64,000 nucleotides of DNA, taken from assembly GCF_900110275.1 (NCBI RefSeq), contig NZ_FODC01000001.1:1341198-1405197 (forward strand), read 5' to 3'. The number at the start of each line of letters is the position of its first letter. Within the stretch, counting starts at the first letter, position 1. The stretch is from Duganella sp. CF517 (GTDB lineage Bacteria; Pseudomonadota; Gammaproteobacteria; Burkholderiales; Burkholderiaceae_D). The notes below the pieces were generated by a model, which saw nothing but the letters and a program-made list of their open reading frames with translations, was not told the origin of the DNA and searched no databases. The position numbers and the translations under genes are program-made. Of this stretch, positions 1 through 64,000 are shown piece after piece.

Positions 1-978
1 GAAATCGCCCGCAAGGCGCTGCAACTGGAGCGCGCGCTGGCCCAGGAGCACAGCACGCAGCGGCTGCTGCAGGAACGGGCGGCCGAGCTGCGCGCCATCC
101 TCGACAACGCCCACGACGCCTTCATCGCGCTCGATCCGGGCGGCGTGGTGCTGGACTGGAACCGCCAGGCCGAAAAACTGCTGGGCTGGACCCGCGCCGA
201 GGTGATCGGCCAGCCGCTGGCGGCGATGGTGCTGCCGCCATTGCTGCGGCGCGCCTACGAGCGCGACATGCGCCAGCTGGCCGAGTCCGCCGGCGCCGGC
301 GGCGCGGCCGGCGACACCGCCGTCCTCAGCCGCCGCGTCGAGCTGACCTTGCACAACCGCGACTGCCAGGAGCTGCCGGTCGAGATCTCGCTGGCGTACG
401 TGCCGCGCAGCGGCGGCCACCTGTTCATCGCCTTCCTGCACGACATCAGCGAGCGCAAAAAACTGTTCGCGTCGATGGAGGCGATGGCGCTGCGCGACAC
501 CCTCACCGGCCTGCCCAACCGCCGCGCCTTGTTACAGAGCTTGACCGAGGCGCTGCAGCGCGCCAACCGCACGCGCCAGTGCTGCGCCGTCTACTTCCTC
601 GACCTCGACCGCTTCAAGCAGGTCAACGACCGCTACGGCCACGAGGAAGGCGACGAGCTGCTGCGCCAGTTCGCCGAGCGGGTGCGCCAGACGGTGCGCA
701 AGACCGACACCGTCGGCCGCCTGGCCGGCGACGAATTCGTCGTCATCGTCGAGATGCTGCATTGCGACGACGACGCCCGCGAGGCGGCCGACAAGCTGCT
801 GGCGGCGCTGCGCCGGCCCTACCCGCTCAAGACCGTCACGGTGCAGCTGGGCGCGAGCATCGGCATCGCGGTGCACCACCCGGACGACCCCCAGGATATC
901 GAGATGCTACTGGGCCGCGCCGACCGCGCGATGTACGTCAACAAGCAGCAGGGCGCGCAGCGGATGGGACGCGGCTGA
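1..978 (+). CDS. PAS-GGDEF diguanylate cyclase (5' end outside window)
   Basis: The reading frame is open from base 1, so the N-terminus lies upstream. The visible part starts with a charged, coiled-coil-like helix (about codons 1-30). A PAS domain follows (about codons 32-150), then a GGDEF domain from DTLTGLPNRR to the end. The active-site loop reads AGDEF (bases 724-738) instead of GGDEF, a conservative change often seen in active cyclases. An RKTD inhibitory-site motif (RxxD) sits five residues before it, so product inhibition by c-di-GMP is likely. The protein should turn two GTP into c-di-GMP in response to whatever the missing N-terminus and the PAS domain sense. The KaiC-like gene follows after 95 bases on the same strand. 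Family assignment is secure; the signal is unknown. Confidence 0.9.
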   Translation, partial: EIARKALQLERALAQEHSTQRLLQERAAELRAILDNAHDAFIALDPGGVVLDWNRQAEKLLGWTRAEVIGQPLAAMVLPPLLRRAYERDMRQLAESAGAGGAAGDTAVLSRRVELTLHNRDCQELPVEISLAYVPRSGGHLFIAFLHDISERKKLFASMEAMALRDTLTGLPNRRALLQSLTEALQRANRTRQCCAVYFLDLDRFKQVNDRYGHEEGDELLRQFAERVRQTVRKTDTVGRLAGDEFVVIVEMLHCDDDAREAADKLLAALRRPYPLKTVTVQLGASIGIAVHHPDDPQDIEMLLGRADRAMYVNKQQGAQRMGRG

Positions 979-1073
979 TTTGTTCGCTGGCGTACGCAAC
1001 TTTCCATATCGAAAACCCTTGGTTGGCCGTTTCCGGTAATATTTGAGGCAACTCAAAGGCATCGGATTCCGAC

Positions 1074-2582
1074 ATGCAAGCACAAAACAGCGTTACCAAC
1101 CTATTTCTCGGCACCGGCGTGCCCGGCCTGGACGTGGTCCTGGCCGGCGGCCTGACGCGCGACCGCCTGTACCTGGTCGAGGGCGAGCCCGGCACCGGCA
1201 AGACCACGCTGGCGCTGCAATTCCTCAACGAGGGCGCGCGCCTCGGCGAAACCGTGCTGTACATCACGCTGGCCGAGACGGCGGTCGAACTGCGCAGCGT
1301 GGCCGAGTCGCACGGCTGGGACATGGGCGGCATCCAGGTCGAGGAAATCATCCCCAACGAGAACGCGCTCGATCCGGACCAGCAATACACCATCTTCCAT
1401 CCGTCCGAGATTGAACTGGGCAGCACCACCCAGCGCATCGTCGCGGCGATCGAAAAATACAAGCCGCGCCGCGTGGTGCTCGACTCGCTGTCGGAGCTGC
1501 AGCTGCTGGCCGAAAGCCCGCTGCGCTACCGGCGCCAGGTGCTCGCGCTCAAGCAGTACCTGACCAGCCGCTCGTGCACCACCATCTTCCTCGACGACCG
1601 CACCGCGCTGTCGACCGACCTGCAGGTGCGCAGCGTGGCGCACGCCGTGCTGACGCTGGAACTGGCCGACCAGGCCTACGGCGCCGAACGGCGCCGCGTG
1701 CGGGTGGTCAAGTACCGCGGCATCGCCTTCCACGGCGGCGCCCACGACTACAAGATCGTCAAGGGCGGCCTGCAGGTCTACCCGCGCCTGGTGGCGGCCG
1801 GCTCGCGCGTCGAAAGCCGGCGGCGCCAGCTCTCGAGCGGCCTGGCGGAACTGGACCAGCTGATCGGCGGCGGCCTGGAGGAAGGCATGAGCACGCTGAT
1901 CTCCGGCCCGCCCGGCACCGGCAAATCGTCGCTGGCGGCGCAATTCGTCCACGCCGCCTCGCAGCGCGGCGAGGCCAGCGCGATGTTCCTGTTCGAGGAG
2001 GCGCGCAACAACATGCTCAACCGCTGCGCCAACCTGGGCATGGACTTGAGCGGCGCCATCGACAAGGGCCTGCTGACGGTGCAGCAAATCGACCCGGCCG
2101 AACTGGCGCCGGGCCAATTCGCGCACGCGATCGTCGAGGCGGTCGAGCGCGGCGTGCGCATCGTCGTCATCGACAGCCTGAACGGCTACCTGAACGCGGT
2201 GCCCGACGAGCGCTTCCTGACCATCTACCTGCACGAGCTGTTGACGTACCTGGGCCAGCGCGGCGTGGTCAGCATCATCGTCGGCGTCCAGCAGGGCATG
2301 ATCGGCACCGGCATGACCACCGCGGTCGACGCCAGCTACATCGCCGACAACGTCATCATGCTGCGCTATTTCGAGGCGGCCGGCGAGGTGCAACAGGCGA
2401 TCTCCGTGTTCAAGAAGCGCGGCAGCGCGCACGAACGCACCATCCGCCGCTTCCAGGTCAACCAGGGCGGCATCAAGGTCGGCGCGGTGCTGAAGAATTT
2501 CCACGGCATCCTGACCGGGGTGCCGACCTACACCGGCGACGGCACCGGCCATGGCCATCCGCTCGACGGCGCCCATGGCTGA
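1074..2582 (+). CDS. Double-domain KaiC-like RecA ATPase
   Basis: 502 residues with two tandem RecA/KaiC modules. The first Walker A is GEPGTGKTT near residue 38 and the second is GPPGTGKSS near residue 278. The second module carries the EE pair typical of KaiC (FEEARNN); the first has AE at the matching place. These proteins are ATP-dependent signalling ATPases related to the circadian clock protein KaiC. Outside cyanobacteria they usually pair with histidine kinases and response regulators rather than with KaiA/KaiB. No kaiA or kaiB is present. The stop overlaps the start of the hybrid kinase downstream, so the two are translationally coupled and probably act together. The role is inferred from this pairing. 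Confidence 0.9.
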   Translation: MQAQNSVTNLFLGTGVPGLDVVLAGGLTRDRLYLVEGEPGTGKTTLALQFLNEGARLGETVLYITLAETAVELRSVAESHGWDMGGIQVEEIIPNENALDPDQQYTIFHPSEIELGSTTQRIVAAIEKYKPRRVVLDSLSELQLLAESPLRYRRQVLALKQYLTSRSCTTIFLDDRTALSTDLQVRSVAHAVLTLELADQAYGAERRRVRVVKYRGIAFHGGAHDYKIVKGGLQVYPRLVAAGSRVESRRRQLSSGLAELDQLIGGGLEEGMSTLISGPPGTGKSSLAAQFVHAASQRGEASAMFLFEEARNNMLNRCANLGMDLSGAIDKGLLTVQQIDPAELAPGQFAHAIVEAVERGVRIVVIDSLNGYLNAVPDERFLTIYLHELLTYLGQRGVVSIIVGVQQGMIGTGMTTAVDASYIADNVIMLRYFEAAGEVQQAISVFKKRGSAHERTIRRFQVNQGGIKVGAVLKNFHGILTGVPTYTGDGTGHGHPLDGAHG

Positions 2583-4116
2583 CACCATGGAAACCCGCAT
2601 CCTGATCCATGCGCCGTTCGGCCAGGACGGGCCGTTGACGGCCAAGGTGCTGGCGATGGCGCAGATCGACAGCCACGTCTGCCACACGCTGGCCGACCTG
2701 GCCGCGCAGCTGGAGCTGGGCGCCGGCGCGGTGCTGACGGTGGAGGAGGCGCTGGCGCCCGGCGGCTTCAAGCTGCTGCAGGAATGGGTGGCGCGCCAGC
2801 CCGACTGGTCGGACCTGCCGATCGTGCTGCTGACCCATCGCGGCGCCGATTCGCAGACGGTGCGCCACGCCGTCGCCGGCCTGGGCAACCTGACCCTGGT
2901 CGAGCGGCCGGTGCGCACCCTGACGTTGATCACCGCGCTGCATTCGACGTTGCGGGCGCGCAGCAAACAATACCAGGTGCGCGAGGCGGCGCGCCGCAAG
3001 GACGAGTTCCTCGCCAGCCTGGGCCATGAACTGCGCAATCCGCTGGCGCCGATCCGCACCTCGGTCTCGCTGTTGACGCACCTGTATCCGGACGCGGCGC
3101 CGGTGGCGCGCATCCGCGACATGGTCGAACGCCAGGTGCGCCTGCTGACGCGGCTGGTGGACGACCTGCTCGACGTCGCCCGCATCACCAGCGGCAAAAT
3201 CAAACTGCAGCGCCAGCTCGTCACGCTGGCGTCGGTGATGAACCATGTCAGCGAACTGTGCGCGCAGGCGGCCAGCGCCAAGCGCATCCACGTGGCCTGG
3301 CAGCTGCCGGCCAGCGAGACCATGCTCAACGCCGACTATGCGCGCGTGGTGCAAATCTTCGCCAACATCCTGTCGAACGCGATCAAGTTCACGCCGCAGG
3401 GCGGCAACGTGGTGGTGCGCGCCGTGGTCGCGGGCAACGACCTGACCGTGTCGATGCGCGACAGCGGCATCGGCCTGGAAGTGGAAACGATCACGCGCAT
3501 CTTCCGCATGTTTGAACAGAGCAATACGGTGGTGGGCCAGTTCTCCAGCGGCCTGGGGATAGGATTGAGCCTGTCGCGCGAGTTCGCCGAAATGCACGGC
3601 GGCACCGTCGACGCCCACAGCGAGGGGGTCGGCAAGGGCAGTGAATTCGTCATCCATCTGCCGGTCGTCAACGACAGCGGCGCGCGCGAGCCGGTGCCGC
3701 TGGCCTCCCCGGCGGCGGCCGACGGCCGCAAGATGAAGGTGCTGGTGGTCGACGACAACACCGACGCCGCCGATTCGCTGGCGGCGCTGCTGGAGATCGA
3801 CGGCTTCGACGTGCGCACCGTCTACGACGGCGCGGCGGCGGTGGCGATGACCGCCGAGAGCCAGCCGGACATGATCATCATGGATCTGGGCATGCCCGGC
3901 ATGGACGGCTACGAGACGGCGCGGGCGATCCGCCAGCGTCCCGGCGCCGAGCGCATCCTGATGCTGGCCCTGACCGGCTGGGGCCAGAGCGACGCCCGCC
4001 GCCGCACGGTGGAAGCGGGCTTCGACCACCACCTGGTCAAGCCGGTGGAACTGGAGCAGATCATCCGCCTGGCCGGCGCGCGCCAGAACCGCGAACAGGT
4101 GCAAGCGGCGCGCTGA
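2575..4116 (+). CDS. Hybrid histidine kinase with C-terminal receiver
   Basis: 513 residues from the ATG at 2575, which overlaps the KaiC-like stop; in-frame ATGs at 2551 and 2587 are alternatives. The N-terminal 125 residues resemble a degenerate receiver-like fold without a clear phospho-acceptor. A HisKA domain follows with LGHELRNP (His near residue 151), then a HATPase_c domain with an N-box and a G-rich lid. The C-terminal receiver has DD near its start, phospho-acceptor Asp near residue 437 (MDLGMPGMDG) and a conserved Lys (VKPVE). No transmembrane helix is seen, so it is a cytosolic kinase probably taking its input from the coupled KaiC-like ATPase. Downstream output is not encoded nearby apart from the cyclase upstream. 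Confidence 0.92.
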   Translation: MADTMETRILIHAPFGQDGPLTAKVLAMAQIDSHVCHTLADLAAQLELGAGAVLTVEEALAPGGFKLLQEWVARQPDWSDLPIVLLTHRGADSQTVRHAVAGLGNLTLVERPVRTLTLITALHSTLRARSKQYQVREAARRKDEFLASLGHELRNPLAPIRTSVSLLTHLYPDAAPVARIRDMVERQVRLLTRLVDDLLDVARITSGKIKLQRQLVTLASVMNHVSELCAQAASAKRIHVAWQLPASETMLNADYARVVQIFANILSNAIKFTPQGGNVVVRAVVAGNDLTVSMRDSGIGLEVETITRIFRMFEQSNTVVGQFSSGLGIGLSLSREFAEMHGGTVDAHSEGVGKGSEFVIHLPVVNDSGAREPVPLASPAAADGRKMKVLVVDDNTDAADSLAALLEIDGFDVRTVYDGAAAVAMTAESQPDMIIMDLGMPGMDGYETARAIRQRPGAERILMLALTGWGQSDARRRTVEAGFDHHLVKPVELEQIIRLAGARQNREQVQAAR

Positions 4117-4281
4117 GCGCCGATCGGCTTGCCCCGGCGTCCGGATGCGGCGCGGCTGCCGCGCTCGAGGCTCCGGCGCCATTCACCGCTGGTCTGCCTG
4201 TTTTTTCTGCTGGCAGTCATTTTTATTGACCCTCACGCGGCGTCATCCCCCACAATCGCGGTGTTATCGATGGGGATGAAT

Positions 4282-5055
4282 ATGAGGAAGACTGTCAAGC
4301 AGGTCGCCGAGGCGTCCGGTATCAGCGTGCGGGCCCTGCACCATTACGACGAGATCGGACTGCTGAAGCCGGAAATCGGGCCGAACGGCTATCGCTACTA
4401 CGGCCGGCAGGAGCTGCTGCGCCTGCAACGCATCCTGTTCTACCGCGAGTTGGGCGTGGCGCTGGCCGAGATCCGCCGCATGCTCGACGATCCCGCCTTC
4501 AACACCCGCGCCGCGCTGGTCGATCTGCGCCGGCGCGTGGAGGCGGAGATCGAACGCCGGCGCGATCTGGCCAGGACCATCGACCGCACCCTGGCGCTGA
4601 TCGACGCCGGTGAACCCCTGGACGCGCGCCGCCTGTTCGACGGCGTCTCGCCGGAAAAGCAGGCCGCGTGGGAGGCCGAGCTGACGCAGCGCTACGGCGC
4701 CCCCGCCGCCGCCGCCATCCGGCAGTCGCGCGGCGCGCAGGCGGCGCTCTCGCCGGCCGCCATGATCGACTTCCGGGCCGAAATCGACGCCATCCACGCG
4801 CGCTTCGTGGCACTGATCGAACGCGGGTTCGCGCCCGGCTCGGACCAGGCGCAAGCGGAGACCGCGCGGCACTACCGCTGGGTAAGCCGGTCGTGGCGGC
4901 CGGACGCCGATGCCTATGCGGCGCTGGGCGCGCTCTACATCGAGCATAATGAATTCCGCGCCATGTACGACGCGCTGCATCCCGGGCTGGCGCCTTTCCT
5001 GGCCGAGGCGATGGCGATTTATGCGCGAGGACTCGCCGACGCGGGGCGGGCGTGA
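4282..5055 (+). CDS. MerR-family regulator with TipAS-like effector domain
   Basis: 257 residues. The start at 4282 is favoured by GGGGA at 4272-4276 with a 5-base spacer; 4270 is also in frame. The N-terminal MerR winged helix (KQVAEASGISVRALHHYDEIGL) is followed by a dimerising coiled coil. The C-terminal half (about residues 130-257) looks like the TipAS antibiotic-binding domain, with helices ending in an HNEF...ALHPGLAPFLAEAM pattern. TipA-like proteins bind small hydrophobic compounds and activate promoters with long spacers. The stop overlaps the GTG start of the hydrolase downstream, so the hydrolase is its likely partner or target. The ligand is unknown. Confidence 0.88.
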   Translation: MRKTVKQVAEASGISVRALHHYDEIGLLKPEIGPNGYRYYGRQELLRLQRILFYRELGVALAEIRRMLDDPAFNTRAALVDLRRRVEAEIERRRDLARTIDRTLALIDAGEPLDARRLFDGVSPEKQAAWEAELTQRYGAPAAAAIRQSRGAQAALSPAAMIDFRAEIDAIHARFVALIERGFAPGSDQAQAETARHYRWVSRSWRPDADAYAALGALYIEHNEFRAMYDALHPGLAPFLAEAMAIYARGLADAGRA

Positions 5056-6065
5056 AACGCCGCGGCTTCCTGGCACTTCCACTGATAGGAGCAATGACCA
5101 TGTCGACCCGTCGCGCGGGTGCCGCGCCGCAAGAGCAGGATGTTTCCGTCACCGTCGCCGGGGTGGCGATCCCATGCCGCTTCACGCCGTCCGAGGGCGA
5201 CGCCGTGGGCGCGGTGTTGATCGTGCCCGGCTCGCTGTTCAGCGACGTCGACGGAAACTATCCGACGATGAATATGCGCCCGCATGCGTATGCGGATCTG
5301 GCGCGCCATTTGAGCGCGCGCGGCTTCGCCGTGCTGCGGATGGCCAAGATCGGGCCCGGCACCGGATCGCAGACGATCAATCCCATGCTGGCCGCCTCCC
5401 ACGTCGATTTCCTCACGCGCGTGGCGGTCGCCGCCGCCGGCCTGGCGCTGTTGCGCGCGACCGTGGAGGCGCGGCCCGTCATCGTCGCCGGCCATAGCGA
5501 GGGCGCGGTGGTGGCCTCGCTGCTGGCCGGCGGCGCGGACCGGCGGGCGATCGATGGCGTGGTGAGTTTGTCCGGCCCGGCGTTGCCGATCTTCGCCGTC
5601 ATGCGGGAGCAGATCGCGGCGATGACGCCGCCCGGCATGGCGCCGGACCTGGCCTTGTTCGACCGCACGGTGGCGGCGATCCGCGACGGCACCGCGCTGC
5701 CTCCGGAGGCGGCGGGCGATCCGCGCACGGCGATGCTGGCGACCATGCCGGCGATGGGACACGCCTACCTGCGCAGCGCCGACCGCGTCGATCCGGTGGC
5801 GGCGCTGGCGCAGGTGCGCCAGCCGGTGTTGATCGTGCAGGGAGGGCGCGACGCGTCGGTGCCGCAGGAGCACGCACAGGCGCTGCGCGCGGGACGGGCA
5901 ACGCTGCCGACCGACGTGGCGCTGTTCCCGTCACTGAACCACTTCTACAAAAGGACGCCGCCCGGCCTGCCGCCGATGCAATCGATGATGCTGGCAACCG
6001 AGAGCGACACGGCGGTGGCCGACGCCATCGCCGGCTGGTCGCGCCGATCGCTTGCGCCGGCTTGA
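5052..6065 (+). CDS. Exported alpha/beta hydrolase
   Basis: 337 residues starting with GTG at 5052, which overlaps the TGA of the MerR gene (GTGA), so translation is coupled. The N-terminus MKRRGFLALPLIGA carries a twin-arginine-like RRGF followed by a short hydrophobic stretch and an AGA cleavage-like site, suggesting export. The fold markers of a serine esterase are present: GHSEG with nucleophile Ser149, and a late His in SLNHFYK. An oxyanion-type segment VLIVPGS lies near the start of the fold. The substrate cannot be read from sequence. Coupling to a drug-sensing regulator hints at hydrolysis of a xenobiotic ester or lactone, which is an inference. Confidence 0.82.
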   Translation: MKRRGFLALPLIGAMTMSTRRAGAAPQEQDVSVTVAGVAIPCRFTPSEGDAVGAVLIVPGSLFSDVDGNYPTMNMRPHAYADLARHLSARGFAVLRMAKIGPGTGSQTINPMLAASHVDFLTRVAVAAAGLALLRATVEARPVIVAGHSEGAVVASLLAGGADRRAIDGVVSLSGPALPIFAVMREQIAAMTPPGMAPDLALFDRTVAAIRDGTALPPEAAGDPRTAMLATMPAMGHAYLRSADRVDPVAALAQVRQPVLIVQGGRDASVPQEHAQALRAGRATLPTDVALFPSLNHFYKRTPPGLPPMQSMMLATESDTAVADAIAGWSRRSLAPA

Positions 6066-6075
6066 CCCGCCTGCC

Positions 6076-7983
6076 CTACTTCCAATCCCCGCGCAAATCG
6101 AGCACCTGCTTCTGCAAGCCCTCCGGCGTGACATCATGCGGCGGCACCGGCAGCCCCACCGCCAGCGCCAGCCGCGAGCGCAGCCCGTTGCGGAACGCCC
6201 GCTGGAACACATTCTCGCCATTGCGGCTCAGCAGATGCCCCCACAACCCGCGCAGCGCCATCGGAATCACCGGCACCTTCGAGCGCTCGATGATCTTCGC
6301 GATACCACCCTTGAACTGGTTGATCTCGCCGTCGTGCGTCAAGCGCCCCTCCGGGAAGATACACACCAGATCCCCCTCGTGCAGCGCCTGCGCGATGTCG
6401 ATGTAGGCCTTCTCCATCAGCCACGGGTCTTCCTTGGCCGGCGCGATCGGAATCGCGCGCGCGGTGCGGAAGATCCACCCCAATAACGGCAGCTTGAAAA
6501 TGCGGTGATCCATGACGAAGCGGATCGGCCGCGGGCTGGCCGCGCCGATGACGATGGCGTCGACATAGCTGACGTGGTTGCACACCAATACCGCCGCCCC
6601 CTCGGCCGGAATGCGCTCGGCGTCGATGGTGCGTACGCGGTGCACGGTGTGGATCAGCATCCAGGCCAGGAAGCGCATCAGGAATTCCGGCACCAGCGAG
6701 AAGATGTAGATCGCCACCAGCGCGTTGAGCAGCGCCGTCACCAGGAACAGCTGCGGGATCGTGAAGCCCTGCCCCAGCAGCACGATGGCCAGGCCGGCCG
6801 CCGCCACCATGAACAGCGCGTTGAGGATGTTCATGCCGGCGATGGTGCGTGATATGTGTTGCGGGTCGCAGCGGGTCTGGATCAGCGCGAACAGCGGCAC
6901 GATGAACAGGCCGCCGAACAGGCCTATCATCAGGATGTCGAACAGGATGCGCCACATGCCATGCTGCGCCAGCAGCGCGATCGCGTCCAGGTGCGGGCCG
7001 GCCGCCAGCGCGGCCGCGCCGCCGCCGTAGGCCAGGCTGGCGAAGTACAGGTCCACGCCGAAGATCGTCAGGCCGATGGCGCCGAACGGCACCAGGCCGA
7101 TTTCCACCTTGCGCCCGGACAGGCGCTCGCACAGCAGCGAGCCGCTGCCCACGCCGAGCGAGAACACCGTCAGCAGCAGCACGAAGGCGCTATGGTCGCC
7201 GTGCAGGTAATCCTTGGCGAACACCGGGAACTGCGACAGCACCAGCGCGCCGTAGAACCAGAACCACGAGTTGCCCAGCATGGACAGGAACACGGTGCGG
7301 TTCTTGCGCGAGAAATTGATATTGCGGATCGATTCACCGACGAAGTTCCAGTTGATTCTCAAGTCCGGCGCCGGCGCCGGCGAGCTGGGAATGCGGTAGG
7401 CGGCAATCAGGCCGAGCACCGCGAAGAAGATCGTGCCGCCCGCCTCCAGCAGGATGCCGTGCGGCTGCTGCACCACCAGGATGGCGCCGAGGATCTCGCC
7501 CAGCAGGATGCCGACGAAGGTGCCCATCTCGGTCACGCCGTTGCCGCCGATGAGTTCCTCCGGCTTGAGCTGCTGCGGCAGATACGCATATTTGACGGGG
7601 CCGAACAAGGTCGAATGGACGCCCATGCCGACCACGCCCAGCACCAGCAGCCACAGGGTGTGCGTCATCCAGCCCACGCCCGCCACCAGCATGATGCCCA
7701 GCTCGAGCCACTTGATGAAGCGCGTCAGCCCGGCCTTGTCGAACTTGTCGGCGAGCTGGCCGGCGGTGGCGGAAAACACCACGAACGGCAGGATGAACAG
7801 CCCCGGGATCAGATTGGTGACCAGCGACGGCGACAGCGTGGTCCAACTGAGCGCATCGAAGGTGATGATGACGATCAGCGCCGTCTTGAACAGATTGTCG
7901 TTGAACGCGCCGAGGAACTGGGTCCAAAAGAACGGCGCGAAGCGGCGTTGCGTCAACAGGGAAAACTGATTGGGCTGGCTCAT
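6076..7983 (-). CDS. Lysophospholipid transporter-acyltransferase fusion (LplT-PlsC type)
   Basis: 635 residues. The first ~410 form an MFS transporter like LplT (MSQPNQFSLL start, about 12 hydrophobic segments, early FNDNLFKTAL motif). The last ~200 form a PlsC-type acyltransferase with NHVSYVD (the HxxxxD catalytic motif) and FPEGR. LplT flips lysophospholipids into the inner membrane and Aas re-acylates them; this fusion does both steps without the acyl-ACP synthetase domain of full-length Aas proteins. It therefore needs an acyl donor made elsewhere. It is a lone gene on the minus strand, convergent with the hydrolase. Function is a family-level assignment. Confidence 0.88.
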   Translation of the reverse strand: MSQPNQFSLLTQRRFAPFFWTQFLGAFNDNLFKTALIVIITFDALSWTTLSPSLVTNLIPGLFILPFVVFSATAGQLADKFDKAGLTRFIKWLELGIMLVAGVGWMTHTLWLLVLGVVGMGVHSTLFGPVKYAYLPQQLKPEELIGGNGVTEMGTFVGILLGEILGAILVVQQPHGILLEAGGTIFFAVLGLIAAYRIPSSPAPAPDLRINWNFVGESIRNINFSRKNRTVFLSMLGNSWFWFYGALVLSQFPVFAKDYLHGDHSAFVLLLTVFSLGVGSGSLLCERLSGRKVEIGLVPFGAIGLTIFGVDLYFASLAYGGGAAALAAGPHLDAIALLAQHGMWRILFDILMIGLFGGLFIVPLFALIQTRCDPQHISRTIAGMNILNALFMVAAAGLAIVLLGQGFTIPQLFLVTALLNALVAIYIFSLVPEFLMRFLAWMLIHTVHRVRTIDAERIPAEGAAVLVCNHVSYVDAIVIGAASPRPIRFVMDHRIFKLPLLGWIFRTARAIPIAPAKEDPWLMEKAYIDIAQALHEGDLVCIFPEGRLTHDGEINQFKGGIAKIIERSKVPVIPMALRGLWGHLLSRNGENVFQRAFRNGLRSRLALAVGLPVPPHDVTPEGLQKQVLDLRGDWK

Positions 7984-8115
7984 ATCGTGCGGTCCTTGCT
8001 ATCTGGAAATTCCGGAAAGATTGAGCGGATTATAACCGCATGCCGTCCCGCCCCGGCATGCCGATATGGAAGTTAGTGGTGAGGCAGATCAAACAGCCGG
8101 CGCGCCCGGCGCCGG

Positions 8116-9687
8116 CTACGCCGCCTGCCGCGCCAGGTCTGGTTCGGCCGCCGGCGCGCGCAGCGACCAGACGCTGTGCGGATCGCCATGCAGCCCGCGC
8201 CGGAGCACCGCGCGCGCCATTTTCCAGTACAACGCTGCCGCCAGCAGCGCCACCACCGCCACGCCGACGGTGACGCCGTCGCCGCGCATCAGCGCCAGCA
8301 GCGGATTGAGGCCGGTGGCGATCCAGTGCGACAGCGGAATGGCCACGGTCAGCGCCGCGCACGCGGCCAGCAGCTCGCAGGCGGCGCGCGCCGGCGGCCG
8401 GGCGAAGGCCCACGCCACGGCCAGCCAGAACACCGCGTAATAGCCGCGCGACTCCCACAACGGCAGCTGCCCCGGCGCCGCCGGCGCCAGCTTGTTGATC
8501 ACGAACATGGCCGAGACGCCCGCCACGCAGCCGAGACACACGCCCAGGGTGGCTTGCGCCATCAGGCGTCCGCTGCGCGGCTGCACCAGGTTAAGCCGCT
8601 TGCGGCGCGACTCGATCCACAGCAGGTTCCCGCTGTAGAACAGGAACGCGCCGGCGAGACCGAGGATGAAATACACCCACTGCACCGCCGCGTGGCCGAA
8701 GTTACCGAAATGGAGCGCCTGCAAACTACGCAGGAAACGCGTGCCCGGACTGAAATTCTCCGGCACCACCACCCGCCGCACCTCGCCGGTGCTGGCGTTG
8801 AGCACCACCGCGGCGATATGCGCCACGGTCTTTTGGTGTATGTCCCCTATTGCCTGCATCTGGGCGTTGGCGTCGCCGGCCTCGCGGTAGAGCAGGCGCT
8901 TGACCTCCATGCCGGGCGCCGCGCGTTCGACGGCGGCCATCAATTGCGGAACCGGCAGCAGCGGCGCGGCCTGGCCGGCCGGCTGCGGCGGCGCGGCGGC
9001 GTTGATATCGGCTCCCACCAGATTGAGCAGCTTGCCGTCGAAAACGAGGTACTGGAAAGGCGCCAGCAGGATCAGGCCCAGCGTCAGGATCGCGCTGCTC
9101 CACGCATACATGATGTGGAACGGCAGCGACAGGATGCCGATGGCGTTGTGCGCGTCCTGCCACATGCGCTTGAGGTTCCTGCCTATCCGGAGCGCGAACA
9201 AGTCCCTGGCGAAGCTGGGCGCGTAAATAATCACGCCGCTCACCAGCGCCAGCCCGTATAGCACGCACACCACGCCGAGCGCGTACAAGCCGAACTGCTG
9301 CGGCAGCCCCGCCGTGTAGTGCAGCCGGTAGATGAAGTCCATCAGGTGCGAGCGCTCGTCGAATTCCTCGAGCTTGCCGGCGGCGTCGAAGCGGAAGTGG
9401 CGCTCGCCGGCGGTCAGCACCAGCTCCGGTTCATAGTCCGACGGCAGGCTAACATAAAACATCTTGCCCGCCTCCGGATGCGCGGCCAGCACCGCGTCGA
9501 TCAGCGCCTGCGGCCGCGGCGCGGCGGCCGCAGGCGCTGATGGCGCGACAGGCGTCTGCCATGCGTGCAGCTCCGAATGGAACAAGGTGATGGCGCCGGC
9601 GTAGAAGGCGATGAACAGGCCGAAGCCCGCCACCAGCCCCACCCAGGTGTGGACCGAAATGAAGGTGCGCAGGGTCGAGGATTTCAT
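8116..9687 (-). CDS. PepSY-associated membrane protein of an iron-uptake operon
   Basis: 523 residues from the ATG at 9687 (MKSSTLRTFISVHTWVGL), overlapping the previous gene by 4 bases. It has four or more transmembrane segments separated by large periplasmic PepSY-like regions, the layout of PepSY_TM proteins. An HTWVGL motif in the first helix and HNAIG, HIMYAW and HFG motifs in later helices supply intramembrane histidines, consistent with haem-binding ferric-reductase-like roles proposed for such proteins. It is the last gene of the TonB receptor operon (10254-12419 first). It probably helps release or reduce iron from the imported siderophore; this role is inferred from the operon. Confidence 0.86.
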   Translation of the reverse strand: MKSSTLRTFISVHTWVGLVAGFGLFIAFYAGAITLFHSELHAWQTPVAPSAPAAAAPRPQALIDAVLAAHPEAGKMFYVSLPSDYEPELVLTAGERHFRFDAAGKLEEFDERSHLMDFIYRLHYTAGLPQQFGLYALGVVCVLYGLALVSGVIIYAPSFARDLFALRIGRNLKRMWQDAHNAIGILSLPFHIMYAWSSAILTLGLILLAPFQYLVFDGKLLNLVGADINAAAPPQPAGQAAPLLPVPQLMAAVERAAPGMEVKRLLYREAGDANAQMQAIGDIHQKTVAHIAAVVLNASTGEVRRVVVPENFSPGTRFLRSLQALHFGNFGHAAVQWVYFILGLAGAFLFYSGNLLWIESRRKRLNLVQPRSGRLMAQATLGVCLGCVAGVSAMFVINKLAPAAPGQLPLWESRGYYAVFWLAVAWAFARPPARAACELLAACAALTVAIPLSHWIATGLNPLLALMRGDGVTVGVAVVALLAAALYWKMARAVLRRGLHGDPHSVWSLRAPAAEPDLARQAA

Positions 9688-9953
9688 CCGGCGATCCTCA
9701 ACAGGCCGCTGGCCTTGGACAAGTGCAGCACGGCGTAACCGAGCACGGTGGCGCCGCCCATCCACAACCAGGCGCGCAGGCCGGTGCGGAACAGGAAGGC
9801 GATCGTCATCGCGCCGATCCAGAACAGGAAGAACATCAGCAGCCATGGCAGCGTGGTGCGCGCCTGGTCGCGGCTCAGCAGCGCGCAGACGCCCACCACG
9901 ACCACCGCCAGCGGCAAGCCGAGAAACACGGCGGCCGTCGATTTACCCCACAT
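9684..9953 (-). CDS. Small membrane protein, probably DUF3649 family
   Basis: 89 residues from MWGKSTAAVF at 9953, with three hydrophobic helices. It overlaps the upstream small gene by 11 bases and the PepSY gene by 4 bases (ATGA). Small proteins of this size and place, between a TonB receptor and a PepSY protein, are usually DUF3649 or DUF3325 members annotated as iron uptake proteins. I assign DUF3649 by position and hydrophobic profile, not by a search. No catalytic residues are visible. Confidence 0.72.
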   Translation of the reverse strand: MWGKSTAAVFLGLPLAVVVVGVCALLSRDQARTTLPWLLMFFLFWIGAMTIAFLFRTGLRAWLWMGGATVLGYAVLHLSKASGLLRIAG

Positions 9954-10242
9954 GGCGCGCTCCCGGTTTGGCCGCGGGTGGCGTCCCGCGGCGACGCAGC
10001 CAGGCGTCGGCATAAGGCAGCACCACCAGCGTCGTCATGAACCCTGACAGCGCGATGCAAACGCCGCACCAGGGGCCGTAGTCCCGCGCCGCCGCCGCGA
10101 TGGCGCCGGTGGCCAGCGGCACCGACAGCCAGCGCAAAAAGTACCGGCGCGCCAGCGCGGCCGGCCATAACCCTTGGTGCGGCGAGGCCAAATACAAACA
10201 CAAGGCGGCCAATGCCGCCACCACGATGCTGATCCAGTTCAT
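9943..10242 (-). CDS. Small membrane protein, probably DUF3325 family
   Basis: 99 residues from ATG at 10242, 11 bases after the TonB receptor stop. The start MNWISIVVAALAALCLYLAS is a membrane helix, followed by an arginine-rich turn (ARRYFLRWL) and two further helices. This pattern matches DUF3325 proteins that follow siderophore receptors in many proteobacteria. It is cotranscribed with the receptor and presumably shares its Fur control. Its biochemical role is not known. Confidence 0.75.
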   Translation of the reverse strand: MNWISIVVAALAALCLYLASPHQGLWPAALARRYFLRWLSVPLATGAIAAAARDYGPWCGVCIALSGFMTTLVVLPYADAWLRRRGTPPAAKPGARHVG

Positions 10243-10253
10243 CGCCTGCTTCC

Positions 10254-12419
10254 TTAGATGCTGCCCTGCACGCCGAAGGCGAACTGGCGCGGGTTGCCGA
10301 GAATGACGTTGTAGCGGCCCGTCACGGTCGCGATGCGGTTGTTGACGACGTAGGTGCGGTCGGTCAGGTTGGTGCCGGTGGCGAACAGCGTAACGCCATT
10401 GGCCAGCGTGTAGGACAGCTTGGCGCCGAGCGTGGTGTGGCCGTCGTTGCGGTCGACGTTTTCGGGGCCGGTGTAGCTGCCGGCGGCGTGCACCAGGTTC
10501 GCGTTCACCATCCAGCCTCCGGGCGTCCAGCTGAAACCGACCGATTGCGTCCGCCGGGGCGAATCCGGGAAGCGGTTGCCCGTGTACGTCCCCTGCGGCG
10601 AGACGAAATCGATATAGCGTGTGTTTGCCACGCCCACCGCCCCGAACAGCTCGAGGTTCTTCATCACCCTGCCGCGCGCCTCGGCCTCCAGGCCCTGCAG
10701 GCGCGACTTGCCGGCGTTGACGAAATAAGTGTCGAGCGAATTGCGGCCGACATCGACCTGCTGGTCCGACCAGTCGACGCGGTAGGCGTTGAGGGCGACC
10801 ACCAGGCCGTTGTCGAGCGCTCCCTTGAGCGAGGCTTCGTAGTTGTTGGTGAACTCCGGATCGAAGGCCTTGGCGCCGCGCTGGTAGCTGTAATTGACGC
10901 CGCCGGTGCGGTAGCCGCGCTGCGCCGTCAATCCCGCCACCCACGCCGGCGCCAGCGCGTAGCGCACACCGAGCTTGGGCAGCCACACCGACGTGTCCGT
11001 GCCCAGGTGTTGGGTGCCGTCGGCGGCGAAGACGCCACCGGCGATCAGCCGCGCCAGGACGGTGCGCGCCAGCGCCGAGGTGCCGGTGGTGACGCTGGTC
11101 GGCACGCGGCTTTGGCTTTCGGCGTCGTAGCGCAGGCCGGCCGTCACGGTCAGCTTGCCGACCACATAGTCGAACTCCGTGAACACGGCGCGCGTGCGGA
11201 TGCCGTCGGCCTGTACGTTGCCGCGATTGATGAACTCCGCGCCGTATTGCGCATCGCACGCCGCCTGCACCCTGCACTGCCCCGTCAATCCCAGCACGTA
11301 AGACAGCGGCACCACGAACATGTCGTCGTAATCGTAATGCTGGTTGGCGTAGTACAGGCCGGCCACGCCCTTGAGCGGGCGGCCGAACAAGGTGGTGTCG
11401 AGATTGGCGCGCGCTTCCTGCGTCCACTGGCGCGTGATGTTCTCGCCGGTGCGGTAGCCCTGGTCCAGCTCCGTCGAATCGTAGTCGAACAGGCGCGAAT
11501 AGCGGTTGTGGGAATACGTCGTCAGCAGCGTGACATCGGCCCCGCCCGCGCGGAAGGTCTGTTCCAGCGCCGCCGAGCGGGCCCGGTTGTCCGAATCGCG
11601 CTGCACGTTCGACAGGTTCACGCGCGCCGACGCCGGATAACTGACCGCTTCCACATGCGGGCTGCCGAACTTGCGCTGCTCGTCCACCAGCGTGACCAAG
11701 GCTTGATAACGATCGCCCCATGGCGTCACGCGCAGCTTGGCGCGCAGCGTGTAGCCGTCGTCGTGGTTGAAGCGGCGGTCGTCGCGGGTCGGGTCGTAGG
11801 TGCCGCCATCGCTGCGGCGCTGCTCGAAGGCGATGCGGCCAGCGAGCACCTGATCGACGAGGGCGCCGCCGCCGGCCACCGCCACCCGGTGCGAGTTCTG
11901 GTTGCCGGCGCTGGCGCGGTAGCTGAAATCGGCGGCGTCGGACGGATCGCGCGTCTTGACCACCACCGCGCCGGCCAGCGAGTTGCGTCCCTGGTTCGTC
12001 GATTGCGGCCCGCGCAGCACCTCGAGGCGGTCGGCGTCCCACACGCTCATGCCGCCGACATCCTGGCCGAAGCCGTCCTGCGCGACGCCGTCGACCACCA
12101 CGGTGATGGTGCGCCCGCCGCCGCCGGTCGGCCCGCTCAGGCCCACGCCGCGTATCGACAGTCCCTCGGCGGTGCCGACGTTGGCCATCTGCGTGGCCAC
12201 GTCCTCGATGGTGGCGGCGCCCGATTCGGCGATCTGGCGCCGGTTGCGCGCGCCGACGCTGGCGCTGCTGTCGATTTCCGTGCGCCTGAGCTTATCGCCG
12301 GAGATCACCACCTGTTCGACCGGCGCCGCGCCGGATCCCGCCGCCGGAAGTTCCTCCGCTTGCACCTGCCAGCCCGCCACCACGCCGCTCAACGCCACCA
12401 CCATTACTTTGATACGCAT
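10254..12419 (-). CDS. TonB-dependent outer-membrane receptor, probably siderophore
   Basis: 721 residues from ATG at 12419. A signal peptide (MRIKVMVVALSGVVAGWQVQA) precedes a TonB-box-like EQVVISG near residue 33. A plug domain follows with TITVVVDG and RLEVLRGPQS, then a 22-strand-type barrel with NYEASLKG and repeated aromatic strands. Receptors of this type import ferric siderophores using TonB energy. A perfect Fur-like palindrome lies 21 bases before the start, and the downstream genes are iron-uptake accessory proteins. The last residues are FAFGVQGSI, ending in Ile rather than the usual aromatic residue. The ligand is unknown. Confidence 0.93.
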   Translation of the reverse strand: MRIKVMVVALSGVVAGWQVQAEELPAAGSGAAPVEQVVISGDKLRRTEIDSSASVGARNRRQIAESGAATIEDVATQMANVGTAEGLSIRGVGLSGPTGGGGRTITVVVDGVAQDGFGQDVGGMSVWDADRLEVLRGPQSTNQGRNSLAGAVVVKTRDPSDAADFSYRASAGNQNSHRVAVAGGGALVDQVLAGRIAFEQRRSDGGTYDPTRDDRRFNHDDGYTLRAKLRVTPWGDRYQALVTLVDEQRKFGSPHVEAVSYPASARVNLSNVQRDSDNRARSAALEQTFRAGGADVTLLTTYSHNRYSRLFDYDSTELDQGYRTGENITRQWTQEARANLDTTLFGRPLKGVAGLYYANQHYDYDDMFVVPLSYVLGLTGQCRVQAACDAQYGAEFINRGNVQADGIRTRAVFTEFDYVVGKLTVTAGLRYDAESQSRVPTSVTTGTSALARTVLARLIAGGVFAADGTQHLGTDTSVWLPKLGVRYALAPAWVAGLTAQRGYRTGGVNYSYQRGAKAFDPEFTNNYEASLKGALDNGLVVALNAYRVDWSDQQVDVGRNSLDTYFVNAGKSRLQGLEAEARGRVMKNLELFGAVGVANTRYIDFVSPQGTYTGNRFPDSPRRTQSVGFSWTPGGWMVNANLVHAAGSYTGPENVDRNDGHTTLGAKLSYTLANGVTLFATGTNLTDRTYVVNNRIATVTGRYNVILGNPRQFAFGVQGSI

Positions 12420-12439
12420 GCCACATCCTATCGTCGAAA

Positions 12440-12454
12440 TGAGAATTATTCTCA
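12440..12454 (-). promoter_or_regulatory. Fur box of the TonB receptor operon
   Basis: TGAGAATTATTCTCA is a perfect 7-1-7 inverted repeat close to the Fur consensus TGATAATNATTATCA. It lies 21 bases upstream of the receptor start, where Fur-Fe2+ binding would block transcription. It supports iron repression of 12419 to 8116. Confidence 0.85.
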
Positions 12455-12472
12455 CAAACACCCGATATTAAA

Positions 12473-12487
12473 TGAGAATCGTTTACA
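12473..12487 (-). promoter_or_regulatory. Second, weaker Fur-like half-site
   Basis: TGAGAATCGTTTACA repeats the left arm of the Fur box exactly (TGAGAAT) but the right arm is degenerate. It sits 18 bases upstream of the perfect site, a spacing compatible with cooperative Fur dimers. It lies between the receptor and the end of the methyltransferase gene. Confidence 0.5.
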
Positions 12488-12537
12488 TTCAAAGGTAATT
12501 GTGTTGATTTGGCATCGAAATTGCCTCGTGGCGTCGT

Positions 12538-13275
12538 TTACCGGACGGGCGGCGAAGGTTTAACGCCCACCAGATTGATCAGCGTCTCCTCGCGCACCGC
12601 CTTCGGCTTGATGCGCAGCGCCGTCTCGAGGATCCCCAGGTCCTCGCGGCTCCACCACAGGAACGGGTACGACACCGAACTATCCGGCACCACGAAACCG
12701 GCCGCGCGCACCATCGCCAGGTACTCGGGCGCGGTCTTCTGCACATCCATCGGATGGCGGAACAGCAGGCGGATGATCCACGAGTGGATATAGCGCTTGG
12801 TCGATTCGGCGAACAGCAGCACGCCGCCCGGCTTGAGCACGCGGAAGAACTCCTGGATCGCGCGCTCCTGGTCGATCAGGTGGTGAAAGGTCTGGTGGCA
12901 GAACAGCAGGTCGACCGAATTGTCTTCCAGTTTGATGTTGGAGCTGGAACAGCAAATGAAGTCTGCCGCGATATTCAGCGCCGCCATCTCCTTGGCCGAC
13001 TCCTGCAGCATCTCGGGATCGATGTCCATGCCGATCAAGCGCTTGGGCGCGAAGCGCTGGTGCAGCTTGCCCAGCGAGCGGCCAAAGCCGCAGCCGACGT
13101 CGGCCACCACGTCGTAGCCGCGCCGATCGGCCGGCATCATGCGCTCCAGGTCCACCAGCGCGCGCTCCAGCACATGGACGGTCCAAGTCTCGGTGCGCAG
13201 GAACCATTTGCCGAACGCCGTCTCCGGCACATGGGGATCGCTGGAAGGCTTCATTACATCGAAATTGGCGCTCAT
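12538..13275 (-). CDS. SAM-dependent methyltransferase (possible ApeB)
   Basis: 245 residues with a class I methyltransferase fold. Motif I is VVADVGCGFGRS, the acidic residue ending beta-2 is in IGMDIDPEM, and motif IV-like FCHQTFHHL precedes LKPGGVLLFAEST. It probably transfers a methyl group from S-adenosylmethionine to a small molecule. Aryl polyene clusters usually carry a methyltransferase (ApeB) that methylates the aryl head, and this gene lies at the downstream end of the cluster on the same strand. However, the plus-strand deacetylase separates it from the rest, so membership is an inference. No other substrate clue is visible. Confidence 0.75.
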   Translation of the reverse strand: MSANFDVMKPSSDPHVPETAFGKWFLRTETWTVHVLERALVDLERMMPADRRGYDVVADVGCGFGRSLGKLHQRFAPKRLIGMDIDPEMLQESAKEMAALNIAADFICCSSSNIKLEDNSVDLLFCHQTFHHLIDQERAIQEFFRVLKPGGVLLFAESTKRYIHSWIIRLLFRHPMDVQKTAPEYLAMVRAAGFVVPDSSVSYPFLWWSREDLGILETALRIKPKAVREETLINLVGVKPSPPVR

Positions 13276-13370
13276 AAGATCTTCATCTACATTGGTTTAA
13301 TAAAATTTCGGGTGCGCGGCGACAATGAAAATTCACGTACAATAGTCATCCCTCGTCGTCCGTTAAACCC

Positions 13371-14258
13371 GTGTTAGCCCTTCGTCCCCGCCTGCTGTTC
13401 GCAACGTTGTCATTGCTGCTATTGAGCGCCGCCGCCGCAGGGCAGGACACGTCCGCGGGGCCGCCCTTGTCCGCGCCGGCGCCGGCGCCCGTGCGATTTC
13501 TGCTGACCTTCGACGATGGCCCCGCCGCCGCCGACAGCGACAATCCCACCGTGCATATCCTCGAGACGCTGGCCCGCAATCCGCTGCAGGACAACATCAA
13601 GGCCGTGTTCTTCACCCAGACCCGCGCCTGGCACGGCGGCGGCACCGATGTCGGCCGCGCGCTGATCAAGCGTGAACACGACGAGGGCCATGTCGTCGCG
13701 CTGCATAGCGCCACGCTGTTCCACTCGAACCACCGCTTCATGAGCAAACAGACGCTCGACGAATCGATGCAAACAGGCGTCGACGACCTGACCGGCATCA
13801 CCGGCGTCGCGCCCAAGCTGGTGCGGCCGCCGTTCTGGGCCTACGACGCCGAGACGCTGGAGTCGTACCGCCAGCACGGCATGCGCATGCTGCTGACCGA
13901 CCTCAATGCCAACGACGGCAAAATCTACGGCATCAACTTCAGCTGGCACAAACGCTCGAACATGCTCAAGCACCTGGCGGAGACGCGCAAGCGCTGGGCG
14001 GCCGGCGCCATGCCGGTGGTCGACGGCAGCACGCCGGTCGTCGTCACCTTCCACGACGTGAACACCTACACCTCGCGCCACATCCAGGAATACCTCGACA
14101 TCCTGATCGACGTCGCGCGTGAACTCGACGTGCCGCTGGCGGCCAAACCGTTCTACGACGACCACGACGAACTGGAACGCGCCGCGCTGGCCAGCACGGT
14201 CAGCAACCCGAACGCCAAGCCGCAGCTGCCAGGGCTGTGGAACTGGCTGTGGCAGTGA
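13371..14258 (+). CDS. Secreted polysaccharide deacetylase (NodB fold)
   Basis: 295 residues with a GTG start at 13371. A signal peptide (hydrophobic LLFATLSLLLLSAAAAG) is followed by the NodB motif TFDDGP, giving the catalytic base Asp and metal-binding Asp. Motif 2 is HSATLFHSNH, and motif 3 RPPFWAYD follows. The fold removes N- or O-acetyl groups from sugars in the envelope or matrix. It ends immediately before the convergent phosphopantetheinyl transferase stop, with no gap. It is the only plus-strand gene inside the pigment region, and whether it modifies the pigment's attachment or an unrelated polysaccharide is not shown. Confidence 0.87.
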   Translation: MLALRPRLLFATLSLLLLSAAAAGQDTSAGPPLSAPAPAPVRFLLTFDDGPAAADSDNPTVHILETLARNPLQDNIKAVFFTQTRAWHGGGTDVGRALIKREHDEGHVVALHSATLFHSNHRFMSKQTLDESMQTGVDDLTGITGVAPKLVRPPFWAYDAETLESYRQHGMRMLLTDLNANDGKIYGINFSWHKRSNMLKHLAETRKRWAAGAMPVVDGSTPVVVTFHDVNTYTSRHIQEYLDILIDVARELDVPLAAKPFYDDHDELERAALASTVSNPNAKPQLPGLWNWLWQ

Positions 14259-14867
14259 TCACAGGCTGACGACTTCTATCCTGGGCGCTTCGTCCAACGG
14301 CGATTCGCTACAGATCACCACCGACAGCTCGTCATGCGGCATGGCGACGTAATGCCCGCCAGCGCCCTCCCCCAGCTTGAAGCGCGCTTCCTTCTCGCTC
14401 CACATCCGGTAAAACCCGTCGACGCGCCGCGCCTCGGGCAATCCCTGCCAGCGCGCCATTTCGCGCGCGTCGAACGTCTGCGCGGCCAGCGCGGCCAGAT
14501 CCCGCCCGGCGTCGCGCATTTCGATATCCAGCCCGAGCGCGGTGTGCGCGCTCACGGCACAGGCGACCCAGCGGCCGCTGTGCGCGATGCTGAAGCCGGG
14601 CATGCCGCCCTTGACGACGGGCGACACCAGCAGCGGCGCCTTGCCGACCTGCTCCTCCAGCTGGATCGCCGCCGCCTCGACGTCGAGCAAGCGGCCCAGC
14701 GCCTTGCGCAGCAGCACACGGCCCACCACGAACTGGCGCAGCCGCTGCGCGCGGACAAAGCGCTGATAGCGCGCCAGCTCGCCCGCCGACAGCCAGTCGC
14801 GGAACCGCAGCAGATCGGCATCGGCCACCGCGTCCGCGTCCACCATCCACAGCGCCGCCTTACTCAT
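14259..14867 (-). CDS. 4'-phosphopantetheinyl transferase for the APE carrier proteins
   Basis: 202 residues of the Sfp/HetI/AcpT type. The Mg2+-CoA motif is LGLDIE and the second motif is WSEKEARFK, both complete. It attaches phosphopantetheine to the Ser of acyl carrier proteins, turning them from apo to holo form. It is the last minus-strand gene of the cluster, 12 bases after the small exported protein stop. Having a dedicated transferase fits the two cluster ACPs (29758-30293), which are unusual and may not be served by the housekeeping enzyme. Assignment is firm. Confidence 0.92.
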   Translation of the reverse strand: MSKAALWMVDADAVADADLLRFRDWLSAGELARYQRFVRAQRLRQFVVGRVLLRKALGRLLDVEAAAIQLEEQVGKAPLLVSPVVKGGMPGFSIAHSGRWVACAVSAHTALGLDIEMRDAGRDLAALAAQTFDAREMARWQGLPEARRVDGFYRMWSEKEARFKLGEGAGGHYVAMPHDELSVVICSESPLDEAPRIEVVSL

Positions 14868-14879
14868 GAAGGCCAGCTA

Positions 14880-15326
14880 TCACTTGGCCAGCTTGACGAA
14901 ATCGCCCTTCAGCGCGACGCCGGCCATGATGGCGCCATCCGCGCACTCGTATTCGGTCTGGCTGGCGAATTCCTGGTCCTTGAAATTGCTGACGATGTTG
15001 ACCACCGCGTCCGCGCCGACTTCGGTGGCGCGCTTCTGCAATGCCAGCATGGCCGACAGGAACACCCAGTTACAGGCTTTTTCGGCGGACTTGCCGAAGC
15101 CGTTGGTGCGCTGGCTGGTCTTGTCGCTGGTGATCTTGCTCGCCACTTTAGGCGTCTGCTGGTCGGCGAAATAGAACTTCACCGAGTCGCCCAGGCGCTG
15201 CTGCGCGTCGTTGGCGGCCATGGCGCCGGCGATAGGGAATTTCACCATTTTGTCTTCCGCCGAGGCGGAGAACGAGGCGGTCAGCGAAACAGCCAGCAAG
15301 GCTGCGGTAACGATGGTTTTTTTCAT
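14880..15326 (-). CDS. Small exported protein typical of APE clusters
   Basis: 148 residues with a clean signal peptide (MKKTIVTAALLAVSLTASFSASA). The mature part contains KRATEVGADAVVNI, similar to the EAxxxGADAVVGV motif of YbjQ-like proteins, and two Cys (in KACNWVF and YECADG) that could form a periplasmic disulfide. Proteins like this next to aryl polyene genes have been mislabelled as excinuclease subunits; nothing here resembles UvrA. It lies 10 bases after the apeR stop and before the transferase. Function is unknown. Confidence 0.8.
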   Translation of the reverse strand: MKKTIVTAALLAVSLTASFSASAEDKMVKFPIAGAMAANDAQQRLGDSVKFYFADQQTPKVASKITSDKTSQRTNGFGKSAEKACNWVFLSAMLALQKRATEVGADAVVNIVSNFKDQEFASQTEYECADGAIMAGVALKGDFVKLAK

Positions 15327-15336
15327 TGTCGTCTTC

Positions 15337-16569
15337 CTATTTAACGTACCGTTTAAAAATCAGGGATGTATTGATGCCGCCAAAGGCGAAGTTATTCGAC
15401 ATCACGTAGTGGCAATGCAGCGCGCGGCCTTCGCCGGCGATGTAGTCGAGCCGCGCGCACTCGCCGTCCACTTGTTCAAGGTTGATGGTGGGCGCGAACC
15501 AGCCCTCGCGCATCATCTCGATGCTGATCCACGCTTCGAGTGCGCCGCACGCGCCCAGCGTGTGGCCCATATAGCTTTTCAGGGAGCTGATCGGGGTTTT
15601 ATCGCCGAACACTGCAAGCGTCGCCTGCGATTCGGCGATGTCGCCCTGCTGCGTGCCGGTGCCGTGGGCGTTGATGTAGCCGATGTCCGACGGCTGCAAC
15701 CCGGCGTCGGCCAGCGCCAGCTGCATCGCCTTTTGCATCGTGGCCGCATTCGGCTGCGTGACGTGGCAGCCGTCGCTGTTGGTGCCGAAGCCCACCAGTT
15801 CGGCGTGGACCGCCGCCCCGCGCGCCAGCGCATGGTCCATATCCTCGAGTATCAGGCAGCCGGCGCCCTCGCCGATCACCAGGCCGTCGCGCCCGGCGTC
15901 GAAAGGACGCGGTGTGGTGTGGCCGGCGTCGTTGCGGGTGCTGGTCGCGAACAGCGTGTCGAACACCGCCGCCTCGGTCGCGCACAGCTCCTCGGCGCCG
16001 CCGGCCACCATCGCCAGCTGCTTGCCGGCGCGGATAGCCTCGTAGGCGTAGCCGATGCCCTGGCTGCCGGAGGTGCAGGCGCTCGACGTGGTGATCACGC
16101 GCCCGGTGATGCCGAAGAAGACGCCGATGTTGACCGGCGCCGTGTGCGACATCATCTTGATGTAGGTGGTGGCGTTGATGCCCTTGGTGGTGCGCTCCTC
16201 CATCATGCGCCCGAAGTCGCCGATGGCGCTCGGCGTGCCGGCCGAGGAGCCGAACGACACCCCCAGGTCGCCGCCCTTGAGCAGCGGATGATCCAGCAAG
16301 CCGGCGTCGGCCAGCGCCAGCTCGGTGGCGCGCGTGGCCATCAGCGCCACGCGGCCCATGCTGCGGATGGCCTTGCGGTTATAGCGTTCGGTCAGTTCGA
16401 ACGGCGCGGCCGGCGCGCCCAGGCGCGTGTTCAAGCCCTCGTAGTCGGACCAGTCGTCCATGTGCACGACGGCGTTGCGGAATTCGCCCAGGCGCTGGCG
16501 AATGGCGGTCCAGTCGTTGCCGATCGGGCTGATGCCGGCCATGCCGGTGACGGCGACGCGGCGGCTCAT
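15337..16569 (-). CDS. apeR: Beta-ketoacyl-ACP synthase ApeR-type
   Basis: 410 residues from MSRRVAVTGMAGISPIG at 16569. The condensing-enzyme triad is complete: Cys in SSACTSGSQG, His in NAHGTGTQQGD, and His in MGHTLGA. In aryl polyene biosynthesis the KS enzymes elongate an aryl starter on ACP with malonyl-ACP. The start overlaps the ketoreductase stop by 4 bases (ATGA). Which of ApeO and ApeR extends which chain length cannot be read from sequence. Confidence 0.9.
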   Translation of the reverse strand: MSRRVAVTGMAGISPIGNDWTAIRQRLGEFRNAVVHMDDWSDYEGLNTRLGAPAAPFELTERYNRKAIRSMGRVALMATRATELALADAGLLDHPLLKGGDLGVSFGSSAGTPSAIGDFGRMMEERTTKGINATTYIKMMSHTAPVNIGVFFGITGRVITTSSACTSGSQGIGYAYEAIRAGKQLAMVAGGAEELCATEAAVFDTLFATSTRNDAGHTTPRPFDAGRDGLVIGEGAGCLILEDMDHALARGAAVHAELVGFGTNSDGCHVTQPNAATMQKAMQLALADAGLQPSDIGYINAHGTGTQQGDIAESQATLAVFGDKTPISSLKSYMGHTLGACGALEAWISIEMMREGWFAPTINLEQVDGECARLDYIAGEGRALHCHYVMSNNFAFGGINTSLIFKRYVK

Positions 16570-17303
16570 GCCAGCCCGCCGTTGACGGAGATGACCTGGC
16601 GCGTGATGTACCCGGCCTCCTCGCCGATCAGGAAGCTGACGGCGGCCGCCACCTCCTCCGGCTTGCCGACGCGGCGCGCCGGTATCATCTTGAGCGCCTC
16701 GTCCAGCGGCACGTCGCCGATCATATCGGTCTCGATCAGGCCCGGCGCGACGCAGTTGACGGTGATGGCGCGCTTGGCCAGTTCCAGCGCCAGCGCCTTG
16801 GTGGCGCCGATGATGCCCGCCTTGGCCGCGCTGTAATTGACCTGGCCGCGATTGCCGATCAGGCCCGACACCGACGCCAGGGTGACGATGCGGCCCGGTT
16901 TGCGCCGCTGCACCAGCGGCATCACCAGCGGATTGAGGACGTTGTAGAAACCGTCCAGGTTCGTTTGCAGCACGATGTCCCAGTCCTCGCCGGACATGGC
17001 CGGAAAGGCGTTGTCGCGCGCGACGCCGGCGTTGCACACCACGCCGTAGTAGCAGCCGTGTTGTTCGATGTCCGCCTCCAGCGCGGCGGCGGTGGCGGCG
17101 CGGTCGCCGATGTCGAACTGCAGCACGCGCGCGGCGCGGCCCATTGCTTCGATCTCCCGCGCCACCGCGTCGGCTTCGGCGCGCTGGCTGCGGCAATGCA
17201 GCACCACGTCGTAACCGTCGCGCGCCAGGCGCAGCGCGATCGCCTTGCCGATGCCACGGGAAGATCCCGTCACCAGCACGCTCATGGACTTGTTCTGATT
17301 CAT
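16566..17303 (-). CDS. apeQ: 3-ketoacyl-ACP reductase ApeQ-type
   Basis: 245 residues, a short-chain dehydrogenase. The NADPH motif TGSSRGIG is followed by CNAG and a catalytic Ser-Tyr-Lys set (SVSG, then YSAAK). The C-terminal GGYITRQVISVNGG-like segment completes a FabG-type fold. It reduces the beta-keto group after each condensation in the polyene cycle. It sits between the dehydratase (4-base overlap) and ApeR. MNQNKSM at 17303 is chosen as the start; Met at 17285 is an internal alternative. Confidence 0.92.
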   Translation of the reverse strand: MNQNKSMSVLVTGSSRGIGKAIALRLARDGYDVVLHCRSQRAEADAVAREIEAMGRAARVLQFDIGDRAATAAALEADIEQHGCYYGVVCNAGVARDNAFPAMSGEDWDIVLQTNLDGFYNVLNPLVMPLVQRRKPGRIVTLASVSGLIGNRGQVNYSAAKAGIIGATKALALELAKRAITVNCVAPGLIETDMIGDVPLDEALKMIPARRVGKPEEVAAAVSFLIGEEAGYITRQVISVNGGLA

Positions 17304-17782
17304 GCTACGTTTCCATCTTTGAGAAATTGATTGACATTGTCGGGCTGGAAAACCGTTACCGTCGCCGTGGCCAGGCTGGCGGCATCGGCATCGGCCGACA
17401 CGATCCGGCAATCGAAGGCGCCCAGGCCATTTTCCGCCTGCAGCACGCGGTGCACATGCACCAGCAGCACGCTGCCGGGCGCGAAATGCGGCACGCTGGT
17501 CTCGTACTTGCGCGAGCCAAGCAGGAATCCCACCTTGACGGCGTCGCCGCGTTGGCGCGTCAGCCAGCCCGCGTGCGCGGCGATCGCCTGCGCCATGTAT
17601 TCGATGCCGACCCACGCGCCCACGCCCTGTTCGGTCGCCAGCAAGCTGCCGGCATGGATGCGCACCTCCGCGCACAAATTGTCCGCGTCGGCGCAGACCA
17701 CGCGGTCGAGCAGCACCATGTGGCCGGAGTGCGGCACCAGCGTTTCGACATCGGGCATCGGGTCGGGCATTACTGCCATCAT
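17300..17782 (-). CDS. apeP: Hotdog 3-hydroxyacyl-ACP dehydratase ApeP-type
   Basis: 160 residues from ATG at 17782, which overlaps the ApeO stop (ATGA). The sequence VPHSGHMVLLDRV is the His-containing hotdog motif of ApeP/FabA-like dehydratases, followed by WVGIEYMAQAIAAHAG on the central helix with a catalytic Glu. It removes water to form the polyene double bonds. In the characterised Xenorhabdus pathway ApeP works as a heterodimer with ApeI; here ApeI is the C-terminal domain of the ligase at 27436-29214. Assignment by motif and order. Confidence 0.88.
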   Translation of the reverse strand: MMAVMPDPMPDVETLVPHSGHMVLLDRVVCADADNLCAEVRIHAGSLLATEQGVGAWVGIEYMAQAIAAHAGWLTRQRGDAVKVGFLLGSRKYETSVPHFAPGSVLLVHVHRVLQAENGLGAFDCRIVSADADAASLATATVTVFQPDNVNQFLKDGNVA

Positions 17783-18981
17783 GCCGTCCTCCCCAGCACC
17801 AGCGCCGCGTTGGAGCCGCCGAAAGCGAATGAGCTGCTCAGCACATGGCGCAAAGGCCGGCCCAGCGCCGCGCCGGGCGGCACCAGGTTGAGCGCCGGCA
17901 GCGCGGGATCGGCGGCGCCGTCCCACAGATGCGGCGGCAGCCTGCCCTGCGGATTATCGTCCTGCATCGCCAGCCAGCACAGCGCCGCCTCCACCGCCGC
18001 CGCCGCGCCCAGCGTGTGGCCGGTGAACGGCTTGGTCGAACTGACCGGCGTTTCAAGGCCGAACAGGTCTTCAATCACGCGCGACTCCATCGCGTCATTT
18101 TGCGGCGTGGCGGTGCCGTGCATGTTGACGTAGTCGATCTGCGCGGCGTCAAGGCCGGCGCGTTGCAGCGCCTGCGTCATCGCCAGCCGCGCGCCCACGC
18201 CGGCCGGATCCGGCGCCGACATGTGGTGGCCGTCCGACGATTCGCCCCACCCGAGCAAGGCCACCGCGCCCGCCGTCCCGGCGTCGCCCGCATCGGCGCT
18301 CATCAGGAACAGCGCGCCGGCTTCGCCGATATTGATGCCGTGGCGATTGGCGCTCATCGGGTTGCACCGCTCGTCGCTGACCGATTCCAATGAAGCGAAA
18401 CCGGCCACCGTGAAGGTGCACAGCGAATCGACGCCGCCGGTCAGCACGGCGTCGCATAGTCCCATCTTGATCAGGCGCGCCGCGCTGGCCATCGCCTTGG
18501 CGCTCGACGAACAGGCGCTCGAATGCACGTAGGCGGGCCCCGACAGGCCCAATTCGTGCGCCAGCATGACTGCGGGCGATCCCATTTCCTGCGGATCGTA
18601 GACGAATTGCGGTGGCAGGACGCCGTCCGCGCAGTAGTGGCGGATGGCCTGTTCGGTCTCGCCGATGCCGGAGGTGCTGGTGCCGATCACCACGCCGACG
18701 CGGTCGGCGCCGTAACGCGCCACCGCCGCCTCGACGGCCGGCCGGATCTGCGCCAGCGCGGCCAGCGCCAGCGCGTTGTTGCGGCTGCGCTGGCGCGCGG
18801 GCAAATGGTCGACCGGCGGCAGCGCCGCGAGCACGCAGCCCAGCGGCAGCTGGCGGCCGGGCGACCATTCGCCGGTCATCGCCACGCCGCTCTCGCCCGC
18901 GTACAGGCGCGCCTTGACCTGCGCATGGCTATCGCCCAGCGCGCAGATGATACCGCAAGCGTTCAGATAAAAATTCAACAT
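17779..18981 (-). CDS. apeO: Beta-ketoacyl-ACP synthase ApeO-type
   Basis: 400 residues from MLNFYLNACGIICALG. The active-site Cys lies in SSACSSSAKA, and the His residues in NMHGTATPQND and FTGHTLGAAA, so the enzyme is catalytically complete. It should form a heterodimer with the chain-length-factor-like ApeC encoded at the other end of the cluster. The stop overlaps ApeP. A 36-base gap separates it from the lipoprotein upstream, one of the few gaps in the cluster. Confidence 0.9.
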   Translation of the reverse strand: MLNFYLNACGIICALGDSHAQVKARLYAGESGVAMTGEWSPGRQLPLGCVLAALPPVDHLPARQRSRNNALALAALAQIRPAVEAAVARYGADRVGVVIGTSTSGIGETEQAIRHYCADGVLPPQFVYDPQEMGSPAVMLAHELGLSGPAYVHSSACSSSAKAMASAARLIKMGLCDAVLTGGVDSLCTFTVAGFASLESVSDERCNPMSANRHGINIGEAGALFLMSADAGDAGTAGAVALLGWGESSDGHHMSAPDPAGVGARLAMTQALQRAGLDAAQIDYVNMHGTATPQNDAMESRVIEDLFGLETPVSSTKPFTGHTLGAAAAVEAALCWLAMQDDNPQGRLPPHLWDGAADPALPALNLVPPGAALGRPLRHVLSSSFAFGGSNAALVLGRTA

Positions 18982-19017
18982 GCCACCGCCTCGGTCAATC
19001 GCGTTCGTTCAGTGAGT

Positions 19018-19581
19018 TCATTGGCCTTCCTGCGCGAACTGTATCGTAAGCTTATAGTGATAACGCAGATTCTCCAATACCACCGTGCCGCTCCAGCGCG
19101 GGCTGCCACTGTAGACAATCCGCATGATAGGCTCGTTTTCCAGGTACAAGGTGCGCGTCGCGCCCTGCTCGGCGATGCGCCAGCCCGCCGGCAACCCGGT
19201 GGCGATCGATTCGGCCGGCCACAAGGTCAGTTGCATATCCTCCAGCACGTCCTCCGGGCGCACCTGCGAGGGCAGCATCACGTGACGCCAGGAGGTCAGT
19301 TCCTTGCCGTCGTAGCGCATGGTGAGCACGCGCTGGCCGAACGCCAGGCCGACCACGTCGATCGCGTCCGGTTCGACTTGCAAGGCGACGTCCAGATCGT
19401 CGGTGCGGCCGGCCCGCTCCACCTTCAAATGCTGTTGCACGCTGATCGACGCGCCCAGCGCCGCGGGCGGCAGCTTCAGGCCCAGACGCGCCTGCGGCGG
19501 CGGCGTCGTGGCGCAGCCGGCCAACATCGCCAGCGCCGCAAGCGACACCACGCCCACGCCCTGGCGGACCCGCTGCCACAT
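19018..19581 (-). CDS. apeN: DUF3261 outer-membrane-directed lipoprotein ApeN-type
   Basis: 187 residues from ATG at 19581, which shares a base with the upstream stop (TGATG); ATG at 19596 is also possible. The N-terminus is a lipoprotein signal with lipobox LAGC. The body matches DUF3261 with beta-rich repeats (VERAGRTDDLDVALQVE, LTMRYDGKEL). It is thought to assist pigment transfer to the outer membrane together with the LolA-like and MMPL proteins of the same cluster. Confidence 0.84.
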   Translation of the reverse strand: MWQRVRQGVGVVSLAALAMLAGCATTPPPQARLGLKLPPAALGASISVQQHLKVERAGRTDDLDVALQVEPDAIDVVGLAFGQRVLTMRYDGKELTSWRHVMLPSQVRPEDVLEDMQLTLWPAESIATGLPAGWRIAEQGATRTLYLENEPIMRIVYSGSPRWSGTVVLENLRYHYKLTIQFAQEGQ

Positions 19582-20828
19582 CACGCCGGCGTGCATAGGG
19601 CCTCCAGGGCGGCGAGCCTGCGCGGCGTCTCCTTGACGTAGGGATTGCTCAAGTCCCAGGCGTAACCGGCCAGGATGGCGGAGATCATGCGCTTGATCTC
19701 GGGCTGCTGGTTTTCATGGAAGATGATCTTCTGGAAGCCGCCGGCGTACCAGGACTCGACGAACACGCGGAACGTGTCCACGCCCTTGCGCAGCGGCGCG
19801 CCGAAGTCGGCCTGCCAGTCGACCGTCTCGCCGGCGAACTGGCGTTGCAGCGCGGCGGCGGCCAGGCTGGCGGACTTGAAGGCGATGGTCACGCCCGACG
19901 AGAACACCGGATCGAGGAACTCGCCGGCGTTGCCCAGCAGCGCGTAGCCCGGTCCCCACAGTTTTTCCACGTTGGCCGAATAGCCGACGATCTGGCGCGC
20001 CGGCGTGTCCCACTTGGCGTCGGCCAGCAAGGCGCTCAGCGACGGCTCCTCCGCCAGGATCGCTTGCAGGCGCTCGGTCGGCGTGCCTTCGTAGCGGTCC
20101 AGGAAGCTGGTCTCCGCCACCACGCCCTGCGAACAGCGGCCGCCGGCGAACGGAATGGTCCAGAACCAGACGTCGTCGTGCTTCGGATGCACGGTGACGC
20201 GGATCTTGTTGCGGTCGAAGCCCCCGCGTATGCCGTCTTCGACGTGCGTGAAGATGGCGCCGCGCACCGGGAAGTTGGACGGCGTCTCCAGCTTCAGGAG
20301 GCGCGGCAGGATGCGGCCAAAGCCGCTGGCGTCCAGTATGAAGCCGGCGCGCACCTGATACTGTTCGCCGTGTGGATTCCTGACGGTGACCAGCGCCGGC
20401 GCGCCATCGACACCCAGCTCGATGTTCAGCACTTCGTGGCGGTGGCGCACTTCGGCGCCGAAGCGCGCGGCCTCCTTCGCCAGGATGTGGTCGAAGTGGG
20501 CGCGCTGCACCTGGTAGGTGGTGCCCCAGCCTTCGGAGTGCTTGTCGCGGAAGTCGAAGTCGGTGTAGCGGCCGTCGCGCATGAAGGCGGCGCCGTTCTT
20601 GAACTGGAAGCCCGCCTCCACCACCGCCCGCAGCATGCCGGCCTGTTCGAGGTAGGCCATACTTTGCGGCAGCAGGCTTTCGCCGATCGAGAAGCGCGGA
20701 AATTCCTCTCTTTCGATCACCAGCACCTGGCGCCCCTGCTGGCGCAGCAGCGCGGCGGCGACGGAGCCGGCCGGGCCGGCGCCGACGATCAGAATTTCGA
20801 CGGTTTCGATGGTCAGTGCGTCAGTCAT
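19581..20828 (-). CDS. FAD-dependent halogenase-like oxidoreductase in the APE cluster
   Basis: 415 residues from MTDALTIETV at 20828, overlapping the exporter stop by 8 bases. The FAD motif GAGPAG is at residues 16-21. Two flavin-dependent halogenase hallmarks are visible: WFWTIP at residues 221-226 (the WxWxIP motif) and FQFKNGA with Lys77, the place of the catalytic Lys near residue 79 of PrnA/RebH. A LLGNAGEFLDPVFSSGV segment closes the FAD site. If active, it would chlorinate or brominate the aryl head, as in xanthomonadins. The same motifs also occur in related non-halogenating flavoproteins, so halogenation is a prediction. Confidence 0.78.
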   Translation of the reverse strand: MTDALTIETVEILIVGAGPAGSVAAALLRQQGRQVLVIEREEFPRFSIGESLLPQSMAYLEQAGMLRAVVEAGFQFKNGAAFMRDGRYTDFDFRDKHSEGWGTTYQVQRAHFDHILAKEAARFGAEVRHRHEVLNIELGVDGAPALVTVRNPHGEQYQVRAGFILDASGFGRILPRLLKLETPSNFPVRGAIFTHVEDGIRGGFDRNKIRVTVHPKHDDVWFWTIPFAGGRCSQGVVAETSFLDRYEGTPTERLQAILAEEPSLSALLADAKWDTPARQIVGYSANVEKLWGPGYALLGNAGEFLDPVFSSGVTIAFKSASLAAAALQRQFAGETVDWQADFGAPLRKGVDTFRVFVESWYAGGFQKIIFHENQQPEIKRMISAILAGYAWDLSNPYVKETPRRLAALEALCTPA

Positions 20829-23172
20829 GCTTGCCTTCTTTGATGGTGCCAAAACAGGGAACGATCAGCCAGGCCAGCGCGATCCCCAGCAGCATGGTCA
20901 GGCCGAAGGCCTGCAGCGCCGGGGTTTTGCTCAAGCCCAGTAGGCCGAACGACAAAAACGTGCTCGATGCCGACATCCCCACCGCCATCCAGGCCGCGTT
21001 GCCCCGATTGTCGGGCCGCTCCTGCATGAAGATGCCGTAGTCGACGCCCACGCCCAGCAACAGCAACAGCGCCAGCACATGGAACAGCTGCAGATTCTGC
21101 GACGCGAAACCCAGGATCGCCAGGGTGGCGACGCTGGCCAGCGCGGTCGGCGCCAGCACCCGCCAGGTGCGGCCGCGGTAGCGCGGGAACAGCAGCGCGA
21201 ACACCAGCGCGTAGGCGCCCAGCACCACCCAGCTCATATTCTCGCGGTAGCGGCCCAGCACCGAGGAAATCTCGGCCACCTTGTCGACCCACTGCACGCC
21301 GTGCAAGCCGTCGGCCGCGCGCATGACATCCGGCACCGCCGCCCTGCCCAGCCCGCGCAGCGCGACGATGCTGGCGTGGACGCCGCCGGTATCGCCCAGC
21401 CACAGGTGGCGCGACGGCTCGCTGGCCGGCGACTTGAGGAAATCCTCCGGCGTCAGCGGCGTCCCCGCCGCCAGCAGTCCGGCGCGGGTCGCGGCGATCC
21501 ATTGCGCGTCCTCGCCCGTCTGTTCGGCCAGTCCTTGCAGCGGGCCGTCGTCGCCCAGCAGCTTCTGTTCGATCAGCGCGCGGCGCGCGGCCTGCGTACG
21601 CGCCGAAGGTACCCAGTTCGACACGGCCTGATAGCCGGTGATGCCGCCGCCGGCGATCAGTTTATCCAGCCTGGCCTTGAGCGCTTCCTCGCGTTGCAAC
21701 ACCTCTTCGGCGGAGGCGCCGCGCACCAGGAAGTACTGCACCGGCGTCGGCGCGTCCGTCAGCTTGCTCAACTTGATCTGGTCGTCGATCAGATGCTTGG
21801 GCGGATTTTGCAGCAGGCGGATATCGTCGTTGGCGCCAAGGCGGCTGACGCCGTAGCCGGCCGCCAGCACGAAAATCACCGCCGCCGCCAGGGTGGCGCG
21901 GTTCAGCCGCAGCAAGGGCCAGCGCCGCAGCGCGTCGCCGTACACCCGCACCAGCGCGCCCGACTTGAGCGCGCGGGCGCCGATCAGCGCGGGGAACCAG
22001 CACACCACCGTCAGCCAGGCGAAGACCAGGCCGAGCGCCGAGAACACCGCCATCTGGCGCAGGCCGGGGAACGGCGTCAACGCCAATCCCATGTAGCCGA
22101 TCACCGCAGCCAGCAAGGTCAGTCCAAGTCCCGGCAGCAGGCGTTTGAGCAAGGCCGGGGAATCGAGTTTTTCGTCGGCCGACAGGCGGTTGGACAGGAA
22201 GTAGATGCCGTAATCCTGCGCCACGCCTATCAGGCTGGCGCCGAACACCAACGTCATCAAGTGAATCTGGCCGAACACCAGCCAGCACACGGACAAGGCG
22301 CCGAGGAAGCCGATACCGATCGACAGCATGATCAGCGAAATCGGCTTGAAGGAATGGAAGGCGAACCACATCAGGAGGATGATGCCGAGCAGCGAGCCGA
22401 TGCCGATGGTCGACACCTCGCCGCTGGCCTGGGCGCTGGCTTCGGCCGCGTGCAGGATCACGCCCGCCTGGATCAACTCCGCCTGCGGGGCGGCCTTGCG
22501 GGCGGCGTCGGCGGCCTGCTTGAGCAGCGGCAGCACGGTTTCCTGGGCCGTCATCGACAGCGCGGGCACCTTGAGCGTCAACGGCAGCAGCACATACTGG
22601 CGCCGGGCGTCGGCGACAAACAGATGGCCGTCGCGCGGACGCACCGGCGTCTCCTGCGCGCGCTCCTGCACCCAGCCGGCGAACAGGCCGAACGGGTCCT
22701 GCTGCCAGGAGCCCAGCTTCGGTCCGCCGAAGGGGCTATACAATTTGCCCAGCGCCGCCTCGAGCCAGAATTGCGACGGCTGCGCGCGCAACTGCGCCTC
22801 CTGCTGCGCCGTCAGCAAGGTCAGGCTGTGGCGCTGGAACAGCGACAACCAGTCGCCCTGCGTCTTTTCGCTGATCTGGATCGCATCGAACAAGTCCTTG
22901 CGTGGCGCCAGCACCGCGCCGTAGGCGTCGGCCGCGCGCTTGGCGTCTTCCCAGTCGGCGGCACCAACCAGCACGATGATCCTCTGCTGCGCGGCATCGA
23001 CCATGTGCGAGAACGACTGCTGCAGCACCGGATCGCGCTCCTGCACCGGCAGCAGCGCCATGATGTCGGTGTTGGGCACGATGCGCTGGACCAGCCACAG
23101 ATAGGCGTTGTGGCCCAGCAGCAGGCACACCACCACCGCCCAGAGCAGCGCGAGTTGTCTGGTGCGCGTCAA
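20821..23172 (-). CDS. apeM: MMPL/RND-type pigment exporter ApeM-type
   Basis: 783 residues. The frame has no ATG near the N-terminus; TTG at 23172 overlaps the LolA-like stop (TTGA) and starts MTRTRQLALLWAVVVCLLLG, so TTG with coupling is the best start. The protein has a first helix, a large periplasmic loop, five helices, a second loop and five more helices, the RND/MMPL layout. It is expected to pump the lipid-linked aryl polyene out of the inner membrane using proton motive force. It sits between the LolA-like carrier and the halogenase-like enzyme. Confidence 0.9.
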   Translation of the reverse strand: MTRTRQLALLWAVVVCLLLGHNAYLWLVQRIVPNTDIMALLPVQERDPVLQQSFSHMVDAAQQRIIVLVGAADWEDAKRAADAYGAVLAPRKDLFDAIQISEKTQGDWLSLFQRHSLTLLTAQQEAQLRAQPSQFWLEAALGKLYSPFGGPKLGSWQQDPFGLFAGWVQERAQETPVRPRDGHLFVADARRQYVLLPLTLKVPALSMTAQETVLPLLKQAADAARKAAPQAELIQAGVILHAAEASAQASGEVSTIGIGSLLGIILLMWFAFHSFKPISLIMLSIGIGFLGALSVCWLVFGQIHLMTLVFGASLIGVAQDYGIYFLSNRLSADEKLDSPALLKRLLPGLGLTLLAAVIGYMGLALTPFPGLRQMAVFSALGLVFAWLTVVCWFPALIGARALKSGALVRVYGDALRRWPLLRLNRATLAAAVIFVLAAGYGVSRLGANDDIRLLQNPPKHLIDDQIKLSKLTDAPTPVQYFLVRGASAEEVLQREEALKARLDKLIAGGGITGYQAVSNWVPSARTQAARRALIEQKLLGDDGPLQGLAEQTGEDAQWIAATRAGLLAAGTPLTPEDFLKSPASEPSRHLWLGDTGGVHASIVALRGLGRAAVPDVMRAADGLHGVQWVDKVAEISSVLGRYRENMSWVVLGAYALVFALLFPRYRGRTWRVLAPTALASVATLAILGFASQNLQLFHVLALLLLLGVGVDYGIFMQERPDNRGNAAWMAVGMSASSTFLSFGLLGLSKTPALQAFGLTMLLGIALAWLIVPCFGTIKEGKHD

Positions 23173-23777
23173 AACAGCGCCGCCTCTTCCTTCGTCATCG
23201 CCGTCTCGCCGGTCTGGATGGCGGAGAAGACGATGCTGGTCTTGTCGCCGCCCGCCTCGCTCATGACGATGTTCCTGACGTAGGCGCCGCCATCGAGCTT
23301 GATGGTGCCGATGGCTTTTTCCAGCGCCGCCTGGCGCGCCTTGAGCGCGACGTTCCAGCTGGTGGCGTCGACCGTGCCGTCGACTTCGAACAGCGATTCG
23401 AGCTGCCCAAGGTCGCCCGACAGCAGCGAGAACAGCACGTTGTTGATCATGCGGACCGTCGGCTCGGTCTTGGCGTCCAGCCGCATGGCGACGCGGTCGC
23501 CCTGGTAGTTGACGATTTCGTCGCGCGTCAGCCGCAGGGTGCTCGGGAACGGCTGCAAGGTGCGCCACAACACGCCCTTGCCGGCGACGACGCAGAAGCG
23601 GCCGTTGGAGGCGAGCGGTTTTTTCATGCCGGCCAGTTGCTTGGTCTGGTCGAAGCGGCCGCACATGATGGGCGGCTTGGCCAGCAAGGCCTGGATCTTG
23701 GCGACCGGCGCGGCGGCATGCGCGGGATTGAACAGCGCCAGCGCGGCCGCCAGCAAAACGGATTTTACTTTATTCAT
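23169..23777 (-). CDS. apeL: LolA-like periplasmic carrier ApeL-type
   Basis: 202 residues from MNKVKSVLLAAALALFNPAHA at 23777, a signal peptide. The mature protein resembles outer-membrane lipoprotein carrier proteins (LolA fold), with TLRLTRDEIVN and an IVMSEAGGDKTSIVFS strand near the end. LolA-like APE proteins are thought to carry the pigment lipid across the periplasm. The start overlaps the thioesterase stop (ATGA) and the stop overlaps the exporter start (TTGA). Confidence 0.87.
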   Translation of the reverse strand: MNKVKSVLLAAALALFNPAHAAAPVAKIQALLAKPPIMCGRFDQTKQLAGMKKPLASNGRFCVVAGKGVLWRTLQPFPSTLRLTRDEIVNYQGDRVAMRLDAKTEPTVRMINNVLFSLLSGDLGQLESLFEVDGTVDATSWNVALKARQAALEKAIGTIKLDGGAYVRNIVMSEAGGDKTSIVFSAIQTGETAMTKEEAALF

Positions 23778-24205
23778 ACAGGCTCGATTCCCAGTTTTTC
23801 GAACAGCACCGGCGGCGACACGAAGCACATCTCCTTGGTGGCGATATCGACGGCGACCATGGTGGTGGTAGCGCGGTTGAGGCGCTTGCCGGTTTCCGCG
23901 TCGGTGATCAGATAGTCGATCTTCAAACGGTTTTCCCATTCGACGATATCGGCGCGCAGCTTGAGCTTCTGGCCGAAGGTGGCCGAGCCGACGTAGCGCA
24001 GCTGCATGTCGACCACCGGCCACGCATAGCCGGAGGCCTTCATCTGCGGATAGTTGTAGTCTATCTTGTCCAGCAAAGCGCAGCGCACGACTTCCAGGTA
24101 CTTGACGTAGCGGCCGTGCCAGACGATTTCCATCGGGTCCAGGTCGAAGAACTGCACCTGCATCTCGACTTCCGCGAACCAGCGGCTTTCCCGGGCCTTA
24201 CGCAT
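23774..24205 (-). CDS. apeK: 4-hydroxybenzoyl-CoA-type thioesterase ApeK-type
   Basis: 143 residues with a hotdog fold. FFDLDPMEIVWHGRYVKYLE contains the Asp of the 4HBT catalytic motif. In the APE pathway ApeK is the thioesterase that may release stalled or finished chains. It overlaps the ammonia lyase by 8 bases and the LolA-like gene by 4. The assignment follows order and motif; the substrate is not visible. Confidence 0.87.
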   Translation of the reverse strand: MRKARESRWFAEVEMQVQFFDLDPMEIVWHGRYVKYLEVVRCALLDKIDYNYPQMKASGYAWPVVDMQLRYVGSATFGQKLKLRADIVEWENRLKIDYLITDAETGKRLNRATTTMVAVDIATKEMCFVSPPVLFEKLGIEPV

Positions 24206-25763
24206 ACAGATCCCATGCCTTGGCGCGGATGCGGTCCAGCAGCAGGCGCAGGTCCGGTTCCAGGCGGCGGTCTTCCTCGACCGCCCTGATATCGGCGGCC
24301 AGCGCCTCCTGCATCGCCGCCAGCGTGGCGTGCGGCCGCAGCTCAGGGCTGGCCTGGCAGCGCAGCCAAACGCCCTGGCGCACGGTGATCAGCAGCGCGG
24401 CGACCACCTGCTCCGTCAACTCCAGCACGCGCAGGCAGTCGCGCGCGGCGATGGTGCCCATGCTGACCTTGTCCTGGTTGTGGCATTCGGTCGAGCGCGA
24501 GAACACCGACGCCGGCATGGTCAGCTTGAGCGCTTCGGCGGTCCACGCGGAGGCGCTGATCTGCAGCGCCTTGAGACCGTGGTTGATCGCCGCGCGCGGG
24601 CCGGTGGCGCCGGTCAGGTTGGCCGGCAGGCCATGGTTGTAGCGGCTGTCGACCAGCAGCGCCATCTGGCGGTCCAGCAGGTCGGCCAGGTTGGCGACGG
24701 CGTTCTTCATGCCGTCCATGGCGAAGGCGATATGGCCGCCGTAGAAATGGCCGCCATGCAGCACCCGCTCGTTCTCGGCGTCGATCAGCGGATTGTCGTT
24801 GGCGCTATTGAGTTCATTTTCGATCGAAGCGCGGAAGAACGGCAGCGCGTCGGCCAGCACGCCGATCACGTGCGGCGCGCAGCGGATCGAGTAGCGGTCC
24901 TGCAGGCGCTTGCCGTTGCGCTCCCACTGGTCGGTCGGCAGGTCGGTGCGCAGCCAGGCCGCCACCTGCTGCATGCCGCCGTGCGGCTTGACCGAGAACA
25001 GCACCTCGTCGAAGTGGTGGGCGTTGCCGTCCATCGCGAACGACGCCATCGCGGTGATGCGTGTGGTCAGCTTGACCAGGTAGTCGGCGCGATCGTAAGC
25101 CATGCAGGCCAGCGCGGTCATGACGGCGGTGCCGTTCATGATCGCCAGCCCCTCCTTCGGACGCAGTTTCAGCGGGGTGATGCCCGCTTCGCGCAGCGCC
25201 TGCGCGGCCGGCACTTGCACGCCGTCGCGCCACACTTCGCGCTCGCCGCACAGCACCGCCGCCAGGTACGAAAGCGGCGTCAGGTCGCCGCTGGCGCCGA
25301 CCGAGCCTTCGGACGGGATCAGCGGCAGCAGGCCGGCGTCGAGCAGGCGGGTGATCTGCAACAGCAGCTCGACGCTGACGCCGGAATAGCCTTTGCTCAG
25401 CGACGCCAGGCGCGAGGCCAGGATCGCGCGCGTCTGCTGCGGCGTGAAATACTCGCCCAGGCCGACGCCGTGATAGGTATACAGATGGTGCGGCAGCTCG
25501 GCCACCAATTCCGGCGGCACGGTGACGGTGCAGGAGTCGCCGTAGCCGGTGGTGACGCCGTAGATGGTGCCGTCCTCGCGCAGCAGGCGCTCGAGGAAAT
25601 CGGCGCCGCGCGCGATCGCGGCGCGGAACGCGGGATCGTCGGACAACGCGGCGGCGGCACGTCCTTGCGCGATATCGACGATGTCTTCGATCGTCAGGCG
25701 CTGACGATCGAAGCACACGGTGCGCGCGGCGGTATTCAGTCGGACTGTGTCAGCGGGGTACAT
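24198..25763 (-). CDS. Aromatic amino acid ammonia-lyase (HAL/PAL/TAL family)
   Basis: 521 residues from MYPADTVRLN at 25763. The GSVGASGDLTPLSY motif gives the ASG triad that forms the MIO cofactor. YGVTTGYGDS supplies the catalytic Tyr. The substrate-selectivity segment reads HHLYTYHGVG: it matches neither the Ser-His of histidine lyases nor clearly the His-Leu of tyrosine lyases. It should deaminate Phe, Tyr or His to an acrylate. Being inside the APE operon, overlapping its neighbours at both ends, it likely supplies the aryl starter (coumarate or cinnamate) for the adjacent ligase domain. Specificity is open. Confidence 0.9.
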   Translation of the reverse strand: MYPADTVRLNTAARTVCFDRQRLTIEDIVDIAQGRAAAALSDDPAFRAAIARGADFLERLLREDGTIYGVTTGYGDSCTVTVPPELVAELPHHLYTYHGVGLGEYFTPQQTRAILASRLASLSKGYSGVSVELLLQITRLLDAGLLPLIPSEGSVGASGDLTPLSYLAAVLCGEREVWRDGVQVPAAQALREAGITPLKLRPKEGLAIMNGTAVMTALACMAYDRADYLVKLTTRITAMASFAMDGNAHHFDEVLFSVKPHGGMQQVAAWLRTDLPTDQWERNGKRLQDRYSIRCAPHVIGVLADALPFFRASIENELNSANDNPLIDAENERVLHGGHFYGGHIAFAMDGMKNAVANLADLLDRQMALLVDSRYNHGLPANLTGATGPRAAINHGLKALQISASAWTAEALKLTMPASVFSRSTECHNQDKVSMGTIAARDCLRVLELTEQVVAALLITVRQGVWLRCQASPELRPHATLAAMQEALAADIRAVEEDRRLEPDLRLLLDRIRAKAWDLYA

Positions 25764-26691
25764 CGGAACGCTCCAATTCGGGTAAATGCCAAAAATCGTA
25801 AAAATTAAACCATTCCAGCGGCGCCTGCACGCAGTGGTGCTCCAGCCGCTTGGCGTAGTCGCCGGCCAGCGCCGCCAGCGCGGCGTCGCGCTCCTTGCGC
25901 GGGATGCGCACGGTCTCGCGGAAGCGTTCGAAATACACGTCCGACCGCGCCCCCCGGCGCATCGAGAACAGCAGGTATACCGGGCATTGCAAAATACTGG
26001 CCAGCACATAGGGGCCGACCGGGAAGGCGGCAGGCGCGCCAAGGAAATCCGCCACCGCCACGCGCGGGTTGTGCGAGACCGGGACGCGGTCGCCGGCGAT
26101 GACGACGAATTCGCCGCGCGCCACGCGCTCCGACAACAGCATCGCGGTAGCCGGCGACATTTCCGTCACCTGCATCAGATTGAGCTGGCTGGCGGGATTG
26201 AGGGTGCCGAGCATCTCGTTGAAGGCCTGCGCATGCTTGGTGTGCACCAGCACCGTGAGCTTGATGTCGTGGCGCTGGCGCGACAGCACCCGGCACAACT
26301 CCAGGTTGCCCAGGTGGGCGCAGATCATCAGCCCGCCGCGCCCTTGCGCGACGGCGTCGGTGATCAATTCACCGCCGTGCAGCGCGACGCTGTCGACGTC
26401 GAACAAGCCGCCCCACAACAGCATCTTGTCCAGGATGCTCTCGCCGAAGGCGGCGAAGTGGCGCATCACGCCGGACTGCGCGCGGCCGGTAAACCGCTCC
26501 ATGCGCCGCAGGTAATCGCGCGAGGCGCCGCGCGGCAAGGGCTTGGTCAGGACGTACCACGCCAGCACCGGATACAGCACCAGGCGGAACGGCCAACGGC
26601 CGAAGACACGGCAGATCCAGAACAGGAAACGCATGCCGGCGACAAAACTGATTTCGTTGATCGCGGCCCAGTGCAGACTGCGCGCGCTCAC
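25750..26691 (-). CDS. LpxL/HtrB-like acyltransferase, ApeJ acyltransferase half
   Basis: 313 residues with a GTG start at 26691 that overlaps the glycosyltransferase stop (GTGA). AHLGNLELCR is the HxxxxE motif of LpxL/HtrB acyltransferases, and VIAGDRVPVS forms the second motif. The N-terminus carries one hydrophobic helix. In enterobacterial APE clusters ApeJ combines a glycosyltransferase-like and an acyltransferase-like part; here they are two separate genes. It probably attaches the polyene acyl chain or a fatty acid to the glycolipid anchor. Confidence 0.82.
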   Translation of the reverse strand: MSARSLHWAAINEISFVAGMRFLFWICRVFGRWPFRLVLYPVLAWYVLTKPLPRGASRDYLRRMERFTGRAQSGVMRHFAAFGESILDKMLLWGGLFDVDSVALHGGELITDAVAQGRGGLMICAHLGNLELCRVLSRQRHDIKLTVLVHTKHAQAFNEMLGTLNPASQLNLMQVTEMSPATAMLLSERVARGEFVVIAGDRVPVSHNPRVAVADFLGAPAAFPVGPYVLASILQCPVYLLFSMRRGARSDVYFERFRETVRIPRKERDAALAALAGDYAKRLEHHCVQAPLEWFNFYDFWHLPELERSDVPR

Positions 26692-27449
26692 GGTGTCCGC
26701 CACTTCCGCGCCAGCAGCCTGGGGATGCGCGGCAGCATGCCGAAGAACAGCATCGTGTGCATCCACGTGATCAGCACATTGTCGCGCCACACGCGGAAGT
26801 GCGACACGCCGTCCGCCGGATAGGATACGCGGGTGGGCAGATTGACCACTTGCAGCCCGTCCCAGAACAGCCGCACCAGGATGTCGGTGTCGAAGTTCAT
26901 GCGCACGCCGATGGCGTGGCGCGACGCCAGCGCGTTGACCGGGGCCACCGGGTAGACGCGGAAGCCGCACATCGAATCCTTGATGTCGAACGACAGCGTA
27001 TTGATCCAGACCCAGATGTGGGTGGCGTAGCGGCCATACAGGCGCGCCTTCGGCACCGATTCGTCGTAGACCGGATGGCCGGCGATGATGGCGTCCGGGT
27101 GGGCGCGCGCCTGCGCCAGGAACTTGGGCACGTCGCCGGTGCGGTGCTGGCCGTCGGCGTCGATTTGCAGCACGTGGCTCCAGCCCAGTTCCGCCGCGCG
27201 GCGAAATCCGCTGAGCACCGCCGCGCCCTTGCCTTGGTTTGTCGCCAGCCGCACCAGCGTCACCCGACCCGGGTTGGCCAGCGCCAGCGCGTCCAGCACG
27301 GCGGCGCATTCCGCGCTGCTGCCGTCGTCGACCAGCATGCACGGCGCGTCGTGGCGCAGCAAGCCGGCCAGCACCGCGCCGATGGCGTGTTCGTGGTTAT
27401 AGACCGGGACGACGATGCCGGGCCTGAAGGCGGGTTTAGCGGTCATCAC
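26688..27449 (-). CDS. apeJ: Family 2 glycosyltransferase, ApeJ glycosyltransferase half
   Basis: 253 residues with a GT-A fold. The nucleotide-sugar site VPVYNHEHAIG is followed by VDDGSS and the metal-binding DADGQH. The C-terminal region has IRFYPVA-type segments and a hydrophobic tail (MHTMLFFGMLPRIPRLL). It should transfer a sugar to the pigment lipid or its anchor at the inner face of the membrane. It overlaps the ligase stop by 14 bases. The exact sugar and acceptor are unknown. Confidence 0.86.
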   Translation of the reverse strand: MMTAKPAFRPGIVVPVYNHEHAIGAVLAGLLRHDAPCMLVDDGSSAECAAVLDALALANPGRVTLVRLATNQGKGAAVLSGFRRAAELGWSHVLQIDADGQHRTGDVPKFLAQARAHPDAIIAGHPVYDESVPKARLYGRYATHIWVWINTLSFDIKDSMCGFRVYPVAPVNALASRHAIGVRMNFDTDILVRLFWDGLQVVNLPTRVSYPADGVSHFRVWRDNVLITWMHTMLFFGMLPRIPRLLARKWRTP

Positions 27450-29214
27450 CGCTCCCCGCCAGCAGCACGATGCGGCCGCTGGAATGCTGTCCGGCGTCGG
27501 ACGCGTAGCGGAACTGCAGGTTGCCCTTGGCCGCGTCGTGCAGCAGTTCCAGGCGAACCGGCTGCGCCGGCTGTATCACCTGCTGGAACTTGAGCGCGTT
27601 GATTCCTTTGAAGATGGCCGGCAAAGTGAAGTACTGGCGGCCGTAATGGATCGCCCAGTCGACCTGCACCACGCCCGGCAAGATTGGCGCGACGTCGAAG
27701 TGGCCGTCGAAATAATACAGGTTCGACGGCGCAGTCACCTCCAGCACCACGCGCTCGCCGGTGCGTTCCAGCTCGCGCACGCGCGGCAGGCGCGGACGAT
27801 GGTCGGCGCCCGCGCCGGTCCCGCCCGCACCCGCGTCGTCCTTGTCCAGCAGCGCCAGCAAGGCCGCCATGGTGGTCTTGCCTTGCGCGTTGACAGGCAT
27901 CTGATCCAGATAGCGCCAGCGGCGCGGCAAGGCCACCAGTTCCACCGTCGCCGTGAGCGCGCCGCGCAAGCGGGCGTTCAGGGCGGTCTTGCCGCCCGCC
28001 AGCAGCGCGCGGCCGGCGGCGGTGGGCACGACGAAGGCGGCGACCCGCTGGCGTTCGCCGGCGACCGGATCGCACAGGATGACGCGCGCCTCGGCGGCCA
28101 GGCCGGTGCCGGTGATCGCCGCCTCCATCGCGCTGAGCGAGATGCGCTTCTCCTCGATCTTGACGATGCGGTCGCTGCGCCCGCGCAGCAGGAAGCGCTG
28201 TTCGCCGTCGCGGGTGGCCCGTTCGGCGCGGTCGGCCAGGGCCAGCCACTCGCCGTCGGGCAGGTGGGGCGAGCGCACTTCCAAACCGTCGTCCTCGCCG
28301 AGGCGCCATGCCACCGTCGGAAACGGCAGCCACGAATCGTCGGCGCCGACGCTGCGCTGGCGCCAGGCCACGCCGCCGGTCTCTGAACTGCCGTAGACTT
28401 CCACCGGCACCTTGCCCAGCAGGCCGCCCATCGCGAACGCGGTTTCCGGCGCCAGCGGGCCGCCGGACGAGAAGACGCCGCGTAGCATGTCCTTGGCGCC
28501 GTTCCAGTCCAGGTGGTCCGGCAGGCGTTTCAAATGCGCCGGACTGGCGATCAGCACGCACGGTCCGGCCGCCAGCGCCGGCGCGAGCGCCTCCGGGAAG
28601 GCGAGGCTGAGGGCGTGGATCGCGCGGCCCGACGTCAGGGGCCACAGAACCTTGAACAGCAGGCCGTAGATGTGTTGATGCGACACCGTCGCCAGTATCG
28701 CGGCATCGCCCGCCGCCGCGCCGAACAGCAGATCGAGCGTTTCGACCTCGTTCGCCATCTGCGACAGTTTTTTCGGGATCGCCTGCGCGACGCCGGTGCT
28801 GCCGGAGGTGAACACCACCAATGCGGGGAAATCCGGATCGAGGGCGCCGCCCATGCCGGCGCCGTCGCCCGACGATGGCGATGGACGCAACGGCTCCAAC
28901 TCCGATGGGAACTCGCCGAGGAAGCCATCGACCGAGGCGCGCAGCGAGGCGCACGTGGCCTCCAGCGTATCGGCGCTCAGCCAGATGGTTTTACCGGCGT
29001 GCCAGGCGCCCAGCAGTGCCGCGCCGAATTCGATGCTGTCTTCCAGATAGAGCGCGTAGTCGCGTCCGGGCAGGCCGCGCAGCAGCGCGTGCCAGTCGCG
29101 CGCGCGCGCCAGGAACCGGCCGTTGGTGACGCCCTCGCCCGCCCTCCAGCCGACGATGCCTGTGGCCGGCCGCTCGCCCATCGCGGCCATCAAATGCTCG
29201 ATACGGTCAGACAT
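27436..29214 (-). CDS. apeH: Aryl-ACP ligase fused to ApeI dehydratase (ApeH-ApeI)
   Basis: 592 residues with two domains. Residues ~1-460 form an acyl adenylating domain: TSGSTGVAQAIPKK is the phosphate-binding loop, YGSSETGG the A5-like motif, RSDRIVKIEEKR the hinge, and VNAQGKTTM carries the catalytic Lys. Residues ~475-592 form a FabZ-like hotdog dehydratase with YFDGHFDVAPILPGVVQVDW, the ApeI signature. In most described clusters ApeH and ApeI are separate proteins. The fusion joins starter activation onto ACP with the dehydratase that partners ApeP. The activated acid is probably 4-hydroxybenzoate or, given the lyase, a coumarate-type acid. Confidence 0.88.
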   Translation of the reverse strand: MSDRIEHLMAAMGERPATGIVGWRAGEGVTNGRFLARARDWHALLRGLPGRDYALYLEDSIEFGAALLGAWHAGKTIWLSADTLEATCASLRASVDGFLGEFPSELEPLRPSPSSGDGAGMGGALDPDFPALVVFTSGSTGVAQAIPKKLSQMANEVETLDLLFGAAAGDAAILATVSHQHIYGLLFKVLWPLTSGRAIHALSLAFPEALAPALAAGPCVLIASPAHLKRLPDHLDWNGAKDMLRGVFSSGGPLAPETAFAMGGLLGKVPVEVYGSSETGGVAWRQRSVGADDSWLPFPTVAWRLGEDDGLEVRSPHLPDGEWLALADRAERATRDGEQRFLLRGRSDRIVKIEEKRISLSAMEAAITGTGLAAEARVILCDPVAGERQRVAAFVVPTAAGRALLAGGKTALNARLRGALTATVELVALPRRWRYLDQMPVNAQGKTTMAALLALLDKDDAGAGGTGAGADHRPRLPRVRELERTGERVVLEVTAPSNLYYFDGHFDVAPILPGVVQVDWAIHYGRQYFTLPAIFKGINALKFQQVIQPAQPVRLELLHDAAKGNLQFRYASDAGQHSSGRIVLLAGSGDDR

Positions 29215-29752
29215 GGTGCAGCCGCTTGAAACGCATCCGCACCAGATACTCGGCGCCGAACAGGATCGCCATCAGGGCGTACGAGATGATACCCGTGTAC
29301 AGCGACCACACGGCCTCGGAGGCCCACAGCGCGGTCGCCAGCGCGATCAAGCCGTTGATCACGAAAAACACGCACCACACCTGCGTGACCGAGCGCATAT
29401 ACGCCTGGGCCGGCGGCGGAAAATCCTCGCCGCGCAGCCGCGCCATGCGCTCGACGGCCGACATCGGCGTCGTCAGGCTCCAGGCGAAGCCCGCCAGCAG
29501 CGCGGCGCTCACCAGCACCGGGTAAAGCTTCAACGGCAGCAGCAGGTTGCTCCAGATCGCGCAGCCGACCAGCACCAGGCCGCCCGCGACGGACCAACGC
29601 GCGACGCCGCTCAATTTGAGCGCGGGCAGGCGCGTGGCCACCGCCAGCAGCAGCAGGCCGGCCAGCCAGCGCGGCTCCACTTGTCCATGTCCCAGCCAGA
29701 TCGCCAACGGATACAGCAGCGTCATCGCCGCCGTCAATACAGTCATCGGCAT
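29207..29752 (-). CDS. apeG: ApeG-type integral membrane protein (COG4648)
   Basis: 181 residues with four to five hydrophobic helices and a conserved C-terminal loop (RGEDFPPPAQAYMRSVTQVW). Size, topology and place between the ACPs and the ligase match ApeG. It overlaps the ligase start by 8 bases. Its biochemical role is unknown; a scaffold at the membrane for the synthase is one possibility. Confidence 0.82.
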   Translation of the reverse strand: MPMTVLTAAMTLLYPLAIWLGHGQVEPRWLAGLLLLAVATRLPALKLSGVARWSVAGGLVLVGCAIWSNLLLPLKLYPVLVSAALLAGFAWSLTTPMSAVERMARLRGEDFPPPAQAYMRSVTQVWCVFFVINGLIALATALWASEAVWSLYTGIISYALMAILFGAEYLVRMRFKRLHHV

Positions 29753-29757
29753 CGCGA

Positions 29758-30027
29758 TTAAGCCGCCTGCTCCGTCATGCCGGCCAGCGCATCGACCACG
29801 TCGCCGATGGTGCGGATGGTCTTGAACACCTCCGGCTGCAAACGCTTGCCGGTCAGTTGCTTGAGTTTGACGGCCAGGTCGACCGCGTCGATGCTGTCGA
29901 TATCGAGATCGGCGTACAGGTTCGAATCGGCGGTCAGTCCCGCTTTATCGAGTTCGAACATGTCGGCCAACAGATCGATCACCCACGCTTGCAGTTGGTC
30001 CCTGCTCATGTCATTCAAAGCTATCAT
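29758..30027 (-). CDS. apeF: Acyl carrier protein ApeF-type
   Basis: 89 residues. The phosphopantetheine Ser is in LDIDSIDAVDLA. The GGGAG-like ribosome site (AAGGGAGCAGGAC) before the ATG at 30027 supports this start over the Met at 30009. It carries either the aryl starter or the growing polyene as a thioester. It follows the other ACP by 11 bases. Confidence 0.9.
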   Translation of the reverse strand: MIALNDMSRDQLQAWVIDLLADMFELDKAGLTADSNLYADLDIDSIDAVDLAVKLKQLTGKRLQPEVFKTIRTIGDVVDALAGMTEQAA

Positions 30028-30038
30028 GTCCTGCTCCC

Positions 30039-30293
30039 TTATTTCTTTCTATGGGTCTCGATCATCGCCGCCAGCGCCTGTACCGACGCGAAATGGCGGC
30101 GCGTGTCCTCCGAATCGGCGGACAGCGAGATGCCGTACTTCTTCTGCAACGCGACGCCCAGTTCCAGCGCGTCGATCGAATCGAGTCCGAGGCCTTCGAC
30201 AAACAACGGTGCGGCGCTGTCGATATCGTCCGGCGTGATATCTTCCAGCTGCAGCACTTCGATGATCAGTTCTTTCACTTCCAGTTCAAGCAT
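30039..30293 (-). CDS. apeE: Acyl carrier protein ApeE-type
   Basis: 84 residues with the Ser-containing motif GLGLDSIDALEL. Acidic helix 2 is typical of a type II ACP. It overlaps the acyltransferase upstream by 8 bases. In the Xenorhabdus system ApeE and ApeF divide the work of chain elongation and starter loading; which does which here is not shown. Confidence 0.9.
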   Translation of the reverse strand: MLELEVKELIIEVLQLEDITPDDIDSAAPLFVEGLGLDSIDALELGVALQKKYGISLSADSEDTRRHFASVQALAAMIETHRKK

Positions 30294-31071
30294 GACGTTG
30301 GTACTTCCCGGTAAAATAGTCTTGTAAAAATTCCGTCAACTGGCGCGCCGCCATCACTTCGCTGGCGCCGTTGCCAGTAAACGTCTCGATCGCCAGGTCA
30401 TCCTGGACGTCTATCCGTATCAACACCCGCCGCGGCGGCACGCGCCACCACTTCTCGCCCTTGCCCAGCGTGAGCGGCTCGCAGCGGATCAGCACCGGCG
30501 TCATGGCGCGCGCCCCGCGCACCGCGATATTGGCCGCGCCGCGCTTCATGCTGATGACGCCATCGGCCGGCGTGCGCGTCCCCTCGGGGAACACGATCAG
30601 GTTGTTACCGCGCCGCAGGGAGGCGATGCAATCGTCCACCAGCGCCGCGCCGCCCTCGTTGTTAATGTAACCGGCCGCCCGCACCGGCCCGCGCGTGAAC
30701 GGGTTGTTCCACAACGCGCCCTTGACGATGCAATCGGCGTTCTTCACGAAGGCCATCAGGAACACGGTGTCGATCAAGGTTGGATGGTTCGCCAGTATCA
30801 GCAGACCGCCCCGTTCCAGTTTTTCCAGGCCGCGCACCTCGTAACGCAGCACGCCCAGCGCTCGCATCATGTCCACATAGGTGCGGAACGCCAGCCGTAT
30901 CAACCCGCGCGCCGCCGCCACGCGCCGTTCCTTGCGCCGCACCACCAGGTTCAACACCGGGAACAGCACCACGCGCATCAGCAGCCCGCCAACGCCAAAC
31001 ACCGTAAAACTCAACCCTGTGGCCAGCACCCGCCAGTACAGCGACAGCCGGGCCAGCGCCGCATCAAGCAT
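30286..31071 (-). CDS. apeD: PlsC-like acyltransferase ApeD-type
   Basis: 261 residues with the 1-acylglycerol-3-phosphate acyltransferase motifs: NHPTLID (HxxxxD) and FPEGTR. An N-terminal hydrophobic segment (VLATGLSFTVFGVGGLLMRVVLF) anchors it to the membrane. It is expected to transfer acyl or polyenoyl chains to the lipid anchor. It overlaps ApeC and ApeE by 8 bases each. Confidence 0.88.
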   Translation of the reverse strand: MLDAALARLSLYWRVLATGLSFTVFGVGGLLMRVVLFPVLNLVVRRKERRVAAARGLIRLAFRTYVDMMRALGVLRYEVRGLEKLERGGLLILANHPTLIDTVFLMAFVKNADCIVKGALWNNPFTRGPVRAAGYINNEGGAALVDDCIASLRRGNNLIVFPEGTRTPADGVISMKRGAANIAVRGARAMTPVLIRCEPLTLGKGEKWWRVPPRRVLIRIDVQDDLAIETFTGNGASEVMAARQLTEFLQDYFTGKYQRHA

Positions 31072-31819
31072 CGCGGCTCCACCGCCAGCGCATGCGGCCG
31101 TCGCAGCGCTCCATCATGCCCGCCCCGCCCAGATGAAACGCCGCCACCGCCAGGCCGCCCGGCATGCCGGACGACGGCGCCTCGTCGCTGGCGTTCCAGC
31201 GCAGGGAGATCGCGTCGCCATCGTCGTCGGCGGCGGTCATCAGCCACGCCCACGCGTGCGGCTGTTCCTCGCACTGCTGGAACGGCAAAAACAATTCGGG
31301 CAGCTGGCAATCGGACGCCACCAGCAGCACCATCCGCGCGCCGTCGGCCAGCAGGCCGCACGCCTCGATCACCGCGTGCTCGATCGTCGCCGCGCCGGCG
31401 GCCAGCGCGATGTGGTTGGCGCGGTCGCTGCGCGCGATGGTCAGCAGGCCGGCCGTCGCGTTGTGCACCGACATGCTGAACGCCGTCGGCGACAATGCCT
31501 CGCCGCGCGCCAGATCGCTCAGTAGTTCGAGCGCGCGCGACACTTCGCCGTGGCGCGAACAGAAAACCGTGGGGATGCCGCCACTCCCGTCGCCGTCGGC
31601 CCGCCCGGCGAGGCAGCGATAGGCCACTTCCAGCGCCATCTTCCCCAAAAACCCCGCCCGCCGCCGCAGCATCGCGGGCATCGCCTTGACCCCGGGTTCC
31701 TCGCCGGCCACGATGCGGTGCGGCGCGCGCGCCCACTGCGCCCACGCCTCCGGCGTGGTCAGGCCGGGTGCCCACGCGGCGTGACTGACGATTGAAAAGG
31801 TGACGCCATGAGTGCGCAT
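31064..31819 (-). CDS. apeC: Chain-length-factor-like ketosynthase ApeC-type, first gene of the cluster
   Basis: 251 residues from MRTHGVTFSIVSHAAW at 31819. It is the short ketoacyl-synthase-like family called beta-ketoacyl synthase chain length factor. The motif FSMSVHNATAGLL holds His where a KS would have its active Cys, so it is not a condensing enzyme itself. It should pair with ApeO and shape the product length. Upstream bases 31820-32040 contain the cluster's likely promoter but no clear consensus -35/-10 pair that I can defend. Confidence 0.86.
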   Translation of the reverse strand: MRTHGVTFSIVSHAAWAPGLTTPEAWAQWARAPHRIVAGEEPGVKAMPAMLRRRAGFLGKMALEVAYRCLAGRADGDGSGGIPTVFCSRHGEVSRALELLSDLARGEALSPTAFSMSVHNATAGLLTIARSDRANHIALAAGAATIEHAVIEACGLLADGARMVLLVASDCQLPELFLPFQQCEEQPHAWAWLMTAADDDGDAISLRWNASDEAPSSGMPGGLAVAAFHLGGAGMMERCDGRMRWRWSRDA

Positions 31820-32040
31820 GTTAACAAATAATCCAGAGTTCTGAGGTAGAGGAAGGTACGAACTCGCGCTCACATGCAGCGGAAATGCCAGGCCGACGTA
31901 CTTTTAAAATTATAAACGACAGCCGCCGACAATCCGCCCAGAAAATAGCTCCAAAGCAACCATTTTGTTGATTGCGCTCTAGTTTTGTGCAACTTGCAGA
32001 TCAGTTTCTCACCAAATGTCACACTTGTTTGTCCCGGGGC

Positions 32041-32082
32041 AAAAAAAAAAGACGGGTCGCATCGCTGCGATCCCGTCCTTTT
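32041..32082 (-). terminator. Bidirectional intrinsic terminator
   Basis: Stem GACGGG-CGCA / TGCG-(A)-CCCGTC with a TCGC loop (32051-32077), one bulged base, flanked by ten A on the left and CCTTTT on the right. Read on the minus strand it ends in ten T, so it terminates the ABC transporter operon at 32110. It could also stop transcription from the plus side. It lies 221 bases from the first gene of the pigment cluster. Confidence 0.85.
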
Positions 32083-32109
32083 GTCGACCGGATCACTCCG
32101 GTTGGCGTC

Positions 32110-33183
32110 TTAGAACACCCACAACTTGTCGACAGGCAATTGCAACCAGTAGTTACCCGCTTCCAGCTTGTATTTGGAATAGGCGCGCAGACCGAACTCG
32201 CCTCCGCCCGCCGGGCTCTTGAACAGGCATTCGAAGCGGTCGCCCAGATACATGCAGGTCAGCAGCGGCAACTCGATGGCGTTTTCCACCGGCGTCGGAC
32301 TGATCTTCACCTCCTCGACGCGGATGATGGTCGACGGTTCGCCGCCGCCGGCGCCGCGCGCGGTGCCGGTCAGCGCGGTGCCGTTGACGTCCAGCCGCAC
32401 CCGGGCGCCGTCGCGCTGCACGACCTTGGCCGGCAGGCGGTTGTTACTGCCCATGAACTCCGCCGTGAACAGCGTCTCCGGCGTCTCGTACATGCTTTGC
32501 GGCGTGCCTTGCTGTTCGATCTTGCCGTTGTTGAGCAGCAGGATGCGGTCCGAGATCGCCATCGCCTCGGCCTGGTCGTGGGTCACCATCAGCGCCGACA
32601 GGCCCAGTCGCACGATCAACTCGCGCAGGAAGGCGCGCGCCTCCTCGCGCAGCTTGGCGTCCAGGTTCGACAGCGGTTCGTCGAGCAGGATCACCGGCGG
32701 GTTGTAGACCAGCGCGCGGGCGATCGCCACGCGCTGCTGCTGGCCGCCGGACAGCTGGTGCGGATAGCGCTCGGCCAGATGGCCCAGGCCCAGGTTTTTC
32801 AGCACGTCGGCGACTTTGTCCTTGATGTCGGCGGCGCCCATCTTGCGCAGCTTGAGGCCATAGGCGACGTTGTCGAACACCGTCTTGTGCGGCCACAGCG
32901 CATACGACTGGAACACCAGTCCCAGGTTGCGGTGCTCGGCCGGCATCTCGAAGTTCTTCGAGCCGTCGTAGACATTGCGCTCGCCGATGGAGATGGTGCC
33001 CTGCTTGGCGCTTTCCAGGCCGGCCACCGCGCGCAGCAAGGTGGTCTTGCCGCTGCCCGAAGGCCCGAGCAGCGCCACCACTTCGCCCTTCTGAAGGTGC
33101 ATCGACACCCCCTTCAGGATTTGATTGGCATGGGCGCCGGTGCCGTAGTCCAGGTGCAGGTCGTTGACGGTTAATTCGTTCAT
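32110..33183 (-). CDS. ABC transporter ATP-binding protein (FbpC/PotA type)
   Basis: 357 residues from MNELTVNDLHLDYG at 33183 (an upstream in-frame Met exists at 33201). Walker A GPSGSGKTT, Q-loop VFQSYALWPHK, signature LSGGQQQR and Walker B VILLDEP are complete, with a TOBE-like C-terminus. This is the CUT1/iron/polyamine type of importer ATPase. It is the last gene of the minus-strand transport operon and is followed by the terminator at 32041. Substrate is set by the binding protein upstream. Confidence 0.92.
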   Translation of the reverse strand: MNELTVNDLHLDYGTGAHANQILKGVSMHLQKGEVVALLGPSGSGKTTLLRAVAGLESAKQGTISIGERNVYDGSKNFEMPAEHRNLGLVFQSYALWPHKTVFDNVAYGLKLRKMGAADIKDKVADVLKNLGLGHLAERYPHQLSGGQQQRVAIARALVYNPPVILLDEPLSNLDAKLREEARAFLRELIVRLGLSALMVTHDQAEAMAISDRILLLNNGKIEQQGTPQSMYETPETLFTAEFMGSNNRLPAKVVQRDGARVRLDVNGTALTGTARGAGGGEPSTIIRVEEVKISPTPVENAIELPLLTCMYLGDRFECLFKSPAGGGEFGLRAYSKYKLEAGNYWLQLPVDKLWVF

Positions 33184-33248
33184 GGTGGTGTCTCGTTTCA
33201 TATTGTTTGACGCAGTGTTTGGCGCGTTGTTTGGATCGATGGCGTAGC

Positions 33249-35024
33249 TTAGTTGTGCAACTTGACCCCGAAGCGCAAGGCGATGCCCAGGCCGATGGCC
33301 ACCAGCGAGATGTTGATGAACGATAGCGCCGCCACCAGATCGGTGGAGCCGCTCGCCCATAGCGACACGATCATCGCCCCGATCACCTCCGTGCCGGGCG
33401 TGAGCAGGTACACGCCGGTCGAGTATTCGCGCTCGAAGATCAGGAACACCATCAGCCACGCGCCCAGCAAACCGTATTTGACCAGCGGCAGCGTGACGTC
33501 GCGCGTGACCTGGCCGCGCCGGGCGCCGACCGCGCGCGCCGCCTCCTCCAGCTCCGGCCCCACCTGCAGCAGCGCGGTCGAGATCAGGCGCATGCCGTAG
33601 GCCAGCCACACCACCGAATACGCCAGCCACAGGGCGAAGATGGTCGAGCGCACGGACCGCAGCAGCGGGATCGCGTGCTCGCTGAGCCACAGCGCCACGC
33701 CGTTGTCCATGCCCTTCAACATGCCATCGAGCCAGCTTGGCACGAACAGGAACACCCACAGGAACGACAGGCCGGCCAGCAGGCCGGGCACGGCGCGCGG
33801 CACCAGCACGCTGTAGTCGAGGAAGCGGGTGATGGCATCGGGCTTGCGGTGCATCGCCAGCGCGATGGCGCTGTAGCAGATCACCGCCAGCGCGCCGCCG
33901 ATCACGCCGATCAGCACCGTGTTGACGATGCCGCGCACCAGCGCCGGCTGCTCGAGGATCTCGCGGAAGTGCTGCAACGTCAGCACGTCGGCCAGCTTGA
34001 CGCCCTCGCCCCAGTACTGGACGAAGGAGCGCAGCACGATGCCCGACAGCGGCATGATGATGGTGAACATCAGCCAGGCGAAGATCAGCGCGAAGGCCAG
34101 CCACTTCCAGCTACCCAGCGGCATCGGCTTCGAGCGCGCGCCCTTGCCCTTGATCGAGACGAACTTGTTGGCCGATTTGAGCAGGTGGCGCTGCACCATC
34201 ACCAGCGGCATCGTCACCATCACCAGGCAGACGGCGACGGCGGCCATCAGGTGGTAGGACGGCGTGCCCATTTTGTTGGTCAGCTTATAGAGATAGGTGG
34301 CCAGCACCATGTGGCCCTCGGGGTCGCCCAGCACCAGCACCAGGCCGAACACCTCGAAGCCGAGGAAGAACACCAGCACGCCGGCATACGCCAGCGCCGG
34401 CGTGATCATCGGCAGCGAGACGTTGAACATCACCTGCAGCGGCGAGGCGCCGGCCACGCGCGCGGCCTCCTCCACGTCCGAGCCCAGGCTCTTGAGCGCG
34501 GACGAGGCGTACAGGTACACGTGCGGCACGTGCGTCAGGCCGGCGATCACGACGATGCTGGTGAACGAATAGATATTCCACGGGACCATGCCGAGGATGT
34601 CCTTGGCCCACAGCGAATAGAAGCCGACGGGCCCCATCGAGACGACGTAACCGAAGCCCATCACCATCGGCGAGACGAAGATCGGCACCAGCAGCAGCGG
34701 CGCGATGAAGCCCTTGGCCGGCAGGTCGGTGCGGATCATCAGGAACGCCAGCATGCCGCCCAGCGGCACGGCGATGGCGGCCAGGCCGACGGCCAGGATG
34801 AAGGCGTTTTTGAACGCCGTCGTGAAATCGGGGTCGTCGAAGATGAAGCGGTAGGCGTCGAGGCCCAGCTCCTTGACCGGCATGAAGAACGGCGCGCTCA
34901 AAAAGCTTTGATAGAAGATCAGGAACAGCGGCAGGAAGATGGCGATGGAGGCGAGTACCACCACCACGCCGCGCGGCCAGTTCAGGCTGCGCCGGCCGGA
35001 GCCGGGGAGTGTCATAGTTTGCAT
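33249..35024 (-). CDS. Fused double permease (FbpB type)
   Basis: 591 residues with about 12 helices in two permease halves. Each half carries an EAA-type loop (EEAARVAGASPLQV and EEAARAVGARRGQV) that docks the ATPase. Such fused permeases belong to the Fe3+ / 2-aminoethylphosphonate family of importers. It lies 115 bases downstream of the binding protein gene, a gap without a recognisable gene, and 65 bases upstream of the ATPase gene. Confidence 0.92.
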   Translation of the reverse strand: MQTMTLPGSGRRSLNWPRGVVVVLASIAIFLPLFLIFYQSFLSAPFFMPVKELGLDAYRFIFDDPDFTTAFKNAFILAVGLAAIAVPLGGMLAFLMIRTDLPAKGFIAPLLLVPIFVSPMVMGFGYVVSMGPVGFYSLWAKDILGMVPWNIYSFTSIVVIAGLTHVPHVYLYASSALKSLGSDVEEAARVAGASPLQVMFNVSLPMITPALAYAGVLVFFLGFEVFGLVLVLGDPEGHMVLATYLYKLTNKMGTPSYHLMAAVAVCLVMVTMPLVMVQRHLLKSANKFVSIKGKGARSKPMPLGSWKWLAFALIFAWLMFTIIMPLSGIVLRSFVQYWGEGVKLADVLTLQHFREILEQPALVRGIVNTVLIGVIGGALAVICYSAIALAMHRKPDAITRFLDYSVLVPRAVPGLLAGLSFLWVFLFVPSWLDGMLKGMDNGVALWLSEHAIPLLRSVRSTIFALWLAYSVVWLAYGMRLISTALLQVGPELEEAARAVGARRGQVTRDVTLPLVKYGLLGAWLMVFLIFEREYSTGVYLLTPGTEVIGAMIVSLWASGSTDLVAALSFINISLVAIGLGIALRFGVKLHN

Positions 35025-35139
35025 AGGAATTCCGTTATTCAGACGCGTGCGGGCACCCAGCCGCGCGTCGGTGCGGCGGTGGGTGGACCTGGGGTGACGC
35101 TTACAGGTGACGCTTGCTCCAAAAGCTTGCGTTCAGCGC

Positions 35140-36246
35140 TTACTTCTTGCCGGCCGATTCTTTCCACTGTTTGAGGAAGGCCATGCGCTTGGCCGGTCCG
35201 AGGAACTGCAGCACCATCGGATGCACCGGCACCGGCTTGACGTTGTCCTTGCCGATCTGCTTGATCAGGTCCGCCGAGGTGGTCTCGCCGGTGACGTCGG
35301 CGCGGATCGCGAACAGTTTGGAGTCGTTTGCGACGATGGTCTGGCCGCGATGGGACAGCATGTAATCGAGCCACAGCTTGGCGGCGTTCGGATTCTTGGC
35401 GGCCTTGTTGATGAACAGGACGCGCGACATCACCAGCGTGTAATCCTTCGGCAGCACCACGCCGAGCGAAGGATCGGTCTTGGCGCGCACCAGCGCGTAG
35501 GAGCCCACGACGTTGTAGCCGATCAGGTTCTCGCCCGAGGAAATCCGTTCCATCATGGTGCCGGTCGACGACTGCACGCGCACCTTGGCGGCGCCGAAGG
35601 CGTTGAGCATGTCGAGGAACTTGGGATTCTCGCGCGCGTCCTGCGTCATGAACATGAAGCCGACGCCCGATTTTTCGATGTCGTAGGTGGTGACCTTGTC
35701 CTTGAACTTCGGCGTCTGAATCAGCTTGGCGAAGTCGGCGTGCGTCTGCGGCACTTCCTTGGCGTCCACCAGGCGCTTGTTGTAGACGATGGCGGCCGGC
35801 TCGAACGTGGTGCCGTAGGCCTGGTCGTCCCACATCGCCCATGCCGGCAGCTTCGGCGCCTCGACCGATTTGTACTTCATCGCGTAGCCGTCCGAGGCCA
35901 GGCGCATTTGCAGGTCCATCGCCGACGACCACACCGCGTCGGCGGTGGCGCCGCCGGCGGCCACCTCGGAGATGAAGCGGTTGTATACCTCGGTCGAATT
36001 CATGTCGTTGTATTCGACGGTGATACCGGGGAACTGGGCGCTGAAATCCTTGATCAGCGGCTGCGTGGCCTTGCTGTCGGTGGCGCCGTAGACCACCAGC
36101 TTGCCCTCTTTCTTGGCGCCGTCGATGATCTTCTGGTAGTCGGCCGGATAGCCGGCGGGCACTTGCGCGAAGGCGGCGTTGGAGGTTGCGAACAGCGCGA
36201 ACGAGAGGGACGCGCATGCGGCGGCCACTGAGGTCTTTAACATCAT
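35140..36246 (-). CDS. Periplasmic binding protein, FutA/FbpA-like
   Basis: 368 residues with a signal peptide (MMLKTSVAAACASLSFALFATSNAAFAQ). The mature part has the family pattern KLVVYGATDSKATQPLIKDFSAQFPGI, VEYNDMNSTEVYNRFI and YALVRAKTDPS. This is a type II periplasmic binding protein like those for ferric iron or organic anions. Tyr residues for iron binding cannot be judged without alignment, so the ligand could be iron, phosphonate or a carboxylate. Next to tctDE and a TctC-like protein, a carboxylate or its metal chelate is plausible. Confidence 0.88.
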   Translation of the reverse strand: MMLKTSVAAACASLSFALFATSNAAFAQVPAGYPADYQKIIDGAKKEGKLVVYGATDSKATQPLIKDFSAQFPGITVEYNDMNSTEVYNRFISEVAAGGATADAVWSSAMDLQMRLASDGYAMKYKSVEAPKLPAWAMWDDQAYGTTFEPAAIVYNKRLVDAKEVPQTHADFAKLIQTPKFKDKVTTYDIEKSGVGFMFMTQDARENPKFLDMLNAFGAAKVRVQSSTGTMMERISSGENLIGYNVVGSYALVRAKTDPSLGVVLPKDYTLVMSRVLFINKAAKNPNAAKLWLDYMLSHRGQTIVANDSKLFAIRADVTGETTSADLIKQIGKDNVKPVPVHPMVLQFLGPAKRMAFLKQWKESAGKK

Positions 36247-36282
36247 TTTTTAGTCTCCAATTGTTTTAATAATTTTTTGTGA

Positions 36283-37260
36283 TCAGCGCACCAGACCGAG
36301 TTCGGCGGCGTGCCTGCCGTAATCGTCTACGGCCTTTGTTACATAAGCTTTCAATGCGTCGCCGGTCAGCGCAAACGGATACAACCCGGCCGCCGCGCGC
36401 GTCTGCGCGAACTTCGGATCGGCCAGCACGCGGTCGAAGGCCGACACCCACTGCCGGTACACCGCATCGGGCACCTGGGGGCCCATCCACAAACCGCGGA
36501 TCACCGGCCACACCACGTCCACGCCCTGCTCGCGCGCGGTCGGCACGTTGGCCAGCACGCCGGGTAGGCGCTTCTCCGACAGCACCGCCAGCACCCGGGT
36601 GTTGCCGTCGGCCGCGTACAGCGTCGCTTCGCTGGCGTCGCCCGACACCACCTGCACATAATCGGCATGCATCGCCGTGAAGGCCTCGCCGCCGCCCTCC
36701 AGCGCCACGAAGCGCAGCACCTTCGGGTCTAGCCCGGCGGTCTTGAACACCATCGCCATCTTCAGCCAATCCTGGCTGCCGATGGTGCCGGAGACGCCGA
36801 TCAGCACCTTCTGCGGATTCCTCTTCAACGCCGCCAGCAGATCGGCCAGCGTCTTGTAAGGCGAATCGGCGCGCACCGCGATCATGCCGTAATCCGTTCC
36901 CAGCGCCGCCACCCAGCGCACATCGTTGGCGCTGGCCTTGCCGAACTTGCCCTGCGCCAGATTGAGCAGCGAGCCGCCCGAAAACACCACCAGCGTGTTC
37001 GGCTCCGCGCGGCGCCGCTGCGACACCAGCGAATGCCAGGCCACCGCGCCGATTCCGCCCGGCAGATAGGTGATGCGCATGTCCGACGGCGGCGGCTTGG
37101 GCGCCTCGCGCAAGCCCAGCAGGCCCTTTTGCGCCAGCTTGCAGGTAAGGTCCATCGCGCCACCCGGTTTGGACGGCACGATGCACTCCACGCTTGCCGC
37201 CCGCGCCACCGCGCATAATAAAAACAGCGCGGCGATCAAAGCCTGCAAAACTTTAGTCAT
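36283..37260 (-). CDS. Bug/TctC-family periplasmic binding protein
   Basis: 325 residues with a signal peptide (MTKVLQALIAALFLLCAVARA). The segment ECIVPSKPGGAMDLTCKLAQ matches the Bug family start, where the loop cradles a carboxylate. Bug proteins bind dicarboxylates, tricarboxylates or aromatic acids. The TctA and TctB membrane partners are not in the window, so this may be an orphan sensor protein that feeds the TctDE pair; that is an inference. It lies 36 bases before the ABC binding protein. Confidence 0.88.
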   Translation of the reverse strand: MTKVLQALIAALFLLCAVARAASVECIVPSKPGGAMDLTCKLAQKGLLGLREAPKPPPSDMRITYLPGGIGAVAWHSLVSQRRRAEPNTLVVFSGGSLLNLAQGKFGKASANDVRWVAALGTDYGMIAVRADSPYKTLADLLAALKRNPQKVLIGVSGTIGSQDWLKMAMVFKTAGLDPKVLRFVALEGGGEAFTAMHADYVQVVSGDASEATLYAADGNTRVLAVLSEKRLPGVLANVPTAREQGVDVVWPVIRGLWMGPQVPDAVYRQWVSAFDRVLADPKFAQTRAAAGLYPFALTGDALKAYVTKAVDDYGRHAAELGLVR

Positions 37261-37362
37261 CTTGTATGGTTATCTTAGAGCGGTGAAGCTTTCAAAGCGC
37301 TTTCAGGCCGCGTCGACTTGCAGATAAATATCGACACGGCCCGGTCTTCGTTGCGAAGCGGC

Positions 37363-38430
37363 TTAGAAGCGGTGCTGCATGCCGACGGTGATACCGCGCT
37401 GGCTGTTGGCGAAGCCGGCGTCGTCGCGCGACAGGCCGGTGAGCTGGCCGTGTTTGGCCTTGGCGTAGGCGCCCGAAATATGCACGTCGGTGCGCTTGGA
37501 CAGCGCGTAGCGGTAGCGCAGCACGTACATGGTCGGATCGGCGTCGGTATTGGCGGCGACGTTCTTGACGTCGACGTGGTAGACCGCGCCGGTGATGGTG
37601 GTCACCTCGTTCGGCTTGTAGGCCACGCCGCCCCAGGTGGTGGTGGCTTCGACGTCGGCGGTCGCGGCGCGGCCGGCGGTCAGGTTGTAGTCGCGCAGCA
37701 CGGCCCAGAATTTCAGCGGACCCGTTTCGTAGTTGGCGCCGACGTGCCACACGGTGTTTTCATCGCGGTTGCCGGTGGCGGCCACGGTGTTGCCGTTGTT
37801 GCGCTCATAGGTGGCCATCACGTTGGCCGGGCCGAACTTGTAGGCGACGGTCGCGCCCATCTTGGCGCTGTCGGCCACGCCGCTGGTCTGTTCGCCGGCG
37901 GCGTAGTTGGCGCCGAAGCGGAAGTTACCGAAGGTGCCGGCGTACTTGATCAGGTTATCGTAGCCGGTGGTGAAGCCGTATTTGCTTGGGCCGGTGGCCG
38001 GACCCGAGGTCGCCCACGAATAGTATGGCGCAAAGCCCATCGGATCGTAGCCGATCACCGTGTCGTAGACACTGGTGAACGAGCGGCCGACGACCACGCG
38101 GCCGAAGGCGCCTTCCAGGCCCACGTAGGCCTGGCGGCGGAACAGCGCGCCGTCCTGGGCGCCGGTGTCCATCAGGATCCCGCCCTCCAGATTGAAGACG
38201 GCCTTGAGACCACCGCCCAGGTCCTCGGTACCCCGGATGCCCCAGCGCGAGGTGTTCATGCCACCCGAAATCACGCGGGTATTGCTACCGCCGGTGGCGC
38301 TGGAGTTATTGGCGTTTTCGACGCCGACGTCCAGCAAGCCATAGACTTGCACATTCGATTGGGCTTGCGCGGCGCCGCCGGCGGCTGCCGCCAATGCCAG
38401 GATGGCAAGGCTGAATGGGGATTTTTTCAT
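37363..38430 (-). CDS. Gram-negative trimeric porin
   Basis: 355 residues with signal peptide MKKSPFSLAILALAAAAGGAAQAQ. The mature start SNVQVYGLLDVGVE and the terminal GITVGMQHRF, with the last residue Phe, are typical of Burkholderiales porins. It forms a general or anion-selective pore in the outer membrane. It is divergent from tctD across 227 bases, the arrangement of the tricarboxylate porin opdH with tctDE in Pseudomonas, so it is a likely TctD target. Confidence 0.93.
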   Translation of the reverse strand: MKKSPFSLAILALAAAAGGAAQAQSNVQVYGLLDVGVENANNSSATGGSNTRVISGGMNTSRWGIRGTEDLGGGLKAVFNLEGGILMDTGAQDGALFRRQAYVGLEGAFGRVVVGRSFTSVYDTVIGYDPMGFAPYYSWATSGPATGPSKYGFTTGYDNLIKYAGTFGNFRFGANYAAGEQTSGVADSAKMGATVAYKFGPANVMATYERNNGNTVAATGNRDENTVWHVGANYETGPLKFWAVLRDYNLTAGRAATADVEATTTWGGVAYKPNEVTTITGAVYHVDVKNVAANTDADPTMYVLRYRYALSKRTDVHISGAYAKAKHGQLTGLSRDDAGFANSQRGITVGMQHRF

Positions 38431-38502
38431 TGTGTCTCCAGTGGTTATAGTTATTCGTGATGCCTGATATTTGCTATCAGGGTGCCACTATAGAAGTCGC
38501 AT

Positions 38503-38532
38503 CCTTTCAATTACCTTTCACTTACCTTTCAC
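38503..38532. promoter_or_regulatory. Triple CCTTTCA direct repeat, candidate TctD binding site
   Basis: CCTTTCA occurs at 38503-38509, 38514-38520 and 38525-38531, exactly 11 bases apart. The last two copies sit in an 11-base tandem repeat TTACCTTTCAC. OmpR-family regulators bind direct repeats with a helical-turn spacing. It lies in the divergent porin-tctD promoter region. An inverted repeat CTGATA-TTTGC-TATCAG at 38464-38480 is close by. Confidence 0.6.
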
Positions 38533-38657
38533 CGCATCAGGAAGGGTAGTTCCTGTCGTCCTCGCGCCACAAAGCCGATAGGCCTTCCCTTTTCACGCGG
38601 GGGCGACGATGATTCTGGCCTTACACTGAACCCATTTTTACGCCATGGCAAGAATTT

Positions 38658-39359
38658 ATGCGCATACTGTTAGTTGAAGACCACACCGAGCTGTCGCACT
38701 GGCTGGCCAAAGCGCTGCGCGACGCCCATCTGACGGTCGAATGCGCGGACAACGGCGCCGACGCCGACGCCCTGCTGCACACGCAGGATTACGCGCTGCT
38801 GATCCTGGACCTGACGTTGCCGCGCATGGACGGCCTGGAGGTGCTCAAGCGCCTGCGCGCGCGCGCCGCGCCGCGCGGCCAGACGCCGGTGCTGATCCTC
38901 ACCGCGCGCGGCGGCCTCGATGAACGGGTGCGGGGCCTGAACCTGGGCGCCGACGACTACCTCGCCAAGCCGTTCGAACTGGCGGAGCTGGAGGCGCGCG
39001 TCAAGGCGCTGCTGCGCCGCAGCGTCGGCAACGAGGCGCTGGTGCATCACTGCGGCGCGCTCAGTTTCGACACCGTCACGCGCATGTTCACCTACGCCGG
39101 CAACGCGCTGGCGCTGACGCCGCGCGAACACGCGGTGCTCGAAACGCTGATCACGCGCGCCGGCCGCGCCGTCTCGAAGGAAAAGCTGTTCGACGAGGTA
39201 TTCGCGCTGGCCGACGACGCCAACATCGACGCCATCGAGCTGTATATCCACCGCGTGCGCAAAAAGCTCGACATCGCCGCGCCGGACGCCGCCATCATCA
39301 CCACCTTGCGCGGCATCGGCTACCTGCTGCAACCGCGTCCGGCGCTGGCCGCCGACTGA
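38658..39359 (+). CDS. tctD: OmpR-family response regulator TctD
   Basis: 233 residues. The receiver has phospho-acceptor Asp51 in LLILDLTLPRMDG and conserved Lys in LAKPFE; the C-terminal winged helix ends with LYIHRVRKKLD. With the TctE-type sensor downstream it forms the tricarboxylate two-component system. It reads away from the porin-binding protein-ABC operon, which is its probable target. Ligand identity is inferred from the family, not from the binding proteins here. Confidence 0.9.
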   Translation: MRILLVEDHTELSHWLAKALRDAHLTVECADNGADADALLHTQDYALLILDLTLPRMDGLEVLKRLRARAAPRGQTPVLILTARGGLDERVRGLNLGADDYLAKPFELAELEARVKALLRRSVGNEALVHHCGALSFDTVTRMFTYAGNALALTPREHAVLETLITRAGRAVSKEKLFDEVFALADDANIDAIELYIHRVRKKLDIAAPDAAIITTLRGIGYLLQPRPALAAD

Positions 39360-39378
39360 CGCGCGGAGCCACGCACCG

Positions 39379-40857
39379 ATGCCGCTCTTGACCAGGCTCG
39401 CCAAGCGCTTCGGCCCCGGCGCCACCTTGGGCAGCCTGCGCGGCCAGTTGCTGCGCTGGTTGCTGGGCCCCTTGCTGGCGCTGGTCGCGCTCAACACGGT
39501 GTCGGTCTATCGCAACGCGCTGGACGCGGCCGATGTCGCCTACGACCGCTCGCTGCTGGCGTCCACGCGCGCGCTGGCCGAACGCGTCTCCATCGTCGGC
39601 GGCAAGGTGGTGGCCGACGTGCCCTACGTGGCGCTCGACAGCTTCGAGACCGACACCCTGGGGCGCATCTTCTACAAGGTCACCGGCATCGACGGCGAGA
39701 CCGTGTCCGGCTACGGCGACCTGCCGGCGGTGCCGGCCAACGTACCGCGCTCGGAGGCCTATCCGGCGCTGGTGCGCTTCTATCACGCCAACTACAACGG
39801 CCAGCCGGTGCGCATCGCCGCGCTGCTGCAACCGGTGTACGACGACTCGATGCGCGGCATCGCGCTGATCCAGGTCGGCGAGACGCTCGAGGCGCGGCGC
39901 GGCCTGTCGAACCAGATCCTGTTCGACACCTTGACCTGGCAAGCCTTGCTGCTGCTGGCGCTCGCGCTGCTGGTGTGGTTCGCGGTGCGGCTGGTGCTGC
40001 AGCCGCTGATGCGGCTCAAGATCGCGGTCGAAACGCGCAGCTTGAACGATTCGTCCGATGTCGATCCGGCGCTGGTGCACAAGGAGGTGCGGCCGCTGGT
40101 GGCGGCGATGAACAGTTCGCGCTCGCGCCTGCAGCTGTTGATCAGCAGCCAGCGCCGCTTCATCGCCGATGCCTCGCACCAGCTGCGCACGCCGCTGACG
40201 GTGCTCAAGACGCAGGCCGAACTGGCGCTGCGCGAATGCGACCGGCCCGGCGTGCCGCCCGAGGAGACCAAGGCGGCGCTGCGCCACATCGTCCACGGCA
40301 TCGCCGCCACCACCGACTCCACCGTCAACCTGGCCAACCGGCTGCTGACCCTGGCGCGCATCGAGCATGGCGGCGACGCCGACGGCGCCGCCGCGCAGGC
40401 GGCGCCGGTGTCGCTGCGCGACGGCGCGCGCCAGGTCGGGCTGGAGATGGCGATGGCGGCGGTGGCCAAGAACATCGACCTGTCGCTGGAGGCCGAGCGC
40501 GACGGCGTCGTCAGCGGCCAGGCCTTGCTGCTGCACGAAATGATCGCCAACCTGGTCGACAACGCGCTGCGCTACACGCCGGCCGGCGGCCGGGTGGCGC
40601 TGCGCGTGGTCGAGCATGACGACGGCGTGGCGCTGGAGGTCGAGGACAGCGGTCCGGGCATCGCCGTGGCCGAGCGCGAGCGCGTGTTCGCGCCGTTCTA
40701 TCGCGCCGCCGCCACCTTGGAGCGCAACCCCGGCGGCGCCGGCCTTGGCCTGGCCATCGTGCGCGACATCGCCAGCCTGCACGGCGCCGGCATCGCGCTC
40801 GACGAAGCGGCCGGCGGCCGGGGCCTGAAAGTGACAGTCACGTTCAATCGCGCTTAA
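39379..40857 (+). CDS. tctE: Sensor histidine kinase TctE
   Basis: 492 residues. An N-terminal helix (LLRWLLGPLLALVALNTVSV), a TctE-type periplasmic sensor (2CSK_N-like, with DRSLLASTRALAERV) and a second helix near residue 195 precede the kinase core. ADASHQLRTPL contains the phospho-accepting His, followed by the N-box NLVDNALRYTP and G-rich GAGLGL. It lies 19 bases after tctD. It probably senses an organic acid in the periplasm, perhaps through the Bug protein. Confidence 0.9.
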   Translation: MPLLTRLAKRFGPGATLGSLRGQLLRWLLGPLLALVALNTVSVYRNALDAADVAYDRSLLASTRALAERVSIVGGKVVADVPYVALDSFETDTLGRIFYKVTGIDGETVSGYGDLPAVPANVPRSEAYPALVRFYHANYNGQPVRIAALLQPVYDDSMRGIALIQVGETLEARRGLSNQILFDTLTWQALLLLALALLVWFAVRLVLQPLMRLKIAVETRSLNDSSDVDPALVHKEVRPLVAAMNSSRSRLQLLISSQRRFIADASHQLRTPLTVLKTQAELALRECDRPGVPPEETKAALRHIVHGIAATTDSTVNLANRLLTLARIEHGGDADGAAAQAAPVSLRDGARQVGLEMAMAAVAKNIDLSLEAERDGVVSGQALLLHEMIANLVDNALRYTPAGGRVALRVVEHDDGVALEVEDSGPGIAVAERERVFAPFYRAAATLERNPGGAGLGLAIVRDIASLHGAGIALDEAAGGRGLKVTVTFNRA

Positions 40858-40868
40858 CCGTTAAAATA

Positions 40869-40965
40869 CCGGGGTCAGGTCCGACATTCGGACATTTGGC
40901 AAAATGGGGGAACTTTTCAGCCATCAAAAAGTTTCAAAATGTCCGAATGTCGGACCTGACCCCGG
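40869..40965. repeat. Intergenic element with 29-bp perfect inverted repeats
   Basis: The 29 bases at 40869-40897 (starting CCGGGGTCAGGTCCGAC) are an exact inverted repeat of 40937-40965. Inside lies a second stem, AACTTTT at 40911-40917 with AAAAGTT at 40927-40933. The arms also contain the smaller palindrome TCCGA-NNN-TCGGA. It starts 12 bases after tctE and ends 37 bases before rraB. The whole 97-base unit looks like a mobile or REP/MITE-like palindromic element rather than a terminator, as no T-run follows. Confidence 0.85.
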
Positions 40966-41001
40966 GGTGGCGTGCCCCGGGTCGCTTGCAGAAAGACACA
41001 G

Positions 41002-41343
41002 ATGATCACCAAAGAAGAAATGGTCGAGCTATTCGCCGACATGAAGCAGAACGCCCCGTGGGACAGCAACAAGCCGCTGTTGTGGGGCTACTTTTTCGCC
41101 GACCCCGACAAGGCCAAGCTGGAAGCGGTGCAGGCGCCGCTGAAAGCGATGGGTTATCAGATCGTCGGCATCTACGACTCCAAGCCCGACGGCGACGCGC
41201 CGGCGCTGTGGTGGTTGCACATCGAAAAGGTCGAGAAGCACACGGTCGACACCCTGCACGCCCGCAACCAGCAGTTCTACCAGTTCGCCGAACAGCACGG
41301 CCTGGAATCGTACGACGGCATGGACGTCGGCCCGGCCGCGTGA
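41002..41343 (+). CDS. rraB: Ribonuclease E inhibitor RraB-like protein
   Basis: 113 residues from MITKEEMVELFADM at 41002. The pattern KPLLWGYFFADPDKAKLEAV, LHIEKVEKHTVDTLHARN and LESYDGMDVGP matches RraB, which binds RNase E and modulates which transcripts the degradosome cuts. It overlaps the GNAT gene by GTGA or lies 5 bases before its ATG. It could also be a distant RraB/DUF695-like protein with another partner. Confidence 0.82.
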   Translation: MITKEEMVELFADMKQNAPWDSNKPLLWGYFFADPDKAKLEAVQAPLKAMGYQIVGIYDSKPDGDAPALWWLHIEKVEKHTVDTLHARNQQFYQFAEQHGLESYDGMDVGPAA

Positions 41344-41348
41344 CGCCG

Positions 41349-41897
41349 ATGCCATCGAACATCCTCACCAGCGCGCGCCTGCGGCTGGAGCCGGTGGACG
41401 ACCGTCACTTCGACGGCTTGCGCGCGATCAGCGGCGATGCCGAGGTGATGCGCTACATCACCGGACGGCCGGAAACGCCGGAGGACACCGCCGCCTTCAT
41501 CGCCCGCCACAAAATCAAGTGGGCCGAGCTGGGCCACGCATGGTGGGCCTTCATCGCCGCTGACAGCGGCCAGATCGTCGGCACCGGCGCCGTGCAGCAT
41601 CTGGAACGCGACCCGCGCAACCCGCTGGAACTGGCCTGGCGCCTGCGCGCCGACCAGCAGGGCAAGGGCTACGCCACCGAGGCGGCGCTGGCCATGGCGC
41701 GCTTCGCTTTCGAGCGGCTGGGCGCCGGCCAATTGCTCGCGGTCTGCCACCAGGAAAACCTGGCCTCGTCGGCCGTCATGCGGCGCATCGGCATGCGCTT
41801 CAGGGGTGTCGAGCGCTGGTACGAGACCGACGTCGCCGTCTTCGAGATGGCGCCCGGCGACCTGGCGCAACACACGGGGCGCCCGCGGGCACCGTAA
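41349..41897 (+). CDS. GNAT acetyltransferase, RimJ/RimL-like
   Basis: 182 residues from ATG at 41349; the GTG at 41340 overlaps the rraB stop and is an alternative start. TSARLRLEPVDDRHFD opens a RimJ/RimL-type GNAT; the acetyl-CoA loop is DQQGKGYATEAA (Q/RxxGxG/A). It probably acetylates an amino group on a protein N-terminus or a small molecule. The acceptor cannot be told from sequence. Confidence 0.88.
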   Translation: MPSNILTSARLRLEPVDDRHFDGLRAISGDAEVMRYITGRPETPEDTAAFIARHKIKWAELGHAWWAFIAADSGQIVGTGAVQHLERDPRNPLELAWRLRADQQGKGYATEAALAMARFAFERLGAGQLLAVCHQENLASSAVMRRIGMRFRGVERWYETDVAVFEMAPGDLAQHTGRPRAP

Positions 41898-42011
41898 CCG
41901 GTTGACGGCGGGCCGCAGCGCGCGCCCGCCGCCCTCGCAATATTTCCAATTAAACACACCTCGGGCGCCGTTTCGCCTATCATTCAGTCATTTCTCCTCT
42001 ACCGACCAACA

Positions 42012-43430
42012 ATGCTTTCGAAACTCTCGTTTCGCCAGTTACTGCTGGGCGTCTTCCTGTTGATTGCTGTGTTGCTGAGTGCCGCCTCCCTGCACGCGCT
42101 GTGGACGCTGGACAGTCTCGCCTTCCACAGCCGCGACAGCGGACACCACGCGCTGGCGCTCACCGAAAACACCCAGCAGCTCGACGAGCGCAGCGTGGCG
42201 ATGACGCGCAGCGCCCGCCAATACCTGGTGCTGGACGACCCGGCCTTCCGCATGCGCTACGCCGACGCCTGGCGCGAGGCCCGCGCCGCGCTCGACGCCG
42301 TCCAGCGCGGCCTGCCGCACGCCCCCAACATCGCCTTCGACACCTGGCGCCAGGCCGGCGAGCAAGCCTGGGACATCCTGCAAATGCCGACCCGCGCGCG
42401 CACCAGCGCGCGCCGGCAGGCGCTGGAGAAAGTGCTGGCACTGTTGCCGCGCATAAACGCCCAGCTGGCCGAGGAGGTCAAGCAGGAGGTCGAACTGCGC
42501 AATATCGCCCTGTTGACCGAGCTCGACCGGCGGCGCGCCGTGCTCAAGGCGCAAGTGATCGCCTCCATCGTGGTGGCCGCGCTGCTGGCCGGCGGCTTCG
42601 GCCTGTGGCTGTCGCGGCCGCTGGCGCAGATCGAATCGGCGATCGACCGGCTCGGCGCCAACCGGTTCGACGAAACCATCGAGGTGCGCGGCCCGGCCGA
42701 CCTGCAGCGCGTCGGCCAGCAATTGAACTGGCTGCGCCAGCGCCTGTCCAACCTGGAGGAGGACAAGTCCCGGTTCCTGCGCCACATCTCGCACGAACTG
42801 AAGACCCCGCTGGCGGCGCTGCGCGAAGGCGTTGCCCTGCTGGAAGATGGCGTGGCCGGCGCGTTATCGCCCAACCAGCGCGAAATCGCCGGTATACTGA
42901 ATCAAAACACCGTCGCGCTGCAGTCGCAGATCGAAGCGCTGCTGCGCTACAACGAAGCGACGTTCGACGCCCACCACCTGCACCTGGAGCCGACCGACAT
43001 GGCGGCGCTGCTCGCGCACGCCATCGACAGCCAGCGCCTGCAATGGCAGGCGGCCAAGCTGACCGTCCACACCGAGGGCAAGGCGCGCCCGATCACGGTC
43101 GACGCCGAGAAAATGGGCGTGGCGATCGGCAACCTGCTGTCGAACGCCGTGCGCTTCAGTCCCCAGGGCGGCGTGATCGCTTTCAAGCTCGAGGAACGCA
43201 ACGACCGGCTGCTGATCGACTGCGCCGACCAGGGGCCGGGCGTGGCGCCGAACGACACGGCGCGCATCTTCGAACCGTTTTACCAGGGCCAGCGCCAGCC
43301 GCCCGGCGCGCGCCGCGGCAATGGCATCGGCCTGTCGATCGTGCAGGAATACATCTCCGCGCACCATGGCATGTTGCAACTGCTGCCGTCCGACCAGGGC
43401 GCCCGTTTCCGAATCGAACTACCTTATTGA
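42012..43430 (+). CDS. glrK: Sensor histidine kinase GlrK/QseE-type
   Basis: 472 residues. First helix LLLGVFLLIAVLLSAASL, a short periplasmic helical domain, a second helix (VIASIVVAALLAGGFGLWL) and a HAMP-like stretch precede HISHELKTPLAAL (phospho-His). N-box NLLSNAVRFSPQGG and GNGIGLSI complete the ATPase domain. The order kinase, lipoprotein, sigma-54 regulator is the glrK-qseG-glrR operon that in E. coli senses cell-envelope signals. Confidence 0.92.
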   Translation: MLSKLSFRQLLLGVFLLIAVLLSAASLHALWTLDSLAFHSRDSGHHALALTENTQQLDERSVAMTRSARQYLVLDDPAFRMRYADAWREARAALDAVQRGLPHAPNIAFDTWRQAGEQAWDILQMPTRARTSARRQALEKVLALLPRINAQLAEEVKQEVELRNIALLTELDRRRAVLKAQVIASIVVAALLAGGFGLWLSRPLAQIESAIDRLGANRFDETIEVRGPADLQRVGQQLNWLRQRLSNLEEDKSRFLRHISHELKTPLAALREGVALLEDGVAGALSPNQREIAGILNQNTVALQSQIEALLRYNEATFDAHHLHLEPTDMAALLAHAIDSQRLQWQAAKLTVHTEGKARPITVDAEKMGVAIGNLLSNAVRFSPQGGVIAFKLEERNDRLLIDCADQGPGVAPNDTARIFEPFYQGQRQPPGARRGNGIGLSIVQEYISAHHGMLQLLPSDQGARFRIELPY

Positions 43431-43441
43431 AGCCGCCCACG

Positions 43442-44043
43442 ATGGTTAACATGATCCCTTACATAAAACCCGCTTCCTCCCGCGCGCCGGCGCCCCTGCT
43501 GTGCGTGCTGCTGTGCCTGGTACTGGCCGCCTGCACCCAGATCCAGCCCAAGCCGGCGCCCGCGCCGGAGCCGCCGCCGCCGCCGGTGGTGGTGGAGCTG
43601 GCGCCGCCACCGCCGCCGCTCGACGCGATCGGGCCGCTGCTGAACTATCACCAGTCGCTGCGGCGCATGAGCCAGGGCGAACTGCTCAAGGAGCTCAGCG
43701 GCCTGACCCAGCAGCCGCGCAGCCCGCGCCTGTCGATGCAGATGGGCATGGTGCTGATGCTCACGCGCGGCGGCGGCGACCTGGCCCGCGCGCAAACGCT
43801 GTTCGACGGCGTCGGCAACTCCAACGACAGCGAAGCGGCCGCTTTCAAACCGCTGGCGCTGGTGCTGTCGAGCAATTGCGCCGAGGCGCGCCGGCTGGCC
43901 GAGCATGTCGACCGGCTGGCGGCGCAGCAGAAAGATAGCCAGCGCCGCATCGACCAGCTCAACGACATGGTCGAAGGCTTGAAAAACATCGAGCGCACGC
44001 TGCCGGTCCGGCCGGCCGCCAGCGCGCCCCAGGGGATCATCAA

Positions 44044-44047
<4 letters not shown>
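43442..44047 (+). CDS. qseG: QseG-like outer-membrane lipoprotein
   Basis: 201 residues from ATG at 43442. Lipobox LVLAAC is followed by a proline-rich linker (about residues 33-60), which may span the periplasm. The C-terminal helical part (LLKELSGLTQQ, KDSQRRIDQLNDMVEGL) can form a coiled coil and resembles QseG, which interacts with GlrK. It is 11 bases after glrK and overlaps glrR by 4 bases, so all three are coupled. Confidence 0.8.
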
Positions 44048-45492
<1,445 letters not shown>

Positions 45493-45500
45493 CTTACCGA

Positions 45501-45524
45501 ATGGCGACATAAAGCTGTCGCCAT
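45501..45524. other. Perfect hairpin after glrR
   Basis: ATGGCGACA and TGTCGCCAT (9 bp) flank a TAAAGC loop, starting 9 bases after the glrR stop. The T-run after it is only three bases, so it is a weak terminator at best. It overlaps the candidate GlrR site, since its right arm supplies the TGTC half. Confidence 0.6.
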
Positions 45525-45533
45525 TTCACGACA
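45516..45533. promoter_or_regulatory. GlrR upstream activator site (TGTC-N10-GACA)
   Basis: TGTC at 45516-45519 and GACA at 45530-45533 are ten bases apart, the motif reported for GlrR binding at E. coli glmY and rpoE promoters. It lies about 95 bases upstream of the -24 element of the sigma-54 promoter, a usual enhancer distance. It overlaps the 45501-45524 hairpin, so its role as operator is inferred by motif. Confidence 0.72.
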
Positions 45534-45627
45534 AAATTCGTGGAATGTGGACGTAAACATCACGATTTGACAATTCTCCAAAAGCAATACTCTGATAAGT
45601 CCATGATTTGAAACAGCTTTTTATAGC

Positions 45628-45643
45628 TGGCACGCTGCTTGCT
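45628..45643 (+). promoter_or_regulatory. Sigma-54 promoter of the BON-domain gene
   Basis: TGGCAC-GCTGC-TTGCT matches the -24/-12 consensus TGGCAC-N5-TTGCW exactly, with GG and GC twelve bases apart. Predicted transcription start is near 45654, leaving a leader of about 43 bases before the start at 45697. No sigma-70 alternative as strong is seen. Together with the TGTC-N10-GACA site it points to control by the GlrK/GlrR pair encoded just upstream. Confidence 0.88.
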
Positions 45644-45696
45644 AAGGATGGGGTACGTCACTGACGTTTTACCCAACTCGAAAAAGGAAGCAAATC

Positions 45697-46029
45697 ATGA
45701 TGACCACCAATCTGATCGCCCGCCTGATGGTAGCCGCTACCCTCACCGCCGCCGCAGCTACTGGTACCGCCTTCGCCGCGGGTCAGCAAGAAGGTGCTAT
45801 GGCTGGAGCCGCGAAGACTGGCACCGCCACCAATGACGATGCCATCACCAGCAAGATCAAGGCCTCGCTGGCCGATCAAAAACAAATTGGCGTGACCACC
45901 ACCGACGGTGTGGTCGTGCTGAGCGGCGCCGTGCCAAGCACTGAAGTGGGCACCAAAGCCATTCAGGTCGCATCGGCCGTTCCCGGCGTTAAAGAAGTAA
46001 AAAGCGAACTGACCGTCGCTTCGAAGTAA
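45697..46029 (+). CDS. Periplasmic BON-domain protein (OsmY-like)
   Basis: 110 residues with a signal peptide (NLIARLMVAATLTAAAATGTAFA) and one BON domain (DAITSKIKASLADQKQIGVTTTDGVVVLSGAVPS). AAAGGAAG precedes the start. BON domains bind phospholipid or envelope surfaces, and OsmY-type proteins protect the periplasm under stress. It is driven by the sigma-54 promoter above and ends with a strong terminator, so it is a single-gene transcript. Confidence 0.9.
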   Translation: MMTTNLIARLMVAATLTAAAATGTAFAAGQQEGAMAGAAKTGTATNDDAITSKIKASLADQKQIGVTTTDGVVVLSGAVPSTEVGTKAIQVASAVPGVKEVKSELTVASK

Positions 46030-46142
46030 GCAGCAGCGCAGCAATCGAGCACCCATTGAGCAGTAATGAGTTTCCCGCAGTAAAAACCTTGCAGTAGAAG
46101 TATCCGTAGTACCGCAACACCACCCTAGTAACTGACCCTTTT

Positions 46143-46179
46143 CCGGGTAGCGTGCGTAGACGCTACCCGGACTTTTTTT
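46143..46179 (+). terminator. Strong intrinsic terminator of the BON-domain gene
   Basis: CCGGGTAGCGT and ACGCTACCCGG form an 11-bp perfect stem with loop GCGTAG, followed by AC and seven T. It lies 114 bases after the BON gene stop and 67 bases before the convergent hom stop. Confidence 0.93.
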
Positions 46180-46245
46180 GCCCAAAGAGTTGCCAGATAA
46201 TCAACTATAATCGATTAACCGGCCACGCTTGCTCCTTCGTGGTTC

Positions 46246-47568
46246 TCAGCTCAGGTTTTCCAGACGAATCTTGGTCACGCTGCCGCAGACGGTCGACAGC
46301 GCTTCCATCTTGGCGATGGCCGCCGTCACGTTCTTTTCCTGCGTCTGGTGCGTCAGGAAGATGATGTCGGTCCTGGTTTCGCCGTCGGCCGGTTCCTTTT
46401 GCAGCATGGCGTCGATCGAAATCGTCGCGTCGGCCAGGATGCGGGTCAGGTCGGCCAGCACGCCGGGCTGGTCGCTGACGTTCATGCGCAGGTAGTAGCT
46501 GGTGGTGATTTCCGACATCGGCAAGATTTCGATGTTGGTCATCGCGTTCGGCTGGAACGCCAGGTGCGGCACGCGGTGCTCCGGATCGGCCGTGGCCAGG
46601 CGGGTGATGTCGACCAGGTCGGCGATCACGGCCGACGCGGTCGGCTCGGCGCCGGCGCCTTTACCGTAGTACAACGTGGCGCCGACGGCGTCGCCCTGCA
46701 CCAGCACGGCGTTCATCGCGCCTTCGACGTTGGCGATCAGGCGCTTGCTCGGGATCAGCGTCGGATGCACGCGCAATTCAACGCCCTCGACGCCGTTGAC
46801 CTTGGCGCGCTTGGCGATGCCCAGCAGCTTGATGCGGTAGCCCAGTTGCTCGGCGTAGCGGATGTCGATCGCGTTGAGCTTGGAGATGCCCTCGACGTGC
46901 GCCTTGTCGAACTGCACCGGAATGCCGAAGGCGATGGCCGACATGATGGTGGCCTTGTGCGCCGCGTCGACGCCTTCGATGTCGAAGGTCGGGTCGGCTT
47001 CGGCGTAGCCCAGCTCCTGCGCCTGCTTGAGCACGGTGGCGAAGTCCAGGCCCTTGTCGCGCATCTCGGACAGGATGAAGTTGGTGGTGCCGTTGATGAT
47101 GCCGGCCAGCCAGTCGATGCGGTTGGCGGTCAGGCCTTCGCGCAGCGCCTTGATGATCGGGATGCCGCCGGCCACCGCCGCTTCGAACGCGACCATGACG
47201 CCCTTTTCCTGCGCCGCGGCGAAGATTTCGTTGCCGTGCACGGCCAGCAGCGCCTTGTTGGCGGTGACCACGTGCTTGCCGTTGGCGATCGCTTGCAGCA
47301 CCAGCGCCTTGGCCTGGTCGTAGCCGCCGATCAGCTCGACGACGATGTCGATCTCGGGATCGTTGACGATGTCGAACGGGTCGGCGACGACCTTGACCTT
47401 GCCGCCGGTGCGCTCCTTGGCGCGCTCGAGGTTGCGGGCCGAGACGGCCACCACTTCGATGCCGCGGCCGGCGCGGCGGCGGATTTCTTCCTGGTTGCGT
47501 TCCAACACGTTGAACGTTCCGGAGCCGACGTTGCCGACGCCTAACAAGCCTACTTTGATGGGTTTCAT
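46246..47568 (-). CDS. hom: Homoserine dehydrogenase
   Basis: 440 residues from MKPIKVGLLGVGNVGSGT at 47568. The NAD(P) motif GLLGVGNVGS, the catalytic region PIIKALREGL and GIINGTTNFIL, and a C-terminal ACT domain (NVSDQPGVLADLTRIL) that gives threonine feedback are all present. It reduces aspartate semialdehyde to homoserine for Thr, Met and Ile synthesis. It follows alaA by 61 bases, but threonine synthase, usually next in this lineage, is absent. Confidence 0.95.
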   Translation of the reverse strand: MKPIKVGLLGVGNVGSGTFNVLERNQEEIRRRAGRGIEVVAVSARNLERAKERTGGKVKVVADPFDIVNDPEIDIVVELIGGYDQAKALVLQAIANGKHVVTANKALLAVHGNEIFAAAQEKGVMVAFEAAVAGGIPIIKALREGLTANRIDWLAGIINGTTNFILSEMRDKGLDFATVLKQAQELGYAEADPTFDIEGVDAAHKATIMSAIAFGIPVQFDKAHVEGISKLNAIDIRYAEQLGYRIKLLGIAKRAKVNGVEGVELRVHPTLIPSKRLIANVEGAMNAVLVQGDAVGATLYYGKGAGAEPTASAVIADLVDITRLATADPEHRVPHLAFQPNAMTNIEILPMSEITTSYYLRMNVSDQPGVLADLTRILADATISIDAMLQKEPADGETRTDIIFLTHQTQEKNVTAAIAKMEALSTVCGSVTKIRLENLS

Positions 47569-47629
47569 AGTTTCGTTTCTATTGATCTGCGGTTCGGTGG
47601 AGCGTGGAGGCTGGCTGCAACGCGACGCC

Positions 47630-48862
47630 CTAGCAGCTGGCGCCGTGGCGTTTGCGGTAGCCTTCCATGAATTTGGCGATACGGCCAAAGGCCTCCGTCA
47701 TATCGTCCGAGTTCGGCAGGAACACGACGCGGAAGTGATCCGGCGCGATCCAGTTGAAGCCGCTGCCCTGGACGATGAGCACTTTTGTTTCTGCCAGCAA
47801 TTCGTAGGCGAACTGCTGGTCGTCCGCAATCGGATAGATTTTCGGATCGAGGCGCGGGAACATGTACAGCGCCGCTTTCGGCTTGACACAAGTGACGCCC
47901 GGAATATCGGTCAGCAGCTTGTAGGCCAGATCGCGTTGCTTCAACAGGCGCCCGCCCGGTCCCACCAGGTCTTGTATCGACTGGTAGCCGCCGAGCGCAG
48001 TCTGGATCGCAAACTGCCCCGGTGCGTTGGCGCACAAGCGCATCGAGGCCAGCATGTTGAGGCCCTCGATATAGTCTTTCGCATGGGATTTCTCGCCCGA
48101 CACCACCATCCAGCCGGAGCGGTAGCCGCAGGCGCGGTAATTCTTCGACAGGCCGTTGAAGGTGACGAACAGCACGTCGTCGGCCAGCGAGGCGATCGAG
48201 ACGTGCTCGGCCTCGTCGTACAGCACCTTGTCGTAGATTTCGTCGGCGTAGATGATCAACTGGTGCTGGCGCGCCAGTTCGATGATCTGCTGCAGCAGCT
48301 CGACCGGGTACAGCGCGCCGGTCGGGTTGTTCGGGTTGATGACGACAATAGCGCGCGTGTTCGAGTTGATTTTGCGGCGGATGTCATCGATGTCCGGGAA
48401 CCAGTCCTGCTGCTCGTCGCAGATGTAGTGCACCGGCGTGCCGCCCGACAGGCTGACGGCGGCGGTCCACAGCGGATAGTCGGGCGCCGGCACCAGCACC
48501 TCGTCGCCGGTGTTGAGCAGCGCGTTCATCGACATGACGATCAGCTCGGACGCGCCATTGCCCAGGTAAATGTCGTCGATCGACACGCCGGCGATGTTCT
48601 TGCCCTGCGTGTAGTGCATGACCGCCTTGCGCGGCGCGAACATCCCTTTGGAATCGGTGTAGCCGGCGGCGTTGGACAGGTTGATCTTCATGTCCTGGAC
48701 GATCTCGTCCGGAGGGTCGAAACCGAACACGGCGAGGTTGCCAATATTCAACTTCGTGATCTTGTGGCCTTCTTCCTCCATTTGCCGGGCTTTTTCCGGC
48801 ACCGGCCCGCGGATCTCGTAGCAGACTTCCGCCAGTTTGTTCGATTTATTAATCGGTCGCAA
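47630..48862 (-). CDS. alaA: Alanine aminotransferase AlaA-type
   Basis: 410 residues of the class I PLP aminotransferase fold. NGLSKNYRACGYRSGW contains the Lys that forms the Schiff base, and NPNNPTGALY binds the cofactor and carboxylate. It interconverts pyruvate/glutamate with alanine. It lies upstream of hom in the same orientation, the usual order in betaproteobacteria. Confidence 0.93.
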   Translation of the reverse strand: MRPINKSNKLAEVCYEIRGPVPEKARQMEEEGHKITKLNIGNLAVFGFDPPDEIVQDMKINLSNAAGYTDSKGMFAPRKAVMHYTQGKNIAGVSIDDIYLGNGASELIVMSMNALLNTGDEVLVPAPDYPLWTAAVSLSGGTPVHYICDEQQDWFPDIDDIRRKINSNTRAIVVINPNNPTGALYPVELLQQIIELARQHQLIIYADEIYDKVLYDEAEHVSIASLADDVLFVTFNGLSKNYRACGYRSGWMVVSGEKSHAKDYIEGLNMLASMRLCANAPGQFAIQTALGGYQSIQDLVGPGGRLLKQRDLAYKLLTDIPGVTCVKPKAALYMFPRLDPKIYPIADDQQFAYELLAETKVLIVQGSGFNWIAPDHFRVVFLPNSDDMTEAFGRIAKFMEGYRKRHGASC

Positions 48863-49067
48863 AATAAAATCCTGTGTTGGTGAGGCAAACCGCTGTGGCC
48901 TGCCAAAAACGCGCTGGCGGCCTGTGCTGCAATGCGAAAAGGACCATTCTGCCGAAAGCCACCCGTTTAATCAACCTCTGGCGGGGCTAAACGGCGAAGC
49001 GCCCCTTGAAAAAGGCTACAATGCCACTAATACCAGTAAGACAAGCCACCAAACAGCCGATATCACC

Positions 49068-49460
49068 ATGAAGCTCCACGCAAGCGACACCAAAAAGTAC
49101 CAAACCGTCACCGGCTACGATGAAACCGGCGTCGAGATCAACGCCCAGCGCTACAACTACAGCCTGATCGTCTTGCCCGAATCGGAGCCGCGCGCCTGGC
49201 CGGCGCCGACCTTCGAAGCGCTCACCGCCGAACATTTCGACATCATCGGCGCCGATGCGCCCGACGTCGTCATCCTCGGCACCGGCGCCCGGCAGCGCTT
49301 CATCCATCCGCGCCTGACGGCCGCGCTGACGATGCGCCGCATCGGCGTCGAATGCATGGACAGCCAGGCCGCCTGCCGCACCTACAACATCCTGATGGGC
49401 GAAGGCCGCAAGGTGACGCTGGCGCTGATCATCGACACCACCGCCAAGGCGGACGCCTGA
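49068..49460 (+). CDS. Mth938-like (NDUFAF3 family) protein
   Basis: 130 residues from MKLHASDTKKYQTVTGYDE at 49068, with no Met closer in the longer frame that fits. PDVVILGTGARQRFIHP is the core of the Mth938/DUF498 domain; eukaryotic NDUFAF3 helps assemble complex I. Bacterial function is not established. It is divergent from alaA and 28 bases before the formyltransferase-like gene. Confidence 0.88.
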   Translation: MKLHASDTKKYQTVTGYDETGVEINAQRYNYSLIVLPESEPRAWPAPTFEALTAEHFDIIGADAPDVVILGTGARQRFIHPRLTAALTMRRIGVECMDSQAACRTYNILMGEGRKVTLALIIDTTAKADA

Positions 49461-49488
49461 GCCGGCCGACGGCACAAGGCGCACGGCC

Positions 49489-50436
49489 ATGAACGACGCC
49501 GACGACGATGCGGACGAGCCCGAGCGCCGCCAACGCGCGGTCGTCTTCGCGCACGGCCAGCTGGGCGTGCGCTGCCTGAAGGTGCTGCTGGCCGGCGGCG
49601 TCGACGTCGCGCTGGTGCTCACCCACGCCGGCGACCCGGGCCAAGACGACGAACCGGTGCGCGCCCTGTGCCGCGAAGAACGCCTGCGCTGCATCACCAC
49701 CGACGGCGCCGCGTCCCCGGGGCTGCTGGAACAAATCCGCGCCACACGGCCGGACCTGCTGTTCAGCTTTGACTATCGCCGCACGCTGTCGCCGCAGCTG
49801 CTCGCGCTCGCCCCCGCCTATAACATGCACGCCTCGCTGCTGCCGGAATTCGCGGGCGGCGCGCCGATCGAGCGGGCGGTGCTGCACGACGCCGTCGTCA
49901 CCGGCGCCAGCCTGCACGAGTTGACCGGGGAACCGGGCGCCGGCGCCATCGTCTCGCAGGTGGAGGTGCCGATCCTGCCCGACGACACCGCGTTCGACGT
50001 GGCCGTCAAGGTCGTCGTGGCGGCCGAGCAGACCTTGTGGCGGGTGCTGCCTTCGCTGCTTGACGGCAGCGCGCCGCGCCTGCGCAACGACGCCGCGGCG
50101 GACGGCGGCTTCGACCCGCGCCCGCCCGGGGACGGCCGCATCGACTGGCGCCAGCCGGCGCGGCAGGTCTACAATCTGCACCGCGCCGCCGCGCCGCCCT
50201 ACCCCGGCGCCTTCACCGACATCGCCGGCGTGCGTTACGTGATCGAGCGCGCCCGCCTGTCCGGCAATTTCGGCAATGTCGTCGCGCTCGGTTTGCCAGC
50301 GGGCTTGACCGTAGTGGATAATTGCATCTTCGGCGTGTGCGGCGACGGCCGCATGCTGACGATTTCCCGCCTGACCGCCGATGGCGCGCCCATCACGGCC
50401 GAGCAACTGCAAGCCCGCCTGCGGACGCGGCCATAG
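49489..50436 (+). CDS. Formyltransferase-fold protein, ArnA/Fmt-like, catalytic Asp missing
   Basis: 315 residues. YNMHASLLPEFAGG aligns with the N-x-H motif of ArnA (Asn112 and His114 here for N102 and H104). The matching Asp of ArnA (D140, 38 residues on) is Gly150 in EPGAGAIVSQ, with flanking residues aligned. The usual RGRAP that follows the HxSLLP motif is AGGAP. The fold uses 10-formyltetrahydrofolate, but loss of the catalytic Asp suggests a changed or lost transfer reaction. The neighbour upstream is the Mth938-like gene; no arn genes are nearby. Confidence 0.85.
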   Translation: MNDADDDADEPERRQRAVVFAHGQLGVRCLKVLLAGGVDVALVLTHAGDPGQDDEPVRALCREERLRCITTDGAASPGLLEQIRATRPDLLFSFDYRRTLSPQLLALAPAYNMHASLLPEFAGGAPIERAVLHDAVVTGASLHELTGEPGAGAIVSQVEVPILPDDTAFDVAVKVVVAAEQTLWRVLPSLLDGSAPRLRNDAAADGGFDPRPPGDGRIDWRQPARQVYNLHRAAAPPYPGAFTDIAGVRYVIERARLSGNFGNVVALGLPAGLTVVDNCIFGVCGDGRMLTISRLTADGAPITAEQLQARLRTRP

Positions 50437-50542
50437 GCCATGCCCACGGTCAAGCCGACGGGCCAAGATTTACTTTGCGCGCCGTCTTGAAGGGTGAGAA
50501 CCCGCCCTCATATTGTCGATGTCCATCTCCAGGAGAAAACCA

Positions 50543-51007
50543 GTGGCTGATAGCCAACCCGTAGTCAACGACTTTTCCGCCCCCATGACGAGCGGCCAGA
50601 CTTTCCAGCTGTCGGGCCGGCCAGCGCGTCACACCGTGCTGTTTTTTTACCCGAAAGACAATACCCCCGGCTGCACCACCGAGAACATGGCGTTCCGCGA
50701 CCTGTACGAGCAATTCCAGGCCGCCGGCACCGAAATCTACGGCATCAGCCGCGATTCGCTGCGCTCGCACGAAGGCTTCAAAGCCAAGCTGGGCCTGCCT
50801 TTCGAGCTCATTTCCGACGCCGACGAAGCGGTGTGCTTGCAGTTCAACGTCATGAAAATGAAGCAAATGTACGGCAAGACCGTCCGTGGCGTCGAGCGCA
50901 GCACGTTTGTCATTGACGCTAGCGGTCAATTGGTGAAAGAATGGAGAGGCGTGAAGGTAGCGGGTCACGTCGATGAAGTGCTGGAATTTGTGGCGCGTCA
51001 GGCTTAA
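50543..51007 (+). CDS. bcp: Peroxiredoxin, Bcp/PrxQ type
   Basis: 154 residues from GTG at 50543, chosen because AGGAG lies at 50531-50535 with a 7-base spacer; an ATG at 50513 would add ten unlikely residues. PGCTTENMAFRD holds the peroxidatic Cys44. The resolving Cys five residues later (as in E. coli Bcp) is absent; Cys98 in DEAVCLQF is the only other Cys. So it is a one-Cys enzyme or uses an atypical partner. It reduces H2O2 and organic peroxides. Confidence 0.92.
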   Translation: MADSQPVVNDFSAPMTSGQTFQLSGRPARHTVLFFYPKDNTPGCTTENMAFRDLYEQFQAAGTEIYGISRDSLRSHEGFKAKLGLPFELISDADEAVCLQFNVMKMKQMYGKTVRGVERSTFVIDASGQLVKEWRGVKVAGHVDEVLEFVARQA

Positions 51008-51115
51008 CAGGTTTGCGCGTTGCCTTTCAGAGTTGCTCAACCGTAGCAGAATCATGCGCATCCAGCCATTTTGTTAACCATTTTGAGTCATCACTGTCAC
51101 TCTTCCCACCCTACA

Positions 51116-51135
51116 TGGTGGCCAGCCGGCCACCA
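51116..51135 (+). other. 8-bp perfect hairpin downstream of the peroxiredoxin gene
   Basis: TGGTGGCC-AGCC-GGCCACCA lies 108 bases after the bcp stop, with no T-run. It may slow polymerase or stabilise the bcp transcript. The rest of 51008-51290 shows no gene that I can support. Confidence 0.45.
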
Positions 51136-51290
51136 CGCGGTACTTTCTCCGGGCAAGCTGTGCGCCCGTCGGCAGTCTACTATCCTGTTCCACCCAGCAT
51201 CCACCCCATCCGGCACCAACGTTTCCATCGCTGGACACGTGCGCTCGCCTATGGGCGGATTCCTCCAGTTATTTTTCAATTGAGATCCTG

Positions 51291-53183
51291 ATGCCACTGC
51301 CAAAATTACCTAGTAAGCCAGCGACTTTACTGTTGGCAAAAGATTATCCAAAAGCGACAGGGCCGCGCCCGGTTTCCGCCATTGCGGCGGTCGCCGAGAT
51401 CGCGCCGGCACCCGCGCCGAAGAAGGCGGCGCCCGTCAAAGCAGTACCCGTAGCGAAATCCAAGGCGGCGGCGCCGGTCGCCGCGCAACCCGCACCAGCC
51501 GCGCCGGCGGCGCCAGTGAAAACCACCGCCAAGTCGAAGGCCGTGGCCGCTGTGCTGAAGGCCGCGCCGGCCGTGTTGAAGGCCGCCCAGGCGACGCCGG
51601 CGCCGGCGCCGGCCCCGGTGGCCGCCAAGCCGGCCGCCAAGGCCAAGGCCGTTCCCGCCGCGCCCGTCGCGCGCGGCAAGGTCACGCCGATCACCGCCGA
51701 GGCGCCACATCCGGCCAAGCACAAGGCCAACGAAGTGGCGATCAAGTCGTCGACCAGCCGCCACGCCGACCAGACCGGCACGACCAAGCTGTTCGTGCTC
51801 GACACGAACGTGCTGATGCACGATCCATCGTCGCTGTTCCGCTTCGAGGAGCACGACGTCTACCTGCCGATGATGACGCTGGAGGAGTTGGACAACCACA
51901 AGAAGGGCATGACCGAGGTGGCGCGCAACGCCCGCCAGGTCTCGCGCACGCTCGATGCGCTGGTCTCCAACACCGACGACGACGCCATCGAGAACGGCAT
52001 CCCGCTGTCCAAGCTGGGCAACAAGGACGCCAAGGGCCGTCTGTACTTCCAGACCCGCATGCAAACGGCCGACCTGCCGGTGGGCCTGCCGGTCGGCAAG
52101 GCCGACAACCAGATCCTGTCCGTGGTGCGCTCGCTGGAGGCCGAACAGGAAGGCCGTCCGGTGGTGCTGGTGTCGAAGGACATCAACATGCGCATCAAGG
52201 CGCGTGCGCTGGGACTGCCGGCCGAGGACTACTTCAACGACCACGTGATGGAAGATACCGACCTGCTGTACTCGGGGATCGTCCAGCTGCCGGACGACTT
52301 CTGGACCAAGCACGGCAAGGATCTGGAATCGTGGCAGGAAAACAAAAACGGCCAAAGCGCGACGTTCTACCGCGTCACCGGTCCGTTCGTGCCGTCGCTG
52401 CTGGTCAACCAGTTCATCTTCCTGGAGCCGAAGAATGGCGAAGCGCCGTTCTACGGCCAGGTCAAGCAGATCAACGGCAAGACCGCCGTGCTGCAAACCC
52501 TGCGCGACTTCAGCCACAACAAGAACAATGTGTGGGGTGTGACCGCCCGCAACCGCGAGCAGAACTTCGCCTTGAACTTGCTGATGAATCCGGAATGCGA
52601 CTTCGTCACCCTGCTCGGCCAGGCCGGCACCGGCAAAACCCTGCTGGCGCTGGCGGCCGGCCTGGCGCAAGTGCTGGAAACCAAGCTCTACAACGAAATC
52701 ATCGTCACCCGCGTGACGGTGCCGGTCGGCGAGGACATCGGTTTCCTGCCGGGCACCGAGGAAGAGAAGATGTCGCCGTGGATGGGCGCCTTCGACGACA
52801 ACCTCGAAGTGCTCAACAAGTCCGATTCGGACGGTGGCGAATGGGGCCGCGCGGCGACGCAGGACCTGATCCGCTCGCGCATCAAGATCAAGTCGCTCAA
52901 CTTCATGCGCGGCCGCACCTTCGTCAACAAGTTCCTGATCATCGACGAGGCGCAGAACTTGACGCCGAAACAGGTCAAAACCCTGGTCACGCGCGCCGGT
53001 CCGGGCACCAAGATCCTCTGCCTGGGCAACATCGCGCAGATCGACACGCCGTACCTGACCGAGGGTTCGAGCGGCCTGACGTACGTGGTCGACCGCTTCA
53101 AGGGCTGGTCGCACAGCGGCCACGTGACCCTGGCGCGCGGCGAACGCTCGCGCTTGGCCGATCACGCCAGCGACGTGCTGTAA
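51291..53183 (+). CDS. PIN-PhoH ATPase with a long Ala/Pro/Lys-rich N-terminus
   Basis: 630 residues. Residues 1-160 are low-complexity Ala/Pro/Lys (AAPVAKSKAAAP-type repeats) and likely disordered and basic. A PIN nuclease domain follows (FVLDTNVLMHDP, then EELDNHKKG). A PhoH domain comes next with GQAGTGKTLLALA near residue 443 and Walker B FLIIDEAQNLTP. PIN-PhoH proteins couple an RNase-like domain to an ATPase and are thought to be RNA helicase-nucleases. The basic tail is longer than in the simple family and may bind RNA. It ends 27 bases before a terminator. Confidence 0.93.
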   Translation: MPLPKLPSKPATLLLAKDYPKATGPRPVSAIAAVAEIAPAPAPKKAAPVKAVPVAKSKAAAPVAAQPAPAAPAAPVKTTAKSKAVAAVLKAAPAVLKAAQATPAPAPAPVAAKPAAKAKAVPAAPVARGKVTPITAEAPHPAKHKANEVAIKSSTSRHADQTGTTKLFVLDTNVLMHDPSSLFRFEEHDVYLPMMTLEELDNHKKGMTEVARNARQVSRTLDALVSNTDDDAIENGIPLSKLGNKDAKGRLYFQTRMQTADLPVGLPVGKADNQILSVVRSLEAEQEGRPVVLVSKDINMRIKARALGLPAEDYFNDHVMEDTDLLYSGIVQLPDDFWTKHGKDLESWQENKNGQSATFYRVTGPFVPSLLVNQFIFLEPKNGEAPFYGQVKQINGKTAVLQTLRDFSHNKNNVWGVTARNREQNFALNLLMNPECDFVTLLGQAGTGKTLLALAAGLAQVLETKLYNEIIVTRVTVPVGEDIGFLPGTEEEKMSPWMGAFDDNLEVLNKSDSDGGEWGRAATQDLIRSRIKIKSLNFMRGRTFVNKFLIIDEAQNLTPKQVKTLVTRAGPGTKILCLGNIAQIDTPYLTEGSSGLTYVVDRFKGWSHSGHVTLARGERSRLADHASDVL

Positions 53184-53210
53184 TGTAGTAGAATCAATTC
53201 GTACCTGTTA

Positions 53211-53247
53211 GCCCCGCCCGCAGCGATGCCGGCGGGGCTTCTTTTTT
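53211..53247 (+). terminator. Intrinsic terminator of the PIN-PhoH gene
   Basis: GCCCCGCC and GGCGGGGC form an 8-bp stem over a 12-base loop, followed by TTCTTTTTT. It starts 27 bases after the stop. Confidence 0.85.
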
Positions 53248-53401
53248 GCGAAAACAGTTTCTGCCACTCAACCTATGCACAAGTCGGCACAAGTAAGCGG
53301 GTTGATCCACGAAAGTTCTTGAATCCTGTGGCAACCTGTATAACACTTACATCCAAGTCATTGATTTCGCCCGCCTTTCCGACCACAGCTGAGGTAAGAC
53401 C

Positions 53402-53686
53402 ATGGACATTCCAATCCTGATCCAGAAGCGTGAAGGCAGCCGATACGGGGTGACCGTCCCGGACATCCCGGGCTGCGTGACCACCGGCGAGACGGTGGAC
53501 AAAGCGATGAGCAACGCCACCAAGGCCATCTACGGCCACGTCGGCCAGTTGGTCGAACAGGGCAAGGCCTTCGAAATCAAGCCCTCCGAAGTGGAGTACC
53601 TGTCGCGCGAGCCGGATTATGCCGACGGCATCTGGGCCATGGTCAGCCTCGACCTGGCCAGGCTGGACGATCCGCCGGAGGGGTGA
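53402..53686 (+). CDS. HicB-like antitoxin or solitary regulator
   Basis: 94 residues. MDIPILIQKREGSRYGVTVPDIPG starts the HicB partial RNase-H fold. The usual C-terminal DNA-binding helix-turn-helix is not apparent. HicB normally neutralises the HicA toxin, but no hicA is found upstream (53249-53401) or downstream. GAGG precedes the start. It may be a remnant of a toxin-antitoxin pair or a stand-alone protein. Confidence 0.78.
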   Translation: MDIPILIQKREGSRYGVTVPDIPGCVTTGETVDKAMSNATKAIYGHVGQLVEQGKAFEIKPSEVEYLSREPDYADGIWAMVSLDLARLDDPPEG

Positions 53687-53730
53687 CGATTAGCGCTCCG
53701 CGGGAACAAGCGCCCATCTAAACCACCTCG

Positions 53731-53756
53731 GGCGGATTAGCGCAGCGTAATCGGCC
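53731..53756. repeat. Dispersed palindromic intergenic repeat
   Basis: GGCGGATTAGCGCAGCGTAATCGGCC contains the stem GATTA-GCGCAGCG-TAATC with flanking GGC/GCC. Closely similar palindromes are common in proteobacterial intergenic regions. A partial copy (GATTAGCGCTCCGCG) occurs at about 53690, after the HicB stop. Confidence 0.6.
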
Positions 53757-53800
53757 AGGATCCGTTGTCGGCCCATCATGCGCCTACGACGACGTTTCCC

Positions 53801-53831
53801 TTGACCTTCCCATGATTGGAAGGCATACAGT
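53801..53831 (+). promoter_or_regulatory. CueR-type promoter of the copper chaperone gene
   Basis: TTGACC at 53801-53806 and TACAGT at 53826-53831 are 19 bases apart, the long spacer of MerR-activated promoters. The spacer contains ACCTTCC-N7-GGAAGGC (53804-53824), nearly the CueR box ACCTTCC-N7-GGAAGGT. The same kind of box stands ahead of copA at 63756-63778. Confidence 0.87.
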
Positions 53832-53861
53832 ATGATCATCGAAACCATGAAGGAGAAGTCG

Positions 53862-54062
53862 ATGTATCAGCTACAAGTGGAGAACATGAGTTGCGGTCAC
53901 TGCGTGGGCGCGGTGACCAAGGCGGTGCAGGCGATCGACGCCGCCGCCAGGGTCGAAGTCGACCTGGCCACCAAGACCGTCAACATCGACAGCGCCACCG
54001 CGCTGGCGCCGCTGAAATCGGCCATCGCCGACGCCGGCTACCCGGTCACCTCCGCCGCCTGA
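53862..54062 (+). CDS. copZ: Copper chaperone CopZ-like HMA protein
   Basis: 66 residues from MYQLQVENMSCGHC; AGGAG at 53851-53855 with a 6-base spacer selects this start over the in-frame ATGs at 53832 and 53847. MSCGHC is the copper(I)-binding CxxC motif of the ferredoxin-like HMA fold. It carries Cu+ to CopA or to CueR in the cytosol. The CueR-type promoter upstream means it is copper-induced. It stands alone, 10 kb from cueR and copA. Confidence 0.92.
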   Translation: MYQLQVENMSCGHCVGAVTKAVQAIDAAARVEVDLATKTVNIDSATALAPLKSAIADAGYPVTSAA

Positions 54063-54087
54063 CCGCGGCGTCCCTCGAAGCCCCGGG

Positions 54088-54807
54088 TCACTCCAACTCG
54101 GGGTAGTGGCGGAAGATGCCGTCCTCGTTGAAGGGGATGCGCCGCTTCGAACCCACGTAGGCGGCGATGTTGGGCCGCGCCGCCACCTTGTCGCGCAAGG
54201 CGACCAAACCCGGATACGACGGCTCGAGTTTCGCCATCGTTTTCGGAAACGCGTAGCGCAAACCCTCGATCAACTGGAATAGCGACAGGTCGACATACGA
54301 CCGGCGCGAGCCGATGGCCCAGCCGCCACGTCCCGGATTGCGCCGCACCACACCCTCGAAATAATCCAGGAACTTCGGTATGCGCGTGTCCCTGAAATCC
54401 TGCGCGCGCGCCTTGGCTTCCTTCTTCTGGTCTTCGTAATACTTGTTGGTGGAGATCGGGTGATGCGTGTCGTGCGCCTCGGCGACGATGTCGCAGATGG
54501 TCAGTTGCAGCTGGTTGGCCCACAAGCGCCCCGCTTCCGCGCGCGGCGCCAGGCCATGGCGCGCGCCGAGGAACAGCAGGATATTGGCCGTCTGCCCGAT
54601 CAGCAGCTCGCCCGCGCGCAGCACCGGCGGCGCGAACGACGGATGATCGACCTTGTCGCCGTCCAGGCTCGCCATCAACGCCGGCATGCCCTTCTTGCGC
54701 CGCGCCACATCGTCGTAGGGGAGGGCCGCCTCCTCCAGCGCCAGCCGCACGAATTCGCCGCGGCCCTGCAGGCCGTCCCAGTAATAGAGTTGATATGGTG
54801 TCGTCAT
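54088..54807 (-). CDS. Glutathione S-transferase
   Basis: 239 residues from MTTPYQLYYWDGLQGRGEFVR at 54807. The N-terminal thioredoxin-like part has the Tyr/Asp pair near the start and the C-terminal alpha domain is typical (GSRRSYVDLSLFQLIEGL). It probably conjugates glutathione to a small electrophile. It is convergent with copZ and divergent from the TauE-like gene. Confidence 0.88.
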   Translation of the reverse strand: MTTPYQLYYWDGLQGRGEFVRLALEEAALPYDDVARRKKGMPALMASLDGDKVDHPSFAPPVLRAGELLIGQTANILLFLGARHGLAPRAEAGRLWANQLQLTICDIVAEAHDTHHPISTNKYYEDQKKEAKARAQDFRDTRIPKFLDYFEGVVRRNPGRGGWAIGSRRSYVDLSLFQLIEGLRYAFPKTMAKLEPSYPGLVALRDKVAARPNIAAYVGSKRRIPFNEDGIFRHYPELE

Positions 54808-54941
54808 GCGGAATATCGTAGCACCGCCGGCGCGCTCCCGTCGCACAATGCCGCGCCCGGAAAGCTTTTCGGGCGACGGTTATAATCAAGCGGAAACTAT
54901 TGTTCCGCCCGCTTCCATATCAACCATGTCTGCGCCCGCCC

Positions 54942-55703
54942 ATGCCGCCAGTCCCACCGCTTGAAATCCACATCGTCCTGATGGTCGCCGCCGCCGGATT
55001 CCTCGCCGGCGTGCAAAACGCCCTGGCCGGCGGCGGCTCGTTCATCACCTTCCCCGCCCTGATGCTGGCCGGATTGAATCCGCTGGCGGCCAACATGACG
55101 TCGACCATCGCCCTGTTTCCGAGCCAGATCACCTCGGCCTACGCGGGACGCCAACTGGTGGGCGACGTCGGTCCGCTGACGTTCCGCCAGATGCTGATCA
55201 TCAGCGCCATCGGCGGCGTGTTCGGCGCCGTGCTGCTGTTGAACACCCCGGCGTCGTTCTTCGAACGGCTGGTGCCCTGGCTGGTGCTGTTCGCCACCAG
55301 CGTGTTCGCGTGGGGGAGCTTCCGCAAAAAGCCGCTGCACGCGGCCGGCGGCATGCCGCGCTGGGTGCTGGCGCTGGCGCAGGGGTGCATCGCGATTTAT
55401 GGCGGCTACTTTGGCGGCGGCATCGGCTTTTTGATGCTGGCGGCGCTGACGGTCGCCGGCCAACAGGTGCGCATGGCCGCGGCCACCAAGAACGTGCTGG
55501 CGATGGCCATGAACGCGGTGGCGGCGCTGATCTTCGCCACCTCGGGTTTGATCAGCTGGCCGGCGGCGCTGGCGCTGTGCGTGGGCGGCATCGCCGGCGG
55601 CTTGTGCGGCGGGTGGTTGATTCACCGCCTGCCGGAGAAGGTGATGCGCGGGTTCGTGGTGCTGGTCGGCGCGGCGCTGACGGTTTGGATGTTTGTGCGT
55701 TGA
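54942..55703 (+). CDS. TauE/SafE-family membrane exporter
   Basis: 253 residues from MPPVPPLEIHIVLM at 54942; a TTG at 54900 would add 14 residues. It has seven to eight hydrophobic helices and the family repeats (GSFITFPALMLAGLNPLAANMT, and GIGFLMLAALTVAGQQVRMAA). Family members export sulfite, sulfoacetate or other sulfur anions. Substrate is unknown. The gene is convergent with the CobN-like operon. Confidence 0.87.
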   Translation: MPPVPPLEIHIVLMVAAAGFLAGVQNALAGGGSFITFPALMLAGLNPLAANMTSTIALFPSQITSAYAGRQLVGDVGPLTFRQMLIISAIGGVFGAVLLLNTPASFFERLVPWLVLFATSVFAWGSFRKKPLHAAGGMPRWVLALAQGCIAIYGGYFGGGIGFLMLAALTVAGQQVRMAAATKNVLAMAMNAVAALIFATSGLISWPAALALCVGGIAGGLCGGWLIHRLPEKVMRGFVVLVGAALTVWMFVR

Positions 55704-55737
55704 TGTCGTCAACCCCGCGCGCGCTTCGGATCGACGC

Positions 55738-58700
55738 TTAATCGAGCATTCCGCTTAGTTTCTTCAGCTTCTTTCGACGTCCGATATAGCCGGCGCCCAC
55801 CAGGCCGGCGGCCAGCGCCAGCAGCGCCAGCGTCCCCACCGTCTTCTGCGCCGGGCTGAGATCGGCCAGCGTCTGCATCTCAAACCCGCTTACCTTGGCG
55901 TCGGCCGGCTCGGTTTTCGCAAACGGTGCCGGCGCCGGGTCTGCCGGTTTGGCCTTGGCGCGGGGCGCCGGTACCGGTTGCAGCTCCTGCGACTTCGCTT
56001 GCAGCACTTGCAGGTCCGCCAGCGCGGCCTGCATCGCGGCGTCGCTGGCTTGTTGCTGCCCCGGCGCGGCCGCCACTGGCTGCGCCGACGGCGCCGAACC
56101 GCCGGCACGCCCGGCCGCCGCCGCCCCGCGCGCGATCGCCGGATTGGAACCGACGTTCGGCACGAACTGGCCGGTGAACTCCGGCGCGATCTTCAACGTC
56201 GCCTTGCTGCACGAATCCGCGCTGCACGACACGCCCGCATCCTTGATCGCCCGCGCGTTTTGCCGCGTGAGATCGTCGCGCACCGCGTCGCCCGGCTTCC
56301 AGTACCCACGCTCGATGGCGCTGAGCATGCGATCCGTCACCGCCTGGTAGGCGCGCAGGTTGCCGCTGGCGGCGAAGCGCTCGCGCACTTTCAGGCCATG
56401 GCGGTCGGCCACGTAGGTGTCGTACATGCGCTGCCACTTGCCGCTGTCGACCACCTCCGGCACCGTCACCTGCCAGGCCCACAAATAGTCGACCACGCGG
56501 TTGATGTAGCGCGCGCCGGAGTAGCCTTCCTTCAGCATGCTGTCGGCCCACTTGGGATTGAGGTAGCGCGACTGCATCTCCTGGCCCATGTACTGCTCCA
56601 GCGTCTTGTGGCCCGGTTTGCGCGGGTTGGACAAATCGCTCACCACCACCTCCGGCGTCTTGCCGTCGGTGCTGCGGATCGCCATCGCGGTGCCGCCCAG
56701 GTACTGGAAGAAGTCATCATTGTCCAATGTCGCAAACAGGTTGCTCGACCGGCTGTGCAGCGCGATCTTGCTGCCGCTGATGGCCCGCTTGAACAATTCG
56801 CGCCGTTGCGCGGGGTCGGCCTTGTCGTCGCCCCAGTAGCCGGCGCCGAAAGGATGGCTCATGCGGTTGATGAACACGTCCGCCACTTCCTTCTCGTTCT
56901 TCCAGGCGTTCGTCAGCGGGATCAGCTTTTCGATCTGGGTGCCGTAGGCGCCGCTCGGCACGCCGAAGATGCGCACCGACGCCATGCGCCGCGCCTCGTC
57001 GGCCGACATGCCGGTGGCCTGCAAGGCGGCGGCGGTCTTGCGGCTGTGCTCCTGCATCACGTTGCCCGACGGCCCGGCATCGGCCGCCGTGCCCAGATCG
57101 TCCTGTTGCTGCGCCAGTTGCGCCGCCTTGTCCATCAACGCCAGCAGATTGCCGAACAGGTCGCGGAACAGGCCCGACGAAATCAGCGTGACGTCGACAC
57201 GCGGACGTTCCAGCTCCTTGCGGGCCAGCGCTTCGACACCGGTTACGCGGCCGCGTTCATCCCAGGTCGGACGCACGCCCATCAGCGCCATCGCCTGCGC
57301 CTCCATGATGCCCTCGTGGCGCGAGGTCTCCACACCCCACAGGTTCATGCTCAATTTGTCCGGGTACACGCCATGGCGTTTGCGATAGTCGTCGACCAGT
57401 TGCCGCGCGAGTTTAGCGCCCGCCTCGTAAGTCGTCTTGCCGGGAATCCTCGAGGGATCGAGACCGAAGAAGTTGCGGCCCGTCGGCAGCGCGTCGGGAT
57501 TGCGTACCAGGTCCGCGCTGGCGCCGGCCGGAATGTAGCGGCCCGCCAGGGACTCCATCAAGCGGTCCAACTCCAGCGCCGCGCTGCGCTCGATATCGTC
57601 TTCCAGCCGCGCGACCCGTTTGGCCTTCTGCTCGGCGGTGGCGCCGGTGTCCAGGCTGACCACCGCGCGCGCGGTGGCGTTGCGCCGCTCCGCCGTCGGC
57701 GCCACGCCGAAGGTGTGCAGGCCGAAAGGCGTCAGCTTGTTGCCGGTATCGTCCAGGTACTCTTCCAGCGCCTCCATATCGGCTTCGGTTTTGAGCTCGG
57801 TCTTTTTCATGTCCTTCAACACGCCGCTTTTGGCGGCGACGCGGTTCAGCGCCAGCATGTGGCTGCGCGCCAGCAGCGGGCTTTTTTGCTCGGCCACGCG
57901 GTAGTCGTTGAGCAGCGCGCCAAGCTCGCGCAGGTCGGGATTGAGGCCGGCGATATCGAACGGTGGCGTCATGTGGTCGATGATGGTGGCCATGCCGCGC
58001 CGCTTGGCCTGTATGCCCTCGCCCACGTCGTCCATCACGTAGGGATAAATATTGGGCACGGCGCCGATCAGCGCCTCGGTCGGATCGTCCTCGGACAGGC
58101 CGGCCTCTTTACCGGTCAGCCATTCCTGCGTGCCGTGGGTGCCGATGTGCATCACGGCGTTGGCCTGGAAGCTCTTTTGCAGCCACAGATAGAAGGCGAT
58201 GTACTCGTGGCTGGGCGGCATGCTCACTTCGTTGTGCAGCTTCTCCAGGTTTTGCTCCCACGCGCGGCCGGGCTGCGGCGCCATCAACACGTTGCCGAAG
58301 CGGCGCGCCGGGTAGACGAAGAACGGCTGCCCCTTGGCGTCGCGCCACAGCACCGGTGCGTTTTCCGGCTTGCCCCAGGAGGCCAGGATGGATTCGCGCA
58401 GCGTTTGCGGAAGTTTGGCAAACCATGCCTGATAATCGCCCAGCGGCACCAGCAAGGCCTGGCCGCTTTCGGCCAGATGCTTCAGGCCCGTCATGTAGTC
58501 GCCCTTGGACTTGCCCGGGTAATTGCCCCATTGCTGGATCTCGCCTTGCAGCTCGGCCTCGCCGGCAGGCAGCGCGTCACCGGTCTGGTAGCCGTCGCGC
58601 TTGAGGCGCTGGACGATCTGCCACAAACTTTCCGGCAGCACGTTCAGATACGCCGCGCCGATGGTCTCCGAACCATGCGGGTAGTTAAAGTAGATCATCG

Positions 58701-59841
58701 CGATGCGCTTGTCGCCGTTGGCCTTCTGGCGCAGGGCCAGCCAGGCCGCCACGCGCTCGTTCAGGCGTTCGATGCGCTCCGCGATCGGCGTCTCCTCGAC
58801 GTAGGCCAGGCCGGTCTGCGCATCGCTGATGCGCTCGCGGCTGGCGACCACCGTCGGCTGTATCAGGCCCGCCATCTCGGCGCCGGCAAGCTGCCAGGTG
58901 CGTTCGATGATATCGAGGCCGATCTTCGAGTCGCGCCATTGCGCCGCCGTGTGCTGGCTCAGGGTGATGGCGTTGATCGCCGGGACGCCGATCTTGTCGA
59001 GTAGAGCGCCAGTGTTGGCGGTGCCGCCGACCTTCATGCCCAGCGCGACGATCAGGTCCACGCGGCTCTTGCCGTTCTCGTCGAGCAGGAAGCGCAACGG
59101 CACGTCGTACGGATAGCCGAACACCGGCAGCACGTTGTAGCCGCCCGCTTCGAGCCTGGCGACGATGGCCGCCAGCGGCAAAGTTTGCCCCGCCACCAGG
59201 CTGGCGCGATAGAACGGCACGGCGATCCACGGCGCGCCCGTCTTGTAATTGGCATAGCCCTGCAAATACTGCTCGTAGCTGCCGTAGGTGCGGTTGGCCG
59301 CGACGTCGTACAGGCCCACGTCCGGCATCGCATGCACCGGCGCCGCCACCAGCGTCGCGCCGAAATGCTGGCGCAGGATGTAGCGCAGCAGGTTGCCCAT
59401 GTTCTCGATCCCACCCTCGCTGTGATACTGCTGGATGGTCTTGTCGTCCTGGACGCCCATCTCGCGGATGCTGTCGTCGATGGCGCCGCCGACGGCGAAC
59501 ACCGGATGGCGCGACTTCCTCAGCGCCTGCAGTTCATCCTTCAGTCCCGCCATCGCCAGCCTGCCCTTGGCGTTGACGATCGCGACATCGGCGCTGGCGA
59601 GGGCGTTGCGGTCGGCCTGCGTCATGCCGTTGTTGGGGATGATGCGGATGACGACGTTGAGCGCCTTCAGCTCCGCCTGCAAACCGCGCACCGCCAGCAC
59701 CGCCGGCCGCGATTCGACGTCGCCGAGCATCAGCGCCAGCGTGCGCGGCGCCTGCGCCGAGTGCACATAGCCGACGATGAAGAAGGAAACCAGCAGCAGC
59801 AGGACGGCTTCCAGTGTTCCAAAGCGCTTATTCCGGAACAT
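55738..59841 (-). CDS. CobN-like chelatase subunit with a transmembrane segment at each end
   Basis: 1367 residues. The N-terminus MFRNKRFGTLEAVLLLLVSFFIVGYVHS is a basic-flanked signal anchor, and the C-terminus has a single helix (TLALLALAAGLVGAGYIG) followed by RRKKLKK. By the positive-inside rule the large body lies in the periplasm. The core carries CobN/magnesium-chelatase H-subunit blocks (LALMLGDVESRP, MHIGTHGTQEWLTGKEAGLSEDDP, GVYPDKLSMNLWGVETSRHEG). A proline/alanine/lysine linker precedes the last helix. Cytosolic CobN lacks such anchors; HmuS of Porphyromonas hmu loci is a membrane relative. Start overlaps the DUF2149 gene. It likely inserts or removes a metal in a corrinoid or porphyrin. 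Confidence 0.87.
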   Translation of the reverse strand: MFRNKRFGTLEAVLLLLVSFFIVGYVHSAQAPRTLALMLGDVESRPAVLAVRGLQAELKALNVVIRIIPNNGMTQADRNALASADVAIVNAKGRLAMAGLKDELQALRKSRHPVFAVGGAIDDSIREMGVQDDKTIQQYHSEGGIENMGNLLRYILRQHFGATLVAAPVHAMPDVGLYDVAANRTYGSYEQYLQGYANYKTGAPWIAVPFYRASLVAGQTLPLAAIVARLEAGGYNVLPVFGYPYDVPLRFLLDENGKSRVDLIVALGMKVGGTANTGALLDKIGVPAINAITLSQHTAAQWRDSKIGLDIIERTWQLAGAEMAGLIQPTVVASRERISDAQTGLAYVEETPIAERIERLNERVAAWLALRQKANGDKRIAMIYFNYPHGSETIGAAYLNVLPESLWQIVQRLKRDGYQTGDALPAGEAELQGEIQQWGNYPGKSKGDYMTGLKHLAESGQALLVPLGDYQAWFAKLPQTLRESILASWGKPENAPVLWRDAKGQPFFVYPARRFGNVLMAPQPGRAWEQNLEKLHNEVSMPPSHEYIAFYLWLQKSFQANAVMHIGTHGTQEWLTGKEAGLSEDDPTEALIGAVPNIYPYVMDDVGEGIQAKRRGMATIIDHMTPPFDIAGLNPDLRELGALLNDYRVAEQKSPLLARSHMLALNRVAAKSGVLKDMKKTELKTEADMEALEEYLDDTGNKLTPFGLHTFGVAPTAERRNATARAVVSLDTGATAEQKAKRVARLEDDIERSAALELDRLMESLAGRYIPAGASADLVRNPDALPTGRNFFGLDPSRIPGKTTYEAGAKLARQLVDDYRKRHGVYPDKLSMNLWGVETSRHEGIMEAQAMALMGVRPTWDERGRVTGVEALARKELERPRVDVTLISSGLFRDLFGNLLALMDKAAQLAQQQDDLGTAADAGPSGNVMQEHSRKTAAALQATGMSADEARRMASVRIFGVPSGAYGTQIEKLIPLTNAWKNEKEVADVFINRMSHPFGAGYWGDDKADPAQRRELFKRAISGSKIALHSRSSNLFATLDNDDFFQYLGGTAMAIRSTDGKTPEVVVSDLSNPRKPGHKTLEQYMGQEMQSRYLNPKWADSMLKEGYSGARYINRVVDYLWAWQVTVPEVVDSGKWQRMYDTYVADRHGLKVRERFAASGNLRAYQAVTDRMLSAIERGYWKPGDAVRDDLTRQNARAIKDAGVSCSADSCSKATLKIAPEFTGQFVPNVGSNPAIARGAAAAGRAGGSAPSAQPVAAAPGQQQASDAAMQAALADLQVLQAKSQELQPVPAPRAKAKPADPAPAPFAKTEPADAKVSGFEMQTLADLSPAQKTVGTLALLALAAGLVGAGYIGRRKKLKKLSGMLD

Positions 59842-60169
59842 ATACGACCTTCCCGTCCGGCAGTTGGTAGGCGGTGCCGAGTCGCTTGCCCGAGCCGGAC
59901 AATGGCTTGTCGCTGACGCGGCTCACGGTGATCTCGGCGCCCTTCTTGGTCAGCACTTCGACGCGTCCGTCCGCGCTTTTCTTGGCGATGGTGACTTCCG
60001 AATTCGGATCGAGCAGGTCCATCATGTTCCAGGCGGAGAACAGCGCCAGCATCATGGCGACGATGAAGACGATGCTGGCGTCGAACAGGTTGGCGACGCC
60101 GGCCAGCGGGTCCTCGGTGTGCTCGCCGATGCGGCTGTAGCGGTGGCGGTTCATGAAGCGCATCGCCAT
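59828..60169 (-). CDS. DUF2149 single-helix protein, ExbD-like topology
   Basis: 113 residues. One membrane helix near residues 26-48 begins LFDASIVFIVAMM, with an Asp at its start like the proton-coupling Asp of ExbD/TolR (LIDVLLVLL-type). The C-terminal periplasmic part is small and beta-rich (GAEITVSRVSDKPL). DUF2149 proteins are found beside CobN-like and TolQ/ExbB-like genes. It lies 1 base after the TolQ-like stop and overlaps the CobN-like start by 14 bases. Confidence 0.85.
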   Translation of the reverse strand: MAMRFMNRHRYSRIGEHTEDPLAGVANLFDASIVFIVAMMLALFSAWNMMDLLDPNSEVTIAKKSADGRVEVLTKKGAEITVSRVSDKPLSGSGKRLGTAYQLPDGKVVYVPE

Positions 60170-60170
60170 A

Positions 60171-60767
60171 TCACGCCTCCGCGCGCATCAGGTGCGGCTT
60201 GCTGGCGTTCGCCGCCAGCATGCTCTCGGCGGCGTAGGCGATGTCGGTCAGGTCGTTGCGCAGCCAGTGCTCGCGCACCAGGCTCAGAACATACGCGCAC
60301 ACGCTGCACGCAAGGCCGACCACGGTGGCGGTGAAGGCGGTGGTCATCGATTCGGCCATCTTCGGCAGATTGCCCTGCGCCAGGCCGGCCAGCGAGATAC
60401 CCATCGGTATCAGGGTGCCCATCAGACCGAGCGCCGGGCCGACCCGCACCACGAAACGCACGCCGTCCAAGCGGCGCACGCCGGCGGCGTCGGCGCGCTG
60501 CACCACGCGTTCGAGGCGCGCGTCGAGTCCCGGTTCGCCTTCCTGCGCGGTCAGCACGGCCGCCATGTCGTGACGCGCGGTCGCCACCAGCATGCGCACG
60601 CCGCGGCGGCGCTCGATCCATTCGGCGCCGAAGGTGCCGAAGCACACCAGCATATATAAGGTCAGCGCGGCGATCCCCAGCAACACGGGCAGATACAGCA
60701 CGTTGGAAATGGAATACAGCAGCGTCTCGATCGAGCGGATGGCCGCGTCGGCAGGCAGGTTAGGCAT
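60171..60767 (-). CDS. MotA/TolQ/ExbB-family proton channel
   Basis: 198 residues from ATG at 60767. A TTG at 60791 preceded by GGAGG with an 8-base spacer is the better-placed start by ribosome site and would add 8 residues. Three helices are seen: one near the N-terminus and two after the cytosolic loop, with GPALGLMGTLIPMG and AFTATVVGLACSV, the Thr-bearing proton-path motifs of ExbB/TolQ. With the DUF2149 protein it should form an ExbB-ExbD-like pump using proton motive force to drive the CobN-like protein. Its leader is the cobalamin riboswitch. Confidence 0.87.
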   Translation of the reverse strand: MPNLPADAAIRSIETLLYSISNVLYLPVLLGIAALTLYMLVCFGTFGAEWIERRRGVRMLVATARHDMAAVLTAQEGEPGLDARLERVVQRADAAGVRRLDGVRFVVRVGPALGLMGTLIPMGISLAGLAQGNLPKMAESMTTAFTATVVGLACSVCAYVLSLVREHWLRNDLTDIAYAAESMLAANASKPHLMRAEA

Positions 60768-60792
60768 TGAATGATCCAGCGACAGAAGCAAG

Positions 60793-60814
60793 CCACTCAC
60801 CTCCCCGTGAGCGG
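60793..60814 (-). promoter_or_regulatory. Ribosome-site hairpin after the riboswitch
   Basis: On the minus strand CTCAC and GTGAG (with flanking CC/GG) enclose GGGGAGG, so the ribosome-binding site of the channel gene sits in a hairpin loop. A second perfect hairpin (GGAAGCGC-CGAT-GCGCTTCC, 60822-60841) lies between it and the B12 box. This is consistent with translational control, as in many cobalamin riboswitches. Confidence 0.55.
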
Positions 60815-60847
60815 ATTGAAAGGAAGCGCATCGGCGCTTCCACCTTT

Positions 60848-61036
60848 TTGGCCGGTATCCGGGCTCGCAAGCAAATCCGCCTGACCTTCCCATGCGACAG
60901 CACAGTGGCACAGCGAGGCGGATAGTCGTCGGGGACGACGCTTGTTTACCGTTGCGGGGGCAGCACATGTTGGCTGGCTGGGCCAGCGCCATGTTTCCCG
61001 TTTAACTGCGCATCCAGACGGACGCGCGGGCACCAA
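60848..61036 (-). promoter_or_regulatory. Cobalamin riboswitch of the CobN-like operon
   Basis: Read on the minus strand the leader has, in order: GGTGCCCG near the start, AAACGGGAAACATG, GCTGCCCCCGCAACGGTAA, GCCACTGTGCT, GGGAAGGTCAGGCGG and the B12 box AGCCCGGATACCGGCC (60851-60866). This is the full conserved order of the cobalamin aptamer. It precedes the TolQ-like, DUF2149 and CobN-like genes (60767 to 55738), so B12 should repress this operon. The 5' boundary is approximate. Confidence 0.95.
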
Positions 61037-61094
61037 AACCTGGCGATTATACGTGGTTCCAGCCCGTCCCGACAGATGCGGCGGGTGCTCCGAG

Positions 61095-61487
61095 CTAGTT
61101 TGATTCGGCGAGACTTTGAAGAATGGGACAATCGGGCCTGTCGTTGCCCTTGCAGCAGCGCGCCAGCGTTTGCAGCGTGTCGCGCATTTCGGTCAGTTCG
61201 GCGATGCGCTGGTTGAGCTCTTCGACGTGGCCGAGCGCGATTGTCTTCACGTCGGCGCTGGCGCGCTCCTTGTCCTGCCACAGCGACAGCAGCTCCCGGA
61301 TCTGGTCCAGCGAGAAGCCCAGCGTGCGCGCGCGCTTGACGAAGCGCAGCGCGTGCAGGTCGTTCTCGCCATAGACGCGGTAGCCCGATGCGCTGCGCCG
61401 CCCCGGCGGAATCAGTGCGATGCTCTCGTAGTAGCGGATCATCTTCGCCGAAACGCCGGAGGCGCTGGCCGCTTGTCCGATATTCAT
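61095..61487 (-). CDS. cueR: Copper-responsive MerR regulator CueR
   Basis: 130 residues from [21 protein letters not shown]. The winged helix, a dimerisation coiled coil and a C-terminal loop [13 protein letters not shown] with C-x7-C match CueR (Cys112 and Cys120 in E. coli). It binds one Cu+ and activates promoters with 19-bp spacers. It overlaps the copA stop by 4 bases, so it is cotranscribed. The CueR-type boxes at 63756 and 53804 are its likely targets. Confidence 0.95.
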
Positions 61488-63724
61488 GCCTTCCCTCCTG
61501 TCGTTGCGGGGTGCGCATCTGGCTTCCAGCGGCGCAGCAGCAGCGCGTTGCTGATCACGCTGACGGAACTGAGCGCCATCGCGGCGCCGGCGACCATGGG
61601 GTTGAGCAGGCCGAAAGCGGCCAACGGAATGCCGACCAGGTTATAGATAAACGCCCAAAACAGATTCTGGCGGATCTTGCTGTAGCTGCGGCGCGAGATC
61701 GAGATGGCGGCGGCCACCAGTGCCGGATCGCCGCGCATCAGCGTGATGCCGGCGGCGTGCATGGCGACGTCGGTGCCGCTGGACATGGCGATGCCGACGT
61801 CGGCGGCGGCCAGCGCCGGCGCGTCGTTGATGCCATCGCCGACCATGGCGATGCACTTGCCCTCTCCCTTCATGGCGCCGATGGTGGCGGCTTTATCGGC
61901 CGGCAGCATGTTGCTGACCACACGCTGGACGCCGAGCGCCGCGCCGACATGGGCGGCGCTGCCCTGATTGTCGCCTGTCAGCAGCACGGTCTCGATGTTC
62001 AACGCGTGCAGCGCCTCGATCGCGGCGCGCGCCTGCGGCTTGATACGGTCGCCGAAGGCCAGCAAGCCCAGTAAACGGGGCGGTTGCGGCGACTGCGCGG
62101 CAAGCCAGGAAACGGTCAGGCCTTGCCGTTCCAGTTCGGCGCCGCGCGCCGCCAGCGCGGTCAGCGCGACGCCCTGCTCCTCCATCAGGCGCGTGCTGCC
62201 CAATATCAGCCGCATGCCGTCGACGGTGGCGGCGACGCCGCGTCCGGGCAAGGCGGCGGTGTCAGAGGCGCTCATCGGATCGGCGGATTCTCCCTCGGCG
62301 GCTTGCTGCACCGCGCGGGCCAGCGCATGCTCGCTTCCCCGTTGCACCGCCGCCGCCAGTTGCAGCAGGCGCGCCTGGTCGACAGCGCCGGGCGCCGGCT
62401 CGCACGCCGCCAGCGACGGTTTGCCCTCGGTCAGCGTACCGGTTTTATCGAAAGCGACGGTGGTGATGCGGTGCGCCAGCTCCAGCGCCTCCGCGTCCTT
62501 GATCAGGATGCCGTGGCGCGCCGCCACGCCGGTGCCGGCCATGATGGCGGCAGGCGTGGCCAGTCCCAGCGCGCACGGACAGGCGATCACCAGCACCGCC
62601 ACCGCGTTGATGATGGCGGTCTCGCCGTCGCCTGACGCCAGCCACCATCCCACCAGTGTGAGCAAAGCCAATACCAGCACCACCGGCACGAACACCGCGC
62701 TGACGCGGTCCACCAGATGCTGCACCGGCGCCTTGGCCGCCTGTGCGTCCTCCACCAGGCGGATGATGCGCGCCAGCGTGCTCTCGGCGCCGACCGCCGT
62801 CACGCGCACCAGCAGCATGCCTTCGCCGTTGATCGCGCCCCCGGTCACACGGTCGCCGACATGGCGCGCCACCGGCAGGCTTTCGCCGGTGATCAGCGCT
62901 TCGTCCACGTGGCTGGCGCCTTCGACCACCACGCCGTCGACGGCGATGCGTTCGCCCGGCCGCGCCACCACCATCTCGCCGGGCAGCACCTGCGCGATCG
63001 GCACGTCGACATCCTCGCCGCCGCGTCGAACGCGCGCCGACTCGGGCCGCAGCACCTGCAGCGCGCGGATCGCGGACGTGGTCTGGCGCTTGGCGCGCGC
63101 CTCCAACCATTTGCCCAGCAACACCAGCGTGATGACCACGGCGGACGCCTCGAAGTACAGGTGCGGCATGGCCGACGTGGCGGCCAGCAGTTGGTAGACG
63201 CTCAGGCCGTAGGCGGCGCTGGTGCCGACCGCCACCAGCAAATCCATATTGCCGCTGCGGGCGCGCGCGGCCAGCCAGCCGGCCCGGTAAAAGCGCGCGC
63301 CGAGCAAAAACTGCACCGGCGTCGCCAGCAGGAACTGGATGCGGCCGTCGAGCATCCAATGGACGCCGGCCAGTTCCAGCAGCATCGGCAGCACCAGCGG
63401 CAGCGACAGCAGCGCCGCCAGCAGCACGGCGTAACCACTGGCCCCGGGGGCGGGCACCACCGGCACGGCGGGCGCGAAAGGCGCCGGCGCCGGCGTGGCC
63501 TGGTAGCCGGCCTTGTCGACGGCCTGCCGCAGCACCTCGAAATCGATCGGCAGCGCCGAGTCCACGCGCGCCATCTCGGTCGCCAGGTTGACGCTGACCT
63601 GCTTGACGCCCGCCACGGCGGCGAGCACGCGCTCCACGCGTCCAACGCAGGAGGCGCAGCTCATGCCCTCGATCTTGATCGATTGCGAGACGGGCTTTTC
63701 AGCGGTTGCGTTCATCATGGTCAT
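61484..63724 (-). CDS. copA: Copper-exporting P1B-type ATPase CopA
   Basis: 746 residues from ATG at 63724 (Met at 63718 and 63715 are alternatives). An N-terminal HMA domain has MSCASC (CxxC), then helices, the CPC motif in helix 6, DKTGTLT (phospho-Asp) and GDGINDAPA. It pumps Cu+ out of the cytosol. It is divergent from the gene at 63851, with a CueR-type box between, and is followed by cueR. Confidence 0.96.
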
Positions 63725-63755
63725 TCGAATGGCGGGTTATTAGCACTAGCTTCAA

Positions 63756-63778
63756 GTATCCCACGATTGGAAGGTCAA
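63756..63778 (-). promoter_or_regulatory. CueR-type operator upstream of copA
   Basis: On the minus strand TTGACC (63778-63773) is followed by ACCTTCC-AATCGTG-GGATACT, half of which matches the CueR box well and the other half partly. The left half is the same as at the copZ promoter. The -10 hexamer at the expected 19-base spacer is poor, so the operator is more certain than the promoter. Confidence 0.7.
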
Positions 63779-63850
63779 GCGCTTTTTCGGCACGCGCGTC
63801 CGCTCGCGCACAGAAACCGCCGAGATAATCGCTACAATCCGGATATCGAC

Positions 63851-64000
63851 ATGACAAGAAAGATCAAAGTGGCGCTGGGCCGAATGTTAAAACGCGATCT
63901 GCTGTGGCTTTGGACTGCCATCGCCGCCATGGTCGTACTGCTGGTGTGGCTGTTGCTGCAACTGGGCCGCCAGGGCGCGGACTGGCAGGTTTCGGCGGCC
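63851..64000 (+). CDS. Unknown membrane protein (3' end outside window)
   Basis: The first 50 codons from ATG at 63851: a basic N-terminus (MTRKIKVALGRMLKRD) then one hydrophobic helix (WTAIAAMVVLLVWLLLQL) and GRQGADWQVSAA. It continues beyond the window. TACAAT at about 63831 is a possible -10. No family can be named from this part. Confidence 0.7.
   Translation, partial: MTRKIKVALGRMLKRDLLWLWTAIAAMVVLLVWLLLQLGRQGADWQVSAA

Follow-up and report, generated by a model that had tools for sequence, protein, structure and literature searches.

The stretch of Duganella DNA analyzed here (the window, 64,000 nucleotides) carries a minus-strand operon in which a cobalamin riboswitch is followed by genes for an ExbB-like channel protein, a DUF2149 protein and a CobN-like protein, in that order. 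Our preferred reading, held tentatively and at somewhat less than an even chance, is that it codes for a class-I chelatase that acts on scavenged corrinoids in the periplasm, driven by proton flow and not by an AAA+ ATPase; both the chemistry and the coupling are what we infer.

Leader and organization of the operon

60833..61051, minus strand: cobalamin riboswitch aptamer (RF00174; 78.8 bits, E 9.8e-18)
60793..60814, minus strand: hairpin 3' of the aptamer, loop GGGGAG
60171..60767, minus strand: ExbB/TolQ/MotA-like channel protein, 198 aa (PF01618; 39.2 bits, cut-off 22.9)
59828..60169, minus strand: DUF2149 (HmuV-type, ExbD-like) single-helix protein, 113 aa (PF09919; 103.8 bits, cut-off 27.1)
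55738..59841, minus strand: CobN-like (BtuS/HmuS-type) class-I chelatase homologue, 1367 aa (PF02514; 972.7 bits)

The match to RF00174 covered all 189 model positions and exceeded the gathering score of 31.5, so that the complete cobalamin aptamer of the original prediction was recovered. A riboswitch lay at most 300 bases upstream of exbB in 18 of the 20 relatives that could be judged, and its link to the module was seen in three separate clades; an over-cut-off cobalamin riboswitch was located upstream, on the module strand and within about 11 kb, in 11 of 27 DUF2149 loci. The hairpin, presumably the L13 kissing-loop hairpin of the expression platform, was present in 17 of the 20 leaders examined, with the loop GGGGAR in all 17; its alignment comprised nine distinct rows, with 94.4% paired cells and two pairs changed on both sides. 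Ligand-dependent control of the operon by B12 is plausible from this leader. A TTG start just 3' of the hairpin was discarded, being out of frame in one relative (locus L087), and the ExbB-like protein most likely starts at the ATG at 60767, not with the long mechanical open reading frame beginning inside the riboswitch.

The ATG of the DUF2149 gene is placed one base after the ExbB stop, and the CobN-like gene begins, also with ATG, within the 3' end of the DUF2149 gene. This gap and this overlap indicated that the three genes are tightly coupled, as had been predicted, and the Pfam matches agreed with their proposed identities. Both components of a putative ExbB/ExbD-type motor were recognized, including the helix aspartate claimed for the smaller protein. 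Thr118 of the ExbB-like protein (60414-60416) was kept in 58 of 58 rows, and Asp30 of the DUF2149 protein (60080-60082), which aligns with the aspartate of ExbD, was D in 57 of 58 rows and E in one; this ExbD-type conservation in DUF2149 rows is new here. The DUF2149 protein matched PF09919, with no ExbD Pfam match reported, and resembled the ExbD profile weakly and locally around the helix; its structure model (mean pLDDT 55.3) was too poor for a fold search.

The CobN-like protein

59764..59817, minus strand: N-terminal hydrophobic segment, residues 9-26, anchor or signal peptide (mean hydropathy 2.28)
58132..58149, minus strand: HIGTHG motif, residues 565-570, in which His569 corresponds to HmuS His538 (motif comparison)
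56704..56724, minus strand: DNDDFFQ motif, residues 1040-1046, CobN-like here and occupying the position of HmuS LSLDHxxE (His1209)
56209..56226, minus strand: C-x4-C pair, residues 1206 and 1211, the sole two cysteines of the protein
55789..55842, minus strand: C-terminal transmembrane segment, residues 1334-1351, then basic RRKKLKK (hydropathy 1.86)

The original prediction placed a hydrophobic anchor at each end of this protein. Segments were found at both ends, but the N-terminal one looks like a cleavable signal peptide in relatives whose sequences were read by eye, and for this reason only the C-terminal segment is a firm anchor. In either case the body of the protein would be periplasmic, in line with the membrane-tethered periplasmic protein that had been proposed. 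Its low cysteine content may be a further sign of this location, with two cysteines as opposed to 5-15 in full-length bacterial CobN/BchH rows, although two haloarchaeal CobN rows have only four and module rows have between 0 and 7.

The body model (residues 28-1215) reached a mean pLDDT of 67.9 and a pTM of 0.58. Foldseek placed CobN 7c6o (3.9e-53), HmuS 9d26 (1.0e-50) and ChlH at similar ranks. Global TM-scores were low (0.33-0.38) and good superposition was confined to the C-terminal third (9fpc, TM 0.89 by target), so the model does not discriminate among the three families. The nearest solved structures were CobN 9uk9/7c6o, HmuS 9d26 and ChlH 4zhj.

The histidine of the HxGTHG motif is superfamily-wide, and His569 was invariant, as were the other active-site residues, in the 23-row alignment of the window clade. 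This argues against a non-catalytic scaffold, in which the chelatase fold would do no more than hold corrinoids in the periplasm and the motor would serve to release them or pass them on to inner-membrane importers. Such a scaffold would fit the B12 uptake and salvage genes that adjoin modules, and also locus L069, where the motif histidine has been lost while motor, anchor and fold are kept, a combination that counts against our reading. L069 is a long-branch exception, however, and the single riboswitch of its genome sits on another contig; taken together, we consider the scaffold unlikely.

Association of the anchor with the putative motor

The C-terminal anchor was found in 55 of 56 homologues with ExbB adjoining and in none of the 36 compared without it, the 29 genome controls being best-scoring PF02514 matches and biased toward true CobN. 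The ATPase ChlI/D adjoined 12 of the 36 motor-less homologues vs. none of the 56 motor-linked ones, and 32 of the 36 proteins without motor displayed a GKHG motif. That the anchor tracks an adjoining ExbB is new here and speaks for our reading, with the Cupriavidus loci excepted. Two Cupriavidus plasmids, with no ExbB or DUF2149 in 49 and 33 kb, encode an anchored CobN-like protein; the gene that follows is a true CobN accompanied by a ChlI/D-type ATPase, and there is no riboswitch. This arrangement speaks against our reading. Locus L144 has two CobN homologues, of which the true one entered the comparison and the other is anchored and motor-less in 49 kb; Cupriavidus sp. EM10 has an identical two-gene arrangement.

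Viewed from the motor, the partner was a CobN homologue in 26 of 27 DUF2149 loci. Locus L059, with ExbB and DUF2149 present and no CobN homologue detectable on its contig, weighs on the other side.

Receptors, neighbors and host genome

The absence of a linked receptor, as first predicted, was confirmed in the window, but a receptor gene lies directly downstream of cobN in 14 of 21 relatives and between riboswitch and exbB in one. The missing receptor is local to the window, not general to the relatives, and the Duganella genome contains four other receptors behind cobalamin riboswitches. These observations, along with prior papers, led us to abandon the claim that the lack of a receptor sets the module apart from known contexts. 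A C10-type receptor was rejected as a module marker, since it is not exclusive, occurring also in 16 of 21 searched genomes outside the window clade; among those 16, only G144 and G094 have DUF2149 over the cut-off.

These receptors bear on the view, printed for HmuU/HmuV (PMC10100974, PMC12583661), that the ExbB/DUF2149 pair energises an outer-membrane receptor and the CobN-like protein works without it. The receptor genes next to cobN and the motor-less Cupriavidus proteins would agree with it, and the assignment of HmuU/V to the receptor counts against our reading. On the other hand, the module has no tonB and its partner is nearly always a CobN homologue, the window genome has seven ordinary ExbD matches, and a control search found DUF2149 also in Methanosarcina acetivorans, an archaeon without outer membrane. 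An ordinary exbB-exbD-tonB set adjoins the module in L079 and an ordinary ExbD in L062; because ordinary ExbD is already at hand in these two operons, the module itself is probably not a TonB energiser. We therefore regard receptor energising as rather doubtful, though less so than the other alternatives.

The original prediction also stressed the lack of CobS/CobT partners. No CobS/T or ChlI/D ATPase was found among the module neighbors in the window and CobT was absent from the genome, yet a ChlI/D-type AAA+ ATPase does exist there, adjoining a second, true CobN; CbtA is present as well. PF02514 membership and the cobalamin riboswitch could suggest a second cytosolic cobaltochelatase for B12 synthesis. 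The membrane segments, the two cysteines, the absence of an AAA+ partner in the locus and scores under all the NCBIfam CobN cut-offs reported make this highly improbable, as does the presence elsewhere in the genome of a true CobN with an ATPase of its own. That the window protein acts as a CobN in B12 synthesis was discarded on the membrane segments, the motifs and the separate true CobN.

Neighbors in relatives included a FecCD permease, an ABC ATPase, cobO, cbiA, cobD, an aminotransferase and cobQ in L105, and a BtuF-CbiZ fusion and CbiK in L062. They suggest handling of scavenged B12-like molecules outside the inner membrane. In a cbiC survey that covered module carriers only, and hence gives no base rate from module-less genomes, the gene was present in 8 of 44 genomes (8 of 22 window-type, 0 of 10 other B12-type and 0 of 12 with other module types). 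The low values in the first two groups led us to favor corrinoid salvage over cobalt supply, and to lower cobalt supply for de novo B12 as a general role; the 0 of 12 shows, against our reading, that cbiC absence is not special to B12-linked carriers. This survey, the downstream receptors of relatives and the ordinary ExbD next to the module are likewise new here.

The same survey bears on a further alternative, in which the protein would take cobalt out of cobalt chelates or cobalt tetrapyrroles in the periplasm, in the way HmuS takes iron out of haem, and the ion would enter via another transporter. Related modules do occur in haem iron (hmu), zinc and nickel contexts, which is at odds with our reading: there is the Zur/zinc operon PA1921-PA1925, with cellular cobalt reported as raised in a znuA mutant (PMC4542158), nikR near the Azospirillum module and hyp hydrogenase genes around the Runella module. 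The window host, with its true CobN and CbtA, itself makes corrin, so that cobalt could be supplied there, again contrary to our reading. Nevertheless, cobalt use for de novo B12 is not evident in the carriers lacking cbiC (14 of 22 window-type and 10 of 10 other B12-type) and no cobalt transporter adjoins the module in the window, and cobalt stripping appears improbable to us. A scan of 35 loci for Zur boxes, with a palindrome as query, gave one site each in L070 and L071 (two and three mismatches, respectively; none expected), about 240 bases upstream of the receptor gene, and nothing convincing elsewhere; Zur boxes were too weak to use as regulatory evidence.

Proposed function

Under the preferred reading of a proton-driven corrinoid chelatase, low adenosylcobalamin would, through the riboswitch, allow an inner-membrane machine of three proteins to be expressed. 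The CobN-like protein would stand in the periplasm, held by its C-terminal helix, and a TonB-dependent receptor would bring it a tetrapyrrole, most likely a scavenged corrinoid, over the outer membrane. The ring would be bound in the class-I chelatase cavity, where metal may be inserted, exchanged or removed, before the altered ring proceeds to inner-membrane import and salvage. The ExbB-like/DUF2149 stator would harness proton flow to do conformational work on this protein, much as the ChlI/D or CobS/T motor does with ATP for cytosolic chelatases.

We hold with somewhat greater reserve the wider proposal of a motor swap in class-I chelatases, in which a proton-driven stator of ExbB and DUF2149 takes the place of the ATP-driven AAA+ motor (ChlI/D, CobS/T) and acts on the anchored chelatase itself in the ATP-free periplasm, as a general machine for metal insertion or extraction with haem, zinc and nickel, and in the window with corrinoids. 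Motors of the ExbB/ExbD type serve outer-membrane transport, envelope work and flagella; if the proposal is true, they drive an enzyme too, class-I chelatases exist in an ATP-powered and a proton-powered form, DUF2149 acquires a role, and CobN annotations are often misnamed in bacteria without the corrin-ring pathway. The Duganella-type operon, compact and riboswitch-bearing, lends itself to a clean test. In line with our reading, earlier authors guessed, for receptor-adjoining chelatase genes of Chlorobaculum, that cobalt is inserted into cobalamin after import (PMC8620254). A literature search, with preprints and most subscription papers outside its scope, found no paper proposing a proton-driven chelatase.

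Comparison with known systems

CobN and ChlH, which work with CobST and ChlID, are cytosolic and ATP-driven. The window protein belongs to the same catalytic-subunit family and its NDDFFQ resembles CobN SDDYYQ; it differs in its C-terminal segment and from the GKHG motif of 32 of the 36 motor-less proteins, and scored below the curated CobN cut-offs (816.7 vs. 1248 and 603.1 vs. 822.05, other NCBIfam models lower).

HmuS of the Bacteroidota hmu operon (with HmuU/HmuV; PDB 9d26) is about 25-30% identical and shares the class-I chelatase family, ExbB-like and DUF2149 partner genes, a receptor feeding a periplasmic tetrapyrrole step and hydrophobic segments at both ends, that at the window N-terminus being perhaps a signal peptide. 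Its HFG(T/A)HG, with His538, corresponds to HIGTHG, in which the second position differs. In contrast, the haem ligands Met79/His254 at the head/neck interface are Lys92/Met269 in the window, LSLDHxxEFMGG (His1209) is replaced by ATLDNDDFFQYLGG, and the stretch of about 200 residues with the Met-rich insertion, HmuS 697-909 between aligned parts, faces four window residues; with three of five features lacking, membership in HmuS was rejected. The window also lacks adjoining hmuY/hmuT and has a cobalamin riboswitch, although such riboswitches on hmu-like operons are already in print, noted in B. fragilis (PMC10100974). HmuS removes iron in vitro with NADH, and the recombinant protein was active with no need for HmuU/HmuV reported (PMC12583661), which is contrary to our reading; PMC13227078 does not exclude an influence of HmuT/U/V on HmuS activity.

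In Pseudomonas aeruginosa, PA1921-PA1925 is a single operon with genes for a receptor, a CobN-like and an ExbD-like protein (PMC4542158, PMC8531726); this Zur operon is zinc-regulated, and was likened to the window by description only. The Geobacter (Trichlorobacter) lovleyi pSZ77/pGLOV01 cluster has a 46% identical CobN-like protein, the order exbB-DUF2149-cobN and an upstream riboswitch, there as two tandem cobalamin riboswitches; it differs in the receptor and DUF2162 before it and in the ordinary exbB-exbD-tonB and second receptor after it. A cobN-exbB-exbD-tonB cluster beside B12 genes was in print by 2012, its biochemical role given there as unknown (PMC3403914).

BtuS is a third type of CobN, credited to Rodionov 2003 by PMC6460266, which describes B. 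fragilis BtuS1/BtuS2 as CobN-like, predicted periplasmic and membrane-attached. The window protein shares these traits by sequence signs and was likened to BtuS through that description; its clade is betaproteobacterial with other receptor genes. On its sequence, the window module is classed with CobN homologues of the BtuS/HmuS kind, which have been described from Bacteroidota, Geobacter lovleyi and Pseudomonas but characterized solely for haem. Judged by its defining residues, the window protein is neither CobN nor HmuS.

Organization of the riboswitch-led operon

The window operon consisted of the following elements, given with their positions in the window.

61051-60833, minus strand: complete cobalamin riboswitch (RF00174, 78.8 bits)
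60814-60793, minus strand: hairpin with a GGGGAG loop, 3' of the riboswitch
60767-60171, minus strand: ExbB-like gene
60169-59828, minus strand: DUF2149 gene
59841-55738, minus strand: CobN-like gene (product of 1367 aa)

The complete aptamer and the touching or overlapping ends of the adjacent genes upheld the riboswitch-led three-gene operon of the original prediction. The upstream neighbours cueR and copA and a TauE-family gene downstream on the opposite strand do not look like members of it. The hairpin was present in 17 of 20 leaders (window plus 19 relatives), with a GGGGAR loop in all 17 and two stem pairs varying on both sides; the scan detected none in the leaders of the fetched loci L099, L102, and L107. 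It probably corresponds to L13, the kissing-loop hairpin of cobalamin riboswitches. Elsewhere in the window (7204-7325, minus strand) the Burkholderia RNA Bcj11 of Rfam was matched with 68.5 bits (cut-off 49).

Six cobalamin riboswitches were found in the window genome (7.06 Mb). One (place C15) leads cbtA, a true CobN and a ChlI/D-type ATPase; another (C16) leads a BtuB-like receptor, for which TonB-B12 is the best NCBIfam model (score under its cut-off), together with a FecCD permease, cob genes, and an ABC ATPase. Three further riboswitch-led TonB-dependent receptors are located at C10, C15, and C17. The presence of cbiD, cbiC, and a separate riboswitch-led CobN indicated that the host makes corrin and has, in the window protein, a distinct second paralogue. 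The predicted lack of CobS/CobT partners agreed with the genome, where CobT was not found and the ChlI/D-type ATPase adjoins the true CobN.

Conservation in relatives and linked receptors

The closest relatives of the window protein (22 loci, 62-94% identity) came from Duganella, Rugamonas, Massilia, Noviherbaspirillum, and further Burkholderiales. The riboswitch lay at most 300 bases upstream of exbB in 18 of 20 loci (L097 and the incomplete L100 excluded). In L099 a TonB-dependent receptor gene sits between riboswitch and exbB, and the L105 module stands at the end of a cluster with a partial BtuB-like receptor, FecCD permease, and ABC ATPase, and with cobO, cbiA, cobD, an aminotransferase, and cobQ ahead of the module, the riboswitch being about 11 kb before exbB, just beyond the fetched stretch. 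A receptor gene starts at the cobN end in 14 of 21 loci (L100 left out); none was seen in six, L087 (the nearest relative) among them. The absence of a receptor in the window is thus local, and the claim that the operon differs from known contexts in this respect was not borne out.

The cobN-adjacent receptors are 45-49% identical to the riboswitch-led C10 receptor of the host, a candidate stand-in for the absent linked one; this receptor family also occurs in 16 of 21 other genomes searched, so that it does not mark the module alone. In L099 the receptor shares 73% identity with the one adjoining the CobN-like module of L061, from another clade, and its sole NCBIfam match is weak, to a siderophore-receptor model. 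Just before the L099 riboswitch, a short remnant (L099:6068-6271), 78% identical to CobN-like residues 271-338, is a sign of earlier duplication or rearrangement.

Distribution of the module

PF09919 scored over cut-off in 10 of 145 family genomes and 17 of 398 phylum genomes, the window genome being counted in both. In the 27 DUF2149 places fetched besides the window (L052-L078), of which L061 and L074 were found by the Pfam profile and missed by BLAST alone, ExbB and a CobN homologue adjoin DUF2149 in 26. The exception, L059 (genome G134, 8781-9601), has DUF2149 with ExbB only; no CobN homologue was detected there, and the pair adjoins a 3-kb gap without gene calls. A same-strand upstream cobalamin riboswitch exceeded the cut-off in 11 of the 27, L076 being a twelfth under it. 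ExbB and a CobN homologue accompanied DUF2149 in each of the eight plasmid records that matched it; the DUF2149 gene of L084 is present without annotation.

Putative motor and C-terminal anchor

Of 58 module rows, 57 keep the DUF2149 aspartate (D), the remaining one has E in its place, and all have ExbB Thr118; the match between DUF2149 and ExbD profiles is local and weak (probability 73%). In the published view (PMC10100974, PMC12583661), HmuU/HmuV power the outer-membrane receptor. Against this for the present module, DUF2149 is usually partnered by the chelatase, the window genome already holds seven ExbD matches apart from the module, Trichlorobacter lovleyi has DUF2149 and its ExbB in one cluster with ordinary exbB-exbD-tonB, and in the L062 cluster an ordinary ExbD (Pfam) adjoins an ExbB-like gene (by sequence).

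We set 92 CobN homologues side by side, taking a single one from each locus. ExbB was a neighbour of 56 (54 distinct, two loci having been fetched twice) and did not adjoin the other 36 (29 best PF02514 phylum matches, the host's excluded, six from plasmids, and the truncated L100). The 29, with 1.5-kb flanks, are biased to true CobN as best-scoring matches. A C-terminal hydrophobic segment (18-residue mean hydropathy of at least 1.46) occurred in 55 of the 56, the exception, L060, being a split gene with the segment on its second piece; the top value in the 36 was 1.31. A ChlI/D-type ATPase neighboured 12 of the 36 vs. none of the 56. Two plasmid loci showed another arrangement.

L145:22784-26923: CobN-like gene, Cupriavidus campinensis plasmid, anchored segment shown
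L146:14365-18453: CobN-like gene, Cupriavidus sp. EM10 plasmid, arrangement as in C. campinensis

The C. campinensis gene is a second CobN homologue at L144 (anchored, 2.38), left out of the 92. In both loci the gene directly precedes a true CobN and ChlI/D-type ATPase. Neither DUF2149 nor ExbB was found with module-row profiles in 49 kb around the former or in 33 kb near the latter, and no riboswitch in either stretch. An anchored homologue can thus exist without an adjoining motor. This absence, together with HmuS activity measured in vitro with NADH, counts against a proton-driven chelatase, which would nevertheless be the simplest reading of the module; the originally predicted periplasmic, proton-driven enzyme is a reasonable idea.

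Candidate substrates of the CobN-like protein

Riboswitch linkage in three clades and the adjoining import and salvage genes favour a corrinoid. In the riboswitch-linked L062 cluster (G397), the CobN-like gene has a BtuF-CbiZ fusion and a CbiK chelatase as neighbours, a setting that may serve periplasmic corrinoid remodelling. A corrinoid substrate across the family is opposed by the haem-type receptor of L052 (which exceeds the cut-offs of TIGR01786 and TIGR01785), by the Zur context of related modules in the literature (PMC4542158, PMC8531726), and by two nickel-related settings. Behind the module of L085 (Azospirillum brasilense NZ_CP012918) lie an ABC importer, a TonB receptor 39% identical to the host's riboswitch-led C15 receptor, and nikR; in L080 (Runella slithyformis plasmid NC_015693) the module lies inside a hypABFCDE hydrogenase maturation cluster, together with a 'urease accessory' protein and a TonB receptor, which suggests nickel acquisition.

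An earlier suggestion for Chlorobaculum was that chelatase genes next to a receptor serve to insert cobalt into cobalamin after its import (PMC8620254). Of 22 genomes carrying the window-type module, 8 had cbiC; it was found in none of the 10 that carry either of the two further riboswitch-linked types (including G431, whose riboswitch scores under cut-off). G397 is 67% complete, and the 21 genomes reached by way of loci are of unknown completeness. Since cbiC was also found in 0 of 12 genomes with other module types, the survey speaks more against cobalt supply for B12 synthesis than in favour of a corrinoid.

Comparison with known systems

Sequence identity of the window protein was 46% with its T. 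lovleyi counterpart, about 25-30% with HmuS, and 30-33% with the true CobN of the host. The window protein lacks the haem ligands, large insertion region, and second histidine motif of HmuS, and at this last site resembles CobN (NDDFFQ vs. SDDYYQ). It has GTHG vs. GKHG in 32 of the 36 homologues without ExbB neighbour, GTHG also occurring there in two haloarchaeal CobN rows and L100. In L069 (G336, CobN-like gene at about 9919-13869) the HxGTHG active-site motif is replaced by WVSLFSNIV, with the histidine lost and motor and anchor kept; this protein is possibly a non-catalytic member.

A quick tree of 50 rows, whose deepest forks are unsupported, placed the window protein in one group (SH-aLRT 98) with T. 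lovleyi, Runella, and L062. Outside this group fell HmuS, CobN/BchH, two other riboswitch-linked clades, and the clade that includes haem-type receptors. A C-x4-C pair is common to the window-type proteins. Cysteines number two in the window protein and 0-7 in module rows; full-length bacterial CobN/BchH rows have 5-15 and two haloarchaeal rows four. The low number would fit a periplasmic location.

The T. lovleyi cluster (L079) carries two tandem cobalamin riboswitches (L079:7479-7945) upstream of its receptor-CobN cluster; the main text of the 2012 paper on this organism (PMC3403914) does not contain the word riboswitch. The window clade is without characterization in the literature searched, and the window operon is a real, well conserved, riboswitch-linked member of the known BtuS/HmuS-type kind.
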